The notes under the pieces: model-generated
Told to the model about the DNA's origin: nothing
The model's database searches: none
The model's input: the letters and a program-made list of their open reading frames with translations, nothing else
Made by a program: the position numbers and the translations under genes
NCBI GenBank assembly: GCA_013298845.1
Contig: JAAFJN010000001.1
Span: forward strand, 62,001 to 126,000
Source: Chitinophagales bacterium
GTDB taxonomy: Bacteria > Bacteroidota > Bacteroidia > Chitinophagales > Saprospiraceae
Length of the DNA: 64,000 nt
Direction: 5' to 3'
In this document: piece after piece, positions 1 to 64,000 of the stretch
How the letters are laid out: each line of letters starts with the position of its first letter
Position numbering within the stretch: the stretch's first letter is position 1

Positions 1-1090
1 CATCATGGACATCTCCGCGCATTTCCGGCGCAGAGGGGGCAAGACCTTCTTCATCCAGTAAATCAGTTTCAAATTTGTTTCCACGGTAAGGATTTAAGTC
101 TTCTTTAGGGGTTTCAACGGTAGTTTTGGGGACTTCACGGGGCGCATCTTTGGTTTCACCGCTGATCCGCGAAACTTTTATGCTTTCCTTACCATCATCT
201 ATCGGCGCGGTCGCGGGCGGTGTAACGGCCGCCGGTGCGGATTTTTTGGGGGCCTCAGATTTTTTTTCCCGCTCACTGGCGCGGCGTTCTTTGGCTTTGG
301 TACTTTTTTTATTAGTATAACCAATGGTCACTACTTCATCTAACTTCATAGAAGATTCTCGCATCGTACATTTTTTTTCAAAAACCTCCGACAATGTCAC
401 CTTCTTAAATTCAATGGTTTCGTAACCATAGTAAGAAATGATAACATCGTAAACACCCGGTTCTACCGGAATTTGAAAATTACCATTTATATCGGTAACA
501 ACGCCCGTTTCCTTTCCTTTTGCCGGTTTTACCAAAACAGTGGCACCAATAATTCCATCTTTAGTCTCTTCGTCCACCAAGTGCCCTTTTAACGTATTAT
601 CGCGGTACCAAATGCCGTTTTTTGTTTCACCCGATGGGAATGTTAAAGTTGGCATCGGAACCGGAGCGGGGGGCGGAGTCGGAGTGGGCGGCGGAGTGCT
701 TACCAAAAACGCATCGGACCAAAAGGAAGTAGTGACCTGGCGTTGGGTAAGTGCCGGTTCGAGGATAATGTTGGCGCGGCGGTTCGCCGGATTTTGCGCG
801 GGCGCACGGAGCAAGCGGAGGGTTTCGTAATTATTTTTGGCAAATTCGAGGGTGTATTTGCCCTCCGGTAGCGCCAGTTGGAAAGCGCCCTGTGCATCGG
901 TGGTGGTAGTAGCAATGGTTTTTTCGTCTTGCGAAGCGGTCACTGTTACCCCGGCGAGGGGTTTATTTTGGCTAACGACCCGGCCTTCCAGTTGCGGCGC
1001 AGCGGCAGGTTTCCAAAATGTAAAAGCCATTAAAACGAAGGCCAATACCCCGAATGAAAGTTGTTTCGTAATTGCTGAATTGAAGTGCAT
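1..1090 (-). CDS. Partial surface protein with two carboxypeptidase-regulatory-like domains
   Basis: Only the first 363 codons are inside the window; the frame is open to the left edge. The protein starts with a hydrophobic export signal (about residues 8-28, ending near PAAA). A first CarboxypepD_reg-like beta-sandwich follows (about 30-105, with the phrase TTDAQGAFQL). Next come a Pro-rich linker (STPPPTPTPPPAP) and a second such domain (about 165-235, with VVTDINGNFQI). After that a stretch GYTNKKSTK resembles the segment leading into TonB-receptor plugs, followed by a Lys/Ala/Pro-rich region. The ATG at 1090 gives the full signal sequence. In Bacteroidota such N-termini occur on TonB-dependent receptors and on cell-surface VWA-domain proteins; the part that would decide is outside the window. 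Envelope location is likely, function unknown. Confidence 0.7.
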   Translation of the reverse strand, partial: MHFNSAITKQLSFGVLAFVLMAFTFWKPAAAPQLEGRVVSQNKPLAGVTVTASQDEKTIATTTTDAQGAFQLALPEGKYTLEFAKNNYETLRLLRAPAQNPANRRANIILEPALTQRQVTTSFWSDAFLVSTPPPTPTPPPAPVPMPTLTFPSGETKNGIWYRDNTLKGHLVDEETKDGIIGATVLVKPAKGKETGVVTDINGNFQIPVEPGVYDVIISYYGYETIEFKKVTLSEVFEKKCTMRESSMKLDEVVTIGYTNKKSTKAKERRASEREKKSEAPKKSAPAAVTPPATAPIDDGKESIKVSRISGETKDAPREVPKTTVETPKEDLNPYRGNKFETDLLDEEGLAPSAPEMRGDVHD

Positions 1091-1180
1091 CATTGTGTTG
1101 AGTGGCCGGGGTTATTTGTCCGTTACCCAAACCGGAGCGATAGATGCAGGAAACGAAAAAATTACACAAGGCACGGGCAC

Positions 1181-1224
1181 AAAAAAAACAGCCCCGCCTG
1201 ATGACATGACCAGGTGGGGCTGTT
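1181..1224 (-). terminator. Rho-independent terminator of trxA
   Basis: A 14-bp stem (1187-1200 against 1211-1224, with one G-U pair) has a 10-nt loop. On the minus strand it is followed by eight T. It sits 27 bp after the trxA stop and ends the tig-clpP-clpX-trxA direction of transcription. Confidence 0.85.
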
Positions 1225-1250
1225 ATTATTCAACAATAAAACCGTTGAAT

Positions 1251-1577
1251 TTAGTTTTTATTCAAGGCTACCTCAATTTGCTCGCGGAGTTTACCTTCGG
1301 TTACTGCGCCTACCACGCGGTGCACCTCTTTACCATCTTTAAACATCACAATCGTTGGAATACCACGAATGGAAAAGTTAGTGGGTGTCTCCGGGTTAAC
1401 GTCAATATCCATTTTTGTAATGGACACTTTGCCCTCGTACTCAGTGGCGAGTTTTTCAATCACCGGGTTCATCATCTTACATGGTCCGCACCACTCTGCC
1501 CAAAAATCCACCAATGTAAGTTTATCGCTCTGTAAAACATCTTGTTCAAAAGATGCGTCTGTTATTTGCACTGCCAT
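1251..1577 (-). CDS. trxA: Thioredoxin
   Basis: A 108-residue cytoplasmic dithiol/disulfide reductase of normal thioredoxin length. The active-site motif WAEWCGPCK is intact, and the cis-Pro region reads RGIPTIVMFKDG. The frame stays open 27 codons further upstream, but the ATG at 1577 gives the usual N-terminus (MAVQITDASFEQ) with an A/T-rich leader, so I use it. It is last in the minus-strand series tig, clpP, clpX, trxA and is closed by the hairpin at 1181-1224. The 167-bp gap to clpX leaves room for its own promoter. Confidence 0.96.
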   Translation of the reverse strand: MAVQITDASFEQDVLQSDKLTLVDFWAEWCGPCKMMNPVIEKLATEYEGKVSITKMDIDVNPETPTNFSIRGIPTIVMFKDGKEVHRVVGAVTEGKLREQIEVALNKN

Positions 1578-1744
1578 TTTTATAAAAAATTTAATATTTT
1601 GAAAAGTAAGTAATAAACAACCTTGTGACGAATTTGGTTGCAAAAATAACGTTTCCACAACATTTTCTTCGTCTAATAAAATTGAATTGTCGCGCAGGGG
1701 ACGTTAGAACACTGTTCTCAAAACGGACTTTAGAGAATTTGGTG

Positions 1745-3043
1745 TTACGCTGCTTTCAACTTAGAAATGCGCGATTTGCTCAATTTTTCTTCCGAATAAG
1801 CCCGATCAACGATAAATTTGTTGTCTTTTGCGCCTTCCGCACGAACATCAAACATGGCGTCGGTGAGAATGGCTTCGCAGAGTGAACGCAAACCACGCGC
1901 ACCTAATTTGTATTCCAACGCCTTCTCCGCGATAAATTCTACCGCGTCTTCGGTTAATTCGAGTTGAATACCTTCCATGGTGAACAATTGCTGGTACTGC
2001 TTGAGCAACGCGTTTTGGGGTTTGGTCAAAATTTCGCGCAACGTTTCGGTATCCAGCGGATCAAGGTGCACAATCACCGGCAAACGACCGACCAATTCCG
2101 GGATCAACCCAAACGATTTTACGTCCTGGTGACTAACGTATTGGAGCAGGTTTTCCTTGTCAATTTTTTCCGTTTGTTGTTTATTGTAGCCAATCACCTG
2201 CGTATTGACGCGGCGGGCGATATTTTTTTCAATGCCGTCAAATGCGCCACCGCAGATGAAAAGGATATTTTGGGTATTCACCTTCAGCATTTTTTGCTCC
2301 GGGTGTTTCCGTCCGCCCTGGGGTGGCACCAATACTTCGGCCCCTTCGAGCATTTTGAGCATACCTTGTTGTACGCCTTCGCCGGATACATCGCGGGTAA
2401 TGCTGGGGTTATCCTGTTTGCGGGCAATTTTGTCAATTTCGTCAATGTACACAATGCCGCGTTCGGCTGCTTCTACATCGTAATCGCACACCTGCAACAG
2501 GCGCGCGAGAATACTTTCTACGTCTTCGCCCACGTAACCGGCTTCGGTGAATACCGTCGCGTCCACGATGGTAAACGGCACGTTGAGTTGTTTGGCGATG
2601 GTTTTGGCCATCAGGGTTTTGCCCGTTCCGGTTTGTCCCACGAACAACACGTTTGATTTTTCAATCTCTACTTCGTTTTGAACCCCACTTTCGATGTATT
2701 GCAGGCGTTTGTAGTGGTTATACACGGCTACCGACAAAATGCGTTTGGCGTCATCCTGGCCAATGACGTATTTATCCAAAAACGCCTTCATTTCGGCGGG
2801 TTGTACGGGTTTTACTTTACTGCGGTATTTGGTTGAATATCCGCCGTCGCCTTCGTAGTTGCCCGTTTCTGCCGTACCGCCACCCACGGGCGTACCGAGG
2901 TGATGGTGCACCATTTCGGCGGCTTTTTCGGTGCAGGATTCGCAGATTTGAGCATCCATGCCCGAAATCAGGATCATGACATCGTCTTTACCGCGCCCAC
3001 AGAAAGAGCAGTTATTTTGTGACGTTTTTCCTTTTTTAATCAT
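1745..3043 (-). CDS. clpX: ATP-dependent Clp protease ATP-binding subunit ClpX
   Basis: A 432-residue AAA+ unfoldase that recognises, unfolds and threads substrates into ClpP. The N-terminal zinc-binding domain is visible as CSFCGRGK and CESC. The AAA+ core has Walker A GQTGTGKT, the pore loop GYVGEDVE, Walker [14 protein letters not shown] and the sensor-2 region GARGLRSL. The order tig-clpP-clpX is the common bacterial arrangement. The start codon lies 8 bp from a 12-unit heptamer array (3051-3134) that fills much of the gap to clpP, so that array is transcribed as the clpX leader if the genes are cotranscribed. An adenine-rich stretch precedes the ATG instead of a Shine-Dalgarno sequence. 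Confidence 0.98.
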
Positions 3044-3050
3044 TTCTTTT

Positions 3051-3134
3051 TTAAGACATTAGACGTTAGACGCAAGACTTTAGACAAAAGACCTTAGACA
3101 TAAGATTTTAGACACAAGACCTCAGATGTTAGAC
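3051..3134. repeat. Heptamer tandem array, TTAGACN type, 12 units
   Basis: Twelve consecutive 7-bp units end in AGAC or AGAT (for example ATTAGAC, GTTAGAC, GCAAGAC, CTTAGAC). It is in the clpP-clpX gap. The 36 bp at 3074-3109 are the near-perfect inverse (one or two mismatches) of 3230-3265 in the partner array, so the two arms could form a long stem in RNA or DNA. Confidence 0.9.
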
Positions 3135-3191
3135 CTTTGGGAATACTTTTCCCAAAAAACATTAAAATACAAAGGGCTATCTTAGACAAAA

Positions 3192-3221
3192 AGACATAAG
3201 ACGCACCAGCGTCTTATGTCT
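3192..3221. repeat. Perfect 13-bp hairpin inside the heptamer region
   Basis: Positions 3192-3204 and 3209-3221 are exact inverse repeats around the 4-nt loop ACCA. The arms are built from the heptamer sequence (AGACATAAGACGC). It could act as an attenuator or an RNA-stability element between clpP and clpX. There is no long T run directly after it in either direction. Confidence 0.7.
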
Positions 3222-3267
3222 CCACATCCAAAATCTTATGTCTAAGGTCTTGTGTCTAAAGTCTAAA
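3211..3267. repeat. Inverted partner heptamer array, GTCTNNN type
   Basis: Units such as GTCTTAT, GTCTAAG, GTCTTGT, GTCTAAA and GTCTAAA are the reverse complement of the array at 3051-3134. Read in the direction of clpP (minus strand), this array has the TTAGAC sense and begins 6 bp after the clpP stop codon. Confidence 0.85.
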
Positions 3268-3273
3268 AAAATC

Positions 3274-3978
3274 TTACTTGCGTGGATTCTCGCGGCTCAA
3301 TACTTCGTCAATGAGGCCGTATGCTTTTGCGTCTTCGGCGCTCATCCAGTTATCGCGGTCGCAATCTTCCATAATTTTCTCGTAAGATTGACCAGTGTGG
3401 TTTGCAAGAATATCGTAGAGTGATTTTTGCATTTTTTTGATCAACTTGTACGTGATTTCGATGTCGGAAACCTGGCCTTGTGCACCACCCAAAGGTTGGT
3501 GAATCATGATATGGCTGTGGAACAGACACGAGCGTTTGCCTTTGGCACCGGCGGCGAGCAACACGGCACCCATAGAAGCAGCCAAACCGGTACAGATGGT
3601 GGCTACATCGGGGCGAACGTACTGCATGGTATCGTAAATACCAAGGCCGTCAATCACCGAACCACCAGGGCTATTGATGAACATTTGTACATCGCGGCTG
3701 GAGTCAATGGATTCGAGGAACAGTAACTGCGCCTGAATAACGTTGGCCACGTATTCGTTTACGGGTACACCCATAAAGATAATACGGTCCATCATCAGGC
3801 GGCTAAATACGTCCATCTGAACGGCATTCAACTGGCGCTCTTCGATAACAGCGGGTGTGAAGGCTTTAATATTGGGCGCAACACCGGCAGTGCTTTTCTG
3901 CATGTATTGCTCCAAGTGCATACTGTTCATGCCTAAGTGGCCGACAGCATATTTTTTAAACTCATTTTGGTCGAACAT
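3274..3978 (-). CDS. clpP: ATP-dependent Clp protease proteolytic subunit
   Basis: A 234-residue serine protease subunit that forms the proteolytic chamber used by ClpX. The catalytic triad is Ser135 (GLAASMGA), His160 (MIHQP) and Asp209 (in DRDNWMSA). The N-terminal extension before the folded core (about 40 residues) is longer than in E. coli ClpP and may be a propeptide or disordered. It lies between tig (176 bp upstream) and clpX. The 3' side runs straight into the inverted heptamer array. No second clpP copy is visible in the window. Confidence 0.98.
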   Translation of the reverse strand: MFDQNEFKKYAVGHLGMNSMHLEQYMQKSTAGVAPNIKAFTPAVIEERQLNAVQMDVFSRLMMDRIIFMGVPVNEYVANVIQAQLLFLESIDSSRDVQMFINSPGGSVIDGLGIYDTMQYVRPDVATICTGLAASMGAVLLAAGAKGKRSCLFHSHIMIHQPLGGAQGQVSDIEITYKLIKKMQKSLYDILANHTGQSYEKIMEDCDRDNWMSAEDAKAYGLIDEVLSRENPRK

Positions 3979-4154
3979 GACTAAACTTAATTTTATTTTT
4001 ATTGAGGCAATAGTAACAAGAATTTGGGCGATTTGCTCATTTTCTCATTTTGCGGGAACTGTGATTACCGATGAAACGGCTCGAATTTCCCACCAACGAC
4101 CAAGTTTGAAGGACGAAGATTTTAGCGGAAAAGGGCGGTATAGAAAATGCTCTT

Positions 4155-5540
4155 TTAAGCGCCTTCTTCTACTTTTTTGCGGGCACTGTCAAATATCTCG
4201 TGGAATTCCTCCGAAGTAATGGCCTTTGGCTGAATGGTTACGTCGGCGATGGCCGCAGTAAACATTTTTTCGTATTCGATATTTGACTGTACGCGTTCTA
4301 CTTCTTTTTTATCCTGCATCATGCGATCAACGCCGCCTTTGAGCATATCAAATGGCAATTGGGCGCGGAAATAACTCATCAAATTGCGGTAGAACTCCTC
4401 GCGGATTTCGTCCTCGCTCACCGTGATTTCGTATTTGGCCAGCATTTTGTCGCGCAACATGCTCCAACGGAGGCTGGTGGCAAAATTTTCGTAGTCTTTT
4501 TCTACTTCTGCTTCTGACAAAACACCTTCGTTGGACAGTTTTAACCAACGTTTCAAAAACGCTTCCGGCAATTCGATGTTATTCAACTGCAACAAACGGT
4601 CTTGCATTTCGCGGAATACCAACGCATTAGCGCGGTTTTCGTAAAACTGCTCAACTCCTTTTTTCAGTTCTTCAATGGCTTCACCTTCGCTGCTAACGCT
4701 ACCGCCAAAATTCGCCTGGAAAAACTCTTCGTCCAAGTCGGCAGCGGCCATACGCGTTACTTCGATGATTTCACCTTCAAACATATTGCCTACTGCACGG
4801 GAATCATCTTCCGGCAGGTTGAGCAAGTATTTGCGAACAAATGTTTCGTCGCGTTCTTCTTCCAATTGCGTAATGTCGAAGCGAATAGTCGCGCCTTTTT
4901 TAAGGCCAAGAATTTGCTGTTTCAGGTCGGCGTTGCTGATGCTTTTTACAAACACCGTAACGGTTGTTGCCCAACCACCCTCTTTGGGTTGGTCGCCGTC
5001 CAATTCTTTGGAATCTACGCGAATAATATCGTCTTCGAGAATATCATCTTCGGGGGTAATGCGTTTACCGCCGCGTTTGCGCGCTTCTTCCAGGTCATTC
5101 GTAGCGAGGGCTTCGATGTTGCTGATGGCGTAGCGTTCGTACGTTTGTTCTTTATCCAAACCAACGAGTTCGAATTTGGGCACGTGGCCAATTTCGTATG
5201 TTAAGGCATACTCGGGTTCGGGGTTGTCGAATTTAAAAGTGTACTTGCGGTCTTCCTCCACGGGCAACGGTTGCCCGAGTACATCAAGGTTGTTATCGCG
5301 CATGTAACCATACAGTTCTTCCGACATCATTTTATTGAACACATCGTAAAACAGGGATGAACCGTACAGCGATTTAACGTACTGCGCAGGGGCTTGTCCG
5401 GGGCGGAAACCCTTGATCGTAGCGCGCTGTTTGAGTTTTTTAAATTCGGAATCTAATTTTGGTCTAAGGTCTTCGCGTGTAACAGTAATGGTAAGATGTA
5501 AATGCGAAGGACTGAGGTCCTGACGTGAAATGGTGGGCAT
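4155..5540 (-). CDS. tig: Trigger factor, ribosome-associated chaperone
   Basis: A 461-residue protein that binds ribosomal protein uL23 and shields nascent chains. The ribosome-binding N-domain carries the signature KGFRPGQAP (about residues 44-52). A PPIase-like middle domain and a long helical C-domain follow. The FKBP-like part looks divergent, as is usual in Bacteroidota. The ATG at 5540 lies only 24 nt after the 3' end of tRNA-Leu(UAG), and no terminator lies between them. The most economical reading is one primary transcript from the promoter at 5670-5702, with the tig leader created by tRNA 3' processing. Confidence 0.95.
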   Translation of the reverse strand: MPTISRQDLSPSHLHLTITVTREDLRPKLDSEFKKLKQRATIKGFRPGQAPAQYVKSLYGSSLFYDVFNKMMSEELYGYMRDNNLDVLGQPLPVEEDRKYTFKFDNPEPEYALTYEIGHVPKFELVGLDKEQTYERYAISNIEALATNDLEEARKRGGKRITPEDDILEDDIIRVDSKELDGDQPKEGGWATTVTVFVKSISNADLKQQILGLKKGATIRFDITQLEEERDETFVRKYLLNLPEDDSRAVGNMFEGEIIEVTRMAAADLDEEFFQANFGGSVSSEGEAIEELKKGVEQFYENRANALVFREMQDRLLQLNNIELPEAFLKRWLKLSNEGVLSEAEVEKDYENFATSLRWSMLRDKMLAKYEITVSEDEIREEFYRNLMSYFRAQLPFDMLKGGVDRMMQDKKEVERVQSNIEYEKMFTAAIADVTIQPKAITSEEFHEIFDSARKKVEEGA

Positions 5541-5564
5541 CTTTATGCTATTTCAGAATTGAAG

Positions 5565-5646
5565 TGCGGGCGGAGGGACTCGAACCCCCATGCCTCTCGG
5601 CGCCAGATCCTAAGTCTGGTACGTCTACCAATTTCGCCACGCCCGC
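5565..5646 (-). tRNA. tRNA-Leu (anticodon UAG)
   Basis: An 82-nt class II tRNA. The acceptor arms GCGGGCG and CGCCCGC pair perfectly, with discriminator A73 as expected for leucine. The anticodon stem CCAGA/TCTGG encloses the loop CTTAGGA (anticodon TAG). There is a variable arm and a TTCGAGT T-loop. CCA is not encoded. It is transcribed from the promoter at 5670-5702 and runs on toward tig. Confidence 0.95.
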
Positions 5647-5669
5647 AACTATTTTTTCAAAAAGGAGCG

Positions 5670-5702
5670 CAAAGGTAAGATTTTTTTTGAAATAGCGTCA
5701 AA
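5670..5702 (-). promoter_or_regulatory. Bacteroidota-type promoter for tRNA-Leu(UAG) and probably tig
   Basis: On the minus strand: a -33 element TTTG (5702-5699), a 21-bp spacer and a perfect -7 element TACCTTTG (5677-5670). Both boxes and the spacing match the Bacteroidota sigma-ABfr consensus (TTTG, 19-21 bp, TAnnTTTG). Transcription would start near 5664, about 18 nt before the mature tRNA end. Confidence 0.8.
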
Positions 5703-5728
5703 ATTTGGAAAAATATTTATTGACTGGT

Positions 5729-6142
5729 TCAAAATGCCAAGGCGTCCTCCTTGGCGTTCTCCTTTATCTCCGTCCAATCCATGGACTCTAACGTTTCATC
5801 CTCCGCTTCATCGTCGCGTTTTTTGGGCCAAATGTGAAATTCACCCGAAAAATCGCCCCGAATATTCCACGTACCCCAAATTCCGGTTTCATCGGCGTGG
5901 CCCGTATACGCCACCTGATGTTTACTCAGGTATCGTTTGGTCATGTCGCAGGTTTGCGCTTTGGTATCGTACACGCCCTGCCAAATGAATACGCCAACCG
6001 GGTCGCTGCCCCTGCCGGAGACCACGCCACCGGCAAATTCCAGGGCAAAGTGCATACTTTCTCGCCTTTTACCCCAAACTGCGGGGTAGATATAAAAACC
6101 TTCCCATTCTCCGCTGGGAAATAACGGATGTGTTTCACTCAT
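5729..6142 (-). CDS. Conserved-looking hypothetical protein
   Basis: A 137-residue soluble protein with no signal peptide or membrane segment. It is rich in Gly and aromatic residues in the first 110 positions, with spaced motifs such as GEWEGFYIY, GIWGTWNI and FSGEFHIWP. These suggest a small all-beta fold in which a central domain senses or binds a ligand. The last 20 residues are acidic and charged. It starts 3 bp after the glycosyltransferase stop, so the two genes are very likely cotranscribed. I do not recognise the family and assign no function. Confidence 0.75.
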   Translation of the reverse strand: MSETHPLFPSGEWEGFYIYPAVWGKRRESMHFALEFAGGVVSGRGSDPVGVFIWQGVYDTKAQTCDMTKRYLSKHQVAYTGHADETGIWGTWNIRGDFSGEFHIWPKKRDDEAEDETLESMDWTEIKENAKEDALAF

Positions 6143-6145
6143 GAC

Positions 6146-7135
6146 TCAAACTTCAATTTGAATATTGCTGCACTTAAAATGTCCCTTTGGGCAAGCCTTG
6201 TACCCGTGTAAACCGCAGGGCCGACAATCCAACGATTCGCTGGTTTGCCAGATCGTGGTATTGTCCGACAACGGCGTAAACCCAAATTCCGGCACCGTGG
6301 AACAAAAAACGGCCGTTACCGGAGCATTCATCGCCGAGGCCAAATGCAACGGCGCCGAATCATTAACGTAATTCATGACGGCCCCTTGCATTAAAGCCGC
6401 CGAAGCCGGGAGTGCTATTTTTCCCGCCAAATTGACCACCTTATCCCGTTGACTCACCGCCATAATATAGTCGCAAACCTCGGCATCGCCCGGCGCACCT
6501 AATATGTATATGGTGTGATCGGCGGGTATTTTCAGAATCAATTCTATCCATGCTCCCGCTGGCCACTGTTTGGTAAACCACACCGACGTGGGTGCCATAC
6601 AAACGTAAGGTTTAACCGCCGCCAAGGGGGCAATAGTTCCCCAATCTTGTTCGGTGGGGTATAATTTGGGTTTTTCGGGGGAAGTATCCGTCAAATGATC
6701 GAGGAGCGACAGGTTACGGTCTACCTCGTGGATCCACGGCAACCCAAACCGCGAGGCACCTTTGCCCATTTGGTGCGGTACGCGGCGGGAGAACCAACGC
6801 GACAACGGATTTTTGTCAAAACCCACCGTGTGCCGCGCCCCGGAGAATACAGTTAATAGGCCCGAAGCGCCAAAACGTTGGCAATTGAGCAGGTAATCGT
6901 ACCGTTCGCGGCGAATTTGCCACAATATATCCCACAGTTTTTTGTACTTGTGCTGTTTTTTGTCCCAAATCAAGGTTTTGGTTACCAGAGGATGGTCTTT
7001 TAACAGCGACTCGTTGCCTTTTCGCAACAAAAAATGAATATCCGCTTCGGGGAAAAAGCGGTGAATTTTTTCGATCAGTGCCGTTGCCAACACCACATCG
7101 CCGATAAAAGCCGTTTGGATCACCAAAAATTTCAT
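6146..7135 (-). CDS. Glycosyltransferase family 9 (heptosyltransferase-like)
   Basis: A 329-residue GT-B enzyme resembling ADP-heptose:LPS heptosyltransferases. It begins MKFLVIQTAFIGDVVLATALIEK, the typical first beta-strand and helix with the G-D catalytic motif. It has the nucleotide-sugar signature NDSAPLHLASA (canonical NDSGPxHLA) near residue 275. The C-terminus carries a Cys-rich CRPCG...CPKGHFKC pattern seen in many Bacteroidota members. The frame extends upstream to 7282, but that would overlap the tRNA-Leu gene at 7255-7338 in antisense, so the ATG at 7135 is preferred. It probably adds a sugar to lipid A core or a related surface glycan; the donor is not readable from sequence. Confidence 0.88.
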   Translation of the reverse strand: MKFLVIQTAFIGDVVLATALIEKIHRFFPEADIHFLLRKGNESLLKDHPLVTKTLIWDKKQHKYKKLWDILWQIRRERYDYLLNCQRFGASGLLTVFSGARHTVGFDKNPLSRWFSRRVPHQMGKGASRFGLPWIHEVDRNLSLLDHLTDTSPEKPKLYPTEQDWGTIAPLAAVKPYVCMAPTSVWFTKQWPAGAWIELILKIPADHTIYILGAPGDAEVCDYIMAVSQRDKVVNLAGKIALPASAALMQGAVMNYVNDSAPLHLASAMNAPVTAVFCSTVPEFGFTPLSDNTTIWQTSESLDCRPCGLHGYKACPKGHFKCSNIQIEV

Positions 7136-7200
7136 GGGGCAAAGTTCGCCGCTAAGGGGTTTGTGGCGTATATTTTTTTTGAAAAATCTGAAAAAAGGTA

Positions 7201-7230
7201 TTGCCGATGCCAAAAATCGCCATAACTTTG
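7201..7230 (+). promoter_or_regulatory. Promoter of tRNA-Leu(CAG)
   Basis: A TTG element (7201-7203), a 19-bp spacer and a -7 box TAACTTTG (7223-7230) fit the Bacteroidota promoter model. The predicted start near 7236 is about 19 nt upstream of the mature tRNA 5' end. Confidence 0.7.
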
Positions 7231-7254
7231 CACCCGCTTTTACAAGCGCTACCC

Positions 7255-7338
7255 GCGGGAGTGGCGGAACTGGTAGACGCACACGTTTCAGAGGCGTGCG
7301 CCTTCACGGGCATACGAGTTCGATTCTCGTCTCCCGCA
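7255..7338 (+). tRNA. tRNA-Leu (anticodon CAG)
   Basis: An 84-nt class II tRNA with acceptor GCGGGAG/CTCCCGC and discriminator A. The anticodon stem CACGT/GCGTG encloses the loop TTCAGAG (anticodon CAG). It has a long variable arm and a TTCGATT T-loop. CCA is not encoded. It has its own promoter (7201-7230) and terminator (7343-7375), so it is a monocistronic unit. Confidence 0.96.
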
Positions 7339-7342
7339 CATT

Positions 7343-7375
7343 GGCTTTCTCATGCAAGTGGGAAAGCCTTTTTTG
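7343..7375 (+). terminator. Terminator directly after tRNA-Leu(CAG)
   Basis: A 9-bp stem (7343-7351 with 7360-7368, one G-U pair) and an 8-nt loop are followed by six T. It starts 5 nt after the tRNA and separates it from proB. Confidence 0.8.
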
Positions 7376-7408
7376 TTTTATTTCGGCACTTTTTACAACT
7401 TTTTTGCC

Positions 7409-8446
7409 ATGACAAAACCCATTATTGTCATCAAATTCGGCACCGGTTCCATTACCCTGCCCGATGGCACACCCGACGAAACCGTGATTGCGGAAATTGC
7501 CCGCCAGGTCACGGCCCTCCGCCACCATTACCGCATTATTCTTGTGTCTTCCGGGGCCGTTGGGGCCGGTAAAAAATTCTTTACGCCGTACAAAGGCACC
7601 CTCACCGAGCGCAAAGCCGCCGCCGCCGTGGGCAACCCCTTATTGCTCCAAATGTACGCCCGACACTTCGAACCATTGGGCGTGACCATTGCCCAAAGTT
7701 TGTGCGAGCGCCAGCATTTTGCCCAACGCAAACAATTTTTGCAACTCAAAGAAACCTACGAAACCCTTTGGGAACACGGAATTATTCCCATTGCCAACGA
7801 AAATGACGTAGTCAGCAACCTCGAACTCAAGTTTTCGGACAATGACGAACTGGCCACCCTGATGGCCACCGGATTTGGGGCACGGGATTTGCTGATTAGT
7901 ACTTCCGTGGGCGGTTTTTTGGATAAAAACAAACGAATTATCCCGGAAATACCGGTCGTGGACGAACACGTTTTCGCAATGGTGACCAACGACAAATCGG
8001 CGCTGGGACTGGGCGGCATGTTTTCCAAACTAACGTACACCCGACTCGCCACCCGAATGGGCATTCGGACGGTCTTTTTTGACGCCCGCACCCCCGATGG
8101 CATCGTGAAAGCGATTGACGGACACACCGGAACGGTTTTTCACGCGCAGGTGGCGACCGGACTTACCGCCCGCCGCAAATGGTTGGTCAGTGGCAGCCTG
8201 ATTGCCGGTAAACTTATTCTGGATGCCGGTGCCGTGAAGGCCATTCAACAACGAAAAAGCCTGCTCGCCGTGGGCATTAAAAAAGTAAAGGGCGATTTTG
8301 ATAAAGGGGATGTGATTGAATTGTGCGACCACCAATCGAATACCATTGCCCTGGCGCGCACCAAATACACCGCCGGTATCATTCAGGAAAACCTGAGTAC
8401 CCAAAACATGGAAGTGGCGCACGCCGACGAAATAGTTGTTATTTGA
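7409..8446 (+). CDS. proB: Glutamate 5-kinase
   Basis: A 345-residue enzyme that phosphorylates L-glutamate to gamma-glutamyl phosphate, the first step of proline synthesis. The amino-acid-kinase domain (about 1-250) shows IKFGTGSIT, SSGAVGAG, ENDVVS and DNDELA. A C-terminal PUA-type domain (about 265-345) is present, as in the longer ProB forms. The ATG at 7409 gives the standard N-terminus; the frame is open for 19 codons more but runs back toward the tRNA terminator. The stop codon TGA overlaps the proA start (TGATG), so the pair is translationally coupled. ProB is normally feedback-inhibited by proline. Confidence 0.96.
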   Translation: MTKPIIVIKFGTGSITLPDGTPDETVIAEIARQVTALRHHYRIILVSSGAVGAGKKFFTPYKGTLTERKAAAAVGNPLLLQMYARHFEPLGVTIAQSLCERQHFAQRKQFLQLKETYETLWEHGIIPIANENDVVSNLELKFSDNDELATLMATGFGARDLLISTSVGGFLDKNKRIIPEIPVVDEHVFAMVTNDKSALGLGGMFSKLTYTRLATRMGIRTVFFDARTPDGIVKAIDGHTGTVFHAQVATGLTARRKWLVSGSLIAGKLILDAGAVKAIQQRKSLLAVGIKKVKGDFDKGDVIELCDHQSNTIALARTKYTAGIIQENLSTQNMEVAHADEIVVI

Positions 8447-9687
8447 TGATGGAAGAACTACTCAAACAAACCCATATCGCGGCCGCCGCCTTGCGCCAAT
8501 GCACCGACCAGCAACGCCGCGATCTTTTGTATCTGTTGGCCGATTTGGTACTGGAAAATACCGCGACAATTTTGGCCGCCAATCGGCTGGATTTGGACAA
8601 AATACCCGATACCGATCCGAAAAAGGACCGGTTGATGCTCAATGAACAGCGGCTGGAAAATATCGCCAAAAGTATCCGGGAAGTAGGGGATTTACCCATT
8701 CCCGATGGTCATATCATAAGCCAACGCACATTGCCCAATGGCATTGAGTTAAAAAAAATGACGGTTCCACTGGGCGTGGTCGGCGTTATTTACGAATCGC
8801 GTCCCAACGTAACACTCGATATCAGCGCCATTGGTTTGCGCTCCGGCAACGCGGTGGCTTTGCGGGGCGGTTCGGAGGCCTGGAACAGCAATGTCGCATT
8901 GGTAAATGTGGTACACCAGGCCATTCGGAAAATGGGACTACCCACCAAAATCGTGACGTTGCTACCCACCGATCGCGCCCTGATGCACGATTTGTTCAAC
9001 GCAACCCGCTACGTGGACGTTATTATTCCCCGTGGTTCGGACGCGTTGATCCAGTTTGTGCGTCAACATTCGCGGGTGCCCACGATTGAAACGGGCGCGG
9101 GGGTTTGCCACACTTACGTACACGCAGCGGCCGATTTGGACAAAGCGCAACGCATTGTGGTCAACGCCAAGGTTTCGCGGCCGTCGGTGTGTAACGCATT
9201 GGATACAATTTTGGTGGATCGGGCCATTGCCGGGGCGTTTTTGCCCAAATTAGTGGCCGATTTTGAACAATGGAACGTAGAGGTATTTGCCGACGAAGAT
9301 GCGTACGGCATTCTGGAAAAAACACCGCTAAGTCGTTTACAAATGGCCACGGCAGATGATTTTGGCCGGGAATTTTTGGATTATAAATGTTCGATCAAAA
9401 CCGTTGATCATTTAACGGAGGCTTTGGAGCACATCAGGGAACATTCGTCGCGGCATTCGGAGGCCATTGTATCGGAAGACGAAACAGCCTGCCAGCAATT
9501 TATTCAGGAGGTGGATGCAGCGGCAGTGTACGCCAATGCTTCTACCCGGTTTACGGACGGTGGTGAATTTGGTTTAGGGGCGGAAATTGGAATTTCGACG
9601 CAAAAACTACACGCAAGGGGGCCGTTTGCATTGGAAAAATTAGTGACGGAAAAGTGGATCGCCCGGGGCAATGGCCAGGTGCGCTAA
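8446..9687 (+). CDS. proA: Glutamate-5-semialdehyde dehydrogenase (gamma-glutamyl phosphate reductase)
   Basis: A 413-residue member of the aldehyde dehydrogenase superfamily. It reduces the unstable product of ProB with NADPH to glutamate semialdehyde, which cyclises toward proline. The motif VSRPSVCNALDT holds the catalytic cysteine, and the segment GVVGVIYESRPNVT is typical of ProA. Start: ATG at 8446 overlaps the proB stop by one base; a second ATG follows at 8449. No proC is seen in the window. Confidence 0.96.
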   Translation: MMEELLKQTHIAAAALRQCTDQQRRDLLYLLADLVLENTATILAANRLDLDKIPDTDPKKDRLMLNEQRLENIAKSIREVGDLPIPDGHIISQRTLPNGIELKKMTVPLGVVGVIYESRPNVTLDISAIGLRSGNAVALRGGSEAWNSNVALVNVVHQAIRKMGLPTKIVTLLPTDRALMHDLFNATRYVDVIIPRGSDALIQFVRQHSRVPTIETGAGVCHTYVHAAADLDKAQRIVVNAKVSRPSVCNALDTILVDRAIAGAFLPKLVADFEQWNVEVFADEDAYGILEKTPLSRLQMATADDFGREFLDYKCSIKTVDHLTEALEHIREHSSRHSEAIVSEDETACQQFIQEVDAAAVYANASTRFTDGGEFGLGAEIGISTQKLHARGPFALEKLVTEKWIARGNGQVR

Positions 9688-9744
9688 AACATCGGGACGG
9701 CGGTGAAGACTGTTTGAAGAAAGAAAATCTTGATTATACAAATT

Positions 9745-11313
9745 ATGCAACTTCACTTAAAACGACAATGGGCCACCATCCTGTTGTCCATACTCTTCAC
9801 CTGCTTTCACTACGGTGTACAGGCGCAAACGCTCACTGATCTCGAAAACAACGCCCGCGCGGTGGGGGGCAAAGATCGGGTCATCCGGTTATTGGAAGTT
9901 ACCGAAACGGCGCTTCAGCAAACAGAATACGACAAAGCCTACGATTTGGCCAACGAAACGGCCGAATACGCTAATAAAATTGACGAGCCGCTCCTGCGCG
10001 CCCACGCCCTGAACCTTTCGGGGCGGGCCTTGATGAATAAAGCGCAACGCAAGGGCCTTTTTGGCAAAGAACGCCCCGCGCAACATTTCCGAAAAAGTAT
10101 CGAAATCATGCAACGCAACGGCGTACCCGGCGACCCGCTGGTATTGGCTAATTTGGAAGAATTGCGCAAACTGGCCGAAAAAGGCAATCGCTCCGGCGAA
10201 TTGGAGCAAATTGACCAAGAAATTACCCAACTCAAAGAAAATTATAAACTCAATAGCCGCGCCGGGCTGCGCAAAGAAGTAGTCCTGCTGAACCAAACGC
10301 TGGTGAAGGAAAAAATGTCGGGCGATTCCAGCAAAATGATGGCCGCCAAACGCCTCGAGGAAAGCCAAAGTTTGCAGGCATTACTGGCCGAAAAAGAAGC
10401 CCTGCTCAACCAAATGACCGAAGGACAAATGAAGGTAGAATACATGCTGTTGCAACAACGGCAAGTGCTCGACTCCTTGTTGTATCGTTCGCAAGTGGAC
10501 GCCCTGATGTTGTCGAACCAAAACCTGGCCCTCAGTCAGGCCGAAGCCAGCCGCAACCTTTCTTACGCCATTGTGGCGGTATTGTTGCTGCTTTCGGGTG
10601 TTATTGCTTACAGTTTGTTAAAAGCCCGGCAAAACAGCCGCGTACTCTCCGAAAAAAACCGCATCATCGAAACGGAGCGCGAACGTTCGGACAAACTCCT
10701 GCTCAACGTATTGCCTTCCGACGTAGCCGAAGAACTCAAACAAAAAGGTGGCACCAGCGCCCGTTTTTACGAAGATGTCTCGGTGTTATTCGCCGATTTT
10801 GTCAATTTTACCAAAATCGCCGAGCGCATTACCCCGCAACAATTGGTGAGTGACCTCGACACCTGCTTCCGGGCCTTCGACGATATTATGGGCAAATACG
10901 GTTTGGAAAAAATCAAAACCATCGGGGATGCTTATTTGAGCGCGGGCGGGTTACAATCGCCCTACCCGCAAACCGTCCAAATGGTGAACGCCGCCCGCGA
11001 TATGCAGTCCTGGTTAAATGCCTGGAACAAAGATCGCAGCCAACAAAACCTGCCCGAATACCACGCCCGAATTGGCATTCACCAAGGCCCGGTGGTGGCC
11101 GGGGTGGTAGGTGCCCGCAAATTTGCCTTTGATATTTGGGGCGATACGGTCAATATCGCGGCGCGTATTGAACAAGCCAGTGAACCCGGTAAAATCAACC
11201 TATCGGGACGCGCTTACGAAGCATTGGCCGGACAAGTTGCCTGTACCTACCGCGGGAAATTGCCCGCCAAAAACAAAGGCGAGATTGATATGTTCTTTGT
11301 GGACGAAAAATAA
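9745..11313 (+). CDS. Class III adenylate cyclase with periplasmic TPR-like sensor region
   Basis: A 522-residue membrane protein that makes cyclic AMP. It has an N-terminal signal (ending near VQAQ), helical TPR-like repeats (about 35-165), a coiled coil (about 200-270) and one membrane helix (about 274-294). A short linker leads to the cyclase homology domain (about 325-520). Catalytic residues are present: metal ligands Asp351 (LFADFVNF) and Asp395 (KTIGDAY), Asn470 and Arg474 (GDTVNIAAR). The base-selecting positions are Lys391 and Asp463, the pair expected for ATP and not GTP. The layout resembles TPR-linked sensor proteins of Bacteroidota with a cyclase in place of a kinase. Start chosen at the ATG; a TTG 5 codons upstream is also possible. 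Confidence 0.9.
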   Translation: MQLHLKRQWATILLSILFTCFHYGVQAQTLTDLENNARAVGGKDRVIRLLEVTETALQQTEYDKAYDLANETAEYANKIDEPLLRAHALNLSGRALMNKAQRKGLFGKERPAQHFRKSIEIMQRNGVPGDPLVLANLEELRKLAEKGNRSGELEQIDQEITQLKENYKLNSRAGLRKEVVLLNQTLVKEKMSGDSSKMMAAKRLEESQSLQALLAEKEALLNQMTEGQMKVEYMLLQQRQVLDSLLYRSQVDALMLSNQNLALSQAEASRNLSYAIVAVLLLLSGVIAYSLLKARQNSRVLSEKNRIIETERERSDKLLLNVLPSDVAEELKQKGGTSARFYEDVSVLFADFVNFTKIAERITPQQLVSDLDTCFRAFDDIMGKYGLEKIKTIGDAYLSAGGLQSPYPQTVQMVNAARDMQSWLNAWNKDRSQQNLPEYHARIGIHQGPVVAGVVGARKFAFDIWGDTVNIAARIEQASEPGKINLSGRAYEALAGQVACTYRGKLPAKNKGEIDMFFVDEK

Positions 11314-11321
11314 CTTAATCT

Positions 11322-12347
11322 ATGCGTATTCAAACTACTTTATTGCTTTTGGCGGCCCTGTTTGTCGGCTGCCAACCCACTACCCCACCCAAATCTGACA
11401 ACACCAACGACTACCTGAAAGACCCTTCCACCGGAGCCGTAAAAACCGGCGGGGTACAAATGATTCCGATCAAAACCCCACACGGCGAATTTAAAGTATG
11501 GACCAAAAGAGTGGGCAATAACCCCAAAGTAAAAGTACTGCTCCTGCACGGAGGTCCCGCCTGCACCCACGAGTACTTTGAGTGTTTTGATTCGTTTTTG
11601 CCGCAAGAAGGCATCGAATACATTTATTACGACCAATTGGGTTCGTTTTATGCCGACCAACCCAAAAACGATTCGTTGTGGACGACCGAACGTTTTGTGG
11701 AAGAAGTTGAACAGGTGCGGCAGGCGTTGGGCCTGAACAAGGATAATTTTTACTTGTTGGGCCATTCGTGGGGTGGTATTTTGGCGATGGAATACGCGCT
11801 CAAGTACCAGCAAAACATGAAAGGGCTGATCATTAGCAATATGATGGCCGATTGCCACGCTTACGACAAATACGCCGACGAGGTATTGGCCAAACAAATG
11901 CCCAAAACCGTGCTGGACTCCATTAAAATGTTCGAGGCCCGCAAAGACTACAAAAACCCCAAGTATTTTGAACTGTTAATGCCGCATTTTTACAACCAGC
12001 ACGTTTGCCGCCTTCCGCTGGACCAATGGCCTGATCCCATGCAACGCGGGCTTAACCACGTGAACAGCGATATTTACGTGTTGATGCAAGGCCCCAGCGA
12101 ATTTGGCATTGCCGGTCGCCTCGAAGATTGGGACCGCTCCAAAGATTTGCCCAAAATTGGGGTGCCCACCCTCGTGATCGGGGCCACGCACGATACCATG
12201 GACCCCGAGTACATGAAATGGATGTCCACCCAGGTGCAAAAAGGCAGTTTCCTGTTGTGCCCCAACGGCAGCCACATGAGCATGTGGGACGATCAGGCGA
12301 CGTATTTTGCGGGTTTGTTGGATTTTTTGAAAAAAACAGCGGGATAA
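11322..12347 (+). CDS. Alpha/beta hydrolase lipoprotein, proline iminopeptidase-like (S33)
   Basis: A 341-residue predicted lipoprotein (lipobox LFVGC, Cys17) with an alpha/beta-hydrolase fold. The oxyanion motif HGGPA (about 76-80) and the nucleophile elbow GHSWGG (Ser149) match proline iminopeptidases. The Asp and His of the triad fit GATHDTMD and NGSHMSMW near the C-terminus. It would release N-terminal proline or related residues from peptides at the cell envelope; exact specificity is inferred. It starts 9 bp after the adenylate cyclase stop, so cotranscription is likely. Confidence 0.88.
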   Translation: MRIQTTLLLLAALFVGCQPTTPPKSDNTNDYLKDPSTGAVKTGGVQMIPIKTPHGEFKVWTKRVGNNPKVKVLLLHGGPACTHEYFECFDSFLPQEGIEYIYYDQLGSFYADQPKNDSLWTTERFVEEVEQVRQALGLNKDNFYLLGHSWGGILAMEYALKYQQNMKGLIISNMMADCHAYDKYADEVLAKQMPKTVLDSIKMFEARKDYKNPKYFELLMPHFYNQHVCRLPLDQWPDPMQRGLNHVNSDIYVLMQGPSEFGIAGRLEDWDRSKDLPKIGVPTLVIGATHDTMDPEYMKWMSTQVQKGSFLLCPNGSHMSMWDDQATYFAGLLDFLKKTAG

Positions 12348-12362
12348 CTGCCCATAATCCGA

Positions 12363-12370
12363 TAAATTTG
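12363..12370 (+). promoter_or_regulatory. Possible -7 box TAAATTTG before the Uma2 gene
   Basis: This is an exact TAnnTTTG match 41 bp before the ATG at 12412. No convincing TTTG is found 19-21 bp upstream, so the call is weak. Confidence 0.35.
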
Positions 12371-12411
12371 CCGAACGAATTGGGGTTGATCCCCCCAGCG
12401 TTAGAACATCT

Positions 12412-13005
12412 ATGAGTACAATTTTGCAAAAGACGGTCCCGCAGTTTACTACTGTCGAAGAGTACATACTTTTCGAGGAACAGAGTCCCGTGCGCCATGA
12501 ACTCATCAATTTTCAACTTATTGAAATGCCCGGAACTACCGACGATCATAATTACATTTGCCAAAACCTTGTTGTATTGCTGCGACAGTTATTCAAAGGT
12601 ACCGGAGTGAAAGTGTACAATGAAAATGTAAAAGTTCAGATAACCTCCGAAAAAGACTACACTTACCCCGATATTATGGTCGTGCCGGATCCGCGCGATG
12701 CAGAAAATAAGTACATTAAAAAGTACCCGAGCATCATCATTGAGGTATTATCCAAGTCATCAAAACTAGACGATAGTACGGACAAATTTTTGCGATACCG
12801 ACAAATCGAATCTTTAGAAAATTATGTTTTGATAGACTCGGAGCGCGTATTGGTTGAAGTGCGTACAAAAGACAAAGAAGGCAACTGGTCTTCGGAGACC
12901 TACCTGGCCGCCGACCAAACCGTTTCCATCCCGGCAATCGGGGCGGTATTTGCGCTGGCAGATATGTACGAAGGAGTAGAATGGTATGTAAAAGGAACAA
13001 TGTAA
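12412..13005 (+). CDS. Uma2 family (DUF820) endonuclease-like protein
   Basis: A 197-residue protein with the PD-(D/E)xK-like fold of the Uma2/DUF820 family. The core YPDIMVVPD ... PSIIIEVLSKSS ... DKFLRYRQIESLENYVLID contains the Asp, Glu and Lys/Tyr positions conserved in the family. The N-terminus (EEYILFEEQSPVRHELINFQLIEM) is also typical. Family members are abundant in cyanobacteria and in some Bacteroidota, usually as scattered singletons; the biological role is not settled. It ends 38 bp before a strong terminator (13043). Confidence 0.9.
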   Translation: MSTILQKTVPQFTTVEEYILFEEQSPVRHELINFQLIEMPGTTDDHNYICQNLVVLLRQLFKGTGVKVYNENVKVQITSEKDYTYPDIMVVPDPRDAENKYIKKYPSIIIEVLSKSSKLDDSTDKFLRYRQIESLENYVLIDSERVLVEVRTKDKEGNWSSETYLAADQTVSIPAIGAVFALADMYEGVEWYVKGTM

Positions 13006-13042
13006 AAAGCAGTGCATATCCAATTCATTGTTTTTCATTCAA

Positions 13043-13080
13043 ATGGCTCCAATCGAATCATCGGTTGGAGCCATATTTTG
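13043..13080 (+). terminator. Terminator after the Uma2 gene
   Basis: A perfect 10-bp stem ATGGCTCCAA/TTGGAGCCAT (13043-13052, 13065-13074) has a 12-nt loop and a T-rich tail. Confidence 0.85.
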
Positions 13081-13193
13081 TTAGGTGTGGGTTAAATTTA
13101 AGTAAAAACAGCAAAATTTAATTTGGCACAACTGTTAAATACACCCAAAATAACACCGCGTTAACATTTTTTTAAGGTTTATCATTCTTTTCG

Positions 13194-13225
13194 TTTGGAA
13201 ATCAAAAAAGTGTATTCTACCTTTG
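13194..13225 (+). promoter_or_regulatory. Consensus Bacteroidota promoter of the NlpC/P60 gene
   Basis: A -33 TTTG (13194-13197), a 20-bp spacer and a perfect -7 TACCTTTG (13218-13225). The predicted start near 13231 leaves a leader of about 160 nt to the first ATG (13390). The stretch 13081-13193 is A/T-rich and shows nothing else recognisable. Confidence 0.85.
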
Positions 13226-13389
13226 CCCCGGCTTCAGTCCAGAATTAACTGGTTTTTAATCCTATCCCACAACGGTTTTTTTTATTTATTCCATGAGCAT
13301 TTTATAAGCGAGGCCACCTTATTAAACCGTTACCATGTATGTTGCACCGCACAAGAGCGTTGCTTATTTGTTCACCAAACTAAGTATTT

Positions 13390-14043
13390 ATGTCGAACGC
13401 TGACTCGTGTAGTACGAGCCTTATGTCCAGGCTTTACCCAACCAAACCATTTATAGCTCTTTCTCTAATTGCCTGCATGTCCTTTACCCCCCTTTCGAAG
13501 CCCGAGGCTAAAAAAGTGGAAGATGCAGCCATGTACACTTACGAAAGCCGCACTGCTGATGTACAATTAATTCAGTTGCGCGAATGGATTACCGGATACG
13601 CTCAAAATTTCACCGGAATTCATTATCATTACGCTGGCCGTAGCCCAAGAACAGGTTTCGATTGTTCGGGTTTTACGAGCTACATCATGAAGGAATATGA
13701 CATCAAAGTATCGTCAAGTTCCTCTACCCAATCTACGCAAGGTGCCAAAATTTCGCTCGACGAAGTACTTCCCGGCGATCTTGTTTTCTTTGGCAGCAAA
13801 AAAAGTGGACGAATCCAACACGTTGCTATGGTAGTTGAATGCTCCGCAGAAGGAATTATCTGCGTACACAGCACTTGCAGCCGAGGCGTTGTTGTCGAAA
13901 ATATAAGTACTTCCAAATACTGGAAGCCAAAAATTCTTTTTGCCCGTGACGTTATCACTGGTCAAAAGAAAGTAAGCCGTGAACTGGCTGCCGCCACCGT
14001 TGAAACGGAGTGCGAAACAGCCGGTACCACAACTGCTAAATAG
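13390..14043 (+). CDS. NlpC/P60 family peptidoglycan endopeptidase
   Basis: A 217-residue secreted cysteine peptidase that would cut gamma-D-Glu to diamino-acid bonds in peptidoglycan stem peptides. The triad is Cys92 (FDCSGFTSYIM), His144 (HVAMVV) and His160 (VHSTCSRG). A hydrophobic signal lies at about residues 20-33. Two starts are possible: ATG 13390 (A-rich upstream context, used here) or ATG 13423, which gives a shorter signal peptide. It is a single-gene unit with its own strong promoter and a terminator at 14078. The long untranslated leader is unusual for this window. Confidence 0.92.
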   Translation: MSNADSCSTSLMSRLYPTKPFIALSLIACMSFTPLSKPEAKKVEDAAMYTYESRTADVQLIQLREWITGYAQNFTGIHYHYAGRSPRTGFDCSGFTSYIMKEYDIKVSSSSSTQSTQGAKISLDEVLPGDLVFFGSKKSGRIQHVAMVVECSAEGIICVHSTCSRGVVVENISTSKYWKPKILFARDVITGQKKVSRELAAATVETECETAGTTTAK

Positions 14044-14077
14044 CAATCTCGGCAAAACAAAACGAACTATGTGAATT

Positions 14078-14117
14078 AACCGTCTATGGCTGAAAAGTCA
14101 TAGACGGTTTTATATTT
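14078..14117 (+). terminator. Terminator after the NlpC/P60 gene
   Basis: A perfect 11-bp stem AACCGTCTATG/CATAGACGGTT (14078-14088, 14099-14109) with a 10-nt loop is followed by a T-rich stretch. Confidence 0.85.
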
Positions 14118-14250
14118 TGGTCCTAAAAACGACAATTTTCGGCAAAGCCCAACATTAAAATGCAATTTAATGCACTACTCTTTTTACCTTAGCGCGGCAT
14201 TACCAGCACCTTACCCGGTGTCTGGCTTTTTTAAAACGATAAAATTATCC

Positions 14251-15885
14251 ATGCGCTCCACCTTTATTACTCTGTTTTTCACCATTTGCCTTACCCCCCT
14301 TTTTGCTCAAAATAACGCCTCCAAAATCACGGGTAACCTGATGAGTAACGGCAACTTTTTTATCACCGATGAAAAAATTGGTGCCACCGGAACCCCCCAA
14401 TACGATTACCAAAAATTCGGCGCCGAAAGTTGGCTTAACCTCAATTATTCCAACTGGGGTTTCGACATGGGTGTTCGTTTTGATTTGTTCAATAACTCCA
14501 ACCTGCTTAACCCAACCGGCTCGTTCAGCGACCAAGGCATTGGCCGTTGGTTTATCCACAAAAAAGTAAACAAATTTGACATTTCCGGCGGTTATCTTTA
14601 CGACCAGATTGGCTCCGGTATGATTTTTCGCGCCTACGAAGAGCGTTCACTTATGATTGATAACGCACTGTACGGCGTAAAAGTGGGTTATGAAATTAAC
14701 GATAACTGGCGCGTTCGGGCTTTTACCGGCAAACAAAAACAGCAATTCGGCACTTACGAACCGGTTTTGCGCGGTGCCGCCGTGGAAGGGTTTATCCAAT
14801 TCGACACCACATCTACTTTTACGATGGCTCCGGGAGCGGGTGTTGTTGCCCGCACCTGGGGTAACGATGCCGTTGGGCGGATTGTAAGCGAAATTGCCAC
14901 TTACCAGCCCGTCGACAGCACGGGAGCGCAGTACAATACTTACACCGCTACGGTATACAACACCCTTTCGTACGGTAACTTTACCTGGTACATCGAGGGG
15001 GCGTATAAATCCAAAGACGTGCTCAACAACGAGTTTTTGACGCAAGCCACCGGACTCAAAGGCAAATTGGTGAATACAACGGGTTATAACCTGTACAGCA
15101 GTGTTTCCTGGGCCAAAGGCAAATTCGGCGGTACACTGGAAGCCAAACGCACCAAAGACTTCCGTTTTCGCGCTGATCCGTTCCTCATTGGTGTGCAGGG
15201 GCAAATCAATTACCTGACCCCAATGGCCCGCCAAAATACCTACCGCCTCACGGCGCGTTTCAGCCCCAATACGCAAGAACTGGGCGAACAGGCCGTTCAA
15301 CTGGATTTGAAATACGCCCTGAAAAAAAATATCACGCTGGGGCTTAACTTTTCCGACATCCAAAACCTCGACGGGCGGGAACTTTACCGCGAAATTGCGC
15401 CCGAAGTGCTATACAAATACAAACGCAAATGGCAGGCATTGGTCGGTTTGCAAATACTCAAATACGATATTTTCACCTATCAGGGCAAGGGCGATTACGT
15501 AAATGCCATCACGCCCTACACCGAGGTGTTGTACAAATTTACCCCCAAACGTTCCCTGCGCGTAGAGGCATCGTACCTGGCCACCGAAGAAGAATTTGGT
15601 TCGTGGGCATTTGCCCTCGCCGAAGTTGGTTTGGCACCGCACTGGCTGTTTTATGTATCCGATATGTACAAGGTAAAACACCAAAACGCCAGTTCTTTAC
15701 CCCAGGAAAAAGTAAAATTCGACGGCCTGCACTACCCCAGCGTGGGCGTGGTGTATTCGTATAAAAGCAACCGCGTTAGTTTAGCGTACGTCAAACAGGT
15801 AGAGGGCATCAACTGCGCCGGTGGTATCTGCCGTTACGAACCAACCTTCCACGGCGTTCGGATGCAGGTGAACTCTAGTTTTTAA
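14251..15885 (+). CDS. DUF6029-like outer-membrane protein
   Basis: A 544-residue exported protein with a cleavable signal (ending LFAQ). The body alternates short aromatic-rich strands (AESWLNLNYSNWGFDMGVRF, DISGGYLYDQIGSG) and turns, as expected of a large beta-barrel. The sequence resembles the DUF6029 family of Bacteroidota. The frame is open 27 codons further upstream, but the ATG at 14251 sits exactly before the signal peptide. The gene is followed at 32 bp by an Omp28-like lipoprotein, suggesting a shared export or assembly task. No substrate can be inferred. Confidence 0.8.
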   Translation: MRSTFITLFFTICLTPLFAQNNASKITGNLMSNGNFFITDEKIGATGTPQYDYQKFGAESWLNLNYSNWGFDMGVRFDLFNNSNLLNPTGSFSDQGIGRWFIHKKVNKFDISGGYLYDQIGSGMIFRAYEERSLMIDNALYGVKVGYEINDNWRVRAFTGKQKQQFGTYEPVLRGAAVEGFIQFDTTSTFTMAPGAGVVARTWGNDAVGRIVSEIATYQPVDSTGAQYNTYTATVYNTLSYGNFTWYIEGAYKSKDVLNNEFLTQATGLKGKLVNTTGYNLYSSVSWAKGKFGGTLEAKRTKDFRFRADPFLIGVQGQINYLTPMARQNTYRLTARFSPNTQELGEQAVQLDLKYALKKNITLGLNFSDIQNLDGRELYREIAPEVLYKYKRKWQALVGLQILKYDIFTYQGKGDYVNAITPYTEVLYKFTPKRSLRVEASYLATEEEFGSWAFALAEVGLAPHWLFYVSDMYKVKHQNASSLPQEKVKFDGLHYPSVGVVYSYKSNRVSLAYVKQVEGINCAGGICRYEPTFHGVRMQVNSSF

Positions 15886-15917
15886 AATTTCTCAACAAAT
15901 TCAACTACACATACACA

Positions 15918-16742
15918 ATGAAGAAATTATCACTATTATTTGCCGTGGCAGCAGGGGCCACTTTGTTATATTCCTGCGAAGAAAAACCCATTGTTATCCC
16001 CAAATTGGACGTGGGTGACCGTAAAATACTGGTCGAAGAACTTACCGGCGTCCGGTGCCAGAACTGCCCGGCGGGCACAGCCGAATTAAATGATGTAGGA
16101 AGCACATTGGGCGACAATCTGATTGTGGTGGCGTTGCATACGGCGGCTGGTTATGATGTACCTTTTAGCGATAGCCGATATGATTTCCGGACCCCGGAAT
16201 GCAAAGCCATTGCCGATTATCTTTTCATCAACGGAGATCCAGGCGCACCGGTGGCCAGCGTGGATCGCCAGTTTCTGGATGATTTTTCGGGAATGTTTAT
16301 TTATCGCCCCTGGAAAGGAACCATCAATACACGCGCTTCGGTAGAGCCGGAATTGGGTATTTTTATCAATCCTACTTTTAACGCTGCCACCCGCACGGCC
16401 GATATTACGGTCAACGTATCGCCGGACAAATTGGTCAGTGGAGAAATCCGTCTTTCGGTATATATCACGGAAGACAGCATTGTGGATATTCAGCAAAAAG
16501 GATCCGAACGCGTGATGGACTATGTGCACCGCCACGTATTCCGCGATGCCGTATCGGCACCAACGGGTGATAATATTACTGCTTTGCTCGAAACAGGCAA
16601 TGCGTTTTCCAAAACTTACACCGTAACTTTGCCCCCTGAATGGAAGGCTCAACACTGCTCGGTAGTCGCCTTTGTTCACCGCCACAACGAAGATCCTAAA
16701 AAACGTCAGATCTTGCAGGCGGATGAAAAGCACTTGTACTGA
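15918..16742 (+). CDS. Omp28-related lipoprotein with thioredoxin-like CxxC
   Basis: A 274-residue lipoprotein (lipobox LLYSC, Cys20). The segment ILVEELTGVRCQNCPAGTAEL carries Cys47 and Cys50 in a CxxC arrangement typical of the Omp28 family, whose N-terminal part has a thioredoxin-like fold. The C-terminal half is an immunoglobulin-like beta domain. Omp28 proteins are surface antigens in Porphyromonas, of unclear biochemical role. The gene lies between DUF6029 and an M28/glutaminyl cyclase-like gene, all with short gaps. Confidence 0.87.
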   Translation: MKKLSLLFAVAAGATLLYSCEEKPIVIPKLDVGDRKILVEELTGVRCQNCPAGTAELNDVGSTLGDNLIVVALHTAAGYDVPFSDSRYDFRTPECKAIADYLFINGDPGAPVASVDRQFLDDFSGMFIYRPWKGTINTRASVEPELGIFINPTFNAATRTADITVNVSPDKLVSGEIRLSVYITEDSIVDIQQKGSERVMDYVHRHVFRDAVSAPTGDNITALLETGNAFSKTYTVTLPPEWKAQHCSVVAFVHRHNEDPKKRQILQADEKHLY

Positions 16743-16747
16743 TTTTT

Positions 16748-17785
16748 ATGAGAAACAACTTAGGTAAAATATTATTGGGATTAGCCGTGCTCGCAATGGT
16801 GGTGCGCGGCTTATCCACTTGCTCCGGCAACCCTTTTGGCGGTGGTAAAGAAGTAACTCCCGCAACCACTAAAGTCCAACCACCCGCTTTCCCCGACGGG
16901 CCGGTTCCGGAATTTAACGCCGACAGCGCTTTTGCTTTTGTCAAAAAACAAACCGATTTTGGGCCTCGCGTGCCCAATTCGGCTGCACACAAAAAATGCG
17001 CAGCCATGTTGGCCTCCGAATTTCGCCGGTTTGGCATGCAAGTTATTGAACAAAAATTTACGGCAACCCATTACAAAGGAACGGAGTTTAACTGCGTAAA
17101 CATCATCGCACAATACAAACCCGAAGCCCCCAAACGCATTTTATTGGCGGCCCACTGGGACAGCCGTTTTATGGCCGATAAAGACACCCGCGATACCCTC
17201 AAACCAATTGATGGTGCCGACGACGGCGGCAGCGGCGTAGCGGTCATGCTCGAAATTGCCCGCCAACTGAAATCCATGCCTCCTGATATTGGCGTTGACC
17301 TGATTTGTTTCGACGCCGAAGACCAGGGCGACGACGACGGCGACACCCCCGATACCTGGTGCCTCGGTTCACAATACTGGGGTAAAAACGTGCACCGGGG
17401 CGGTTACCAGCCTTATTATGCCATTTTGCTCGACATGGTAGGCGCCAAAGGTGCCCGTTTCCAAAAAGAAGGCGTTTCCATGCAGGTAGCGCCCTCGGTG
17501 GTGGATAAAGTGTGGGCTTTGGCGGCTTCTTTGGGGTATAGTTCCTATTTCGTGAACAGCCTCGGCGGTGGCATCACCGATGACCACGTGTACGTGGCGC
17601 GTTATGCCCGCATCCCGATGATTGACATTATTAGTACCCCCAACGATGGCGACCACGTTTTTGGCGATTACCACCATAAACACGCCGATAACCTGAGCGT
17701 TATTGATAAAAATACCTTGAAAGCCGTGGGACAAACCATGTCGGCGGTTATTTGGCGCAGTGCCATTACGGCTCCCGTACAATAA
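16748..17785 (+). CDS. M28 family zinc enzyme, glutaminyl-peptide cyclotransferase-like
   Basis: A 345-residue exported protein, possibly a lipoprotein (Cys25 in LSTC). The M28 core shows AAHWDSR (His136), DGADDGGSG (Asp about 158-159), CFDAEDQGD (Glu191/Asp192) and DYHHKHADN (His about 310). The TWCLGSQYW segment and the single-metal-style ligands fit animal-type (type II) glutaminyl cyclases found in Bacteroidota. Those enzymes convert N-terminal Gln of exported proteins to pyroglutamate. An aminopeptidase role is the alternative. It starts 5 bp after the Omp28 gene. Confidence 0.85.
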   Translation: MRNNLGKILLGLAVLAMVVRGLSTCSGNPFGGGKEVTPATTKVQPPAFPDGPVPEFNADSAFAFVKKQTDFGPRVPNSAAHKKCAAMLASEFRRFGMQVIEQKFTATHYKGTEFNCVNIIAQYKPEAPKRILLAAHWDSRFMADKDTRDTLKPIDGADDGGSGVAVMLEIARQLKSMPPDIGVDLICFDAEDQGDDDGDTPDTWCLGSQYWGKNVHRGGYQPYYAILLDMVGAKGARFQKEGVSMQVAPSVVDKVWALAASLGYSSYFVNSLGGGITDDHVYVARYARIPMIDIISTPNDGDHVFGDYHHKHADNLSVIDKNTLKAVGQTMSAVIWRSAITAPVQ

Positions 17786-17863
17786 GACGTTATTTCGTGC
17801 CGTTTGGGGCGGCGAATCAAACAGTGGATATTCCGCCCCGAGCGCAACGTCCCTAACAATAAT

Positions 17864-18457
17864 ATGAAAAAGACTTTTTTTTCGGTGTTCATCAGCACCG
17901 TTTTGTTTACTGCCTGCGACGATAGCGTGGCCGTGCCCAAGCCGCACGCTTATCCTAAAGTAAATTATCCGGCCAAAGCATACCAACCCTTCGACGCTAA
18001 TTATTGTCAGTTTGGGTTTGAACAACCCGTTTACGCCAAATTGGAGCGCGACACCACTTTTTTTGACGAAAAAGCGGGCAGCGATTGTTGGTTTAACCTC
18101 ACCGTTCCACAATTAAACGCCACCATTCACTGTAGTTATTACCCCATCAGCAACCCCAAACGTTTTGATGAACTCGTGGCCGACGCGGCCGAACTGGTGA
18201 ACAAGCACAACATCAAGGCCAGTTTCATCGAAGAAATTCAGTTCCAACACCCGACCAGTAAGGTGTACGGCATGATCTATAATATCGAAGGACCGGCTGC
18301 ATCGCCGTACCAGTTTTATGCCACCGATTCGGTGCGGCATTTTTTGCGCGGCGCCTTGTATTTTAATACCCAGGCCCGCCCCGATTCATTGGCTCCGGTG
18401 GTGGCATTTATGAAAAAAGACGTGAATAAATTAATTGAAACCTTGCAATGGAAATAG
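17864..18457 (+). CDS. gldD: Gliding motility lipoprotein GldD
   Basis: A 197-residue lipoprotein (lipobox LFTAC, Cys18) resembling GldD, a protein needed for gliding and T9SS function in Flavobacterium. Recognisable segments are PKPHAYPKVNYP near the N-terminus, the aromatic CQFGFEQPVYAKLERD, and SPYQFYATDSVRHFLRGALYFN near the C-terminus. The ATG at 17864 fits the signal peptide; the frame extends 20 codons upstream without support. In many relatives gldD follows gldE and ssb; here its neighbours are the M28 gene and an RNase H gene that starts one base after its stop. Confidence 0.92.
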   Translation: MKKTFFSVFISTVLFTACDDSVAVPKPHAYPKVNYPAKAYQPFDANYCQFGFEQPVYAKLERDTTFFDEKAGSDCWFNLTVPQLNATIHCSYYPISNPKRFDELVADAAELVNKHNIKASFIEEIQFQHPTSKVYGMIYNIEGPAASPYQFYATDSVRHFLRGALYFNTQARPDSLAPVVAFMKKDVNKLIETLQWK

Positions 18458-18458
18458 C

Positions 18459-19091
18459 ATGGCCAAACAAAAATATTACGTAGTTTGGGAAGGGCATACC
18501 CCCGGCGTATACGACAACTGGACCGACGCCAGTGCGCAAGTGCAGGGTTACACTGCTGCCAAGTACAAATCATTTGCCAGTAAAGCCGATGCCCAAAAAG
18601 CATTCAAAGGGTCGTATTGGGCTTACGCCGGAAAAGACACCAAAACGGTCAAAAAATCGCTGCCCGACCTCGAAAAATTAGGCGTGCGCCTCGATAGTCT
18701 CGCCGTGGATGCGGCTTGCAGCGGCAACCCCGGCGATATGGAATACCAGGGCGTACACGTGCGCACAGGAGAACGCATTTTTCACATGGGCCCACTGGCC
18801 GAGGGCACCAACAACATCGGGGAGTTTTTGGCGCTGGTACACGGATTGGCCTGGCTCAAACAACGCAATAGCCCCAAAACGCCCATCTATACCGATTCAA
18901 GAAACGCCATGTTGTGGATAAAAGCCAAAGCCTGCCGCACCAAACTGGAGCCTACCGCCCAAAATAAACCCATTTTTGAACTCATTGACCGGGCCGAAAA
19001 ATGGCTCGCCGCCAATAAAGTCACTAACCCGATTCTGAAATGGGAAACCGAAGATTGGGGAGAAATACCGGCCGATTTTGGCCGCAAATAA
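18459..19091 (+). CDS. Ribonuclease H with N-terminal viroplasmin-type hybrid-binding domain
   Basis: A 210-residue RNase H1-like enzyme that cuts RNA in RNA:DNA hybrids. The N-terminal domain (about 5-50, YYVVWEGHTPGVYDNWTDA) is the caulimovirus viroplasmin/hybrid-binding fold. The catalytic domain has Asp84 (VDAACSGNPG), Glu122 (NIGEFLAL), Asp146 (IYTDS) and a C-terminal Asp206. The spacing is that of the Bacteroidota form, where the usual Gly-rich start of RNase H is shortened. The start ATG follows the gldD stop with one base between, so the two are cotranscribed and probably coupled. Confidence 0.93.
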   Translation: MAKQKYYVVWEGHTPGVYDNWTDASAQVQGYTAAKYKSFASKADAQKAFKGSYWAYAGKDTKTVKKSLPDLEKLGVRLDSLAVDAACSGNPGDMEYQGVHVRTGERIFHMGPLAEGTNNIGEFLALVHGLAWLKQRNSPKTPIYTDSRNAMLWIKAKACRTKLEPTAQNKPIFELIDRAEKWLAANKVTNPILKWETEDWGEIPADFGRK

Positions 19092-19100
19092 ACGCTGCTG

Positions 19101-19979
19101 ATGATTTCTTATAACCCCAAACACTGGTTCGAACTCCCGTTTCACTTTCACCGCTCCGATACCCTCCGGCGGCTTTTCCCCTGGATTATCGGGGTGTGCC
19201 TGTACGCGTGGCTCATTGCGTGGCTTGAACTGGATTATTGGAACCTGAGCGCCGACAGTATGGTGCGTAATATTTCCATGATGCACACGCTGCTGGGTTT
19301 TGTGATTTCGTTTTCGCTGGTTTTCAGAACCAATACCGCTTACGAGCGCTGGTGGGAAGGCCGCAAATTGTGGGGTGCATTGGTCAACAACAGCCGCAAC
19401 CTGGCCATGAAACTGGCCGCTATTTTGCCCGAAAACCACGCCGATCGCGCCTTTTTCCGGGGAATTATTCCTTCTTATGCTTTTGCTTTAAAAAATCATT
19501 TGCGCAGCGAAAGCACCCGCATCGAACTGTTTGACAACCTGAATCCGGCTTTGCAAGCCCAATTGGACATTCAAAAACACGTGCCCAATCAAATCGCGGC
19601 CCTCATGTACAAACGCGCCCAAGCCCTGTACCAAGCGGGGACCATTACGGGCGAACAACTGCTGTTTATCAACGCCGAATTACAATCCTTCACCGATGTC
19701 TGCGGGGCCTGCGAGCGGATAAAAAACACGCCCATTCCGTATTCGTACAGCGTTTTTATCAAAAAATTTGTCGCCATTTACATCGCTACCTTGCCGTTCG
19801 GGTACGTATTTAACCTCGGTTATTACGTGGTGCCGATGGTGGGTTTTATCTTTTTTGTACTGACCAGTCTGGAACTGATTGCCGAAGAAATTGAAGAACC
19901 ATTCGGCGGCGATGAAAATGATTTACCGCTGGAGCGCATTGCCCAAAATATTCAGGCGCACATTGATGAGTTGATTTAA
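19101..19979 (+). CDS. Bestrophin family anion channel
   Basis: A 292-residue membrane protein of the bestrophin/RFP-TM family. The conserved opening (WFELPFHFHRSDTLRRLFPW), the SFSLVFRTNTAYERWWEGRKLWG segment and the IEEPFGGDENDLPL motif near the C-terminus are diagnostic. Four membrane-spanning helices are expected, two near residues 25-75 and two near 215-260. Bacterial homologues form pentameric ion channels. The last four bases overlap the end of ybeY on the opposite strand. Confidence 0.93.
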   Translation: MISYNPKHWFELPFHFHRSDTLRRLFPWIIGVCLYAWLIAWLELDYWNLSADSMVRNISMMHTLLGFVISFSLVFRTNTAYERWWEGRKLWGALVNNSRNLAMKLAAILPENHADRAFFRGIIPSYAFALKNHLRSESTRIELFDNLNPALQAQLDIQKHVPNQIAALMYKRAQALYQAGTITGEQLLFINAELQSFTDVCGACERIKNTPIPYSYSVFIKKFVAIYIATLPFGYVFNLGYYVVPMVGFIFFVLTSLELIAEEIEEPFGGDENDLPLERIAQNIQAHIDELI

Positions 19980-20443
19980 ATCGCGTTGATTTCCAACAAA
20001 TACTCCTCTTCTTTTTGGCGCATTTGGGCCTCTTGTTCGGGCGATTTATCGCCGTAACCGGCCAAATGCAACGCCCCGTGGGCCATTACCCGCAACAACT
20101 CTTGCCGGTATGGCACGCCCAAGTGCGCGGCATTATCCCGAACGCGATCCACGCTGATGTACATATCACCGTGAATCGCGTTTTCCGTCGTTTGAAACGT
20201 AATAATATCGGTATAATAATCGTGTTGCAGGTATTCGATATTCACCTTCAACAGGTATTCATCGGAGCAAAAGATGTAACTTAATTCTACCAATGGTTTG
20301 CCCTCTCGCTCGGCCATTTTGGTGAACCAATCGAGTAATTGTTCTTCCGAGGGCAGTTCTTCGGGCAACTCCACGTCTTCGGCAAAGAGGTTGAGGGGCT
20401 GTACATCCTCTTCATCTTCGAGGAAAAAATCGGGAAATTTCAT
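19976..20443 (-). CDS. ybeY: rRNA maturation endoribonuclease YbeY
   Basis: A 155-residue metalloenzyme of 16S rRNA 3'-end maturation and ribosome quality control. The zinc motif reads HGALHLAGYGD: His122 and His126 are present, and the third ligand position holds Asp132 where E. coli has His. This GxDK form is usual in Bacteroidota as far as I recall. A 30-residue acidic N-terminal extension precedes the core. It ends tail-to-tail with the bestrophin gene with a 4-bp overlap and lies 12 bp downstream of hmgA on the same strand. Confidence 0.93.
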   Translation of the reverse strand: MKFPDFFLEDEEDVQPLNLFAEDVELPEELPSEEQLLDWFTKMAEREGKPLVELSYIFCSDEYLLKVNIEYLQHDYYTDIITFQTTENAIHGDMYISVDRVRDNAAHLGVPYRQELLRVMAHGALHLAGYGDKSPEQEAQMRQKEEEYLLEINAI

Positions 20444-20455
20444 AAAAATGGGCGC

Positions 20456-21610
20456 TTATAACCAGGATTTAAAGTATTTACCGTCGTCAATGCGCAGGGC
20501 ATTTTCGGTAATTTGCAAAGGCCGGAACGTATCAATCATCACCGCCAGTTCTACCGTTTCTTTTACCCCAATGCTCCGCTCGTACGCGCCCGGGTGCGGG
20601 CCGTGCGGGATACCCGCCGGGTGCAGCGTAATGTGCCCTTGCTCAATATTGTTGCGGCTCATAAAATCGCCGTCCACGTAATACAGCATTTCGTCGGAAT
20701 CAATATTGGAGTGGTTATACGGTGCCGGAATGGCTTTGGGGTGATAATCGAACAGGCGCGGGCAAAACGAACACACCACAAAGGCTTTAGTTTCAAAATT
20801 CTGGTGCACCGGTGGTGGCTGGTGAACGCGGCCCGTAATGGGTTCAAAATTATGGATCGAAAAGCCGTAGGGATAGTTGTAACCATCCCAGCCCACGACA
20901 TCGAACGGGTGATGCCCGTACACGATGTGGTGCAACATACCCTGTTTTTTGACCTTCATCACAAATTCGCCCGTTTCGTCGTGGGTTTCCAAATCGGTGG
21001 GCAATTTGTAATCGCGTTCGCAAAATGGCGAATGTTCAAGCAATTGGCCAAACCAGTTGCGGTAGCGTTTGGGCGTGTAAATGGGGTGAAACGATTCGGC
21101 GTACAGAATGCGGTTATCCGTGGTATCAAAATCAATTTGGTAAATCATACCGCGCGGAATCACCAAGTAATCGCCGTATTCGAAGCGGATATTGCCCAAA
21201 AACGTGCGCAACGTTCCCGTTCCCCGGTGAATAAACAACAATTCGTCGGCGTCGGCATTTTTGTAAAAATAACTGCGCAACGATTGGCGCGGCGCGGCCA
21301 AACCAATAATAATATCGCCGTTGACGAGCAGCGGTTCGCGGCTATCGAGATAATCGTCTTGGGGTGGCACCTCAAACCCTTTGAGGAGGCGGGCCGTCAT
21401 GTTTTTATCCACGGCAATTTTGGGCGTTACATCAATGCTGGGACCGAGGTCTTTCACCATCGTGGGACGGTGAATTTCGTATAGCAACGACGACATACCG
21501 TCGAAACCAATGGTGCCAAACAGTTGCTCGTAGTACAAGCCACCGCCGGGTTTTTCAAAAATGGTGTGGCGCTTTTGGGGTATTTGTCCGAGTTTATGGT
21601 AGATAGGCAT
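20456..21610 (-). CDS. hmgA: Homogentisate 1,2-dioxygenase
   Basis: A 384-residue non-heme iron enzyme that opens the ring of homogentisate to maleylacetoacetate in tyrosine/phenylalanine breakdown. The iron-binding region is recognisable: PYNHSNIDSDEMLYYVDGDF and GHITLHPAGIPHGPHPGAYE. The N-terminal GGGLYYEQLFGTIGFDG also matches the bacterial family. A TACTTTTG box lies 22-29 bp upstream (21632-21639, minus). The other pathway genes (hppD, fumarylacetoacetase) are not in the window. Confidence 0.95.
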   Translation of the reverse strand: MPIYHKLGQIPQKRHTIFEKPGGGLYYEQLFGTIGFDGMSSLLYEIHRPTMVKDLGPSIDVTPKIAVDKNMTARLLKGFEVPPQDDYLDSREPLLVNGDIIIGLAAPRQSLRSYFYKNADADELLFIHRGTGTLRTFLGNIRFEYGDYLVIPRGMIYQIDFDTTDNRILYAESFHPIYTPKRYRNWFGQLLEHSPFCERDYKLPTDLETHDETGEFVMKVKKQGMLHHIVYGHHPFDVVGWDGYNYPYGFSIHNFEPITGRVHQPPPVHQNFETKAFVVCSFCPRLFDYHPKAIPAPYNHSNIDSDEMLYYVDGDFMSRNNIEQGHITLHPAGIPHGPHPGAYERSIGVKETVELAVMIDTFRPLQITENALRIDDGKYFKSWL

Positions 21611-21631
21611 GGGCTAAAAAAATTTTCGCGA

Positions 21632-21639
21632 CAAAAGTA
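21632..21639 (-). promoter_or_regulatory. -7 box TACTTTTG of hmgA
   Basis: This exact TAnnTTTG match on the minus strand lies 22 bp from the hmgA start. No TTTG lies at the right distance upstream, so the -33 part is not supported. Confidence 0.45.
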
Positions 21640-21789
21640 GTGAATTTGTTGAATTGGTTGGGAAGGGTTGACCACAAACCCTTCATCGTGTTTTTTTCAG
21701 GTTTAAACGAACTTTCCTCTTGGAGTGTCGAGGGGCGCAACCGCCGAATGTATTTTGCCCCGAGTATTGCGGCAACAAAAGAAAAACAA

Positions 21790-22359
21790 ATGATTCACAT
21801 CGTTGACACATGGCAAAATTTGACGTTCGCAGAGCAGGTATTTAGTGGTATCGGATTGGTTTCCAACGTTTTATTCGCTATTTACTATTTGATTTCCCAT
21901 TTTTTAGATACCGATGGTCACGGCGATTTTGATGCCGATGGCGCGTTACCCATACTTAGTGTACGCGGCATTTTGGCCTTCGGGATGTTCACCGGCTGGA
22001 CGGCCTTTACGTTGGCCCGAAGCGGATACAATATTTGGGTGGCAGCCCTGGGTGGTATAGCGGCGGGTTGGCTGGCGGCCTGGCTCGTTTGGCGGATGCT
22101 CCGCTGGATGCTCACGTGGCAGTCGTCGGGCACATTAAACCTGCACAATGCCATTGGTAAAAACGGCGTCGTGCACCTGGCCATTCCATCGCCACTGAAC
22201 GGAACGGGAAAAGTGCACATTGAACTACAAGGTGCCCTGCGCGAACTGGATGCCGTAGCCTCGTCGCGCAATATTCCCACCGGGGCGGCCATTGTGGTGG
22301 TAGATTACGATGCCACCGCCGGGGTATTGGTAGTGAGCGAAGTGCCACCCGCTGATTAA
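21790..22359 (+). CDS. NfeD-like/YqiJ-type membrane protein with OB-fold domain
   Basis: A 189-residue protein with three membrane helices (about 18-38, 55-75, 82-105) and a C-terminal soluble beta domain (about 120-185). The phrases AIGKNGVVHLAIP and GTGKVHIELQGALRELDAV fit the OB-fold of the NfeD/YqiJ group. The loop HFLDTDGHGDFDADG is acidic. The ATG at 21790 begins the recognisable protein; the 50 codons upstream in frame look non-coding. It is followed by a flotillin gene, the usual partner of NfeD-type proteins, but with a 278-bp gap. Confidence 0.8.
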   Translation: MIHIVDTWQNLTFAEQVFSGIGLVSNVLFAIYYLISHFLDTDGHGDFDADGALPILSVRGILAFGMFTGWTAFTLARSGYNIWVAALGGIAAGWLAAWLVWRMLRWMLTWQSSGTLNLHNAIGKNGVVHLAIPSPLNGTGKVHIELQGALRELDAVASSRNIPTGAAIVVVDYDATAGVLVVSEVPPAD

Positions 22360-22637
22360 GATTTTTTTCGTTTTTCGATTTATACTGAGCGTCGCTTGGT
22401 TTTGTGCATCACAATATCAGGACGTTCCAAGGTTTTTAAGCACAAAACCTGCGGAGTCGAAGTATTTCGTTACCCATTAAACCACTCCAAAATAGCAAAT
22501 TACCATTTTAAATTGGCGTACCCGTTCCGCAACTGCCGTCCCCACGGCAGCGCGGGCGGGCCAGGTGACCGGGGTGACCCGGCACAGAGGGCTATTTTGT
22601 TTTTTCAAACCCGTCAACACTCAAAAATTCATATATT
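22360..22637. other. Intergenic stretch between NfeD-like and flotillin genes
   Basis: This 278-bp gap separates two genes that are normally adjacent. It contains a local G/C-rich patch (about 22545-22585) with imperfect inverted repeats. No consensus promoter or convincing ORF was found. A regulated promoter or a 5' leader for flotillin is possible. Confidence 0.4.
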
Positions 22638-24125
22638 ATGTTACTCATCTTAGCACTTTTGCTTGCTTTTTTATTCATCACCGGCAGTATTTTTATTTCG
22701 CGGTACAAGCGTTGTCCGTCCGATAAAATATTGGTGATTTACGGTAAAACCGGTGCCGGTGAATCGGCCCGATGCATTCACGGCGGCGCCGCATTCGTGT
22801 GGCCCGTTATTCAGGATTTTGCGTTTCTCGAACTGGTGCCCATTTCCATTGATGTGGACTTGCGCAACGCCCTCAGCAAACAAAATATCCGGGTGGACGT
22901 GCCTTCGCGGTTTACCGTGGGTATTTCGACCGAACCAGCCGTCATGACCAACGCCGCCGAACGATTGTTGGGGCTGGACATTGCCAATATCCGCACCATT
23001 GCCCACGATATTATTGTGGGTCAAATGCGCCTCGTGATCGCCACGATGGATATTGAAGAAATAAACGCCGACCGCGACAAATTTTACAGCAACGTATCGC
23101 ACCACGTGGAAAGTGAATTGAAAAAAATCGGTTTGCGCCTCATCAACGTGAACGTGACCGATATCCACGACGAGTCCGGGTACATCCAGGCGTTGGGTAA
23201 AGAAGCCGCCGCAAAAGCGATCAACGACGCTCGTATTTCGGTGGCGCAAAAATTGCGCGACGGTTCGATTGGTGAAGCCGATGCCCAACGCGAAATGCGC
23301 ATTAAAGTATCCGAAACGCAGGCCCTCTCGGTAGTAGGTGAAGCAGAAGCCCAACAAATGCAACGCGCCAAACTCGCCACCGCCGAAGCCATTGCTGCGG
23401 CTGCCGAATCGGAAGCCCAACAAATACAACGGGTCAAAATTGCCGAGTACAACGCCGTGGCCGTAGAAGGGGAAAACCAGTCGCGGATTTCGGTGGCCCG
23501 CTCCGAAGCCGAACGCCGCCAGGCCGAAGCCGAAGCATTGCGTATCGCTACCACCGCCGAAAAAGTACAATCGGCAAAAGCCCTCGAAGATGCTTACCGC
23601 GCCGAAGAAGCCGCCGAAAAAGCCCGTGCGTCGCGCGAAATGGCTACCCGACAAGCCGACGAAGTGATTTTGGCCGAAATTCAAAAACAAAAAGCCGAAA
23701 TCGCCGCCGAAGCCCAAGCCGAACAAATTCGCCGCGTTGCCCGCGGTGAAGCCGACGCGATTTTCCTCAAACAAGAAGCCGAAGCGCGGGGTATGTACGA
23801 GATCCTGAGCAAACAGGCCGAAGGTTTTGAAAAAATTATCCAGTCGGCCGGTGGTAATCCCCGCGATGCGGTATTGTTGTTGATCGCCGATCAGTTGCCC
23901 GAATTGGTAAAAACCCAGGTGGACGCCATTAAAAATATCAAAATTGACAAAGTAACCGTGTGGGACGGCGGTAACAACGGCGACGGCGGTAATTCCACCT
24001 CCAACTTTATTTCGGGTATGTACAAGTCGGTGCCGCCGCTCAGCGATTTGTTGAACATGGCCGGTATGGATCTGCCCAATTACCTCGGTAGTAAACAAAC
24101 CGAAACCGCCGAAGAAGTAAAATAG
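22638..24125 (+). CDS. Flotillin family protein (YqiK/YuaG-like)
   Basis: A 495-residue membrane scaffold protein. A single N-terminal membrane helix (about 2-22) is followed by a SPFH/PHB domain (about 25-190). A long Ala/Glu-rich coiled coil comes next (about 190-400, with repeated EAEAQQ and AAESEAQQ), then a C-terminal oligomerisation tail. Flotillins organise membrane microdomains and often work with an NfeD partner, which is the gene upstream. The first heptamer of a repeat array begins 84 bp after the stop. Confidence 0.95.
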   Translation: MLLILALLLAFLFITGSIFISRYKRCPSDKILVIYGKTGAGESARCIHGGAAFVWPVIQDFAFLELVPISIDVDLRNALSKQNIRVDVPSRFTVGISTEPAVMTNAAERLLGLDIANIRTIAHDIIVGQMRLVIATMDIEEINADRDKFYSNVSHHVESELKKIGLRLINVNVTDIHDESGYIQALGKEAAAKAINDARISVAQKLRDGSIGEADAQREMRIKVSETQALSVVGEAEAQQMQRAKLATAEAIAAAAESEAQQIQRVKIAEYNAVAVEGENQSRISVARSEAERRQAEAEALRIATTAEKVQSAKALEDAYRAEEAAEKARASREMATRQADEVILAEIQKQKAEIAAEAQAEQIRRVARGEADAIFLKQEAEARGMYEILSKQAEGFEKIIQSAGGNPRDAVLLLIADQLPELVKTQVDAIKNIKIDKVTVWDGGNNGDGGNSTSNFISGMYKSVPPLSDLLNMAGMDLPNYLGSKQTETAEEVK

Positions 24126-24209
24126 TAGCGCGAATGACGATGGATTGATGTGAAAGAGGTCGTCTTGTAAGTAAGATAATCAGGTTAGGTGTCAATGTTT
24201 TTTAATGTC

Positions 24210-24251
24210 GAATTTCGAACACCGAATTTTGAACATCGAACAGCGAAGTAT
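24210..24251. repeat. Heptamer array, GAACANC type, 6 units
   Basis: Units are GAATTTC, GAACACC, GAATTTT, GAACATC, GAACAGC and GAAGTAT. It lies downstream of flotillin in the same sense as that gene. The partner array at 24381-24450 is its reverse complement. The spacer between them (about 130 bp) has no recognisable gene. Confidence 0.85.
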
Positions 24252-24380
24252 CAAATTATGAGACGGCCTCACCACACTTCATCATCAGCCCTAAAAAACA
24301 TAAATATCTTAACCAATCGTCGCTCTTAACTGCGGGATAATGCGCTACAGAGTATTTAACCTTATTCAATTAAATATTCC

Positions 24381-24450
24381 TTCGGTGTTCAAAATTCGAT
24401 GTTCGGTGTTCGGCGTTCAAATTTCGGTGTTCGATGTTCGGTGTTCGATG
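24381..24450. repeat. Inverted partner heptamer array, TTCGGTG type, 10 units
   Basis: Ten uninterrupted 7-bp units (TTCGGTG, TTCGATG, TTCAAAA and variants). It ends two bases before the stop codon of the DUF5916 gene on the minus strand. Read from that gene, the array has the same GAACACC sense as the array behind flotillin. Confidence 0.9.
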
Positions 24451-24452
24451 TT

Positions 24453-26666
24453 TCACACCCCCCACCAATACGTTGCTTTCAGGATAATGGCGCGGTTTTT
24501 TAGGGCAAAACTATTGGGCAAATAATTGTCGGTATAGACCAAAAACACGTCGGAAGCGGGTTTGAACCGCCACTGGATTCGGGTATTGAGGTTAACATTG
24601 TCCTGCTGCTCGTTGTATTGCAGGTAGGTGGTCCAAAACAGTTTATTCGTGAAGGTTATGTCCAGTTTGGAGTTCATGAGTACGAAACGGTTGTTCTTTT
24701 TTTCGACCAATTCCGTAGCGCTGTTGGTCGCCGTAACACCTCGAATATCGTTAAAATCGCCGCCCACCGTGATCGCCACGTAGGGTTGGAAACGGTAACC
24801 GACCTCCAAGTTGAGGTTAAGCCGTCGGCCATTGGTATAATAACCGCCGTACCGCGACCGGAAGCCGTACGTGAAGCGGGTTTTGGGCGTAGAAGTGTAG
24901 TTAAAGCCACCCGCCTGCCATTGGTGAATGGTGCCACTTTGCACGTAATAATCGCTTGAAAACGGGTTGAGCGGGTTAAACGGGTTGGCCAGCCGCACCC
25001 AATCCTGGGCCGTCCAGATATTCAACGACGATTGGTCTTTAAAAAAAACCTGGTACGTGATATAGTACAAATGATCGGTTTTGGTCCCCGCTTCGTTGGT
25101 GTAAAAATTGGCAAAAGAACTGGGTCCGTGGTAAAAAATCGGGCTGTTGTTGCTTTTGGGGTACATGCGGTAATTCACCGAAGGACTGGCAAAAAAATAG
25201 CCTTTGCGCGGTACAAATCCCGTTTCGGCGGAAAAATCATCGTCCACGTGCGAAGTCACAATACCCATTACCCAGTTTCTGGAGGTGTAATTGAGGCTGG
25301 CCGTTTGGGCCATATCGTTGCCCTTGCTGTTGGGCGAAAACGACTTGAGCGCCATCAGTTTTCCCGTCCAAAAATTGCTTTTAGAAGCCAAATTATACTC
25401 TAAAGCCAGATTTCGGTTGAACCGGGTAAAATTATAGTGTTCGCTGCTGTCAAAATTCAAGGATTCTTTATTCAGCAACAACAAACCGATATTGGACCGG
25501 GAGAACAATTTTTGCTGCAAGGCCAGCACGCTGAAATTTTGCGTGGGTCGCCCTTCGTTGCCCACACTTCCGGTTTGCATATTCATCAGACCAATGCGCA
25601 GGTCTTTGTTCAATTTTCCGCTGAGGCGCGCACCATACTGAATGGGCACGCCCAAACCAATGCGCCGCGAAAAAAACGGGCGAATGGAATTGGTGCCAAA
25701 ACTGCTGAACAAATCGGAATTTTCGAGAAAAAACTGCCTTCTTTCGGGAAAAAACAACTCAAAACGGTCCAAATTGGTCACCTGCTGATCCACGTCCACC
25801 TGCGAAAAATCGGGGTTTACCGTCAGGTCGAGGTTCAGCGACGAATTGAGGGCGATTTTGGCATCCATGCCCACGTCGGCGGTAGGATTAGGGCTTGTAT
25901 TGGGTTGATACGTTTTGTTAACGCCGGAAAGCACGTACGGAATCAGGGAAATATTGTTGCCCGGTGTGGGCGGCGGTTGGTCCCACACGAGCACACCCGT
26001 GTAGGCGAGGGTGATACTTTTGAACTGGCGCGGAATTTTGGCCCACACCGATTTTTCGTTGCTGTGAATATCGAGGCGGCTGAGATTAATACCCCAACGG
26101 GTTTCCCCTGCTTTGTAGCGCAGGGTTTTGAACGGGACGGCGGCTTCAAAAATCCATTTATCGCCGAGGTATTGGGTGGCCGAAAACCACTTGTTATCCC
26201 AGTTTGCGTTGAGTTCGGAGCCATCGTAAATTAAAGCGTCCATTTGGGCACCCGCCGGATTGGCACCAAACACAAAACCATTGGTCAGGTCGTTAAACGG
26301 CTCCAAAATCACCCATAAATTATCGTTCCGGCTAAAATTAAAATCACGTTTCAGCGATTCCACTACGTAGGGGCGTTCGGGGTAGGCTTCGTGGCAAATG
26401 ACGGCCATGTACAGGTTTTTATCGTCGTAACTCAACCGAAATTCGGTTTGGGCGCGGGTGAGACTGGTGTCCATTGGAGTCATCATCCAAAAATCGGTGG
26501 CCAACTCGGTATTCTGCCAACCGGCATCGTCGAGTATGCCGTCAATTTTGATGGAACCTTCGGCGCGTTTAATGTGGTATTGGAGAGATTCGTTTAGTTT
26601 TTGGGCTACAACAACGGGGGTAAACCAACCGAGCAAAACGGCCAGCCAAAGGTGTTTTAGATGCAT
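24453..26666 (-). CDS. DUF5916 outer-membrane protein with CBM9-like N-terminal domain
   Basis: A 737-residue exported protein (signal ending VVVAQ). The N-terminal domain (about 35-215, IKIDGILDDAGWQNTE ... DDKNLYMAVIC) is the CBM9-like sugar-binding fold that opens DUF5916 proteins. The remainder (about 225-737) is a predicted outer-membrane beta-barrel, with alternating aromatic strands and the phrase FFPERRQFFLENSDLFSSF that marks the family. The final residue is not aromatic. Substrate unknown; such proteins have been linked to surface glycan or peptide handling only by inference. Confidence 0.88.
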   Translation of the reverse strand: MHLKHLWLAVLLGWFTPVVVAQKLNESLQYHIKRAEGSIKIDGILDDAGWQNTELATDFWMMTPMDTSLTRAQTEFRLSYDDKNLYMAVICHEAYPERPYVVESLKRDFNFSRNDNLWVILEPFNDLTNGFVFGANPAGAQMDALIYDGSELNANWDNKWFSATQYLGDKWIFEAAVPFKTLRYKAGETRWGINLSRLDIHSNEKSVWAKIPRQFKSITLAYTGVLVWDQPPPTPGNNISLIPYVLSGVNKTYQPNTSPNPTADVGMDAKIALNSSLNLDLTVNPDFSQVDVDQQVTNLDRFELFFPERRQFFLENSDLFSSFGTNSIRPFFSRRIGLGVPIQYGARLSGKLNKDLRIGLMNMQTGSVGNEGRPTQNFSVLALQQKLFSRSNIGLLLLNKESLNFDSSEHYNFTRFNRNLALEYNLASKSNFWTGKLMALKSFSPNSKGNDMAQTASLNYTSRNWVMGIVTSHVDDDFSAETGFVPRKGYFFASPSVNYRMYPKSNNSPIFYHGPSSFANFYTNEAGTKTDHLYYITYQVFFKDQSSLNIWTAQDWVRLANPFNPLNPFSSDYYVQSGTIHQWQAGGFNYTSTPKTRFTYGFRSRYGGYYTNGRRLNLNLEVGYRFQPYVAITVGGDFNDIRGVTATNSATELVEKKNNRFVLMNSKLDITFTNKLFWTTYLQYNEQQDNVNLNTRIQWRFKPASDVFLVYTDNYLPNSFALKNRAIILKATYWWGV

Positions 26667-26689
26667 TATTATGTGTCAAATTCGTGTAT

Positions 26690-27097
26690 TCACCATTTTT
26701 CCAACCAAATTTCCACCGGTTGGCCTTTGCACCAGATTTTGGTCTCTTCCCAAGTGGGCGCGCGAAATTTGGGGCGGGCACCTTGCGAAAAACCGTAGGG
26801 TTCGGTGGGTACCCCAAACATGTTTTTATCCAAAACCCCGTTGCCGTTAACGTCGTGAAAACACGAAACCGCGTAAAAACCTTCTTTTAACGTTGGTATC
26901 TGTACCGCAAATTCACCCTTGTTTTTCAGCGCGTAATTTTTTTTAAACACGGCTTTATCGGTACTCAAAAAACCGTCGCCGGAGGCATAAATGGCCACCA
27001 TCAACTGGCCTTTTGCCGATTGAATATTTTTGATGTTAACGGGCGTTTCTGCGGCAGAAAACCAACTGGAAACCAGCCAAAAATATAGGTATGGCAT
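26690..27097 (-). CDS. DUF2141 family secreted protein
   Basis: A 135-residue small exported protein. The central part (NIQSAKGQLMVAIYASGDGFL ... FAVQIPTLKEGFYAVSCFHDVNGNGVLDKNMFGVPTEPYGFS) matches the DUF2141 family, with the HDVNGNGxLD loop that could bind calcium. The N-terminal hydrophobic stretch (about 3-17) is a short signal. It lies between guaB and DUF5916 on the same strand with gaps of 48 and 23 bp. Function not known. Confidence 0.87.
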   Translation of the reverse strand: MPYLYFWLVSSWFSAAETPVNIKNIQSAKGQLMVAIYASGDGFLSTDKAVFKKNYALKNKGEFAVQIPTLKEGFYAVSCFHDVNGNGVLDKNMFGVPTEPYGFSQGARPKFRAPTWEETKIWCKGQPVEIWLEKW

Positions 27098-27124
27098 TTT
27101 TTTGGATATTTGGATGTGTTAGGC

Positions 27125-28744
<1,620 letters not shown>

Positions 28745-28766
28745 TCACCAAAAATAAAGAGATTTC

Positions 28767-28961
28767 ATGCTCATTATCGAGATCAAAGAGGGCGAAGTAA
28801 TCGACAAGGCTCTCAAGAAGTACAAAAGAAAGTTTGAACGTTCTGGCACATTGAAGCAGTTGCGCCGTCGCAAGGCATTTACAAAGCCTTCTATTGAGCG
28901 TCGTGCTGAAGTTCTGAAGGCCGCGTACAAGCAAGATACGTACGGCTTTAAGAATGACTAA
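28767..28961 (+). CDS. rpsU: Small ribosomal subunit protein bS21
   Basis: A 64-residue basic protein with the typical bS21 start (IIEIKEGEVIDKALKKYKRK) and Arg/Lys-rich helices (LKQLRRRKAFTKPSIERR). In Bacteroidota bS21 helps hide the 16S rRNA 3' end, which fits the missing Shine-Dalgarno sequences in this window. The Xer recombinase gene starts 3 bp after its stop. That rpsU-xer linkage is common in the phylum. Confidence 0.97.
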   Translation: MLIIEIKEGEVIDKALKKYKRKFERSGTLKQLRRRKAFTKPSIERRAEVLKAAYKQDTYGFKND

Positions 28962-28964
28962 TTC

Positions 28965-29861
28965 GTGTTTTACGAAGCAGCATTTTTAACGCATCTTCAG
29001 AAAGAACGCAGATTGTCACAACATACGCTTGTGGCATATTCCAATGACTTAGCACAGTTTTTATCATACTGTCAAGATACATATAGCCTCACTTCGGTCT
29101 CCGAGGTGAGGCATTTGCATATACGGGCCTGGATAGTAAGCCAAATGGAAGCCGGTCAAAATCCGCGCTCCATCAACCGCCGTCTCTCGTGCCTGAAAAC
29201 CTATTTCCGGTACACCCAAAAAAACGGCTGGCTCGACCACGATCCCATGCAAAAAGTGGTGGCCCCAAAAACGGCCAAACGCCTGCCCGTGGTGATTCAG
29301 GAGCACGAAATGCGCCTGCTGCTCGCCAATATTCAGTACCCGGAAGGTTACGCCGGGTTGTTGCACCAAATCATTATCGAAGTATTGTACGCCACGGGAA
29401 TGCGCCGCAGCGAATTGGCCAACCTCAAGGTAGCCGACGTGGATTTTTCGCGTTCGGTGATTAAAGTCGTGGGAAAAGGCAACAAAATGCGCCTCGCGCC
29501 GGTGGCTTCTTACCTTTCGGACATGCTGCGCCGGTTCATAGACACCCGAAAAGAAACTTTCCCTACCGCCCCCGATCCGCAACTGCTGTTGTCCATCAAG
29601 GGGGTGCCGCTTAGTCCCGAATCTATTTACGCGATTGTGAACAAATACCTGTCGCTGGTGAGCAGTGCCGAACAACTCAGCCCGCACGTTTTGCGCCACT
29701 CTTTCGCCACCCATTTATCGGATCACGGTGCCGATCTGAACGCCATTCGGGAATTATTGGGCCACAGCAATTTGGCCGCTACCCAAATTTACATGCACAA
29801 CAGCATCGAAAAATTAAAAAAAGTATACGACCAGGCACACCCGAAGTCTAGTGAAGAGTGA
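28965..29861 (+). CDS. Tyrosine recombinase of the XerC/XerD type
   Basis: A 298-residue site-specific recombinase that would resolve chromosome dimers. The N-terminal SAM-like domain is at about 5-90. The catalytic domain carries Arg147 (ATGMRRSEL), Lys171, His241 and Arg244 (SPHVLRHSFATH), His267 (GHSNLAATQIY) and the nucleophile Tyr276. The start is GTG at 28965, three bases after the rpsU stop; no ATG is available nearby. The final residues (SSEE) and the TGA stop come from the AGTGAAN heptamer array, so the native C-terminus has been overwritten by repeat sequence. XerC versus XerD cannot be decided here. Confidence 0.93.
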   Translation: MFYEAAFLTHLQKERRLSQHTLVAYSNDLAQFLSYCQDTYSLTSVSEVRHLHIRAWIVSQMEAGQNPRSINRRLSCLKTYFRYTQKNGWLDHDPMQKVVAPKTAKRLPVVIQEHEMRLLLANIQYPEGYAGLLHQIIIEVLYATGMRRSELANLKVADVDFSRSVIKVVGKGNKMRLAPVASYLSDMLRRFIDTRKETFPTAPDPQLLLSIKGVPLSPESIYAIVNKYLSLVSSAEQLSPHVLRHSFATHLSDHGADLNAIRELLGHSNLAATQIYMHNSIEKLKKVYDQAHPKSSEE

Positions 29862-29926
29862 TTAGTGAAAAGTGAAGAGTGAAAAGTGAATAGGGAAGAG
29901 TGAAAAGTGAATAGGGAAGAGTGAAA
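29850..29926. repeat. Heptamer array, AGTGAAN type, 11 units
   Basis: The 11 contiguous 7-bp units are AGTGAAG, AGTGATT, AGTGAAA and close variants (AGGGAAG twice). It provides the last codons and the TGA stop of the recombinase gene. Its inverted partner is at 30027-30061. The 100 bp between them are A/T-rich without a gene. Confidence 0.92.
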
Positions 29927-30026
29927 AGATTGTTTTATGATGCCCGTAGTAGAGTGGCTATACCATTAAAAACAGTATTGCAATAAAATCAACTAATCGT
30001 ATAGCATTAATTCTAAAGGAAAAATA

Positions 30027-30061
30027 TTCACTCTACACTTTTCACTATTCACTTTTCACTC
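30027..30061. repeat. Inverted partner heptamer array, TTCACTN type, 5 units
   Basis: The units are TTCACTC, TACACTT, TTCACTA, TTCACTT and TTCACTC. On the minus strand they read AGTGAAN and encode the final VKSE and the TAG stop of the hydrolase gene ending at 30045. Confidence 0.92.
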
Positions 30062-30941
30062 CATTTTGTCTTTTTAAAAATCGCAAAATCGCTGCTGCGT
30101 ATTCCGTTCCGCCGTATCGGGACAAATCATTGTGGTGTGCGCCTTGTACCGGGTAAAATTCTTTGTTGGGCGTGGCCAAATGGTCAAAATTAACCCGTCC
30201 GTATTCAAATTTAATGCGTTCGTCCTCGGTGCCGTGGGCCATAAATACGGGACATTGAATTTGTTCGGCGGCCTGACAGGGCACAATGGAATCGGGTTCA
30301 AAACCACCTTGCCGGGCCGCTCGCTCAATGGCGTTATCAGCAAATGTCCGCGACGATACCTTAAACAGGCGCGACTGATAATCGTAAACAATATTGCGGA
30401 AATGGGTAAATGTACTCTCCACGATGCCAAATTGGATGCGTTTGTCGTAGGCCATAGACTGCAAGGCAATTGCCCCGCCCAACGAGTGCCCCCACACGCC
30501 AATCCGCAGCGTTGAGTCGCGCGCGAGCAGGTAATCGAGCAGGCGCGACACGTCCTTTTTTTCATAATACCCGTACGAACAACACGTACCGCCGCTTTGC
30601 CCGTGGGCGCGGGAATCCATCATCACCAACGAATAACCTTGTTGCCACAACCACTGGGCAGTGGGTAACCACCGTTCTTTGCAGTTGCCTACGCCGTGCA
30701 GCAACACAATCACCGGACGCTGGTGGGCGGTATCGTGGCGCACCCAAATACCTTTGAGCACGGTACTGTCGAAGGAAACAAGGGTAATATCTTCGGCGGG
30801 CAGGTTAAAATCGGCGGGCTTTTTGTCCCAATTGACCTTGCGCGGGTACAAAATCATACCGGGCGCCATAAAGTAAAGGGCGACCAAAAAAAGCGTCAAT
30901 AACAGGATAACGCTGATGGTGAGGCGTTTGAGCCATTTCAT
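30045..30941 (-). CDS. Membrane-anchored alpha/beta hydrolase
   Basis: A 298-residue protein with one N-terminal membrane helix (about 8-25) and a periplasm-facing alpha/beta-hydrolase domain. The oxyanion region is LLHGVGNCKERW, the nucleophile is Ser153 in GVWGHSLGG, and the acid/base residues fit MAHGTEDERI and QGAHHNDL. It resembles BAAT/Hydrolase_4-type enzymes with broad ester or amide specificity. A CC pair at 120-121 (GGTCCSYG) lies on the cap edge. The C-terminus is formed by the heptamer repeat. Confidence 0.85.
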   Translation of the reverse strand: MKWLKRLTISVILLLTLFLVALYFMAPGMILYPRKVNWDKKPADFNLPAEDITLVSFDSTVLKGIWVRHDTAHQRPVIVLLHGVGNCKERWLPTAQWLWQQGYSLVMMDSRAHGQSGGTCCSYGYYEKKDVSRLLDYLLARDSTLRIGVWGHSLGGAIALQSMAYDKRIQFGIVESTFTHFRNIVYDYQSRLFKVSSRTFADNAIERAARQGGFEPDSIVPCQAAEQIQCPVFMAHGTEDERIKFEYGRVNFDHLATPNKEFYPVQGAHHNDLSRYGGTEYAAAILRFLKRQNGVKSE

Positions 30942-30992
30942 GCGTGCGGGTGGTTTAGTTTATTTCACCTCATAACGAACAAGGTTTCCCAT

Positions 30993-31036
30993 AAAAAACG
31001 TGGGGTTCGCCAAAAAGTTGTTTTTGACGAACCCCA
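30993..31036 (-). terminator. Terminator of the secreted T9SS gene
   Basis: A 16-bp stem with one mismatch (31001-31016 with 31021-31036) has a 4-nt loop. On the minus strand it is followed by a T-rich run. It lies 45 bp after the stop at 31082. Confidence 0.8.
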
Positions 31037-31081
31037 TATCAGCGCGCCCGGGGCGGCTGTTATCCGGTAATGGATCAATTT

Positions 31082-31897
31082 TTACTGTTTCAACACCCGT
31101 TTGGTGGTGGTTTTTCCGTCTATTTCCACCTGAACGAGATAAACGCCCGGTGTCAGGTATTGGAGGGGCAAAGTGCCCGCGCCGCCGTTGATTTGGGTGC
31201 GCAATATTTGGCGGCCATTCAGGGCGAACACGGTAACCTGGGCCTCGCTGGCGTTGGCCATTTCGATGCGCAAGGCATCGGTAACCACCGTGGGGTACAT
31301 TTTGATACCCGCCGTTTCGGCCAAATCGCCGGTAGCACTCACCGCCGTCGCGTAATAAAACTGCTTAAAGCCCACCAGCGGATTATCGCCCGATTTGTTG
31401 TTGTTGGCATTGGAAGCCAACGACGCAAAATAGAACTTGGCCGTGTTACCCGCCGGAGCCGTCGCCGGAGATTTCCACACGAACGACCACGACGCCGTGC
31501 TGTCTACTGTGGACAAGGTTTTGGGCGTGGCCTGGCGCACGTACTGGCGGCCATTGCTCGATTGGTTACCAATGGAAGTGCCCGTACCCGCCGTAAGTGT
31601 GCCGTATTTGGCATTGCTATTATCGAGGCAGGTCAACTCAAAACCCGCGCGTTTGGCGTTGCTTTTGTGCGTGAGGGTCACCGTGTATTCGGTGTTGAGT
31701 TGAATGGTATCGGGGATACCCGTAATCGTGATATTACCGGTGTAAGTACCGCCGCTGTGGCAACCGGTAGCGCCGCAAGTGGTTTCGCCGGGAGCACCCG
31801 TGCGTACCAACGGCGGATTATTGGGGTCTTTGGTGTTAGAAACAATCAGGAACCAACCGCCCAAAAGCAGGGTGAGAAATAACGTAGTTTTTGACAT
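31082..31897 (-). CDS. Secreted protein with choice-of-anchor V-like domain and T9SS sorting domain
   Basis: A 271-residue exported protein. The N-terminal signal (about 5-19) is followed by a mature start RTGAPGETTCGATGCHSGGTY. The region resembles the choice-of-anchor V family, which normally has a CxxCH haem-like motif; here the spacing is Cys41-x4-Cys46-His47. A Reelin-like beta domain follows (about 50-180). The last 75 residues (KMYPTVVTDALRIEM ... GVYLVQVEIDGKTTTKRVLKQ) form a type A T9SS sorting domain. It would be exported across the outer membrane and anchored or released there. Confidence 0.87.
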   Translation of the reverse strand: MSKTTLFLTLLLGGWFLIVSNTKDPNNPPLVRTGAPGETTCGATGCHSGGTYTGNITITGIPDTIQLNTEYTVTLTHKSNAKRAGFELTCLDNSNAKYGTLTAGTGTSIGNQSSNGRQYVRQATPKTLSTVDSTASWSFVWKSPATAPAGNTAKFYFASLASNANNNKSGDNPLVGFKQFYYATAVSATGDLAETAGIKMYPTVVTDALRIEMANASEAQVTVFALNGRQILRTQINGGAGTLPLQYLTPGVYLVQVEIDGKTTTKRVLKQ

Positions 31898-31979
31898 TGT
31901 AAATGAAATAAAAAGTAAAGTAAGTAATTAAACGTGATTTGTTCATCAGGGTGTTTTAGAAGGGAATAGTTGCATGTAT

Positions 31980-33407
31980 TTACTCCAACTCTTCGATAAT
32001 ATCTTTCAACCATTTTTTGGGCATATTATACGAAGCCGCCATAATGCGCTCTTTTATATCGGCAATGGCTTTTTTATCCCCTTTGCGGATCGTGGTCATT
32101 TTTTTTACCAGATTGAGGAAGTTATTGTACTCTTTCTGGAGGTTTTTGGAAATTTGTTTGTTGCGGCGCAGGTAAATCCGAAAACTGTCAATGAGCGAGT
32201 CGAGGGCCATAAACTCCCGCTGCTCGTAATAAATGCGCAGCAAAATGGTTTTGGCCCCCAAGGCGTAGGTCACCGAAGAGTACTCGACGCTGCGCAATAC
32301 TTCGAGGGCGCGGTCGTAGTCTTTCAGGTGCGAATACAAATTGGCCAGGTTGTACGCGTACGCATTTTCGCGAATGGCGGGGGGCAAAAACCACGAATAC
32401 TCTTCAATAAAGGTTTTTACCCACTGGTGTTCACCCGCGCGCAAACCGGTGGTGATAATGTTTTTGTAAATACCCTCGGCCAGTTGGCCGTCTTCGATGA
32501 GGGCATTACGCGCTACCATGACCTTAAAAATTTCGTTAGCGCGGTTGTAATACTCCGATTTGCCCTGATTAATTTTTAACGCGCAATAGTTTTGGGCAAT
32601 AAAACAACATTCGCGGTAATCGGCCACCGAGAGCATATTACCCACGGTGTCCAATTTTTCCAATAATTCGTAAAACAGCGACTCTTCGGCGGGGTTTTCG
32701 AGGATATTCACCACCAATTTATAAATATTGACCATTGGCACCTGGTCAAAATCCTGGTTTTTAATGTGGTCCCAAAAACCCGGCGGCAGCGGCAATTCAC
32801 GGTCGGTACTGCGGAACTGCCGGTACGATAACCAGGCCACGTACATTTTTAGTTTTTGGGTCACGTAAAACGACTCCAGCGCCTGGTCGGCGGGCAGCAG
32901 TTTGGCCATGTAATCGGTAGCGGCCACCACCCGGTACGAGCGGTTAAAGATATTCCAGTAGTATTGAAAAGTAAAGAGGTAAAATTCGGTATCAAAGGTG
33001 GTGCTTTCCTCAATGTGGCGGGTAATTTGGCGTTCAATGCCGGCCAAATGTTTGTCGAGGCCCGCCGCTTCGAGGGCTTTTTGTTCGTTGATCCACTCTT
33101 CGGCGGGAATATTTTGCCGGTGTTCCATTGCCCGAAACCGGATGGCCAATTGGGTCAGATCGGAGGCCATGCGCCGGAGGGTAAGGTCGTGGTACGGTTG
33201 ATTGGGAAACAGTTTTTTCCAAATTTTTTCTTTGGGCACCGTCTCAAGGTCGGCGGGGCTTTTTTTCAAAACAGCGTGACAATAATCAAACAGGCGCAGC
33301 ACGTCGGGGTCGTCGTTGAGGTACGGCGAATCCACAAATTTGCGCAGTCGGTTGAGTTCTACCTTGCTAAACGTGCGCAACAGGGTGATCAACTTGTCAC
33401 TTAACAC
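31980..33407 (-). CDS. Hypothetical helical protein, likely cytoplasmic
   Basis: A 475-residue protein without a signal peptide or membrane helix. It is almost entirely alpha-helical by composition, with repeated Tyr/Leu/Phe-rich helices in the second half (NLYSHLKDYDRALEVLRSVEYSS) like degenerate TPR repeats. It starts 4 bp after the stop of an M23 peptidase gene. I do not recognise a named family; proteins of this look occur in several copies in Saprospiraceae genomes as I recall. A scaffolding role is conceivable but not shown. Confidence 0.75.
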   Translation of the reverse strand: MLSDKLITLLRTFSKVELNRLRKFVDSPYLNDDPDVLRLFDYCHAVLKKSPADLETVPKEKIWKKLFPNQPYHDLTLRRMASDLTQLAIRFRAMEHRQNIPAEEWINEQKALEAAGLDKHLAGIERQITRHIEESTTFDTEFYLFTFQYYWNIFNRSYRVVAATDYMAKLLPADQALESFYVTQKLKMYVAWLSYRQFRSTDRELPLPPGFWDHIKNQDFDQVPMVNIYKLVVNILENPAEESLFYELLEKLDTVGNMLSVADYRECCFIAQNYCALKINQGKSEYYNRANEIFKVMVARNALIEDGQLAEGIYKNIITTGLRAGEHQWVKTFIEEYSWFLPPAIRENAYAYNLANLYSHLKDYDRALEVLRSVEYSSVTYALGAKTILLRIYYEQREFMALDSLIDSFRIYLRRNKQISKNLQKEYNNFLNLVKKMTTIRKGDKKAIADIKERIMAASYNMPKKWLKDIIEELE

Positions 33408-33411
33408 ACTT

Positions 33412-34368
33412 TTATTTAAAGTTAATGTAATCGGCGGGATTTACGGGGCGCCCTTTGTGCCAAAGTTCAAAGTGCAGGTGTGGCCCGGAGGAATTTTCGC
33501 CGGTATTACCAATAATGGCAATGGCCTCGCCCGCTTTGATGGGGCTACCCGCTTTTTTGAGCAAAATGGAATTGTGTTTATACATGGTCACCACGTTGTT
33601 CGGGTGCTGAATGGCAATGCTGTAACCGGTTTCGACGGTGTATCCGGCAAACACGACCATACCGTCGGCGGCGGCTTTAATGGCGGTATTGCGCGGGGCG
33701 GCCACGTCAATGCCAAAATGGTCTTTACCGGGGTCAAATTTGGCGGTTACCTCGCCCGAAACGGCGGGCATAAAAAACAATTGTTCGAGCGGAATATCGC
33801 GGAGCAGGGTGCCGCCGCCGCCCGTTCCCAACTCAATGGTGCCAGCGTTGGTAACATTACCCGCCGCTACGGCGCTGCGCAGGGCATCGTCTTCGGGGAT
33901 GCGTTCCACCGCTTCATTTCCCCCCATTGTGTCTTCCGATGCCGCGTCGGCACCTTGTTTCATGACGTCGTTTTTGGTAATGCCCGATACGTCGTTGTTG
34001 AGCAATTTGCGCATGTTTTCGGTGTACAGGCGCGTGGCGGAAACTTCTTCTTCCAGTTCTTTGGCTTTATCGAGCAGGGCCGACACCTCGGCGTCGCGGG
34101 TCATATCGCCGTAACCGGGAATGTACCGCTTGAGCGGGGTGTACACGATGAGCAGGGTCATGAGAATGGCCGAACCAACGACGAGTGAACTGAGGAAGAT
34201 ATAAACGTTAAGTGGGGTGAGTTTGAACGACGAAACTTCTTCAAAAGTCTCGTCGTTCATCACGACCAAGCGATATTTATCGCGCAGTTTCTCCGTCCAT
34301 TTACGGTCATCCTCCGGGTTGCGCCGGAAGAAACGTGCCAGATTTTTGAAAGCAGCGAATTTTGCCAT
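33412..34368 (-). CDS. M23 family peptidoglycan endopeptidase
   Basis: A 318-residue inner-membrane-anchored protein. It has a cytoplasmic N-tail (about 1-50), one membrane helix (about 53-78), a coiled coil (about 88-120) and a LytM/M23 domain (about 195-315). Zinc ligands fit DHFGIDVAA (His and Asp) and HLHFEL. The layout (short cytosolic tail, helix, coiled coil, LytM) is that of Bacteroidota cell-elongation peptidases. The ATG at 34368 is preferred over one 11 codons upstream. A GACCTTTG sequence (34410-34417, minus) is a one-mismatch -7 box. Confidence 0.93.
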   Translation of the reverse strand: MAKFAAFKNLARFFRRNPEDDRKWTEKLRDKYRLVVMNDETFEEVSSFKLTPLNVYIFLSSLVVGSAILMTLLIVYTPLKRYIPGYGDMTRDAEVSALLDKAKELEEEVSATRLYTENMRKLLNNDVSGITKNDVMKQGADAASEDTMGGNEAVERIPEDDALRSAVAAGNVTNAGTIELGTGGGGTLLRDIPLEQLFFMPAVSGEVTAKFDPGKDHFGIDVAAPRNTAIKAAADGMVVFAGYTVETGYSIAIQHPNNVVTMYKHNSILLKKAGSPIKAGEAIAIIGNTGENSSGPHLHFELWHKGRPVNPADYINFK

Positions 34369-34430
34369 GTTGTAGTGTATAACGCCCAAATTTTTGGGCA
34401 ATCGAGGGGCAAAGGTCGCAAAAAAATGGG

Positions 34431-35198
34431 TTAATTCCCAACATTCAGCATTTTAACGGTGGATTCGTACAAATCCTTCACGTAACCCTCGTATTTAATC
34501 TTTTTTTTGAGGTCTTCGCACTCCCGATGCAGGCTTTTTACTTTATCGGGTTGTTTCATTTTGTTGTAGAGTTTCATCCCAAAAATATGATTTACAAAAA
34601 GCCGGAAATGGTCGTCTTGGTAACGCCAGTATTCGTTGGCCAAATTTAAAAAAAACATACTTTTGCCGTAATCGCCTTTTTCGTACATCACATTGGCCAA
34701 ATCAAATTGGCTCACCGCAATGCCGGGTTTAAATTTTTGAATGGTGTACAAATCAATGGCTTCTTTGACGTGTTGTTCGGCTTCGACAAACCGCTGCAAA
34801 CGCCCTTCGAGCAGGCCCCGGTATTTGAGCAAATTGGCCATTTGGAAAGAATCTTTTGTCGCCAACGCAGCGTTATACGAATATTGGGCGTATTCAAGGG
34901 CCTTTTCGTTGTTGCTCAAATGCTCATCGTAAATATTGGCAATGTTCAAATAAGCAGTGCTGGTTTTGCGGCCTTTGCCCAGTTTTTCGTAGTCTTTGGC
35001 CACTTTTTTGTACTTTTTAACGGCACTTTTAGGGTCTTTTTCATAAATTTCAAAAATTTTCGCCTCCCGTTCGCCCACACTTTCCAACGTTGGAGCCGGG
35101 GTCGAACAGGCATTAAACAGGGTGAAAACTGCGGCAAAACAAGCGGCAAACAGTGGATAAACCATTACGGAAAATGAATTTTTTGTGATGTGTTGCAT
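34431..35198 (-). CDS. TPR lipoprotein
   Basis: A 255-residue lipoprotein (lipobox LFNAC, Cys31) with tetratricopeptide-like helices (TAYLNIANIYDEHLSNNEKALEYAQYSYNAA and GIAVSQFDLANVMYEKGDYGKS). The start at 35198 gives a long n-region; an internal ATG 11 codons later (MVYPLFAACFAAVF) would also give a full signal. It is transcribed away from the Big_5 gene, across a 231-bp gap that holds the 28-bp palindromic array. TPR lipoproteins often serve as assembly platforms; the partner is unknown. Confidence 0.8.
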   Translation of the reverse strand: MQHITKNSFSVMVYPLFAACFAAVFTLFNACSTPAPTLESVGEREAKIFEIYEKDPKSAVKKYKKVAKDYEKLGKGRKTSTAYLNIANIYDEHLSNNEKALEYAQYSYNAALATKDSFQMANLLKYRGLLEGRLQRFVEAEQHVKEAIDLYTIQKFKPGIAVSQFDLANVMYEKGDYGKSMFFLNLANEYWRYQDDHFRLFVNHIFGMKLYNKMKQPDKVKSLHRECEDLKKKIKYEGYVKDLYESTVKMLNVGN

Positions 35199-35236
35199 AT
35201 TTTTAATGATTTTTTTGATTTGGACGGCGTTGATAA

Positions 35237-35400
35237 CGCCGCACGATTGTGCGTTGATAATTCACCCCACGGCCGTGGGTTTATAACGAACACCCCACGG
35301 CTGTGCGTTTACAACGAACACCCCACGGCCGTGGGTTTATAACAAACACCCCACGGCCGTGGGGTGCTACGATGTTTATACCTACGTCCACGACCGTGGG
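35237..35400. repeat. Tandem 28-bp palindromic repeat array (about 5 units plus a partial)
   Basis: Three clear 28-bp units at 35263-35290, 35291-35318 and 35319-35346 start CACCCCACGG and end TAACGAA or TAACAAA. A degenerate unit precedes them (35237-35262) and a fourth follows (35347-35364), then a fifth core at 35388-35400. Each is centred on a palindrome near CCCACGGCCGTGGG. The last two cores are part of a larger 39-bp duplication that also contains the promoter region of the next gene. The array lies between two divergent genes. Confidence 0.85.
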
Positions 35401-35415
35401 GTGGTACAATGTTCA

Positions 35416-35423
35416 TACCTTTG
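35416..35423 (+). promoter_or_regulatory. -7 box TACCTTTG directly before the Big_5 lipoprotein gene
   Basis: This perfect -7 element ends 6 bp before the ATG at 35430. The palindrome core at 35388-35400 occupies the -33 position in place of TTTG. A degenerate copy of the same segment (TACCTACG) lies 39 bp upstream. Confidence 0.6.
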
Positions 35424-35429
35424 CAGCGC

Positions 35430-37154
35430 ATGAAAAACATAATTGTATTTATTATTGGCAGTTTGCTCCTGAGCAATTGCGCACGCCAAGGCTCGTTGGT
35501 GGGCGGCGCTAAAGATACAACGCCACCCGGCATTGACTCGTTGAACAGCACGCCCAATTATCAAACCATGTTCAATAAAAACAACGTTGAACTGGCTTTT
35601 GACGAATGGGTTGTCCTCAAAGACGTTGCCAAAGAAATATTAGTGTCGCCACCGCTCGAAAAGCGCCCAACCTTTACCATAAAGAAAAAAAGTGTTATCG
35701 TAGATTTTGGCGAAAAACCCGTTTTTAAACCCAATACTACTTATACCATCAATTTTGGCAATGCCGTTCGCGACCTCCACGAAGGCAACCCCGCCAAGGA
35801 TCTTCGGTACGTGTTTTCTACCGGCCCGGTCATTGACAGCCTTAAAGTAGAGGGTATCGCCACCGATGCGCTCACCGGCGAACCCATCGAAAACGTCACC
35901 GTAATGCTGTACGACCAAATGTACGATAGCGTTATTGTGAAAGAAAAACCCTATTACTTTGCCCGAACCGATAAATCGGGGCAGTTTTCCATCAAAAACG
36001 TCAAAGGTGGTACCTTCAAAATGGTAGCCATTGACGAAGGCCAAACCTCCGACCTCAAATGGAATTCCGGGAGCGAACGGATCGGGTTTCCAATGCAACC
36101 ACTCCTCCTCAACGATTCCATCGGGGGGCGGCTATACGTGCCGGTTTCTTTGTTTAAAAACCAAAGTATTGTAAAAACAACCGACAAAAACGCGTTGCAA
36201 TACGGCGTGGTGCGCATTGGCTGGACGGGGACGCCACCCGCCGATCAGGGGATTGTTATTGGGGAAAAAACCCTTGAAGCGGGTATTCAGTACAAAATTG
36301 AAAATTACCGGGACACGACCCTGCTGTGGTACGATTTCCCCAAAGATACCGCCACTATTCCGTGGTCGCTCACCATTAAAGACACCACCAACAAAGTCGC
36401 CGTAAAAGCCTTTAAACGCACCGAATTTGAGTTGCGGCACCGGTTGCGCCCCCTCGAAGAAGGCGGAGGTGGCATTGGCGGCGGCGGTCGCAGTCGCGGC
36501 GGAAAAGCGGCACCGCCGCCGCGCCCGACGTTGTTGGCCCTTAAAAACGTTCCCATTTTGCCGGGCCGAACGGGTAGTTTGAAGTTTAATTATCCCGTTG
36601 TTGCCGTGGATACCGCCCAATGGGTCGTAAACAAAGACTCGGTACCTTTCCGCGATTTCACCATTCGCCCCGACTCGGCCCAATCGCGGGTACTTACCGT
36701 CAATGGCAAATGGAAACCGGGCACCACACTTACGGTCACCATTTTGCCCGGCGGCATCACCGATTTTTACGGCCTGTCGAACGTGGATACCATCCCGTAC
36801 ACCATCACCGTCATGACCGATAAACAATTGGGCACCCTCGTACTTACCGTGGAGGAAACCAAACCCGGCATATCCTACGTGTTGGAAATTCTGAACGGCA
36901 CCACCTTGGAGCAAGAGCGAAAATTTACCGCCACCGATACCAAACCAACGTTTAAATTTGGGGAAATGCTCGCCGCTACCTACACCGCCAAACTCACCGA
37001 AGACCTGAACGCCAACGGCCGCTGGGATACGGGCGATTATTTTGCTCAACGCCAACCGGAACTCATTTTTACCAAAAAATTAGAGCCACTTCGGGCCAAC
37101 TGGGAATTGGAAGCCTCCATAAAAGCCGCAAAAGGCGACGTAAAAGGCAAATAA
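35430..37154 (+). CDS. Lipoprotein with Ig-like (Big_5) domain
   Basis: A 574-residue lipoprotein (lipobox LLSNC, Cys17). The N-terminal part (GGAKDTTPPGIDSLNSTPN ... NVELAFDEWVVLKD) is the Big_5 Ig-like domain found in many Bacteroidota surface lipoproteins. A carboxypeptidase-regulatory-like module (about 150-200, GQFSIKNVKGGTFKM) and a further Ig-like region with a Gly/Arg-rich insert (about 340-360, EEGGGGIGGGGRSRGG) follow. The ATG at 35430 is chosen because the upstream frame runs through the promoter. The only promoter box sits 6 bp before it, so the mRNA may be almost leaderless. Confidence 0.82.
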   Translation: MKNIIVFIIGSLLLSNCARQGSLVGGAKDTTPPGIDSLNSTPNYQTMFNKNNVELAFDEWVVLKDVAKEILVSPPLEKRPTFTIKKKSVIVDFGEKPVFKPNTTYTINFGNAVRDLHEGNPAKDLRYVFSTGPVIDSLKVEGIATDALTGEPIENVTVMLYDQMYDSVIVKEKPYYFARTDKSGQFSIKNVKGGTFKMVAIDEGQTSDLKWNSGSERIGFPMQPLLLNDSIGGRLYVPVSLFKNQSIVKTTDKNALQYGVVRIGWTGTPPADQGIVIGEKTLEAGIQYKIENYRDTTLLWYDFPKDTATIPWSLTIKDTTNKVAVKAFKRTEFELRHRLRPLEEGGGGIGGGGRSRGGKAAPPPRPTLLALKNVPILPGRTGSLKFNYPVVAVDTAQWVVNKDSVPFRDFTIRPDSAQSRVLTVNGKWKPGTTLTVTILPGGITDFYGLSNVDTIPYTITVMTDKQLGTLVLTVEETKPGISYVLEILNGTTLEQERKFTATDTKPTFKFGEMLAATYTAKLTEDLNANGRWDTGDYFAQRQPELIFTKKLEPLRANWELEASIKAAKGDVKGK

Positions 37155-37156
37155 AC

Positions 37157-37891
37157 ATGGCATCGGTGGTGAACTGGATGGCTGCCGCAGCCTCGGCTTA
37201 TTTGTTTTACAGTTGCTGCCGTTTGTTGCTGCCCGGTGCCCAACGCGCCAGTTATCGCACCGGCGTACTGCTTTTTGTATCCGCGCCGGTGATGGTCGGC
37301 AGCACCCTTGCACATGCCCCCGAAATACCGGCGCTGGCCTTGATGCTGGGTGTATGGTATTGTATTTTACGGTACGAAACGCGTTCCGTTCTGCTTTCTT
37401 GGGTCGGAGGAATGGTTTCGATACTGTTGTGGATGTATGCCCTGGCCCCCGAATGGCCACTCGCCGAGTGGTCGCCGCGCCATTTTTTGTCGTCTCATTT
37501 TGAAACGCCGCAGGGTACGCGGGAATACCCCTTGCCCAACCTTCTTTTTGGGTTAAGCCCCGTTTGCCATTGGGGATTTGCGGTGTTATTGCCGCTTTTT
37601 TTGGGGCTGTTCAAAAAAACCGATTTGCAATTAACCGAAAAAAAAGTACTTTTAGGAGCGCTTGGCGGGTACATAATGCTCCTTGGGGGTTTGCCGGTGC
37701 AGGATATTCGGCATTTATTACCCGTTTGGGCGTTGGGGTTATTCTTGCTGTTTCCGGCCATTGACCGCGCCATTAGTTACGGTTTTTTTTACGCCAAAAA
37801 TGTGGTTGTTGCGGTGTTGGTGGTGGGGGCTTTAATTCAAATGGCGGGTGTGGTTTGGTATTTGTTTACCTTTGCTACCATCAACCGTTAA
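37157..37891 (+). CDS. Polytopic membrane protein, possible C-terminal half of a GT-C glycosyltransferase
   Basis: A 244-residue protein with about seven hydrophobic segments (near 3-25, 38-60, 62-82, 85-102, 140-158, 172-192, 195-240). The phrase GGLPVQDIRHLLPVWALGLFLLFPA resembles the late part of dolichyl-phosphate-mannose type (GT39-like) transferases. The catalytic N-terminal region with its acidic loop is absent. It starts 2 bp after the Big_5 gene, so it belongs to that transcript. It could be a truncated transferase or an unrelated membrane protein. Confidence 0.6.
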   Translation: MASVVNWMAAAASAYLFYSCCRLLLPGAQRASYRTGVLLFVSAPVMVGSTLAHAPEIPALALMLGVWYCILRYETRSVLLSWVGGMVSILLWMYALAPEWPLAEWSPRHFLSSHFETPQGTREYPLPNLLFGLSPVCHWGFAVLLPLFLGLFKKTDLQLTEKKVLLGALGGYIMLLGGLPVQDIRHLLPVWALGLFLLFPAIDRAISYGFFYAKNVVVAVLVVGALIQMAGVVWYLFTFATINR

Positions 37892-37902
37892 CAACAAACA
37901 AC

Positions 37903-39237
37903 ATGGAAGATGTTCGCCCCGATTGGCTCAAAAGTCTGGCCGAAAAAACCTGGAATCTGGAACTGCTGATTTCCGGCGCAGCCACTTATTTTGCCTCTTA
38001 TTTGCCGGAACTCACCGACAAGGCTTTTTTTTATTTTTTGGACAATTTCACGTCGGCAGCGGCGGCAGATCGCTCCAAACTGCCCATTTTAGCCTATTCT
38101 TTTTTAAAAATTATTGCCTACTTGTTGCCCCTTACCTTCATTGTGCATTTTATAATGCGCGCCTTCTGGGCAAGTTTAGTGGGCGTACACACCGTATATC
38201 CGCAGGGCATCGTGTATGATCGGTTGCCAGGCCAAAAGGCATTTAGCAAAGAATTATACGCCAAAAAATTTGGGGCATTGGCCAACTATATCCTGCGGTT
38301 GGATAAATTGTGCAATCAGGTATTCGGGTTTGCTTTTGTTATTGTGTTGTTTGCGGTGGGCCTAAGCATGATTTACCTTATCCTGTTCGGGTTACTTTTG
38401 CTGTCCAGAACCTATTTTCCTAATTTTGTATCCGATTCCATCCTCCTGTTTTTTATGCTTTTGGCCATTCTGCCGGCATTTGCCCAGCAGTTTGCCGACC
38501 GAATTAACCCGGAAAAGTATCCTCGCGTAGTAAGTACTTTGAAATATCTGTTGATGCTATTGCCCAAAATGATGTTTCCGTTGATTTTCACGCCGTTTAC
38601 TTACCTCAGCATGATTTTTTCCACCAATGTCAGCAAACGCAAGTTTTACATGGTTTTATTTGGGGTAATGACATTGGTTATGACCGGGGCGTTTTTTAAC
38701 TTATTTGTCACCGTTTCTAAACTCAAAAAGGCCGATTTTCACTTTGGTGCTCAAAAACATTGGGGTGAATACGAAAACCGCTACACCACCCACGCCGAAA
38801 GTTACGAAGATCAACTGCCCGAAAACGGCCGCACCGGCAGCGTCATGGTTCCCTCCGAAATGGTCTCCGGCCCACTGCTAAAAGTATTTGTTTCCTACAC
38901 CAAATCCTTCGACGATGTACTCAATGTGTATTGCGGGCAACAGCCGGAATTGTCCGACAGTATCCCAAAAATACGCCGCCGGGCCATGCAAGACAGCCTT
39001 AAATCGGTGTGTTTTACCAATAACCTCCAAGTTATGATCAACGACTCCTCGTTTCAAACAACCGAATGGGTGTTCCAACGCCACGCGATTACCGGGGCAC
39101 CGGGGGTAATCACTTATTTGCCCACGCAACGGTTTAAAACGGGCAAAAACGTCCTCACCGTGCAACTGCCCAGCGCCGCCAAACGCGATTCGCTGTTTTT
39201 TGTGGGCGAAGTACCTTTTTGGTTCGGGGGGGAATAA
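37903..39237 (+). CDS. Hypothetical multi-pass membrane protein with soluble C-terminal domain
   Basis: A 444-residue protein. Two hydrophobic hairpins lie in the first half (about 60-95 and 140-180), followed by more helices (about 185-205, 215-245, 255-280). The last 160 residues (from about 285) are polar and probably periplasmic. The N-terminal phrase TWNLELLISGAATYFASYLP is distinctive. The ATG at 37903 follows the previous stop by 11 bp. A TACCTTTG box (37867-37874) inside the end of the previous gene may give extra transcription. No known family recognised. Confidence 0.7.
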   Translation: MEDVRPDWLKSLAEKTWNLELLISGAATYFASYLPELTDKAFFYFLDNFTSAAAADRSKLPILAYSFLKIIAYLLPLTFIVHFIMRAFWASLVGVHTVYPQGIVYDRLPGQKAFSKELYAKKFGALANYILRLDKLCNQVFGFAFVIVLFAVGLSMIYLILFGLLLLSRTYFPNFVSDSILLFFMLLAILPAFAQQFADRINPEKYPRVVSTLKYLLMLLPKMMFPLIFTPFTYLSMIFSTNVSKRKFYMVLFGVMTLVMTGAFFNLFVTVSKLKKADFHFGAQKHWGEYENRYTTHAESYEDQLPENGRTGSVMVPSEMVSGPLLKVFVSYTKSFDDVLNVYCGQQPELSDSIPKIRRRAMQDSLKSVCFTNNLQVMINDSSFQTTEWVFQRHAITGAPGVITYLPTQRFKTGKNVLTVQLPSAAKRDSLFFVGEVPFWFGGE

Positions 39238-39245
39238 GCGGCCCG

Positions 39246-39548
39246 TTACAACGTACTTTGCTCCCGCGCCAAACAGGCACCAAAACCGATTAACAGCACC
39301 AGTAGCGCCGACATAAAAAAGGTACTGGCCAGGTAGCGACGCGATTTGATAAACAGCAAAACAATACCCGCCAACAAATTGAATGCGACGTGTACAACAA
39401 TGCAAAACGCCTTGCCGGCGAGGTATGGGTCCGGATGTACAAAGGTGATGTACAAAAATAAAATGGCCAGGTTAATACCATAAATCCACTTCAGCGGAGG
39501 CTGGGGTTTGGCCGGAATCTCGTGGTTGTCTAATGTGTTGTTCATCAT
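39246..39548 (-). CDS. Small membrane protein, three hydrophobic segments
   Basis: A 100-residue protein with hydrophobic segments at about 20-38, 43-66 and 72-92 and an N-terminal Pro-rich tail (EIPAKPQPPLKW). Its start codon overlaps the stop of the large VPS10-like gene upstream (ATGA arrangement), so the two are translationally coupled. It is the last gene of the four-gene minus-strand run starting at the CNNM gene. Function unknown. Confidence 0.72.
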   Translation of the reverse strand: MMNNTLDNHEIPAKPQPPLKWIYGINLAILFLYITFVHPDPYLAGKAFCIVVHVAFNLLAGIVLLFIKSRRYLASTFFMSALLVLLIGFGACLAREQSTL

Positions 39549-42313
39549 TTTTTGATCGTTGTTGTTGCCGCCTCCGCCCGTTCGATGGCGGCGTTGGAAA
39601 GCAGGATTTTACCGCGTTTTTTGCGCGTTTTTTTAACCAGTTCAATGCCCTTCCAGGTATTGCCGCAATTATTGGTTAATATAACGTTGGAGAGGATCAA
39701 TTGCGCTCCCTCTTCCACAATAATACGCCCGTTTTTGGGCATACTGATCGTTATTTTTTCATCGGGCGAAGGGCCTTCCATGCGCAAAGTCACGCCTTTT
39801 TTAAGGCGTAAGTTGCGATCAAGCCCGCGGCTCATCGTCCAGGGTTGCGCCGGAGTTTCGCTAATAACCAGGGCTAATTCACCCAAAGTTCCGTCGGAAG
39901 GCAGTAAATCGGCCTCCCAAATGGACCGCCCGAACGTTGATGCCCGGAGTTTGCCCATGCAATAGTTGATTTTTAGTTCGGTTACCCGCACCCGGGGGAA
40001 ATCACAAAAAGGTTGCCAATCCGGTGCGGCGTTGTCTTTGAACCAAATACCCGCGTCGGTCCCGAGGTAAAGGCGGTCGTCGCTGCCCGCCTGAAACACC
40101 AAATCATTTACCGGCAGGTTGTGCAAAGATCCCGTGGGATCGGCGTTGTACCAGGTTTCGCCGCCGTCGTTGGTCGCCCAAATTTTTACGCCCGGCTCGT
40201 AACCCGTGAAGGTAATCCAGGCTTTAAGGTGATTTTCGGGGTGAAACAACACACCCGTTATCACCGGAAGCGCACTGCTAAATGTCGTGAGGTGCTGCGG
40301 TTGGTAATGCTGCGACCGAATGCCACTGCGCAATAAGTTGTTGGTAATATCGGTAAAACAAGCGGTATCTTGGGTGCCTTGTTCGCCGATACAGCCGCCG
40401 GTCACCGAGCGAAACAACTTGGTTTCCCAACCAAAACCTTCACCGGGCACGGGGCTATCGTTGACCCCGCCGTTTTGCACCACGTACATATAATCGGGGT
40501 TCGAAGGCGCAATATCGAAGGTGTGCAATTGGCGTTTCCACTGGTCGTAGGTGGATTTGCCCACGTCGGAGCGAATTTTCCACAACTGGGCGGCGTTGTC
40601 TTTGCGCTCTTTTCGGGTTTTGAGACGCTCGTATATTTCGGTCATCGAAAAAATCATGTTCTCCGACGCCGGGTGGTTGATCATGTCAAAAGTGGGACGT
40701 ACCATAGCCCGTTTGCGCTCTTGCGGGTCGGTGGGGTGCGAACCGGTACCGTCTTCTATTTCGAGGCGTTTTTGGTTAAAATCATACACCAAAAAGAAAT
40801 TACACCCGTTGCTGCACCCAAAAGCCATTCCGGTTACGCCGTCAATTTTACCGTTGTACCCATCGCCGCCGTAAATATTTTTCCAGCCGTCGGCTTCGGT
40901 AAAAACTATTGTGCCGCAATCCTGGGTGCCCATCATAATCCGGTCGGTGCGATCGTCGGTATCATCAAAGCGATAGACCGTGGCAATGGCCAGACCATCG
41001 TTTAGGCTGGTCCAGCCGTTGGTGCCGGGCGAATCAACGTTTTTTTTGTGAATACCGCCGTCCGTTGCCGCCCACAACGCATTGGCTCCCGGTTCAAAAG
41101 CCAATGCAAACACGTCGGCGTGGAATTGTTGGGCTTCCAAATAGGGCGAAACTGCGGAAAAAGAGCCGTTTTTGTCCATGTTTTTACTGCCCCAGACGAT
41201 GGTTCCGCCAAAATAAATCTGTTGCGTATCGGTGGGCGATACCGCCATCCCAATCCGGGTAGAAGCCACGGCGGTGGTGCCGCCTCGACCGCAGAAAGCG
41301 TATTTTTCGCGCCAATATTGGCCATTGAACCGATAAATAAAGGCTTTACCCGCGCACGAGGGCGCCGTGCCCACCACGTACGCGTACAAGTGCTCCGGAG
41401 CAGCGGGTGTAACTGCTATCCCGATGCGCCCCACGGTAAACGGGCCGGGCAACGCCGCGTACTCCAAACCGGTGTCGGTACCCGTCATCGAATGCCACGA
41501 AGCCCCGCTGTCGGTGCTGCGGTAAATATCGGTACCACTGGCATACAGGGTATCCGTACTGCCGGACTTAAACACCAAACAGGAAAGGTTTTTATCGCGA
41601 ATACCGGGCGTTATATGGGTCCAAACGGGTTGTTCAACGGTCGCGTCGTTGGTGACGAAAATACCCGCGCTACTAACGACAAACAAACGTTCGGGCCGTT
41701 GCGGGTGCAGGCAAATTTGCCGGATAGCCCCGCCATCCTCCAAAAAACCGAGTAAATCCGGGGCAATTCCGTTGATGGGGGTCCACCGTTGTCCGCCGTC
41801 GGTGCTGCGGTAAACGCCGGTGGTAAACAATGGCGTAAAAAACGAAGGCGTGCCGTCGTGTTTTACCGAATAATGGCCCAAGGTCCGGTTGGCTTCGCCG
41901 GTGGCCATGTACAAGCGGCGGGTATCGGTGGGGTCAATGGCCACGTCAGAAACGGAGGAAAACGGCAATTGGGTATCGGTATTCAAACAAGACCACGAAG
42001 CACCCCGGTTGGTACTTTTCCAAAGACCGCCGAAATTGGAGCAGGCGTACGCAGTACTGTCGCGGGTATAATGCGGGCTAAACCGAATTTGGTGCATTTG
42101 TCCGGTACCATGCGCACCCGGCGCACACCCGATGCAGCGGCTCATGCTCGCCGGTTCCCCCACGGGACCGATGCACGTCCAGCCGCCCGTGGTGCAGGGC
42201 GGTTGCCCGGCGGCAGCGTGGACAAAACGCGGGTACTCCGTTATGGCTTGTGACCAAACGAGTCCGTGCGCCGCCGCGAGGGCGCACAGCAACAGAAAAC
42301 GGACGTATTTCAT
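39545..42313 (-). CDS. Large secreted beta-propeller protein, VPS10/sortilin-like
   Basis: A 922-residue exported protein (signal ending LVWSQA). Most of it is built of BNR/Asp-box repeats (STNRGASW, STDGGQRW, STDSGASW, TNDGGETW), the hallmark of VPS10/sortilin-like ten-bladed propellers. After about residue 820 a beta-helix-like tail begins (NGRIIVEEGAQLILSNVILT, WKGIEL). In related proteins that part usually leads to a T9SS sorting domain; here the protein stops after a short Lys-rich end (residues 890-922). It starts 4 bp after the FG-GAP lipoprotein gene and overlaps the next by 4 bp. Confidence 0.85.
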   Translation of the reverse strand: MKYVRFLLLCALAAAHGLVWSQAITEYPRFVHAAAGQPPCTTGGWTCIGPVGEPASMSRCIGCAPGAHGTGQMHQIRFSPHYTRDSTAYACSNFGGLWKSTNRGASWSCLNTDTQLPFSSVSDVAIDPTDTRRLYMATGEANRTLGHYSVKHDGTPSFFTPLFTTGVYRSTDGGQRWTPINGIAPDLLGFLEDGGAIRQICLHPQRPERLFVVSSAGIFVTNDATVEQPVWTHITPGIRDKNLSCLVFKSGSTDTLYASGTDIYRSTDSGASWHSMTGTDTGLEYAALPGPFTVGRIGIAVTPAAPEHLYAYVVGTAPSCAGKAFIYRFNGQYWREKYAFCGRGGTTAVASTRIGMAVSPTDTQQIYFGGTIVWGSKNMDKNGSFSAVSPYLEAQQFHADVFALAFEPGANALWAATDGGIHKKNVDSPGTNGWTSLNDGLAIATVYRFDDTDDRTDRIMMGTQDCGTIVFTEADGWKNIYGGDGYNGKIDGVTGMAFGCSNGCNFFLVYDFNQKRLEIEDGTGSHPTDPQERKRAMVRPTFDMINHPASENMIFSMTEIYERLKTRKERKDNAAQLWKIRSDVGKSTYDQWKRQLHTFDIAPSNPDYMYVVQNGGVNDSPVPGEGFGWETKLFRSVTGGCIGEQGTQDTACFTDITNNLLRSGIRSQHYQPQHLTTFSSALPVITGVLFHPENHLKAWITFTGYEPGVKIWATNDGGETWYNADPTGSLHNLPVNDLVFQAGSDDRLYLGTDAGIWFKDNAAPDWQPFCDFPRVRVTELKINYCMGKLRASTFGRSIWEADLLPSDGTLGELALVISETPAQPWTMSRGLDRNLRLKKGVTLRMEGPSPDEKITISMPKNGRIIVEEGAQLILSNVILTNNCGNTWKGIELVKKTRKKRGKILLSNAAIERAEAATTTIKK

Positions 42314-42317
42314 TGCC

Positions 42318-44459
42318 TTATTTTTCTTCTTTCACGAAGATAATACCGTTGATCGCCATCGTATCAATGGTGGTGATTTTATTGCTAAAATGCGGCCATT
42401 GAATGTCGGCTTTTAGTATTTTTTCTCCCTTTCCCAAACCGGTTTCTACGCGGCGTTGGGTGCCGTTGCTCCCGCAAGTGGCGTGCACGATGCGTTTTTT
42501 GCGGTCGGCCGTTTGGATGGTCAGGGTAATGCGGGCACCCCGGGCTTCGCGGTTCGATTGCGCCCCTTTTAATACCAATTGTACCCAGCGGTGTTCGTTT
42601 TTGGTTTCGTTGATAAAACAGGCATTATTAGCCAAATCTCCTTCAAACAAACCACCCGTAACGGTGTAAATATCGGTATCGCCGTCGTTGTCGAGGTCGC
42701 CACGGGCCATGCCCCGGCATTTTTGCAGGTGCGCTGCGCCCCCCATCGTCACTTCTTCAAAGCGGTTACCATCGAGGTTGCGAAACAGGCGATTGGGGAT
42801 TATTGCGCGCACATTATCAACTCCCGAACCCACGTAAATGTCGGGCCAGCCATTGTTGTCAAAATCACCGATGCTGCACGATTGGGCAAAAAACTGTTGG
42901 TGTAATCCGGCGGGCACGTGCATATCCGTAAAGGTTTCGTTGCCGTTGTTCCGGTACAATTTAACGGCGTCTTTGGGCGGTTTGGCCCCCAACATATTTT
43001 TCATGACTTCCCCGGCGGCACTGTCCTGCACGGCGAGGTTATTGGTCAAACAAAGAATATCTTCCCAACCGTCGTTGTTATAATCAAAAAAACGGGCAAC
43101 GCTGCTGTATTCCGGCCCGGTTACCCCGGCGCGCGGTGCCACGTTCTGAAACTGCCAAAGGCCGTTGTTATCGCTGCCCCGGTTGAGTAATAATTTGTTG
43201 TTGCCGCTGCGGTTGGTCAGGTACAAATCGGGACGGCGGTCGTTGTTGACATCGCCCCAGACCGCGCTGGAATAATACCCCACAAAATTCACCCCAATTT
43301 GCGGTGCAATATTGGTAAAAGTGCCGTTGCCATTGTTGTGAAAAAGTTCGTTGGGGTGAATGTGCGCACTGTCGCGGCTTTCGTTCACTACGTACAAATC
43401 CAACCAACCATCGCCGTCGTAATCGGCCCAATCGGCCGAAACCGTGGGGTGAAACGACAACAAACCCGCTTTAATCGTAATATCGGTAAAGGAATTATTG
43501 CCGTTGTTGCGCAGCAGCGAATTGGGGTGCGTGCCGCCTTCGAGGCCACCACCGCGCAAGATGAGCACGTCCGGGTCGCCATCGTTGTCAAAATCGGCCT
43601 GCATGGTTTGGATACCGCCCGTTATCCCGTCCAAATGCGCCTCGGAAGTGCGGTCCTGAAACTGGCCATTTTCCTGCACAAAATAACGACAAGGGGCATC
43701 CAACGCTTGCCGGACCACAAACAAATCCAAATCGCCGTCGTTGTCAAAATCATCCATGCACGCGTCGCCCGCCAAACCCGTGGGATCGAGGCGCAGCGGA
43801 ACCGCTTTGTTCACAAAACGCGGCGCGTTGTCGGGGACTTCAAAAAAAGAGGGGGGCAATAAAAATACCTGCTCGGTAGAGTCCGGCACGATGCCTCGGT
43901 TCAGCAGCATGAGGTTGTACAACCAGCGGATTTGGGCATCGTTGGGGAAAGCCCGGTGCAGGCGTTTATAAATTTTGAGGGCATTGTCCACGCCCATCAT
44001 GTCGGTGAATTGCCCGGCGGGTTGCAGGGGCAAAATACAAGCCTCCGATTTGTGGCGCACCACGCAATTGTTGACTTCACCAATGCGCAGGTAAGCCAGG
44101 GCAAGTAACTCGTAAACGGCTTTATTTTCGAGGGTAATGGAATCGCCCGAAGCAGTGGCCAGGGTAGTCAGTTCCAACACGGCCTGCCCGTGATTGCCGC
44201 CCCGAATAAGTTCTTCGGCGTAACGCAAGCGGGCGGCGGGCAATTCGTCGTTGGGCAGTTTTTTAAGATTTTTACGCAGTATTTCCGCGTTTTTTTGGCT
44301 CAGATTAGCGTGTTTTTCCGGATCGGCAAACCGCGCAATACTGTCCAAAATGGCAATCATACGCTCGTGCCCGTCTTTGATGGTGTAGGGTTTCTCCTGC
44401 CACGGGTTACTGCATTTAACCAACAGCAGTACAAATAAAAAGGGCAACAGGTATTTCAT
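42318..44459 (-). CDS. FG-GAP/VCBS repeat lipoprotein with ASPIC/UnbV domain (CRTAC1-like)
   Basis: A 713-residue lipoprotein (lipobox LLVKC, Cys16). A helical N-terminal region (about 20-190) has TPR-like character. Seven or so FG-GAP/VCBS blades follow (about 215-610), with Ca-binding loops such as DFDNDGDLDLFV, DYDGDGWLDLYV and DVNNDRRPDLYL. The C-terminal part (about 625-700, RWVQLVLKGAQSNREARGARITL) is the ASPIC/UnbV domain. Such propellers occur on cell surfaces and bind proteins or glycans. It lies 10 bp after the CNNM gene and 4 bp before the VPS10-like gene. Confidence 0.92.
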   Translation of the reverse strand: MKYLLPFLFVLLLVKCSNPWQEKPYTIKDGHERMIAILDSIARFADPEKHANLSQKNAEILRKNLKKLPNDELPAARLRYAEELIRGGNHGQAVLELTTLATASGDSITLENKAVYELLALAYLRIGEVNNCVVRHKSEACILPLQPAGQFTDMMGVDNALKIYKRLHRAFPNDAQIRWLYNLMLLNRGIVPDSTEQVFLLPPSFFEVPDNAPRFVNKAVPLRLDPTGLAGDACMDDFDNDGDLDLFVVRQALDAPCRYFVQENGQFQDRTSEAHLDGITGGIQTMQADFDNDGDPDVLILRGGGLEGGTHPNSLLRNNGNNSFTDITIKAGLLSFHPTVSADWADYDGDGWLDLYVVNESRDSAHIHPNELFHNNGNGTFTNIAPQIGVNFVGYYSSAVWGDVNNDRRPDLYLTNRSGNNKLLLNRGSDNNGLWQFQNVAPRAGVTGPEYSSVARFFDYNNDGWEDILCLTNNLAVQDSAAGEVMKNMLGAKPPKDAVKLYRNNGNETFTDMHVPAGLHQQFFAQSCSIGDFDNNGWPDIYVGSGVDNVRAIIPNRLFRNLDGNRFEEVTMGGAAHLQKCRGMARGDLDNDGDTDIYTVTGGLFEGDLANNACFINETKNEHRWVQLVLKGAQSNREARGARITLTIQTADRKKRIVHATCGSNGTQRRVETGLGKGEKILKADIQWPHFSNKITTIDTMAINGIIFVKEEK

Positions 44460-44469
44460 GGTGTTGCGG

Positions 44470-45735
44470 TTATTTAATTAAAACCTTGTCAATGCGCGCA
44501 CCGTCTTTGTCCATGATTTCAATACTTTTCCCGTTAAACTCAAATTGTTCACCAATTTCGGGAATATGCTCCAAATGATAAATCACAAAACCCGCTACGG
44601 TAGCGTATTGGCTATTGTCGTCCGGAATAAATTCCACACCGAGGTAATGGTTTACATCATCAATGGCCATACTGCCGTCTATCAGCAAAGAGCCGTCGGT
44701 GCGGCGCACAATATTGGTATTTTCTTCATCGGCACCGGGCAAATCCCCCACCAATGACTCGGAGAGGTCGTGCAGGGTAACAATGCCTTCAAATGCCCCA
44801 AATTCATCCACCACCATCCCGAAATAACAACGGCGTTTTTTGAACTGCTGCAATACATCAATGGCGTATTGGTTTTCGGACACGTACACCGGTTCGCGAA
44901 TAATGGAACGCAGGTTAAAATCGGGTTGACTTTTGCCAATAAAATAATCTTTGATGTAGAGGTAGCCCAGCATATTGTCGTCGCCGTCTTCGCAAACGGG
45001 ATAATACGTATGGTTGCCTTCCAGAATAACTTCGTGAATTTCTTCGGTGGTATCGGCCAGGTCCACCCAATTCACATCGAGGCGGTGAGTCATTACGTTT
45101 TTGGCCTTTAATTCGCTGAACGACAACACATTGTGGTGCAGTTCGCTTTCATCTTTGTCCAAAAGCCCCTGCGCACCGGCGGTTTTAATCACGTAACGCA
45201 GTTCTTCTTCGGTAATTTGTTCGTCCTGAGCGGGCGAAATACCAAAAAGTTTAAAAACAACACTGGTGGATGTTGTGAGCAACCAAACAAAAGGATGCGC
45301 AAAACGGGTAAAAAAACGAATAAATCCGGCCACGTTGAGGGCAACGGGTTCCGCAAATTTAATCGCCAACGTTTTGGGAATCAATTCACCAATAACAATG
45401 GACAAATACGTAATGAGGGCCACCACCAGCGTGTAGGCGATTTGGTTGGCGTAAGGCCGCAGCATTTCAAATTGCTCCACCACCGGCCGGAAATTATCGG
45501 TCAGGGTGGCACCACCGTACACGCCGGAAACAATACCGATGAGCGTAATGCCAATTTGAACGGAAGACAAAAAACCTTCGGGATTTTTCATCAAATGCAG
45601 GACCGTTTGGGCGCGTTTATCGCCCTTTTCGGCCAATTGCAAAATGCGTTGTTTTTTTACCGAAACCAGCGCGATTTCGGACAAAGCAAAAACACCGTTG
45701 ACAAAATTAAAAAGGACAATAATGAGTAATTCCAT
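44470..45735 (-). CDS. CNNM/CorC family membrane protein with CBS and transporter-associated domains
   Basis: A 421-residue protein. The N-terminal DUF21/CNNM domain (about 1-185) has three to four helices and the family phrase SEIALVSVKKQRILQLAEKGDKRA. A CBS pair follows (about 205-325), then a CorC_HlyC domain (about 340-420, DGSLLIDGSMAIDDVNHYLG). Members are linked to Mg/Co efflux; the old name hemolysin is misleading. GldE belongs to this superfamily, but no gliding genes are adjacent, so I do not use that name. The ATG at 45735 fits the family start; the long upstream frame does not. Confidence 0.92.
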   Translation of the reverse strand: MELLIIVLFNFVNGVFALSEIALVSVKKQRILQLAEKGDKRAQTVLHLMKNPEGFLSSVQIGITLIGIVSGVYGGATLTDNFRPVVEQFEMLRPYANQIAYTLVVALITYLSIVIGELIPKTLAIKFAEPVALNVAGFIRFFTRFAHPFVWLLTTSTSVVFKLFGISPAQDEQITEEELRYVIKTAGAQGLLDKDESELHHNVLSFSELKAKNVMTHRLDVNWVDLADTTEEIHEVILEGNHTYYPVCEDGDDNMLGYLYIKDYFIGKSQPDFNLRSIIREPVYVSENQYAIDVLQQFKKRRCYFGMVVDEFGAFEGIVTLHDLSESLVGDLPGADEENTNIVRRTDGSLLIDGSMAIDDVNHYLGVEFIPDDNSQYATVAGFVIYHLEHIPEIGEQFEFNGKSIEIMDKDGARIDKVLIK

Positions 45736-45894
45736 GGGGAGATATGTGCTAAAGGGCGCAAAGAAAACACTTTTTTGCGAAAAATCGCGTAAAAACGGGT
45801 GATTAAACTTCGACTCCGTAGGTTTTGTGCACAAAATCATTGGGACGCGCCCATAATGTGAGGCACCGCTCCCGCACTGCCGCTGAAATAAAAA

Positions 45895-45958
45895 ATCCAT
45901 TTTCAACGTAAGACACAACAAGCAAAATTACTTGTTACAACGTACATTGAAAATGGAT
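45895..45958 (-). terminator. Large hairpin after the response regulator gene
   Basis: Two 12-bp perfect arms ATCCATTTTCAA/TTGAAAATGGAT (45895-45906, 45947-45958) enclose an inner smaller stem around ACAAG/CTTGT. It lies 40 bp after the regulator stop. Minus-strand T content after the stem is moderate. Confidence 0.6.
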
Positions 45959-45997
45959 CTGAGTGGTTGGGTAAAACGGAGGGGAAACAACCGAAAC

Positions 45998-46729
45998 TTA
46001 CATGACCATATCTTTTACCAACAAACGGAAGCCATTGCCGTGGATATTCGCAATTTCGATGGACGGATCTTTGGAGAGGTACTTGCGCAATTTGGTCACA
46101 AACACGTCCATCGAACGGGCGGTGAAATAATTGTCGTCGTTCCAAATTTTGGTTAACGCTTCGGAGCGCGGCATCACGTCGTTGAGGTATTTGCAGAACA
46201 ACTTGAGCAATTCGGCCTCTTTCGGGCTGAGTTTCCATTGGTGTTCTTCGCCTTCGGCTACGGTACCGGTGTACGTGAGGATGCGCAGCGTGTAGTTAAA
46301 ATGGTATTTGCCAAAAGCAAATTCGCGCTGCTCGTCGCGGGGATCCGGGGCTTTGGCCGACCGCTTCAGAATGGCCTGAATGCGATACAACAATTCTTCG
46401 GAATTAAAGGGCTTGGGAATATAGTCGTCGGCGCCGGTTTTAAAGCCGGTGAGCACGTCTTCTTTCATAGTTTTAGCCGTGAGGAAGATAATAGGAACCT
46501 CCTGATTGCGTTCACGCACTTCTTTGGCGAGGGTAAAACCGTCTTTGCGGGGCATCATTACATCGAAAATACACAGGTCGTACGTGCCTTTTTTGAAGGC
46601 TTCGATACCCAGTACGCCATCGGTGGCGAGTGTAACGCTGTAATCGTGCATCTCTAAATAAGAGCGGAGCACATCGCCAAAATTTTGGTCATCTTCTACC
46701 AGCAAAATTTTGAAGTTGGTATTTGACAT
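45998..46729 (-). CDS. OmpR/PhoB-type response regulator (RprY-like)
   Basis: A 243-residue two-component regulator. The receiver domain (about 5-120) has the acidic pair at 13-14, the phospho-acceptor Asp56 (CIFDVMMP), Thr in FLTAKT and Lys in YIPKPF. The winged-helix effector domain (about 140-240) is of the OmpR family (NYFTARSMDVFVTKLRKYL ... GFRL). It resembles RprY of Bacteroides. No histidine kinase gene is adjacent, so the partner is elsewhere. It is transcribed divergently from mqnC, sharing a 238-bp gap. Confidence 0.93.
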   Translation of the reverse strand: MSNTNFKILLVEDDQNFGDVLRSYLEMHDYSVTLATDGVLGIEAFKKGTYDLCIFDVMMPRKDGFTLAKEVRERNQEVPIIFLTAKTMKEDVLTGFKTGADDYIPKPFNSEELLYRIQAILKRSAKAPDPRDEQREFAFGKYHFNYTLRILTYTGTVAEGEEHQWKLSPKEAELLKLFCKYLNDVMPRSEALTKIWNDDNYFTARSMDVFVTKLRKYLSKDPSIEIANIHGNGFRLLVKDMVM

Positions 46730-46928
46730 AGCTGTTCGATCGGGCTTTGATTAATGAAAAAAATCTGTTTGTGGGAATGCAATGGTTTATTGTTGTTTCA
46801 ATAACAAAAAAGGCATAACGAAAGGAATACGCGTTTGCGTATGTCTTTGGCCAAAAAATGTTAAAATTCAATGACTTGGGAGGCCCATAAAATCGCTTAA
46901 TTGCATACCACAAAAACAAATACCGCCG

Positions 46929-46936
46929 TACCTTTG
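46929..46936 (+). promoter_or_regulatory. -7 box TACCTTTG of mqnC
   Basis: A perfect -7 element 31 bp before the mqnC ATG. A TTG lies at 46901-46903 with a 25-bp spacer, longer than the usual 19-21. Confidence 0.55.
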
Positions 46937-46967
46937 TTACTTTCAAATAAAATTGAAAAATGTGAAA

Positions 46968-48110
46968 ATGGATACGCAAAACTTACTCCAGCGCGCCCTG
47001 CGCCTCGAATGGCTTTCGCCGGAAGAAGGGGTTTTTCTTTTTGAAAACGCCGCCACCACCGAACTCATGTTCGTGGCCAACCAACTCCGGCAACACCACG
47101 TACCGGGCAATACCGTCACCTGGATCATTGACCGAAACTCCAATACCACCAACGTGTGTATTGCCAATTGTAAGTTTTGCAATTTCTACCGCCGACCGGG
47201 CCACGGTGAAGCCTATATCACGTCCATTGACGAGTATCGCCAAAAAATTGACGAGATGTTCGAACTCGGTGGCGAACAATTGCTGTTGCAGGGCGGCCAC
47301 CACCCCGACCTGGGCTTGCGGTTTTACACCGACTTGTTCCGGCAATTAAAAGATATTTATCCCAACCTTAAATTACACGCCCTCGGGCCGCCGGAAATAG
47401 CGCACATTGCCAAATTGGAAAACATGAGCCACTACGATGTATTGGCTGAGTTACAAAAAAGTGGCCTCGATTCGCTGCCGGGCGCGGGTGCCGAAATACT
47501 GAGCGACCGCGTGCGCCGACTGATTTCCAAGGGCAAATGCGGCGGCGAAGAATGGCTCAATGTCATGCGGGCCGCGCACCAACTCCACCTCACTACCTCG
47601 GCGACCATGATGTTTGGGCACATCGAAACCAACCTGGAGCGGTTCGAGCATTTGGCCGCCATGCGCCAGGTACAATCGGAAAAACCCGCCGATGCCAAAG
47701 GTTTTATCGCCTTTATTCCGTGGCCATTTCAGGATGAAGATACCATTTTGAAAAAAATAAAACGCGCCCGCAACGCCGTTACGGGCGACGAATACGTGCG
47801 CATGATTGCCCTGAGCCGGATCATGTTGCCTAACGTAAAAAACATTCAGGCATCGTGGCTGACGGTGGGCAAACAGGTCGCGCAGGTGTGCCTGCACGCG
47901 GGTGCCAACGACTTTGGGTCCATCATGATCGAAGAAAACGTGGTATCGGCCGCCGGTGCTCGTTTCCGCTTTACCGCCGACGGTATTCAGCAGGCCATCC
48001 GGGAAGCAGGGTTAGTGCCGCAATTGCGCAACCAGCAATACGAACCGCGTATCCTGCCCGAACGTATTCGCCAACAAGAACTCGACCACGCAACGATGAT
48101 CGTGGACTAA
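46968..48110 (+). CDS. mqnC: Cyclic dehypoxanthinyl futalosine synthase
   Basis: A 380-residue radical SAM enzyme of the futalosine route to menaquinone; it cyclises dehypoxanthinyl futalosine. The cluster motif is Cys64-x3-Cys68-x2-Cys71 (VCIANCKFCNFYR). Other signatures are LLQGGHHPDLGL and ALGPPEIAH and the C-terminal SIMIEENVVSAAGA. The ATG at 46968 is used; a TTG five codons upstream is possible. Its TAA stop is the first part of a heptamer run (48107-48127) that leads into folA 20 bp downstream. No other mqn gene is in the window. Confidence 0.96.
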   Translation: MDTQNLLQRALRLEWLSPEEGVFLFENAATTELMFVANQLRQHHVPGNTVTWIIDRNSNTTNVCIANCKFCNFYRRPGHGEAYITSIDEYRQKIDEMFELGGEQLLLQGGHHPDLGLRFYTDLFRQLKDIYPNLKLHALGPPEIAHIAKLENMSHYDVLAELQKSGLDSLPGAGAEILSDRVRRLISKGKCGGEEWLNVMRAAHQLHLTTSATMMFGHIETNLERFEHLAAMRQVQSEKPADAKGFIAFIPWPFQDEDTILKKIKRARNAVTGDEYVRMIALSRIMLPNVKNIQASWLTVGKQVAQVCLHAGANDFGSIMIEENVVSAAGARFRFTADGIQQAIREAGLVPQLRNQQYEPRILPERIRQQELDHATMIVD

Positions 48111-48127
48111 GACTTTAGACGGAAGAC
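48107..48127. repeat. Short heptamer run CTAAGAC-TTTAGAC-GGAAGAC
   Basis: Three 7-bp units of the TTAGACN type overlap the mqnC stop codon and fill the gap before folA. The orientation is the same sense as mqnC. Confidence 0.7.
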
Positions 48128-48130
48128 AAA

Positions 48131-48622
48131 ATGCAGATATCCGCAATTGTGGCCGTAGCCAACAACAACGTTATTGGGAATGAAAACCAAATTCCCTGGT
48201 ACTTACCGGCCGATTTGGCTTATTTTAAACGCACAACGCTGGGCCACCCGGTGATTATGGGCCGCAACACGTACCACAGTATTGGTCGGCCTTTGCCCAA
48301 GCGCACGAACATTGTGATTACCCGCGACCCGTTTTTTCAAGCGGACGGGATTGTGGTGGCCCATACCATTGACGAAGCCTTGGAAATGGCCTACGATACC
48401 GGCGCAGAACAGGCGTTTATTATCGGGGGCGGCCAGATCTACGCGCAAAGCGTGGAACTGTGGGATAAAGTATACATCACCGAAGTCGCGGTGGATGTAC
48501 CCGGTGAAGTGCACTTCCCTACCCTCGACAGTGCACAATGGCGCGAAGTATTCCGCGAAGCCCACGTGGCCGATGAAAAGAATGAATACGATTATATTTT
48601 TCGAATTTTAGAGAAAATATAG
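48131..48622 (+). CDS. folA: Dihydrofolate reductase
   Basis: A 163-residue enzyme that reduces dihydrofolate with NADPH. Standard chromosomal features are present: IVAVANNNVIGNENQIPWYLPADLAYFK with the substrate-binding acidic residue in LPADLAYF, GRNTYHSIGRPLP, and AFIIGGGQIY for the cofactor loop. Length and motifs are those of an ordinary housekeeping enzyme, with no sign of an acquired resistance form. It is the second gene after mqnC. Confidence 0.96.
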   Translation: MQISAIVAVANNNVIGNENQIPWYLPADLAYFKRTTLGHPVIMGRNTYHSIGRPLPKRTNIVITRDPFFQADGIVVAHTIDEALEMAYDTGAEQAFIIGGGQIYAQSVELWDKVYITEVAVDVPGEVHFPTLDSAQWREVFREAHVADEKNEYDYIFRILEKI

Positions 48623-48686
48623 GGGTGTTTTACCGCTGAAAATTTTTATCTGTTAAAAGGATGCAAAAGAACCGCCGTTTTTTTTA

Positions 48687-48694
48687 TACTTTTG
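48687..48694 (+). promoter_or_regulatory. -7 box TACTTTTG before the GT5-like gene
   Basis: This exact TAnnTTTG match lies 81 bp before the ATG at 48776. No TTTG is seen at the expected distance upstream. Confidence 0.5.
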
Positions 48695-48775
48695 CACCCG
48701 GATTTTGTTCTGCAATGGCAGAGCAAACCAACGCATGGGATTTTTTAACAAAAAGAATTTTAGGATTTTCATTTC

Positions 48776-49594
48776 ATGGAAAAGAAGCGCGTGCTCCTGA
48801 TCACACAGGAAATTGAACCCTACACCGAGGGTACGGAAATGTCGGGTCTTATTGCAAAACTGCCAAAATTTCTTTCAGACAACGGGTACGAACTGCGCAT
48901 TTTGATGCCGCGTTACAGTTGCGTGAACGAACGCCGTCACCGTTTGCACGAAGTTGTGCGGTTGTCGGGCATGAATATTATCGTTGACGACGACGATTAC
49001 CCGCTCTTGATTAAAGTGGCCTCTTTGCCCAATTCCCGCCTCCAGGTATATTTCCTCGATAACGACGAATTTTTCAAACGCACCACCAATTACGGCACTC
49101 CAGAAGAGCCGTTTGAGGATAATGCCGATCGCGCCGCGTTTTTCTGCAAAGGTGCCATTGAAATTGTCAAAAAATTTGGCTGGTCGCCCGATATTATTTT
49201 GTGCGAGGGCTTTATGACCGGTCTGGTTCCGCTGTTTTTGCGCACGGCGTACAAAACCGAACCGCTGTTCTCTAACGCCGCCATTGTTTATGGTTTGTTT
49301 GATATGCCTTACGAAACCATGACCGACCGTTTTTACGCCAAAGCCGCGATCAATAACCTCAAAGCCAGCGATTTGGAGCCATTCCGCAACCCCGATGGTA
49401 GTGTTTCTATTCACCGGGGCGCCACGGCGTTCTCCGATGCAGTGATCATAGGCAGCGAATCCTTCGACGCAAACGTTGATTATCTCACCGCTGAAAACGG
49501 TAAGGTCATTCAACAATGGGACAGTGAAGAAACATTTTTCGCCAATACGCTGACCACATTTAATACTTTACTGGAAGCCACAGTGGAAGGTTAA
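48776..49594 (+). CDS. Short glycogen/starch synthase-like protein, probably inactive (GT5 N-domain only)
   Basis: A 272-residue protein equal to the N-terminal Rossmann half of GT5 glycogen synthases (VLLITQEIEPYTEGTEMSG ... LPKFLSDNGYELRILMPRY). The ADP-glucose-binding loop KTGGL of active enzymes is replaced by residues 18-22, E-G-T-E-M. The whole C-terminal GT-B domain is missing. Catalysis as a glycogen synthase is therefore unlikely. Proteins of this short form are widespread in Bacteroidota and usually annotated as glycogen synthase. It has its own -7 box and terminator and lies before DUF4270 and glmS. Confidence 0.85.
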   Translation: MEKKRVLLITQEIEPYTEGTEMSGLIAKLPKFLSDNGYELRILMPRYSCVNERRHRLHEVVRLSGMNIIVDDDDYPLLIKVASLPNSRLQVYFLDNDEFFKRTTNYGTPEEPFEDNADRAAFFCKGAIEIVKKFGWSPDIILCEGFMTGLVPLFLRTAYKTEPLFSNAAIVYGLFDMPYETMTDRFYAKAAINNLKASDLEPFRNPDGSVSIHRGATAFSDAVIIGSESFDANVDYLTAENGKVIQQWDSEETFFANTLTTFNTLLEATVEG

Positions 49595-49642
49595 CACCAC
49601 TTGTTATTCCCTAAAGTTGTATTCATCACACTCAGATATTCT

Positions 49643-49701
49643 ATGCATTGGTCATAGTGGTTGAAGTTGGCGTTTCATCCATTATGACCAATGCATTTTT
49701 A
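49643..49701 (+). terminator. Terminator between the GT5-like and DUF4270 genes
   Basis: An 18-bp stem with one G-U pair (49643-49660 with 49679-49696) has an 18-nt loop and a short T run. It separates the GT5-like transcript from DUF4270. Confidence 0.8.
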
Positions 49702-49717
49702 ATGTACCACCTCATCT

Positions 49718-51055
49718 ATGAACAACAAATTAAGCCGTTTCGTAGCATTTTCCTTTGCGCTTTGTTTGCTGGCCTGGCAATGCACCAAGCCTACCCCATT
49801 TGGCTCCGAATTTTTTGACGGCGAAGTAGCCAATTTCGACGGCGACTCGCTGGATGTTATTTGTACCATCGAACGGCCCGACAGTGTACAATCGGTTGAC
49901 CGGACGTCTTCTTTTGACTATTTTTTGTGTGGTCAATTGAATGACCCCGAATTTGGCGTTACTACTTCCGAAATTTATTCGTTAATACGGGTCTTGGACA
50001 CTGCCAACATTACCGCCTTCCAGTTTGACTCGGTGTATCTTTTATTGCCTTACGCAGCGGCTGGTTTTTACGGCGATACGTTGCAGGAGCAAACCATCCA
50101 GATATTCCAACTTAACGAAGCGATGGACTTTAACAAAACCTATTACGTGTACGACACGCTCCCGGTTGCCCGCGAAATCGGTCGTTTGGAAAACTTTAAA
50201 CCACGGCCACGTACTATCGGTAAAACACTCTCCAGCCTGGGTGATACCCTGAAATTGGCCTACCTCAAAGTGCCCTTGGATCCCGCATTTGGGCAAGAGT
50301 TAATGGCTATCGCGCAAAGCACTAAAATTGTTCCCAACGAATTTAATAAGGTGTTTAAAGGACTCAAAATTAAGGCAACTACCCCCGGCAGCGGCACTGG
50401 TGCCATAATGGCTTTTGATTTGAATGCCTCCATTTGCGCTATCCGCCTGCACTATACCAAAGACACGCTGCAAAAAAGCACGGATTATCGCCTGAACTGG
50501 AATAACACCGACCAGCAGATGAGTAAGTTCATGCACATTGAACACAATTACCAGGGCACCCCCGCCGAAACCGCGCTGGCACAGACCAATCCCGAACAAT
50601 TATTTATTCAGGGCATGAGCGGTTTGCGCATGAAAGTGGAGTTTCCCGCCGATCCAAAACTCACCGACATCATTATCAACAAAGCCGAATTGCAGTGCTA
50701 TGGCCCTAATCCGTCTTTGTTAACGCCTATTCCACAATTGGCAACTTTTTACGAAGACAGCAACAACGATGTGTTCTTTACCAGCGATGTGTCCTATTCC
50801 ATCGGGCTTAACAGCAATTTTGCGTTGTTTGGCGGCACACCTCGCAAAGTATCCAACGATTTAGTCAAATACCAATTTACCATGACCGATTATTTCCAGT
50901 CGGTGGTAAAAAACCTGTCCAGTGGCGACCCGCTCAAGCGCACCATTTACGTGGATATTAACTCCCAGTTATTAACGCCCTCACGTTCCATTATCTACGG
51001 GCCTACGCACCCGACGTACCCCCTGAAAATGCGACTTAAATTCACCAAAATATAA
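49718..51055 (+). CDS. DUF4270 family lipoprotein
   Basis: A 445-residue lipoprotein (signal ending LLAWQC, Cys22). The opening after the Cys (PFGSEFFDGE) and the later SFDYFLCGQLNDPEFGVTTSEIYSLI are characteristic of DUF4270. The rest is predicted all-beta. In other Bacteroidota a gene of this family also sits beside glmS and the short GT5-like gene as I recall, so the neighbourhood may be conserved. Function unknown; the envelope location and the link to glmS suggest surface polymer metabolism, which is inference only. Confidence 0.85.
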   Translation: MNNKLSRFVAFSFALCLLAWQCTKPTPFGSEFFDGEVANFDGDSLDVICTIERPDSVQSVDRTSSFDYFLCGQLNDPEFGVTTSEIYSLIRVLDTANITAFQFDSVYLLLPYAAAGFYGDTLQEQTIQIFQLNEAMDFNKTYYVYDTLPVAREIGRLENFKPRPRTIGKTLSSLGDTLKLAYLKVPLDPAFGQELMAIAQSTKIVPNEFNKVFKGLKIKATTPGSGTGAIMAFDLNASICAIRLHYTKDTLQKSTDYRLNWNNTDQQMSKFMHIEHNYQGTPAETALAQTNPEQLFIQGMSGLRMKVEFPADPKLTDIIINKAELQCYGPNPSLLTPIPQLATFYEDSNNDVFFTSDVSYSIGLNSNFALFGGTPRKVSNDLVKYQFTMTDYFQSVVKNLSSGDPLKRTIYVDINSQLLTPSRSIIYGPTHPTYPLKMRLKFTKI

Positions 51056-51069
51056 TCAAGTAAACTATT

Positions 51070-52911
51070 ATGTGCGGAATTGTTGCTTATATTGGTTCCA
51101 AACAGGCTTATCCAATTTTGATAAAAGGCCTCCAGCGCCTCGAATACCGTGGCTATGACTCCGCTGGAGTTGCTTTACTCAACGGGGACCTGAACATTTA
51201 CAAGAAAAAAGGAAAAGTTGCGGAACTTCAAAACTTTACCAAAGACAAAAACGTAGAAGGCCACGTTGGTATGGGCCATACCCGTTGGGCCACCCACGGT
51301 AAACCCGACGATATCAACGCTCACCCGCATACCGGCCAAAATGGCCGCGTGGTGGTGATTCACAACGGTATTATTGAAAATTACGCCGTGTTGAAGAGTG
51401 CCCTCATCAAATTGGGCCATACGTTTAAAAGTGAAACCGACACCGAAGTATTGGCGCACCTGATTGAAGAAGTGCAACAACGCGATAACCTGGTGATTGA
51501 AGAAGCCGTCCGGCAGGCACTTACCCGTGCGCACGGCGCGTACGCGATTGTGGTCATGGACGAACAAGACCCCGGCAAACTGGTCGCGGCCCGCAAATCC
51601 AGTCCCTTGGTGATTGGGGTGGGCAAAAACGAGTTTCTCGTGGGTTCCGACGCAACCCCCATCGTGGAACACACCAATAAAGTGGTGTATCTGCAAGACG
51701 AAGAAGTTGCCACCCTCACCCTCGACGGTGAAATGCACATCAAAACATTGCGCAACGAAGAAGCGACGCCCACCATTCACCAAATCGAACTGGAAATTGA
51801 ACAGTTGGAAAAGGGCGGTTATGACTACTTCATGCTCAAAGAAATTTTTGAACAACCCGTTACTGTGGAAGAATGTATGCGGGGCCGCCTCAACAACGAA
51901 GAAGGTTGGGTACGCCTCGGCGGCATGGAAGAGCACAAAATGCGCATGATCCACGCCGACCGCATGATTATTCTGGGTTGTGGCACCTCGTGGCACGCCG
52001 GTATGATCGCCGAATACCTCTTCGAAGACCTGGCGCGTTTGCCGGTGGAAGTAGAGTACGCCTCCGAGTTCCGGTACCGTAACCCGGTAGTCCGCGAGCG
52101 CGACGTGGTACTGGCCATTTCACAATCGGGTGAAACGGCCGATACTTTTGCCGCCCTCGAATTGGCCAAAGAACGCAATGCCCTCACGTATGGCATTGTC
52201 AACGTGGTGGGTTCGTCCATTGCTCGCCTCACGCACAGCGGTTCGTACATCCACGTTGGACCGGAGATTGGGGTAGCCTCCACCAAAGCCTTTACTGGTC
52301 AGGTGACCATGCTCACCATGATGGCCCTTGTGTTGGGCTACGAGCGCGGTTATTTACCCAAATCCCGTTACCAGGAACTGGTGCAGGAACTGGCGTTAAT
52401 ACCGGGCAAAATGGAACGTTTGTTGCAAAGTTGTCAGGAACAGGTAAAATACATCTCCGAAGAGTTTAAGGATGCTCCCAATGCCCTTTATCTGGGTCGC
52501 GGATACAATTTCCCGGTGGCCCTCGAAGGGGCGCTGAAACTCAAGGAAATATCCTATATCCACGCCGAAGGGTATCCGGCCGCCGAAATGAAACACGGGC
52601 CAATTGCCCTGATTGACGAAAATATGCCCGTGTTTGTCATCGCGACCAACCTGAGCGCATACGACAAAATCGTATCCAATATCCAGGAAGTAAAAGCCCG
52701 CAAAGGCGTAGTCGTGGCTTTGGTCACCGAAGGCGACCAAGTGATTAAACGCATTGCCGACTATACCATCGAAATCCCCGATACATTGGAGCCGTTTACG
52801 CCCTTATTATCGGTTATTCCGCTGCAATTATTGGCGTATCACATCGCACTGCTCCGCGGCTGCGACGTGGATCAACCCCGCAATTTGGCCAAATCCGTAA
52901 CCGTAGAATAG
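51070..52911 (+). CDS. glmS: Glutamine--fructose-6-phosphate aminotransferase (isomerizing)
   Basis: A 613-residue enzyme that makes glucosamine-6-phosphate, the entry to UDP-GlcNAc for peptidoglycan and LPS. The N-terminal glutaminase domain starts MCGIVAYIG, with Cys2 as nucleophile after Met removal, and continues LEYRGYDSAG and GHTRWATHG. Two SIS sugar-isomerase domains follow (about 285-610), with GCGTSWHAG, SQSGETADT and the C-terminal DQPRNLAKSVTVE. It starts 14 bp after DUF4270. No glmS ribozyme-like leader is present, which fits the phylum. Two hairpins follow the stop. Confidence 0.98.
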   Translation: MCGIVAYIGSKQAYPILIKGLQRLEYRGYDSAGVALLNGDLNIYKKKGKVAELQNFTKDKNVEGHVGMGHTRWATHGKPDDINAHPHTGQNGRVVVIHNGIIENYAVLKSALIKLGHTFKSETDTEVLAHLIEEVQQRDNLVIEEAVRQALTRAHGAYAIVVMDEQDPGKLVAARKSSPLVIGVGKNEFLVGSDATPIVEHTNKVVYLQDEEVATLTLDGEMHIKTLRNEEATPTIHQIELEIEQLEKGGYDYFMLKEIFEQPVTVEECMRGRLNNEEGWVRLGGMEEHKMRMIHADRMIILGCGTSWHAGMIAEYLFEDLARLPVEVEYASEFRYRNPVVRERDVVLAISQSGETADTFAALELAKERNALTYGIVNVVGSSIARLTHSGSYIHVGPEIGVASTKAFTGQVTMLTMMALVLGYERGYLPKSRYQELVQELALIPGKMERLLQSCQEQVKYISEEFKDAPNALYLGRGYNFPVALEGALKLKEISYIHAEGYPAAEMKHGPIALIDENMPVFVIATNLSAYDKIVSNIQEVKARKGVVVALVTEGDQVIKRIADYTIEIPDTLEPFTPLLSVIPLQLLAYHIALLRGCDVDQPRNLAKSVTVE

Positions 52912-52940
52912 GCAGAGCCGCACGGCCGTGCGGCTCCGCC
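52911..52940. repeat. Palindrome after glmS with core CACGGCCGTG
   Basis: A perfect 20-bp palindrome (52916-52935) extends to nearly 30 bp and overlaps the last base of the glmS stop. It has no loop. The 10-bp core is the same as in the tandem array at 35237-35400, 17 kb away. Confidence 0.8.
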
Positions 52941-52995
52941 TATTCACCCCAAAAGCAACCTTCTTAATATTAATAAGTCGTTCAATAAAAAAACT

Positions 52996-53034
52996 GGGTG
53001 CAGCGTTTCTCCAAACGTTTGCACCCTTCTTTTT
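52996..53034 (+). terminator. Terminator of glmS
   Basis: A stem of about 13 bp (GGGTGCAGCGTTT paired to AAACGTTTGCACCC with one bulge) and a 4-nt loop are followed by a T run. Confidence 0.8.
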
Positions 53035-53069
53035 GAAACCCGCCAACAATCGACAACTAAAATTACATC

Positions 53070-55871
53070 ATGAAAAAACTGCTTTTTTTTGTGGCGCTTC
53101 TTTGCACATGCGCCACGGCATCCGCTCAAGACCTCAGAAAAGTTACCCTTAAAGGTATTATTTCGGACACCTCCGGCGCAGATATGCCTTTCGCAACGGT
53201 AATGCTGCTGAATCCCGTAGATTCTAATTTGGTCAATTTTACCCGCGCCGACGACAAGGGCGCTTTTGTTTTTAAAAACGTAAAAAACACGGCTTACCTC
53301 ATTAAATCTTCTTACGTAGGTTATATTCCTTTCCAACAACACATTCCCGCCTCTACCACCGAAGTGAATGATTTGGGAACATTGCGCATGAAACTCATCA
53401 ATACAGAACTGAACGAAGTGGTGATTAAAGCCGCCCGCTCAACGCTGAGTTTTAAGGGCGACACCATTGAGTACGACGCGGCCTCGTTCAAAGTTCCGCC
53501 CGGTTCCACGGTTGAAGACCTGCTTCGACGATTGCCCGGTATCGAGGTAGATGCCGATGGCAATATCAAAGCGCAGGGCCGCGATGTGCAGCGCTTGTAC
53601 GTGGACGGAAAAACGTTTTTTAGCGATGACCCCAAAGCCGCCACCAAAAACCTGGGAGCCGAAACCATTTCGAAAGTGCAGGTGTACGACGAAAAATCGG
53701 AACAAACCCAACTCACCGGCGTGGATGATGGTAAAAAAACCAAAACCATGAACCTCGAACTAAAAGACGAATTTAAAAAAGGCGCTTTTGGTAAAGTAAC
53801 CGCCGGGGTCGGCAACGAAGGCCGCTGGGCCGGGCGCGGTAACTACAACCGCTTTAATAAAAAAGAACAACTCTCCTTTATCGGTTACGGAAACAATATC
53901 AACCAAACCGGTATTAACTGGGACGATTACGGCGAATTTAAAGGCCAAAATACCTGGGGAAACCGCGATAACGTGGACTTTGGTTTTGGCAACGGCGGCG
54001 GTCGGTATTATATGATGGACGACCGCGACGTACCCATGAATTATAACGATGGCCGTGGTTTTTCGGAAAATTACGGTGCCGGTGCCAACTATAATTTTGA
54101 CAACAAAAAGACCAAGGCCAACCTGAGTTATTTTTATAACCAAACGGATTTAGACCTCGACCAATTTGGGTTCCGCCAAACGTTCACTGGCTCGTCGTCG
54201 TTTACCAATACGGATACGATGAACAGAACGGATTTTAAGAGTAACCACAATATTTCGGGGCGATTCGAGCACGATATTGATTCGAACAATACCATTATCA
54301 TTAACGCCCGTACGCGTTTTACCGGCAACGAAAATCAAAACCTCCAAACCCAGTTATTTCAGGAAAACCAACGTTTGCTCGACATTAATAACCGCTCTTT
54401 TATGGATAACCTGACAATGAGCGGCAGTGCCATTTATCGCCACAAATTTCGCAAAAAAGGCCGTTCATTTGCCGTTAGTGCGGCTCTTAACCATACTCAA
54501 AATGACGGTGAAGACCAATTCGCTTCGCTCAATAGTTCCCTCGTAAATCCCGCCGATTTACGCCGCATCCGGCAACAAAACCTCAAAACCGGCACGACCA
54601 ATTCCGTTCGGTCCAGCCTTTTGTACACCGAACCATTGAGCAAAAAATGGTATTGGGAAACGTTTTATAATTTTGCCAAATCCAGCAATATTGATGACCG
54701 CCAAACCTCCAATCCCGACGACGAAAACAAACGGATTGACAGCCTGAGTTTGTGGTTCGACAACCGCATTGATTACAACCGAATTGGTTCCAGTTTGCGC
54801 TACATGAACAACGGCCTCAACGTATCGGTAGGGGTTGCGGGGCAACAATTGCGCATTGGTGGTAAATACGCCGTGGACGAAAATGCGCCGTTGCTGGCCG
54901 ATCCGTTTAGCCGTGATTTTACCAATATTATCCCTTACGTTGATGCCAATTACGAATTCGACAACAATGCCTGGTTAAACACCTCTTACTCTTATTCGGT
55001 GCGCGAACCCCAAATGAACGATTTGCGGCCCGTACCCAACGTCAGCAATCCGCTTTTCCGCTCCGACGGTAACCCCAACCTGCGCCCCACGCGTGCGCAC
55101 GAAATCAGTGTTGGTTACGGATTTTGGAACAGTGCTAACCTCAGCAATCTGAACGTTGGAGTTGATTTCAGTTTGTTCGACGATAATATAGCGTACAGCC
55201 AAATCATCGAATTTATTGATAGTTTGGGCGTGCGTACCACCAGCCGCCCCGAAAATGTGTCGGGTGCTTACGAATTAAGTTCTTATTTCTGGTATGGTTT
55301 TCCCATCGTTAAAACCAAATTGACGTTGAATCTCGGTGGTAACGTAAATCTGAACAAAACACCGGCGTTTGTCAACGGTGAACGCAACGAAACCACCCGA
55401 AACAGTTTTGGTTTCCGGCCCAATTTCAACTTCACGCCCAACCCCGATTTGATCCTGACCGCCGGTGGTGGCATTGATGTATCTTTTACAAATTACTCGA
55501 TTCAACAGGAGCAAAACCAAGACATATACACCTACACCGCCAACGCTTCGATGAAATGGCAAATGATTGCCAAGACCTTTTTTGAAGGGAATTTTATGTA
55601 TTCGCGTTACGAAAACCGCAGCCAAAACTTTAGCCGCAGCGTACCCATCATTAACGCCTCCGTGCGACGTTTGGTGGGTAAATCGAACAAAGTGGAAGTG
55701 CGTTTGGCGGCTTTTGACCTGTTGAACCGCCGGGTTACGGTGAATCAGTTCGCGTCTCAAAACTTCACCTCCAACTCTGTTACCAATACCCTGGCGCGGT
55801 ATTTTATGTTGAGCGTAAGTTACAACGTACGCGGTTACGAAAGCAAGTTGAAGAAAAACGAGTGGTGGTAG
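53070..55871 (+). CDS. Outer-membrane beta-barrel protein of the TonB-receptor-like OMP_b-brl_3 type
   Basis: A 933-residue exported protein (signal ending TASAQ). It has a CarboxypepD_reg-like domain (about 25-110) and a plug-like region (about 125-215). The latter shows IKAARSTLSFKGDTIEYDAASFKV, VEDLLRRLPGIEVDADGNI and YVDGKTFFSDDPK. A large barrel (about 235-933) rich in Asn/Tyr/Phe strands follows. Members of this group lack a clear TonB box and are sometimes called TonB-dependent receptor-like. No SusD-type partner is adjacent, so a glycan uptake role is not supported. It is a single-gene unit closed by a bidirectional terminator. Confidence 0.9.
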   Translation: MKKLLFFVALLCTCATASAQDLRKVTLKGIISDTSGADMPFATVMLLNPVDSNLVNFTRADDKGAFVFKNVKNTAYLIKSSYVGYIPFQQHIPASTTEVNDLGTLRMKLINTELNEVVIKAARSTLSFKGDTIEYDAASFKVPPGSTVEDLLRRLPGIEVDADGNIKAQGRDVQRLYVDGKTFFSDDPKAATKNLGAETISKVQVYDEKSEQTQLTGVDDGKKTKTMNLELKDEFKKGAFGKVTAGVGNEGRWAGRGNYNRFNKKEQLSFIGYGNNINQTGINWDDYGEFKGQNTWGNRDNVDFGFGNGGGRYYMMDDRDVPMNYNDGRGFSENYGAGANYNFDNKKTKANLSYFYNQTDLDLDQFGFRQTFTGSSSFTNTDTMNRTDFKSNHNISGRFEHDIDSNNTIIINARTRFTGNENQNLQTQLFQENQRLLDINNRSFMDNLTMSGSAIYRHKFRKKGRSFAVSAALNHTQNDGEDQFASLNSSLVNPADLRRIRQQNLKTGTTNSVRSSLLYTEPLSKKWYWETFYNFAKSSNIDDRQTSNPDDENKRIDSLSLWFDNRIDYNRIGSSLRYMNNGLNVSVGVAGQQLRIGGKYAVDENAPLLADPFSRDFTNIIPYVDANYEFDNNAWLNTSYSYSVREPQMNDLRPVPNVSNPLFRSDGNPNLRPTRAHEISVGYGFWNSANLSNLNVGVDFSLFDDNIAYSQIIEFIDSLGVRTTSRPENVSGAYELSSYFWYGFPIVKTKLTLNLGGNVNLNKTPAFVNGERNETTRNSFGFRPNFNFTPNPDLILTAGGGIDVSFTNYSIQQEQNQDIYTYTANASMKWQMIAKTFFEGNFMYSRYENRSQNFSRSVPIINASVRRLVGKSNKVEVRLAAFDLLNRRVTVNQFASQNFTSNSVTNTLARYFMLSVSYNVRGYESKLKKNEWW

Positions 55872-55892
55872 TAGTTATAGCCCAAGGCAAAC

Positions 55893-55938
55893 AAAAAAAG
55901 CCTCCCGAAAGACTGGTATCTTTCGGGAGGCTTTTTTT
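55893..55938. terminator. Bidirectional terminator between convergent genes
   Basis: A 14-bp perfect stem AGCCTCCCGAAAGA/TCTTTCGGGAGGCT is flanked by seven A on the left and seven T on the right, with a 6-nt loop. It can stop both the barrel gene (plus) and the T9SS gene (minus). Confidence 0.92.
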
Positions 55939-55947
55939 GTTTAGTGC

Positions 55948-57660
55948 TTATTCCACCACAAACCGAACCGGCATTAAACCTTGATCCGTTGTCAACAGTG
56001 CAACATAAGTACCAGCCGCCCAAAGGTGCACCGGAATCGTTTGTTGACTGGCGACGGGCGCGTAGTTATCGTACACCAACCGGCCCTGTATATCAAAACA
56101 GCGCACGGCACCCACGTTGAGTTCTCCATAGTGCAGCGTTACGGCAGTGCGCGCCGGATTGGGCGCTACTTGCACCCACGCGGCCGCGTTATTCACCGAA
56201 ACGACGGGGGTTAATCCCTCAAAACTATTGTCGTAGGCACTTTGAATAACATGCACTTCATCGTTAACGCTGTCCATATTCGGGCAGGGGCCGGGAACAT
56301 TGGGGTGGATGGTCCAGGCCATGGTTAATTCATTCACCGCGCCCGGCTCCAACAAACCAATGGCCGAACTGGCTACCGTGCGTTGGTCGTTGTAAGGAAG
56401 ATTAGCCGTGCACATGGACCAACCATTGGGGTCGGATGGCGCATCGGAGAAAGCGTAGTTGGTGGCTGTTCCGGCCGGGTCATAGCCCGATCCGCCGAAA
56501 CTAAGCGAGGAACCATCGCGCCAGCGGCCCTGAAGGTAATTGAGGTATTCCAATACCGTGTTCGGATCCGTAGTGCCTACGGGACTGGAACCTACGCCGC
56601 CATTGTTCATGTAGATAAAATTGTCCATGCTGCGGTTGAGAAAAGTAGCCGTTTGTACGGGTGTTTCTGCGCCAAAAGTAGGAACGCCAAAGGAACAATT
56701 ACTGCCGGGGTTTCCGTCAACGGCATCCTGGTTGTAGGCAAAAAAGTAGTTTTTATCGGGATTACAACCAATATAGTCGTCCTGATAACAACCCAGGTCA
56801 AAATCGGTGAAAAAAGCCACCCGAAAATCATTGATATTTTCGACGCCCCGGTAAATGAATTTGTGCGAAGTAAAAATGGTATTGTTAAACGGCACATTAT
56901 TTTCCGGTCCCAATGCCCAGGCCGTCAGTTGTACTTCCATGTTAATGGCTGATCCGCCGCTAATTTGATGGCTGGCACTCCCGTCGTTGAATACGCACCA
57001 CAGTATTTGCGTGGGAATAAACGGGGTTTTCCCTTGAAGTAACACGGCCGGTTGGTCACCCGCCAATGGATTATATTTTCCATCACCATCGGTATCAATA
57101 AATGGTGCCAGACCAATATTTTGGGGCAAAGAAAAACCGTTTACCGCCTCAAAATGGGGATTATCCATGCCTGGCCAACCCATAATATCGGGAAATTGGC
57201 TAATGGCCACCAGCGGGTTATTCGCCAGTGTGGTTAAATTGGCCGAAAATTCCAAAATCCTGCTTCTGTTCACGATAAACATATCATCCCAATTGGCACA
57301 GGCATTAAGGTCGGGGATTGGAGTTCCGGGCACCAATGGTCCAGCGGCGTATTCGGTTTTGTTACCCTGCCGGTACGACATGGCCGAAAGCCGAACGTTG
57401 CCCGCATCATCCGCGCCGCCCATCCATAACCCGGAAGTGAATATAGTGGCTGGTTTATTGGCGTTTGGGGTGTAAATAAAGCCCGCCTCGTTGCCGGTGT
57501 GAAACAAATCCCCGGCTACCGCAATCCGGGCTTCAATATTGTTGGCGGTTAAATTGACGCTTGTCTGAGGGAAGCCGCACGTAGTTTGGGAATTGGCCGA
57601 AGTGTAGGTCAAAAGCACACCGGCGAACAAGGTCAGCAATTGTACTGTTTTTTGATTCAT
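55948..57660 (-). CDS. Large secreted protein with T9SS type A sorting domain
   Basis: A 570-residue exported protein (signal ending SANSQ). The body is mostly beta with many Asn/Gly/Asp turns, including the Ca-binding-like loop DTDGDGKYNPLAGDQP (about 188-203) and DFDLGCYQDDYIGCNPDKN. No catalytic motif is recognised. The last 75 residues (WVQVAPNPARTAVTLHYGE ... GTYVALLTTDQGLMPVRFVVE) form a type A T9SS sorting domain. A TATCTTTG box lies upstream (57692-57699). It is likely surface-exposed or released. Confidence 0.88.
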   Translation of the reverse strand: MNQKTVQLLTLFAGVLLTYTSANSQTTCGFPQTSVNLTANNIEARIAVAGDLFHTGNEAGFIYTPNANKPATIFTSGLWMGGADDAGNVRLSAMSYRQGNKTEYAAGPLVPGTPIPDLNACANWDDMFIVNRSRILEFSANLTTLANNPLVAISQFPDIMGWPGMDNPHFEAVNGFSLPQNIGLAPFIDTDGDGKYNPLAGDQPAVLLQGKTPFIPTQILWCVFNDGSASHQISGGSAINMEVQLTAWALGPENNVPFNNTIFTSHKFIYRGVENINDFRVAFFTDFDLGCYQDDYIGCNPDKNYFFAYNQDAVDGNPGSNCSFGVPTFGAETPVQTATFLNRSMDNFIYMNNGGVGSSPVGTTDPNTVLEYLNYLQGRWRDGSSLSFGGSGYDPAGTATNYAFSDAPSDPNGWSMCTANLPYNDQRTVASSAIGLLEPGAVNELTMAWTIHPNVPGPCPNMDSVNDEVHVIQSAYDNSFEGLTPVVSVNNAAAWVQVAPNPARTAVTLHYGELNVGAVRCFDIQGRLVYDNYAPVASQQTIPVHLWAAGTYVALLTTDQGLMPVRFVVE

Positions 57661-57691
57661 AGACTAAAGTTTTTAAAAATTCAATGTAGGA

Positions 57692-57699
57692 CAAAGATA
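57692..57699 (-). promoter_or_regulatory. -7 box TATCTTTG of the T9SS protein gene
   Basis: This exact TAnnTTTG match on the minus strand lies 32 bp before the ATG at 57660. A TTTTAG sequence about 20 bp further upstream is a weak -33 candidate. Confidence 0.5.
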
Positions 57700-57772
57700 A
57701 AACATTCCTAAAGCCCCCTAAAACCACATTGTTTCAAAAGTCAGGCTTCTGGTGCGGATCGCAAGAATGCAT

Positions 57773-57780
57773 TATATTTG
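57773..57780 (+). promoter_or_regulatory. -7 box TATATTTG of the DinB-like gene
   Basis: This exact TAnnTTTG match has TCTG (one mismatch to TTTG) 21 bp upstream. It lies 31 bp before the ATG at 57811 and would be read as coding if a more upstream start were used. Confidence 0.55.
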
Positions 57781-57810
57781 CCCGGCATAACCAATAAACA
57801 CCTCGTTTTT

Positions 57811-58344
57811 ATGAAAGATAAATTGCTGCGAATAAATCAGGACTACACCAACCGCGTTCGTACGCTGCTTGATGAAATGGCAAAATACGATGACGAGATC
57901 CTTAATCGGCCCGCTGCGTCAGGAGGCTGGAGCGTTTTGCAAAATATGCACCACCTTATTTTAAGTGAAGAAAAATCAATGGATTACGTGCGTAAAAAGT
58001 TGAGTTACGAAGAAAAGTACCCCAAAGTCGGGTTAAAAGAAGATTGGCGCTATTTTTTGTTGATTGCGTTTTTGTCGTTGCCCATTAAATTTAAAGCACC
58101 ACCCCGCATTGGCGGTAACCCCGAAGATTTACCCGAAGTATCCAGCCTGGCGGAAGTGCGGACAAAATGGCTCGCAATTCGCCAAAAATGGGAGGTTTTT
58201 TTTCAAAATATGGATACCGACTTGGCTACACGTACGGTTTTTAAACACGTAAGGGCGGGGAAATTAGGCTGGAAACACATGCTGAAATTTTACATTTACC
58301 ATTTTGAGCGCCACCGCCAACAAATATACCGAACCTGTCTTTAA
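57811..58344 (+). CDS. DinB-like four-helix protein
   Basis: A 177-residue soluble helical protein. The pattern GGWSVLQNMHHLILSEEKSMDYVRKKL and the late LGWKHMLKFYIYHFERHRQQIYR fit the DinB/YfiT-like metal-binding four-helix bundle. His in MHHL and the paired His in YHFERHRQQ are the usual metal ligands. The biochemical role in this family is mostly thiol transfer or unknown. The ATG at 57811 is chosen because the promoter lies just upstream. Confidence 0.85.
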   Translation: MKDKLLRINQDYTNRVRTLLDEMAKYDDEILNRPAASGGWSVLQNMHHLILSEEKSMDYVRKKLSYEEKYPKVGLKEDWRYFLLIAFLSLPIKFKAPPRIGGNPEDLPEVSSLAEVRTKWLAIRQKWEVFFQNMDTDLATRTVFKHVRAGKLGWKHMLKFYIYHFERHRQQIYRTCL

Positions 58345-58450
58345 AATTACAAAATGTATTTTTAATCAGAAATAGGTAAAAATGTCGCCTTTTGGCAACC
58401 TACCCAACCTTTTTTTCGCAACTTTGCACTCTAAAAATTTTTCGAATATC

Positions 58451-59956
58451 GTGCTGACTAAAAATTACTGCTTTACACTTTTATTTTTCCTTATCGTTCA
58501 AGGTTTAATGGCCCAAACCAACGGTGGCGGCCAGCCTTCCAATTATTGCGGAACGCATACCTATTCGCCCTGGCTGAACTGGTACCACGATCATAAAAAT
58601 GAACTGGCCAGCCTTCGCAACGACGATACCACTTGGTTGTACGTGCCCGTCACGATTCACATCGTTGGCCCCGATAATGCCGTCAATTTTTACAGTGAAA
58701 CCCAGGTATTTCGCATTATTTGCGATATGAATGCGCAATACGCACCGGCTCGTATATACTTTTACCTGCTGCCGGGTGAAAGTTTTGTTTACCATAAAAA
58801 CTCCTCCTGGTTTCAACACAATTGGGACGGTGGAGCCGAAATGATTCAGGAGACCCGTATTCCCGATCGCCTCAACTGCTATATCGTGGATGATCCCGCG
58901 GGCAACTGTGGCTATGCGTGGTACGATGCCATTGTGATGAGTGACAATTGCTCGGGTGACAACAATTCGACTTGGGCGCACGAGGCCGGCCACCACTTTT
59001 CGTTGCCACACCCGTTTTTTGGTTGGGAAGGACACAGTTGGAATTTTTCAACGCCCGCACCACCCGAGTGGGACGGTTATCCGGTGGAAAAAATGGACGG
59101 TAGCAACTGCTACGTATCCGGTGACCGTTTTTGTGATACCCGCCCCGATTACCTCAATTATCGTTGGGGTTGCGCGAACGATAGCCTCAGCGTAACGGCG
59201 CAAAAAGATCCGAATGGCGTGGAATTCCGCTCTGATGCAACGTTGTATATGAGCTATTCTTTGGATGCCTGCGCCAGCCGATTCTCGAACGAGCAGATTG
59301 CCGCTATGCGCACCAACCTCAACACCGAGCACGCCAGTTATTTGTTGTCGTCTCAAACGCCCAATTTTATTGGTGATTATACCCTCCAATATCTATCGCC
59401 CGTTGATTCGGCCATTCAGCAATACAACAATGTGTACCTGGAATGGGCACCCGTGGAGAACGCTACATTTTACCAGGTGGAAGTGTCGAGTTCACCGTAT
59501 TTCTCAATTATTTTTGCCTCCGAGATTGTACACGGAGCCACGTCGTACAACATCACCAAAAACTTACCCAATAATCGCACCCTGTACTGGCGCGCTTATG
59601 CCTTTAACGAATGGTCGTTGTGCCAACCCGCAACCCCGGCCGTACCTGCAACATTTAAAACTAAAAACTTGTCGGCAACCAACGAGTTAGAAAGCGTGGC
59701 CGATATTCAGGTAACGCCAAATCCAGTCTCCGGCGGACGCCCGGCGGTGATTCAGGTAAACAGTAGTGAGTCGTTGGAAATTTTGTTGAGTATCCACGAT
59801 ACCGCTGGCCGTTTGTGCCATCAGCAAGTAAATGAAATGTACTCAGGAGATAATCGGATGGAAATTCCCACGAGTGGAATGGAGCCTGGATTGTATTTTG
59901 TGAGCATCCAAACTCCTTATGGGACTCTGGTAAAAAGATTAGCCGTAACGGAATAA
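58451..59956 (+). CDS. Secreted metzincin-like metalloprotease (M43-type) with T9SS sorting domain
   Basis: A 501-residue exported protein. The start is taken as GTG at 58451, which gives a compact signal (LTKNYCFTLLFFLIVQGLMAQ). The zinc site HEAGHHFSLPH (His177, Glu178, His181, His187) has metzincin spacing, with Ser in place of the usual Gly at position 8. A Met-turn-like YMSYS follows at residue 267. The layout resembles pappalysin-like M43 proteases. A fibronectin-III-like domain (about 320-405) and a type A T9SS domain (about 425-501) complete it. An ATG at 58382 is an alternative start with a less typical N-terminus. Confidence 0.86.
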   Translation: MLTKNYCFTLLFFLIVQGLMAQTNGGGQPSNYCGTHTYSPWLNWYHDHKNELASLRNDDTTWLYVPVTIHIVGPDNAVNFYSETQVFRIICDMNAQYAPARIYFYLLPGESFVYHKNSSWFQHNWDGGAEMIQETRIPDRLNCYIVDDPAGNCGYAWYDAIVMSDNCSGDNNSTWAHEAGHHFSLPHPFFGWEGHSWNFSTPAPPEWDGYPVEKMDGSNCYVSGDRFCDTRPDYLNYRWGCANDSLSVTAQKDPNGVEFRSDATLYMSYSLDACASRFSNEQIAAMRTNLNTEHASYLLSSQTPNFIGDYTLQYLSPVDSAIQQYNNVYLEWAPVENATFYQVEVSSSPYFSIIFASEIVHGATSYNITKNLPNNRTLYWRAYAFNEWSLCQPATPAVPATFKTKNLSATNELESVADIQVTPNPVSGGRPAVIQVNSSESLEILLSIHDTAGRLCHQQVNEMYSGDNRMEIPTSGMEPGLYFVSIQTPYGTLVKRLAVTE

Positions 59957-60156
59957 ATCCAGGCAAAAAGGGCAAAAAAAGGGTGCTTTCAAATTGCTAA
60001 ACTTAAAAGACAAGATGTTCGACCAAAACCCCTATTCATTTTTGAGAAAAATTCCTTTTGCAATAGGAAAAAAAATCAAAATGATGAATATAGACAAATT
60101 CGAGTAAAAACTTAAAAAAATTGCTAAAAAAATAGGAAACTGAATTACAACCGCTG

Positions 60157-60164
60157 TATTTTTG
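60157..60164 (+). promoter_or_regulatory. Orphan -7-like box TATTTTTG before a terminator
   Basis: This exact TAnnTTTG match is followed 25 bp later by a hairpin terminator (60189-60223), with no ORF between. No clear -33 element is seen. The rest of the gap after the protease gene (59957-60156) is A/T-rich and shows nothing else. Confidence 0.35.
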
Positions 60165-60188
60165 TGGCGTAATCGGTTTTTTGGGATG

Positions 60189-60223
60189 GCCCTCGCCGCA
60201 GTAATGCCGGGAGGGCTTTTTTT
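60189..60223 (+). terminator. Terminator after the M43-like protease gene
   Basis: A GCCCTC/GAGGGC stem (60189-60194, 60211-60216), with some further pairing inside, is followed by seven T. The T run overlaps the end of the paaI-like gene on the other strand. Confidence 0.75.
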
Positions 60224-60653
60224 ATTTCTGCTCCGCAACTCCTGTTTTCCCCCACTCCATTTTTTTTCGATACGCCACTCCTCTAAAAAAAGCTACCGGC
60301 TCTCCGTCGGGTTTCACTACTTTTATGGCGTAGTTAGATACGCTATTTCCCAAACGCTCCTCGGTCGCTTCGGCCAAAAGCACATCTCCCAATTTTACCG
60401 CCGCCACGTGCTCGATGGTACAATGGATGGATACTGCGTGTCGCCCGTGCGAATTACAGGCAAAAGCAAAAGCACTATCGGCCAACGAAAAACTAATGCC
60501 CCCGTGCGCAATTCCAAATCCATTGAGCATTTCGTGCCGAACGGTCATTTGAAGCGTACACGTCCCCGGCCCAACGCTAATCAGTTCAATACCTAACCAT
60601 TGGCTGAATTGATCTTTGGCCATCATCTCGTTAAAAATGTCGTGTGGTGTCAT
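60222..60653 (-). CDS. PaaI family thioesterase (hotdog fold)
   Basis: A 143-residue acyl-CoA thioesterase. The helix motif GFGIAHGGISFSLADSAFAFACN is the PaaI signature, with the Asn/Gly/Asp positions of the hotdog active site. The family includes hydroxyphenylacetyl-CoA thioesterase, but there is no paa cluster here, so the substrate is open. The ATG at 60653 lies 5 bp after the GntP permease stop. Codons upstream in frame belong to that gene. It is the last gene of a three-gene minus-strand run. Confidence 0.9.
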   Translation of the reverse strand: MTPHDIFNEMMAKDQFSQWLGIELISVGPGTCTLQMTVRHEMLNGFGIAHGGISFSLADSAFAFACNSHGRHAVSIHCTIEHVAAVKLGDVLLAEATEERLGNSVSNYAIKVVKPDGEPVAFFRGVAYRKKMEWGKTGVAEQK

Positions 60654-60658
60654 ATCAT

Positions 60659-61963
60659 TTAAATAAATTGATCCAAAATAAGTACGCCAATAATTCCCAC
60701 CACGCCCACTACGGTTTCCATCAGCGACCAAGTGCGGAAAGTATCTTTGAGGCTTAGGTTGAAATACGTTTTGTACAACCAAAAACCCGAATCATTCACG
60801 TGCGATAACATCAAACTGCCCGCCCCCACGGCCAGTACCAATAAATTGGGATCGGCCAGGCCATTTTGCGCCATTGGTGCAACGATACTGGCGGCGGTCA
60901 TTCCGGCCACCGTTGCCGACCCAATGCACACCCGGATGGCCGTGGCAATTCCCCAAGCCAGTAGAAGCGGGTGCAACGGCATGGTTTGTAAACTGGCCCC
61001 AATAGATGCACTGATGCCGCTTTCGACCAGCACTTGTTTCAACATGCCAGCACCGGCAATAATGGTGAGCAAACCCGCAATATCTCTAATGGCCTCTTCG
61101 GCCCAAGCCATAATTTGTTGGAGGGTTTTCCCATGCCTGATACCCAGGCTGTACACGATGATCCACAGCGAAATCAGGATAATAATTACCGGATCACTTA
61201 CCAAGGCCAACCATTGGCCCGCTACCGATTCCCGCGCCACCCACAAACTAAGCAGCGCCGATAACGCTAAAAGAATCACCGGCAACAAGGCACTGATAAA
61301 ACTATTGGCCGCACCCGGAAGTGCCGACCGCTCCATGATATTGGTGCGGTAAGTGCTCAGTGGTACGCTGTGGACCGGCGGCAAATAACGCGTCAGGACC
61401 GGACCGGCGATAATGACCGTCGGGATACCCACTATCAGCCCGTACAACAGGGTCGTGCGGATATCGGCTCCAAACAACGGAATAAGCGCCACTGGCGACG
61501 GATGCGGAGGTAAAAAACCGTGCGTCACCGATAAACTGGCCAGCAACGGCAACCCAATGTACACCGCCGGTAAATTATATTGATACACTACCGCAAATAC
61601 CAGTGGCACCATCAGGACAAAACCCACGTTGTAGAACAAGGCAATACCCACAATAAAACCCGTTAGTACCATTGCCCATTGCAGGTATTTTTCCCCAAAT
61701 GCCTCCATCAAAAAAGTGGCAATGCGCTGGGCGGCCCCGCTTTCGGCAATGATTTTCCCAAAAATAGCCCCGAGGCAAATCAACGCTGCCATGGAGCCTA
61801 AAATACCACCCACACCTTTTTCAATTACACCCGGCACCTTATCCGGCGCAATGCCTAAGCCCAAAGCCGTAAAGATGGAGACAATCAAAAAGGCAATAAA
61901 AGGAGTGACCTTTCCCCAGGCAATGAGCACTGCCAGCAGAACAAGCGCGAAAAATATAATCAT
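60659..61963 (-). CDS. GntP family gluconate/organic acid permease
   Basis: A 434-residue inner-membrane transporter with about 12 hydrophobic helices. Family phrases include VTPFIAFLIVSIFTALGLGI, GKIIAESGAAQRIATF, LSVTHGFLPPHPSPVALIPLFGADI and GSGSLMLSHVNDSGFWLYKTYF (the last from about residue 375, read as AGSLMLSHVNDSGFW). The family takes up gluconate or related sugar acids with protons. No gluconate kinase or dehydratase is adjacent, so the substrate is not certain. It begins 9 bp after the S8 protease stop. Confidence 0.92.
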   Translation of the reverse strand: MIIFFALVLLAVLIAWGKVTPFIAFLIVSIFTALGLGIAPDKVPGVIEKGVGGILGSMAALICLGAIFGKIIAESGAAQRIATFLMEAFGEKYLQWAMVLTGFIVGIALFYNVGFVLMVPLVFAVVYQYNLPAVYIGLPLLASLSVTHGFLPPHPSPVALIPLFGADIRTTLLYGLIVGIPTVIIAGPVLTRYLPPVHSVPLSTYRTNIMERSALPGAANSFISALLPVILLALSALLSLWVARESVAGQWLALVSDPVIIILISLWIIVYSLGIRHGKTLQQIMAWAEEAIRDIAGLLTIIAGAGMLKQVLVESGISASIGASLQTMPLHPLLLAWGIATAIRVCIGSATVAGMTAASIVAPMAQNGLADPNLLVLAVGAGSLMLSHVNDSGFWLYKTYFNLSLKDTFRTWSLMETVVGVVGIIGVLILDQFI

Positions 61964-61972
61964 CGTATGTGT

Positions 61973-63772
61973 TTACACTAACTGTACATAGTCGTCAATC
62001 ACGTATCGGCCATTGCCCAAATGCCACCAGCCATTTACGTTTTCGGCCAAAGTTAGCACGTCGCCACGTTTGTACGTTGCCAGTAATTTACCCGTGGTAG
62101 AAGGTGCCGACCGCACATTGAGTTTCGCCGACGTAACGCGGCCTTTTTTACCGCCGGAAGTTGGGGCAGCGGGTGCCTGTCCGGTACCGGGGCTGCTGCT
62201 TTGCCCCATGGCCAGTTGCACCGCTTTGAGAGCGTTTATTCGACCAAAACCATAATACACCGAGTGGCTGCTGGCGTTGTAGGTGCCCGCCGGGCCAATT
62301 TTGTCGCACGATTGGGCCAAAATGCCCCGTATCTGTCCCACGGTCAGGTTGGGATTGACCGATAAAATAAGCGCACAAACGCCCGCCACCAACGGCGTAG
62401 CGCTGGAGGTACCGCCAAAACTGCTTTTATAACCCAATACAATGTTGTTACTGGCATCAATGTCACAAGTGGCCGTGGTAATGGCTACGCCGGTATCGCC
62501 ATCGGTTGGCGCGCACAAAAACGCGTTGGGGCCGTAAAACGAATAACTGGAGCGCATATCGAGGCTGTTGGATGCGGTGACGCAAATAACGTTCGGATCG
62601 GCAGCAAAATCACTGATTTGCCGGGGCTGGTTATTGGAGTACGGATTGGCATTACCGGCGGCAAAAAACATGGGGATGCCTTTGCCTCCGCGCCCTTCCG
62701 TTGCTATTTTTTTGATGTAGTTGGAAACATAAGTACTTAGGTTAATGGGCTGAGGAAAACCCAAACTGCACGAAATAATGTCGGCACCGTTCAGCATGGC
62801 GTGTTCGAGGGCCGTTTTAATGGCATCGTCGCTGAGCATATCCAATTTAATGGGGATAATGCGCGCATTGGGTGCCGCCCCGATAATTCCCCGGCTGTCG
62901 GCGTACCCGGCCGCCACTGCCGCACACGAGGTACCATGACTGGCAACGCCCGTGCTTCCGTCGGAGTAGCGCACCAGCGGCGACACATCGGCCACGCGAC
63001 TGGCCGCATCGAAGGGTGCACGGATTTTGGTACCATCCCCGCGCAATTGGGGGTGATTGGTTGCAAATCCGGTGTCAATCACCGCAATTTTGATATTGGG
63101 AGACCCAAGGCTTTGCATAGCAGCCCAAGCGGCTTTCACTTTGGCATCGGCCCCTTTTTTGAAATGTTGCTCCGAAAAAACCGCGTTGGGAATATCAATA
63201 ATGGGGACACTGGTTCCGGCATTATCCAAATGCCATTGAGTGCTCACGTAGGTGCCGCCGGGCGGGGTAAAACGTTCGGCCGGAACGGTAATGAATTCCG
63301 GTTCCGCCAGTTTGACCATTTTTTTGTTTTTTTGGAGCAACAAAACGCATTTGATCGGGTTGGGCGATTTGGGCGTAATGCTCACGCGGTAAGCGTATTC
63401 GTTTACCACTTCTTTTATGCTGAGACCGAGGTCAATAAAAATTTCGTTGCGGTCGTCTTCGTCGCATTTTTCGGTAAATTCAATGTAGAGGTTACCGCTG
63501 GGAATTAAAGGATATTCGTCGGAATCGCCCATTTGCCAAACGTGTGAACCAGCGGCCACTTCGGGTAAAGCGCGCATTTTTTCCAATTTGGTTTCAATAC
63601 CGCGTTTGGACGAAACCATCTCAAAACCACCAATTGTGGGGGGGGCGGCGGCCCCGCGGGCGGTAGGTCGTTTGGTATCGTTGTACTTGATAGCGGCCTT
63701 AGTGGTGCTTTTGGTCAGGTTGAGGGTCATGCCCCCGTATTGAATAGTTGTTTTGTTTACCTTTTTTGCCAT
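61973..63772 (-). CDS. S8 family subtilisin-like protease with C-terminal SH3 domain
   Basis: A 599-residue protease. The catalytic triad is Asp233 (IAVIDTGF), His279 (ASHGTSCAAVAAG) and Ser456 (GGTSSATP), with the oxyanion Asn374 (AAGNA). The N-terminal 170 residues look like an inhibitory or adaptor region. A bacterial SH3 domain closes the protein (about 545-599, GRVTSAKLNVRSAPSTTGKLL). No signal peptide is visible: the start MAKKVNKTTIQYGG is polar. A TACATTTG box lies 27 bp upstream. It may act in the cytoplasm or use an unknown export route. Confidence 0.9.
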   Translation of the reverse strand: MAKKVNKTTIQYGGMTLNLTKSTTKAAIKYNDTKRPTARGAAAPPTIGGFEMVSSKRGIETKLEKMRALPEVAAGSHVWQMGDSDEYPLIPSGNLYIEFTEKCDEDDRNEIFIDLGLSIKEVVNEYAYRVSITPKSPNPIKCVLLLQKNKKMVKLAEPEFITVPAERFTPPGGTYVSTQWHLDNAGTSVPIIDIPNAVFSEQHFKKGADAKVKAAWAAMQSLGSPNIKIAVIDTGFATNHPQLRGDGTKIRAPFDAASRVADVSPLVRYSDGSTGVASHGTSCAAVAAGYADSRGIIGAAPNARIIPIKLDMLSDDAIKTALEHAMLNGADIISCSLGFPQPINLSTYVSNYIKKIATEGRGGKGIPMFFAAGNANPYSNNQPRQISDFAADPNVICVTASNSLDMRSSYSFYGPNAFLCAPTDGDTGVAITTATCDIDASNNIVLGYKSSFGGTSSATPLVAGVCALILSVNPNLTVGQIRGILAQSCDKIGPAGTYNASSHSVYYGFGRINALKAVQLAMGQSSSPGTGQAPAAPTSGGKKGRVTSAKLNVRSAPSTTGKLLATYKRGDVLTLAENVNGWWHLGNGRYVIDDYVQLV

Positions 63773-63798
63773 GAACTGATTTTTTGCATTTTTTTGAG

Positions 63799-63806
63799 CA
63801 AATGTA
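63799..63806 (-). promoter_or_regulatory. -7 box TACATTTG of the S8-gntP-paaI run
   Basis: This exact TAnnTTTG match on the minus strand lies 27 bp before the ATG at 63772. The -33 region has no clear TTTG at 19-21 bp. Confidence 0.5.
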
Positions 63807-63902
63807 AACGCTTTACGGATGAATGCACCCGGAAAATCAAAAAATCGTCTATTTGACCCAACAAAACCACCGCAAAGGCGCTCTTAAACTCTTGTTAAAA
63901 AC

Positions 63903-64000
63903 TTAACTTTTTCTTCAAACGGGTACGATAATTGGTGTAGCGGCGTTTGTATCTGGCTTTTAAATACACACCTATGTTGATTCGTTCGCTTTTCTGTACA
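63903..64000 (-). CDS. Partial gene, C-terminal end only
   Basis: A minus-strand frame is open from the right edge to the stop at 63903-63905. The last residues (YLKARYKRRYTNYRTRLKKKLSF) are basic and end in Phe, which would fit the last strand of a barrel or a basic protein. The rest is outside the window, so this is a tentative call. Confidence 0.35.

Follow-up and report, generated by a model that had tools for sequence, protein, structure and literature searches.

Between the genes for a tyrosine recombinase and a hydrolase, two arrays of the heptamer AGTGAAN face each other across a short core, and the question raised by this locus is what such a pair represents and how it came to occupy the gap. 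We examined it in a 64-kb window (G000:C1:62001-126000), the whole stretch of DNA analyzed here, which is part of a 6.37-Mb genome in 89 contigs. Our reading is that the arrays are probably the inverted arms of one dispersed foldback element, of which the window holds a short, gene-less, IVS-like, putatively mobile copy. The left arm, 11 tandem AGTGAAN units on the plus strand (29849 to 29928), overlaps the end of an XerC/D-like tyrosine recombinase open reading frame (ORF) (28965 to 29861, plus strand; PF00589 and PF02899). The right arm, five inverted units on the minus strand (30027 to 30061), overlaps the end of an alpha/beta-hydrolase ORF (30045 to 30941, minus strand; PF12146 and PF00561), and the 98-bp core between the arms (29929 to 30026) carries GCCCGTAGTAGAGTGGCTATACC, which by eye resembles a motif in other cores. 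Tandem Repeats Finder recovered both of the arrays that had been described from the sequence as 11 units facing five inverted ones: a 7-bp array of 11.0 copies at 29849 to 29925, which extends to 29928 at periods of 14 and 21, and an inverted 7-bp array of 4.9 copies at 30027 to 30060, which extends to 30061 at a period of 14. Variants among the left-arm units are AGTGATT and AGGGAAG (twice); the right arm is the reverse complement of the left unit, with one variant unit. Both neighboring ORFs stop inside the arms, in keeping with the assignment of the arrays to gene ends: the recombinase stop at 29861 is the TGA of AGTGA within a left-arm unit, and the hydrolase stop at 30045 is the TAG of TAGTGA, on the minus strand, within the right arm.

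The suggestion that the arms could form a long stem held up well. The predicted RNA fold of 29849 to 30061 reaches -63.8 kcal/mol, whereas shuffled sequences average -35.6 (z of -7.7, with 0 of 200 shuffles as good), and in it the right-arm units pair with the outer left-arm units; the core alone (29930 to 30026) gave no stable fold (z of -0.31). A strong stem would suit a gene-end structure, in which selection maintains the facing arms as putative bidirectional terminators or sites of RNase III processing, and a T-rich tract, TTTTGTCTTTTT, which starts a few bases past the right arm on the plus strand, points the same way. However, the minus strand beyond the left arm has no T-run, and a terminator pattern scan restricted to loops of 3 to 8 gave no match at the arms. 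Together with the placement and turnover described below, these features lead us to regard selection for gene-end structure as unlikely. The arms are A/T-rich; an intrinsic terminator has a G+C-rich stem with a U-run directly behind it. Rfam at the gathering score recovered one tRNA elsewhere in the window and nothing else.

We surveyed most or all of contigs C1, C2, C4, and C5 of this genome (1.02 Mb, 16%) against a set of 773 genes from our own simple dicodon caller, whose starts may be off. Arms were detected by period without reference to a unit, because position weight matrices of the three unit families merged on iteration. At a period of 7 the survey gave 66 arms, all 66 of them intergenic, while at the same threshold periods of 5, 8, 10, 11, and 13 gave none, a period of 6 gave five (none intergenic), and a period of 9 gave six (three intergenic); this excess at period 7, intergenic throughout, excludes chance. 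The arms are dispersed over 44 gene gaps, which hold 65 of them, and the 66th (C2:165747) lies past the last called gene. Because the caller missed a PF05635 gene at C1:412411 and called only part of another at C1:546080, 3 of the 44 gaps, including the single divergent one, are flanks of genes of this family, which is treated below.

Arms occupy 20 of 131 convergent, 23 of 507 tandem, and 1 of 131 divergent gaps (Fisher p of 1e-5 for convergent versus divergent and 1e-4 for convergent versus tandem). The enrichment in convergent gaps and near emptiness of divergent ones is consistent with a terminator or processing site kept by selection, but selection against promoter damage would equally lead to avoidance of divergent gaps. 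In addition, about half of the sites lie between tandem genes, where the second arm is often immediately ahead of a start codon, which argues against a gene-end structure and shows that the convergent arrangement of the original prediction is not the only one. All 20 of the 44 gaps with two or more arms hold facing arms (order +- in 19, +-- in 1, and -+ in none; sense was judged from purine content, a measure that comes close to 0.5 in a few arms), and a single arm passed the threshold in 24 gaps, one of which (C5:6582) by eye holds a tight back-to-back palindrome of CGAAC units and no facing pair. For 54 arms the closest gene boundary is a 3' end; 45 of these are directed into the gap, and 38 are no more than 20 bp away from that end. 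The 11 arms closest to a gene 5' end all point inward, 9 of them within 40 bp of the start codon. These counts of orientation and distance show that arms are placed nonrandomly relative to gene ends, so that the position first noted in the window recurs genome-wide; rather than belonging to one gene end, as had been proposed, a pair spans the entire gap. Of 23 AGTGA-type arms at gene 3' ends, 14 supply the stop codon from within a unit. Residual gaps at sites with arrays (medians of 20 for tandem and 4 for convergent genes) are not significantly smaller than array-free gaps (60 and 43; p of 0.15 each), so that the close fit of arms against stop codons can be explained by native gaps that were already short, with no additional targeting. 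We discarded a simulation that modeled insertion according to gap length, since gaps are overestimated wherever the caller missed a gene.

The main unit families in the 1.02 Mb surveyed are AGTGAAN, AGACNNN, and CGAACAN, joined by a GATTTAA type, and the unit length of 7 that had been noticed as common to three window units (AGTGAAN, AGACNNN, and CGAANNN) recurs in the genome. The second element of the window, with AGACNNN arms at 3053 to 3134 (plus strand) and about 3190 to 3264 (minus strand), only the left of which exceeded the survey threshold, lies in the gap 3042 to 3273 (C1:65043-65273). It is flanked by genes for a ClpX-type ATPase (zf-C4_ClpX; 1745 to 3043, minus strand) and a Clp protease (PF00574; 3274 to 3978, minus strand), which often form a tight pair. 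The third, with CGAANNN arms at 24209 to 24250 (plus strand) and 24381 to 24452 (minus strand), lies between convergent genes (C1:86125-86452). Each of the main families includes copies whose alignment to one another extends through the core, and the recurring cores include C1:381510 with C1:426389 (281 bp, 88%), C4:84954 with C4:111523 (187 bp, 85%), and C1:521461 with C1:554186 (243 bp, 76%). By eye, short cores are unlike the gene-bearing element outside the arms, which counts against our reading; also by eye, several copies are preceded by a T-run or followed by an A-run, an arrangement that is inverted rather than direct. Two candidate rules were rejected: the motif GSYACTC as a shared apical core motif (8 of 33 cores versus 1.0 expected, but mostly from two genomes) and a purine-strand polarity, which fits the three main families here and fails in relatives.

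These arms are linked to one gene family, PF05635 (23S_rRNA_IVP; NCBIfam TIGR02436, four helix bundle protein), for which we examined 30 loci in six genomes of the genus, one of them below the curated cutoff. Facing arms of one unit bracket 20 of the 30 loci, with an upstream arm at 23, a downstream arm at 25, and an arm on either side at 27; by the same criteria, 2 of the 773 genes of this genome and 0 of its 201 genes of 80 to 200 amino acids are bracketed, and an array lies on either side of 111 of the 773. The nearest named relatives of a PF05635 protein from the genus are in Saprospiraceae, which leads us to place this genome, probably, in Bacteroidota. The same design is found in many phyla. 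Among the best 80 of at least 540 confirmed PF05635 loci, 38 are bracketed and 68 are flanked by an array on one side or both, compared with 5 bracketed of 187 control ORFs within those loci; these best 80 include Bacteroidota, Planctomycetota, Chloroflexota, desulfobacteria, Verrucomicrobiota, and Omnitrophota, as well as a cyanobacterium, Acidobacteria, Gracilibacteria, and others. Arm periods in the 38 bracketed loci of this best-80 sample are 8/8 in 19, 7/7 in 16, 9/9 in 2, and 8/15 in 1, and the commonest arm period in the genus is 7. Bracketing of a protein family by arms is a further argument against a gene-end structure. Two results weigh against our own reading: in a phylum-wide sample of 30 PF05635 loci from 296 genomes, 232 of which have the family, only 7 loci are bracketed and 20 are flanked by an array on at least one side, and at one locus (L166) a back-to-back palindrome like that at C5:6582 lies ahead of the PF05635 gene and no arm follows it. 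Three PF05635 genes of relative G009 (L161, L164, and L171) have arms with periods of 8, 10, and 9, and the arms reach up to 465 bp.

The arms also have a consistent internal order: in 53 of 58 bracketed loci (the genus loci combined with those from the best 80 of at least 540), the arm richer in GT precedes the gene. The arm units match within one element in 20 of 21 cases and between elements of one genome in 6 of 76, and we regard this result as our best evidence that the gene and its arms are a single unit. This bears directly on plain array growth, the idea that polymerase slippage, a process put forward for long simple sequence repeats, expands heptamers at gene ends with the facing order as a by-product. 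A 21-bp higher-order periodicity in the window array, reported by Tandem Repeats Finder, is a sign of later slippage, and heptamers are cited as the most frequent class of long simple repeats in most genomes in a survey (Mrazek 2007, as cited in PMC4679880), but growth of this kind leaves a private unit in opposed arms unexplained. It also does not account for the recurrent cores, for element-free sites in relatives, or for the tie to a single gene family, and we consider it highly improbable.

Five PF05635 genes are present in this assembly (98% complete, 89 contigs). Those at C12:174 and C12:104403 lie between arms of AGTGAAN, the unit of the window pair, and their 119-residue products are identical. 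The two loci form a single alignment of 499 bp at 96.4%, which starts and stops within the arms; this is one duplicated unit of arms and gene, although the upstream arm at C12:174 has only two to three units and falls under the threshold. The gene at C1:412411 adjoins CGAAC arrays, the one at C1:546080 adjoins GATTTAA arrays, and the gene at C9:95109 (L173) comes right after a tRNA-like stretch and has three AGAC units past its stop. Similar PF05635 genes are found in relatives G003 (L156) and G005 (L169), and these and L173 all start with MFDFEKLEVYQVAR and have no bracketing arms; they look like ordinary resident genes and, judging from sequence, may be domesticated copies. None of the five PF05635 genes in the assembly is bracketed by arms of the AGACNNN family, which speaks against the element that we propose.

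Comparison with relatives shows that both units and sites turn over. Three consecutive AGTGAAN units gave 759 overlapping matches in this genome (344 + 415), against 14 + 28 for the same pattern written backwards, and were found in 8 of 59 relatives with at most 45 matches; in several relatives the backwards control equals or exceeds the pattern, which weighs against our reading, and AGTGAAN arrays in relatives are not all paired. Conversely, three consecutive GTTATCN units gave 153 matches in G027 and 0 in this genome, and are present in 7 of 42 genomes of the genus. We compared one syntenic operon in five genomes (this one, G003, G027, G034, and G005). The gap between g85192 and g83908 holds a 237-bp element in this genome and none in the other four, and the gap between g85723 and g85192 is 3 bp here and 11 bp in G003 and about 630 bp in G027 and G034, where it contains a PF05635 gene with heptamer arrays; the G034 copy at this shared site (L176) passed the arm test on one side only, a point against the element reading. 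In the region between g83908 and g82294, AGTGAAN arms in this genome have as their counterparts GTTATCN in G027, GTTATTN in G034, and, by eye, AAACACC-type repeats in G005; the G003 contig ends there. The gene g85192 (C4:85192-85719) ends in an array-encoded SSEE, and by eye the C-terminal tail is kept in G027, G034, and G005; from these alignments, the element seems to have shortened the gene, with the array replacing its C-terminal tail.

Homologues of the two genes beside the window pair give evidence on both sides of the gene-end question. Homologues of the XerC/D-like recombinase are present in 12 of 12 relatives searched, and 6 of these 12 loci, together with 3 of 7 hydrolase loci, could be read past the gene. 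All three readable hydrolase homologues (G034, G027, and G005, the best matches) end at hairpins, made of GTTATCN or GATTTTG units, and two of the six readable xerC homologues are followed by 8-bp repeats (detected in G020 and seen by eye in G016), as selection for a structure at these ends would lead us to expect; however, the remaining four xerC homologues (G003, G009, G007, and G021) are array-free, and the element is missing from other sites in relatives. In the stretches L134 to L138 from relatives there are nine facing pairs, and the five pairs that were folded all form long stems (z of -13 to -23); no facing pair was found in the stretches from G051 and G018 or in the operon stretch of G005, a point against our reading. 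The other units and sites of relatives indicate that the arm design is kept in the genus while unit and site turn over. In G061 (L323), a facing 7-bp pair lies directly before a start codon that by eye resembles that of the hydrolase homologue.

The original prediction is therefore partly supported as a whole. The arrays, their stem, their gene-end position, and their shared unit length stand, and the arms may have a terminator role, but a purely regulatory feature of convergent 3' ends does not fit the tandem sites with a second arm just before a start codon, the several cores that are dispersed repeats, the relatives with element-free sites or other units at the same sites, or the specific gene family that this arm design brackets in many phyla.

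The PF05635 protein is modeled as a four-helix bundle (pLDDT of 93), and its best PDB matches in a fold search are the S23-family structures 2RLD and 2GSC, followed by Avd (4DWL) and the ribonucleoprotein of a diversity-generating retroelement (DGR; 8UBE). The match to Avd has an E value of 0.025, a probability of 1.00, and a TM score of about 0.77 to 0.79. Our sequence profile A1 finds 2GSC and 2RLD and not Avd, which was reached by fold search only. Hairpins with short genes nearby recall REP/RAYT systems, and the short hairpins could owe their movement to a reverse transcriptase or to a Y1 (RAYT-type) transposase, the PF05635 gene being carried along as a passenger. Y1 genes are present in six of six genomes, and the Avd-like fold fits such a scheme in that Avd works with a reverse transcriptase; the likeness of PF05635 to Avd has been noted before (PMC10053308). 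However, facing arms bracket 0 of 20 Y1 transposase loci and 0 of 12 reverse transcriptase loci (contig ends truncate four of these loci, for which a position was assumed). An RVT_1 reverse transcriptase is not found in every host, because G027 and G005 hold PF05635 elements and have no RVT_1 match. We consider movement of this kind quite unlikely; by the same token, with the Y1 and reverse transcriptase families tested, no transposase was found for the elements, which counts against our reading as well.

Several known systems resemble the window pair in part. Foldback transposons and MITEs are short dispersed elements with inverted arms, and the arms of Galileo are internally repetitive; the elements described here are likewise short and noncoding with inverted ends, and they occur in many dispersed copies with some related cores, but the gene linked to them encodes a four-helix protein, and PF05635 genes share the arms while Y1 and reverse transcriptase genes do not. 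This also distinguishes them from REP/RAYT systems, in which the Y1 gene is flanked by the same palindromes (0 of 20 here), and from DGRs, with which they share the fold of Avd but whose reverse transcriptase has no bracketed counterpart in these genomes (0 of 12). The closest parallel is the 23S rRNA IVS, described in PMC4990558 for Coxiella burnetii as an S23p gene between inverted repeats that pair into a long RNA stem. The same paper calls the IVS a selfish genetic element of unclear function and origin and states that RNase III cuts the stems of such elements (PMC4990558). The gene-bearing elements here match it in having one small S23p-family gene within inverted repeats, and the window pair has the stem-forming terminal inverted repeats. 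However, the window copy lies between two protein genes and not in 23S rRNA, its 98-bp core is too small for a PF05635 gene (related elements with the same unit in this genome carry one), the arms consist of tandem units of 7 to 9 bp, and gene-less copies are many, with arms in 44 gaps of 1.02 Mb. The window copy is thus not a member of the rRNA IVS family, and its likeness in design is well supported. PF05635-type genes have also been reported within cas loci (18 genes) and in rRNA insertions of CPR bacteria.

The foldback element that we favor would consist of a tandem-heptamer arm, a core, and an inverted arm, with fuller members of the class carrying one PF05635/TIGR02436 gene of about 120 residues between or beside the arms. 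Such elements would settle in gaps between genes, where AGTGAAN-type arrays could supply the stop codon (TGA or TAG) that closes the upstream reading frame. The presence of one private unit in both arms of a gene-bearing element suggests joint copying of the two arms, for which fold-back synthesis or hairpin repair are examples; copying of one arm into the other via a hairpin would create private units and near-perfect hairpins, and later slippage would make the arms unequal, as in the window (11 versus 5 units). Transcripts crossing the element would be expected to fold into a long stem, and the RNA hairpin may be cut by RNase III, as in 23S rRNA IVS elements. The Avd-like PF05635 protein may bind the repeated unit, help in its copying, and serve mobility, in which case short gene-less copies could be moved in trans. 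We put forward more tentatively, at somewhat less than even chances, the wider proposal that rRNA IVS are the few members that landed in rRNA genes, that many unexplained heptamer arrays are gene-less copies, and that the arms may be hairpin-copied while a ring-shaped protein holds the units.

The S23/IVP structures 2GSC and 2RLD were solved in 2006 and 2007, and the family is described as having no known function. The question of IVS function and origin becomes testable with a free-standing version whose ends can be defined, which has a near-identical duplicate, and which is present at some sites and absent from others. It also shows an element sitting inside operons whose genes remain unbroken, partly by way of stop codons that the element itself provides. 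Among the matches listed in our literature search, no open-access title or abstract start tied PF05635 genes to inverted tandem arrays.

Some of the intergenic heptamer arrays of bacteria that lack an explanation may have arisen from such elements. PMC4679880 describes TAACTGA heptamers of Beggiatoaceae, Cyanobacteria, and Bacteroidetes as mostly intergenic, tandem, and patchily distributed, with other heptamer repeats beside TAACTGA in Bacteroidetes; these are direct repeats, mostly just upstream of start codons in the strain studied, with one inverted case. The words "intervening" and "four helix" are absent from the PMC4679880 text. Tandem intergenic heptamers are common to STRR/TAACTGA repeats and the arrays described here, but direct repeats without an inverted partner differ from the window pair and from the 20 of 44 gaps in which a facing partner is present. 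The listed matches to the GTTATCN pattern in G005 are GTTATCA units, that is, tandem TAACTGA, the heptamer of PMC4679880, read on the other strand. GTTATCN units build facing hairpins in G027, which provides a lead that TAACTGA arrays have the same origin. Elsewhere in the window, positions 35263 to 35363 hold a 28-bp unit in 3.6 copies, within which the palindrome CCCACGGCCGTGGG occurs; downstream of the PF05635 gene at C1:412411 there are GTGGG-type palindromes that look similar by eye.
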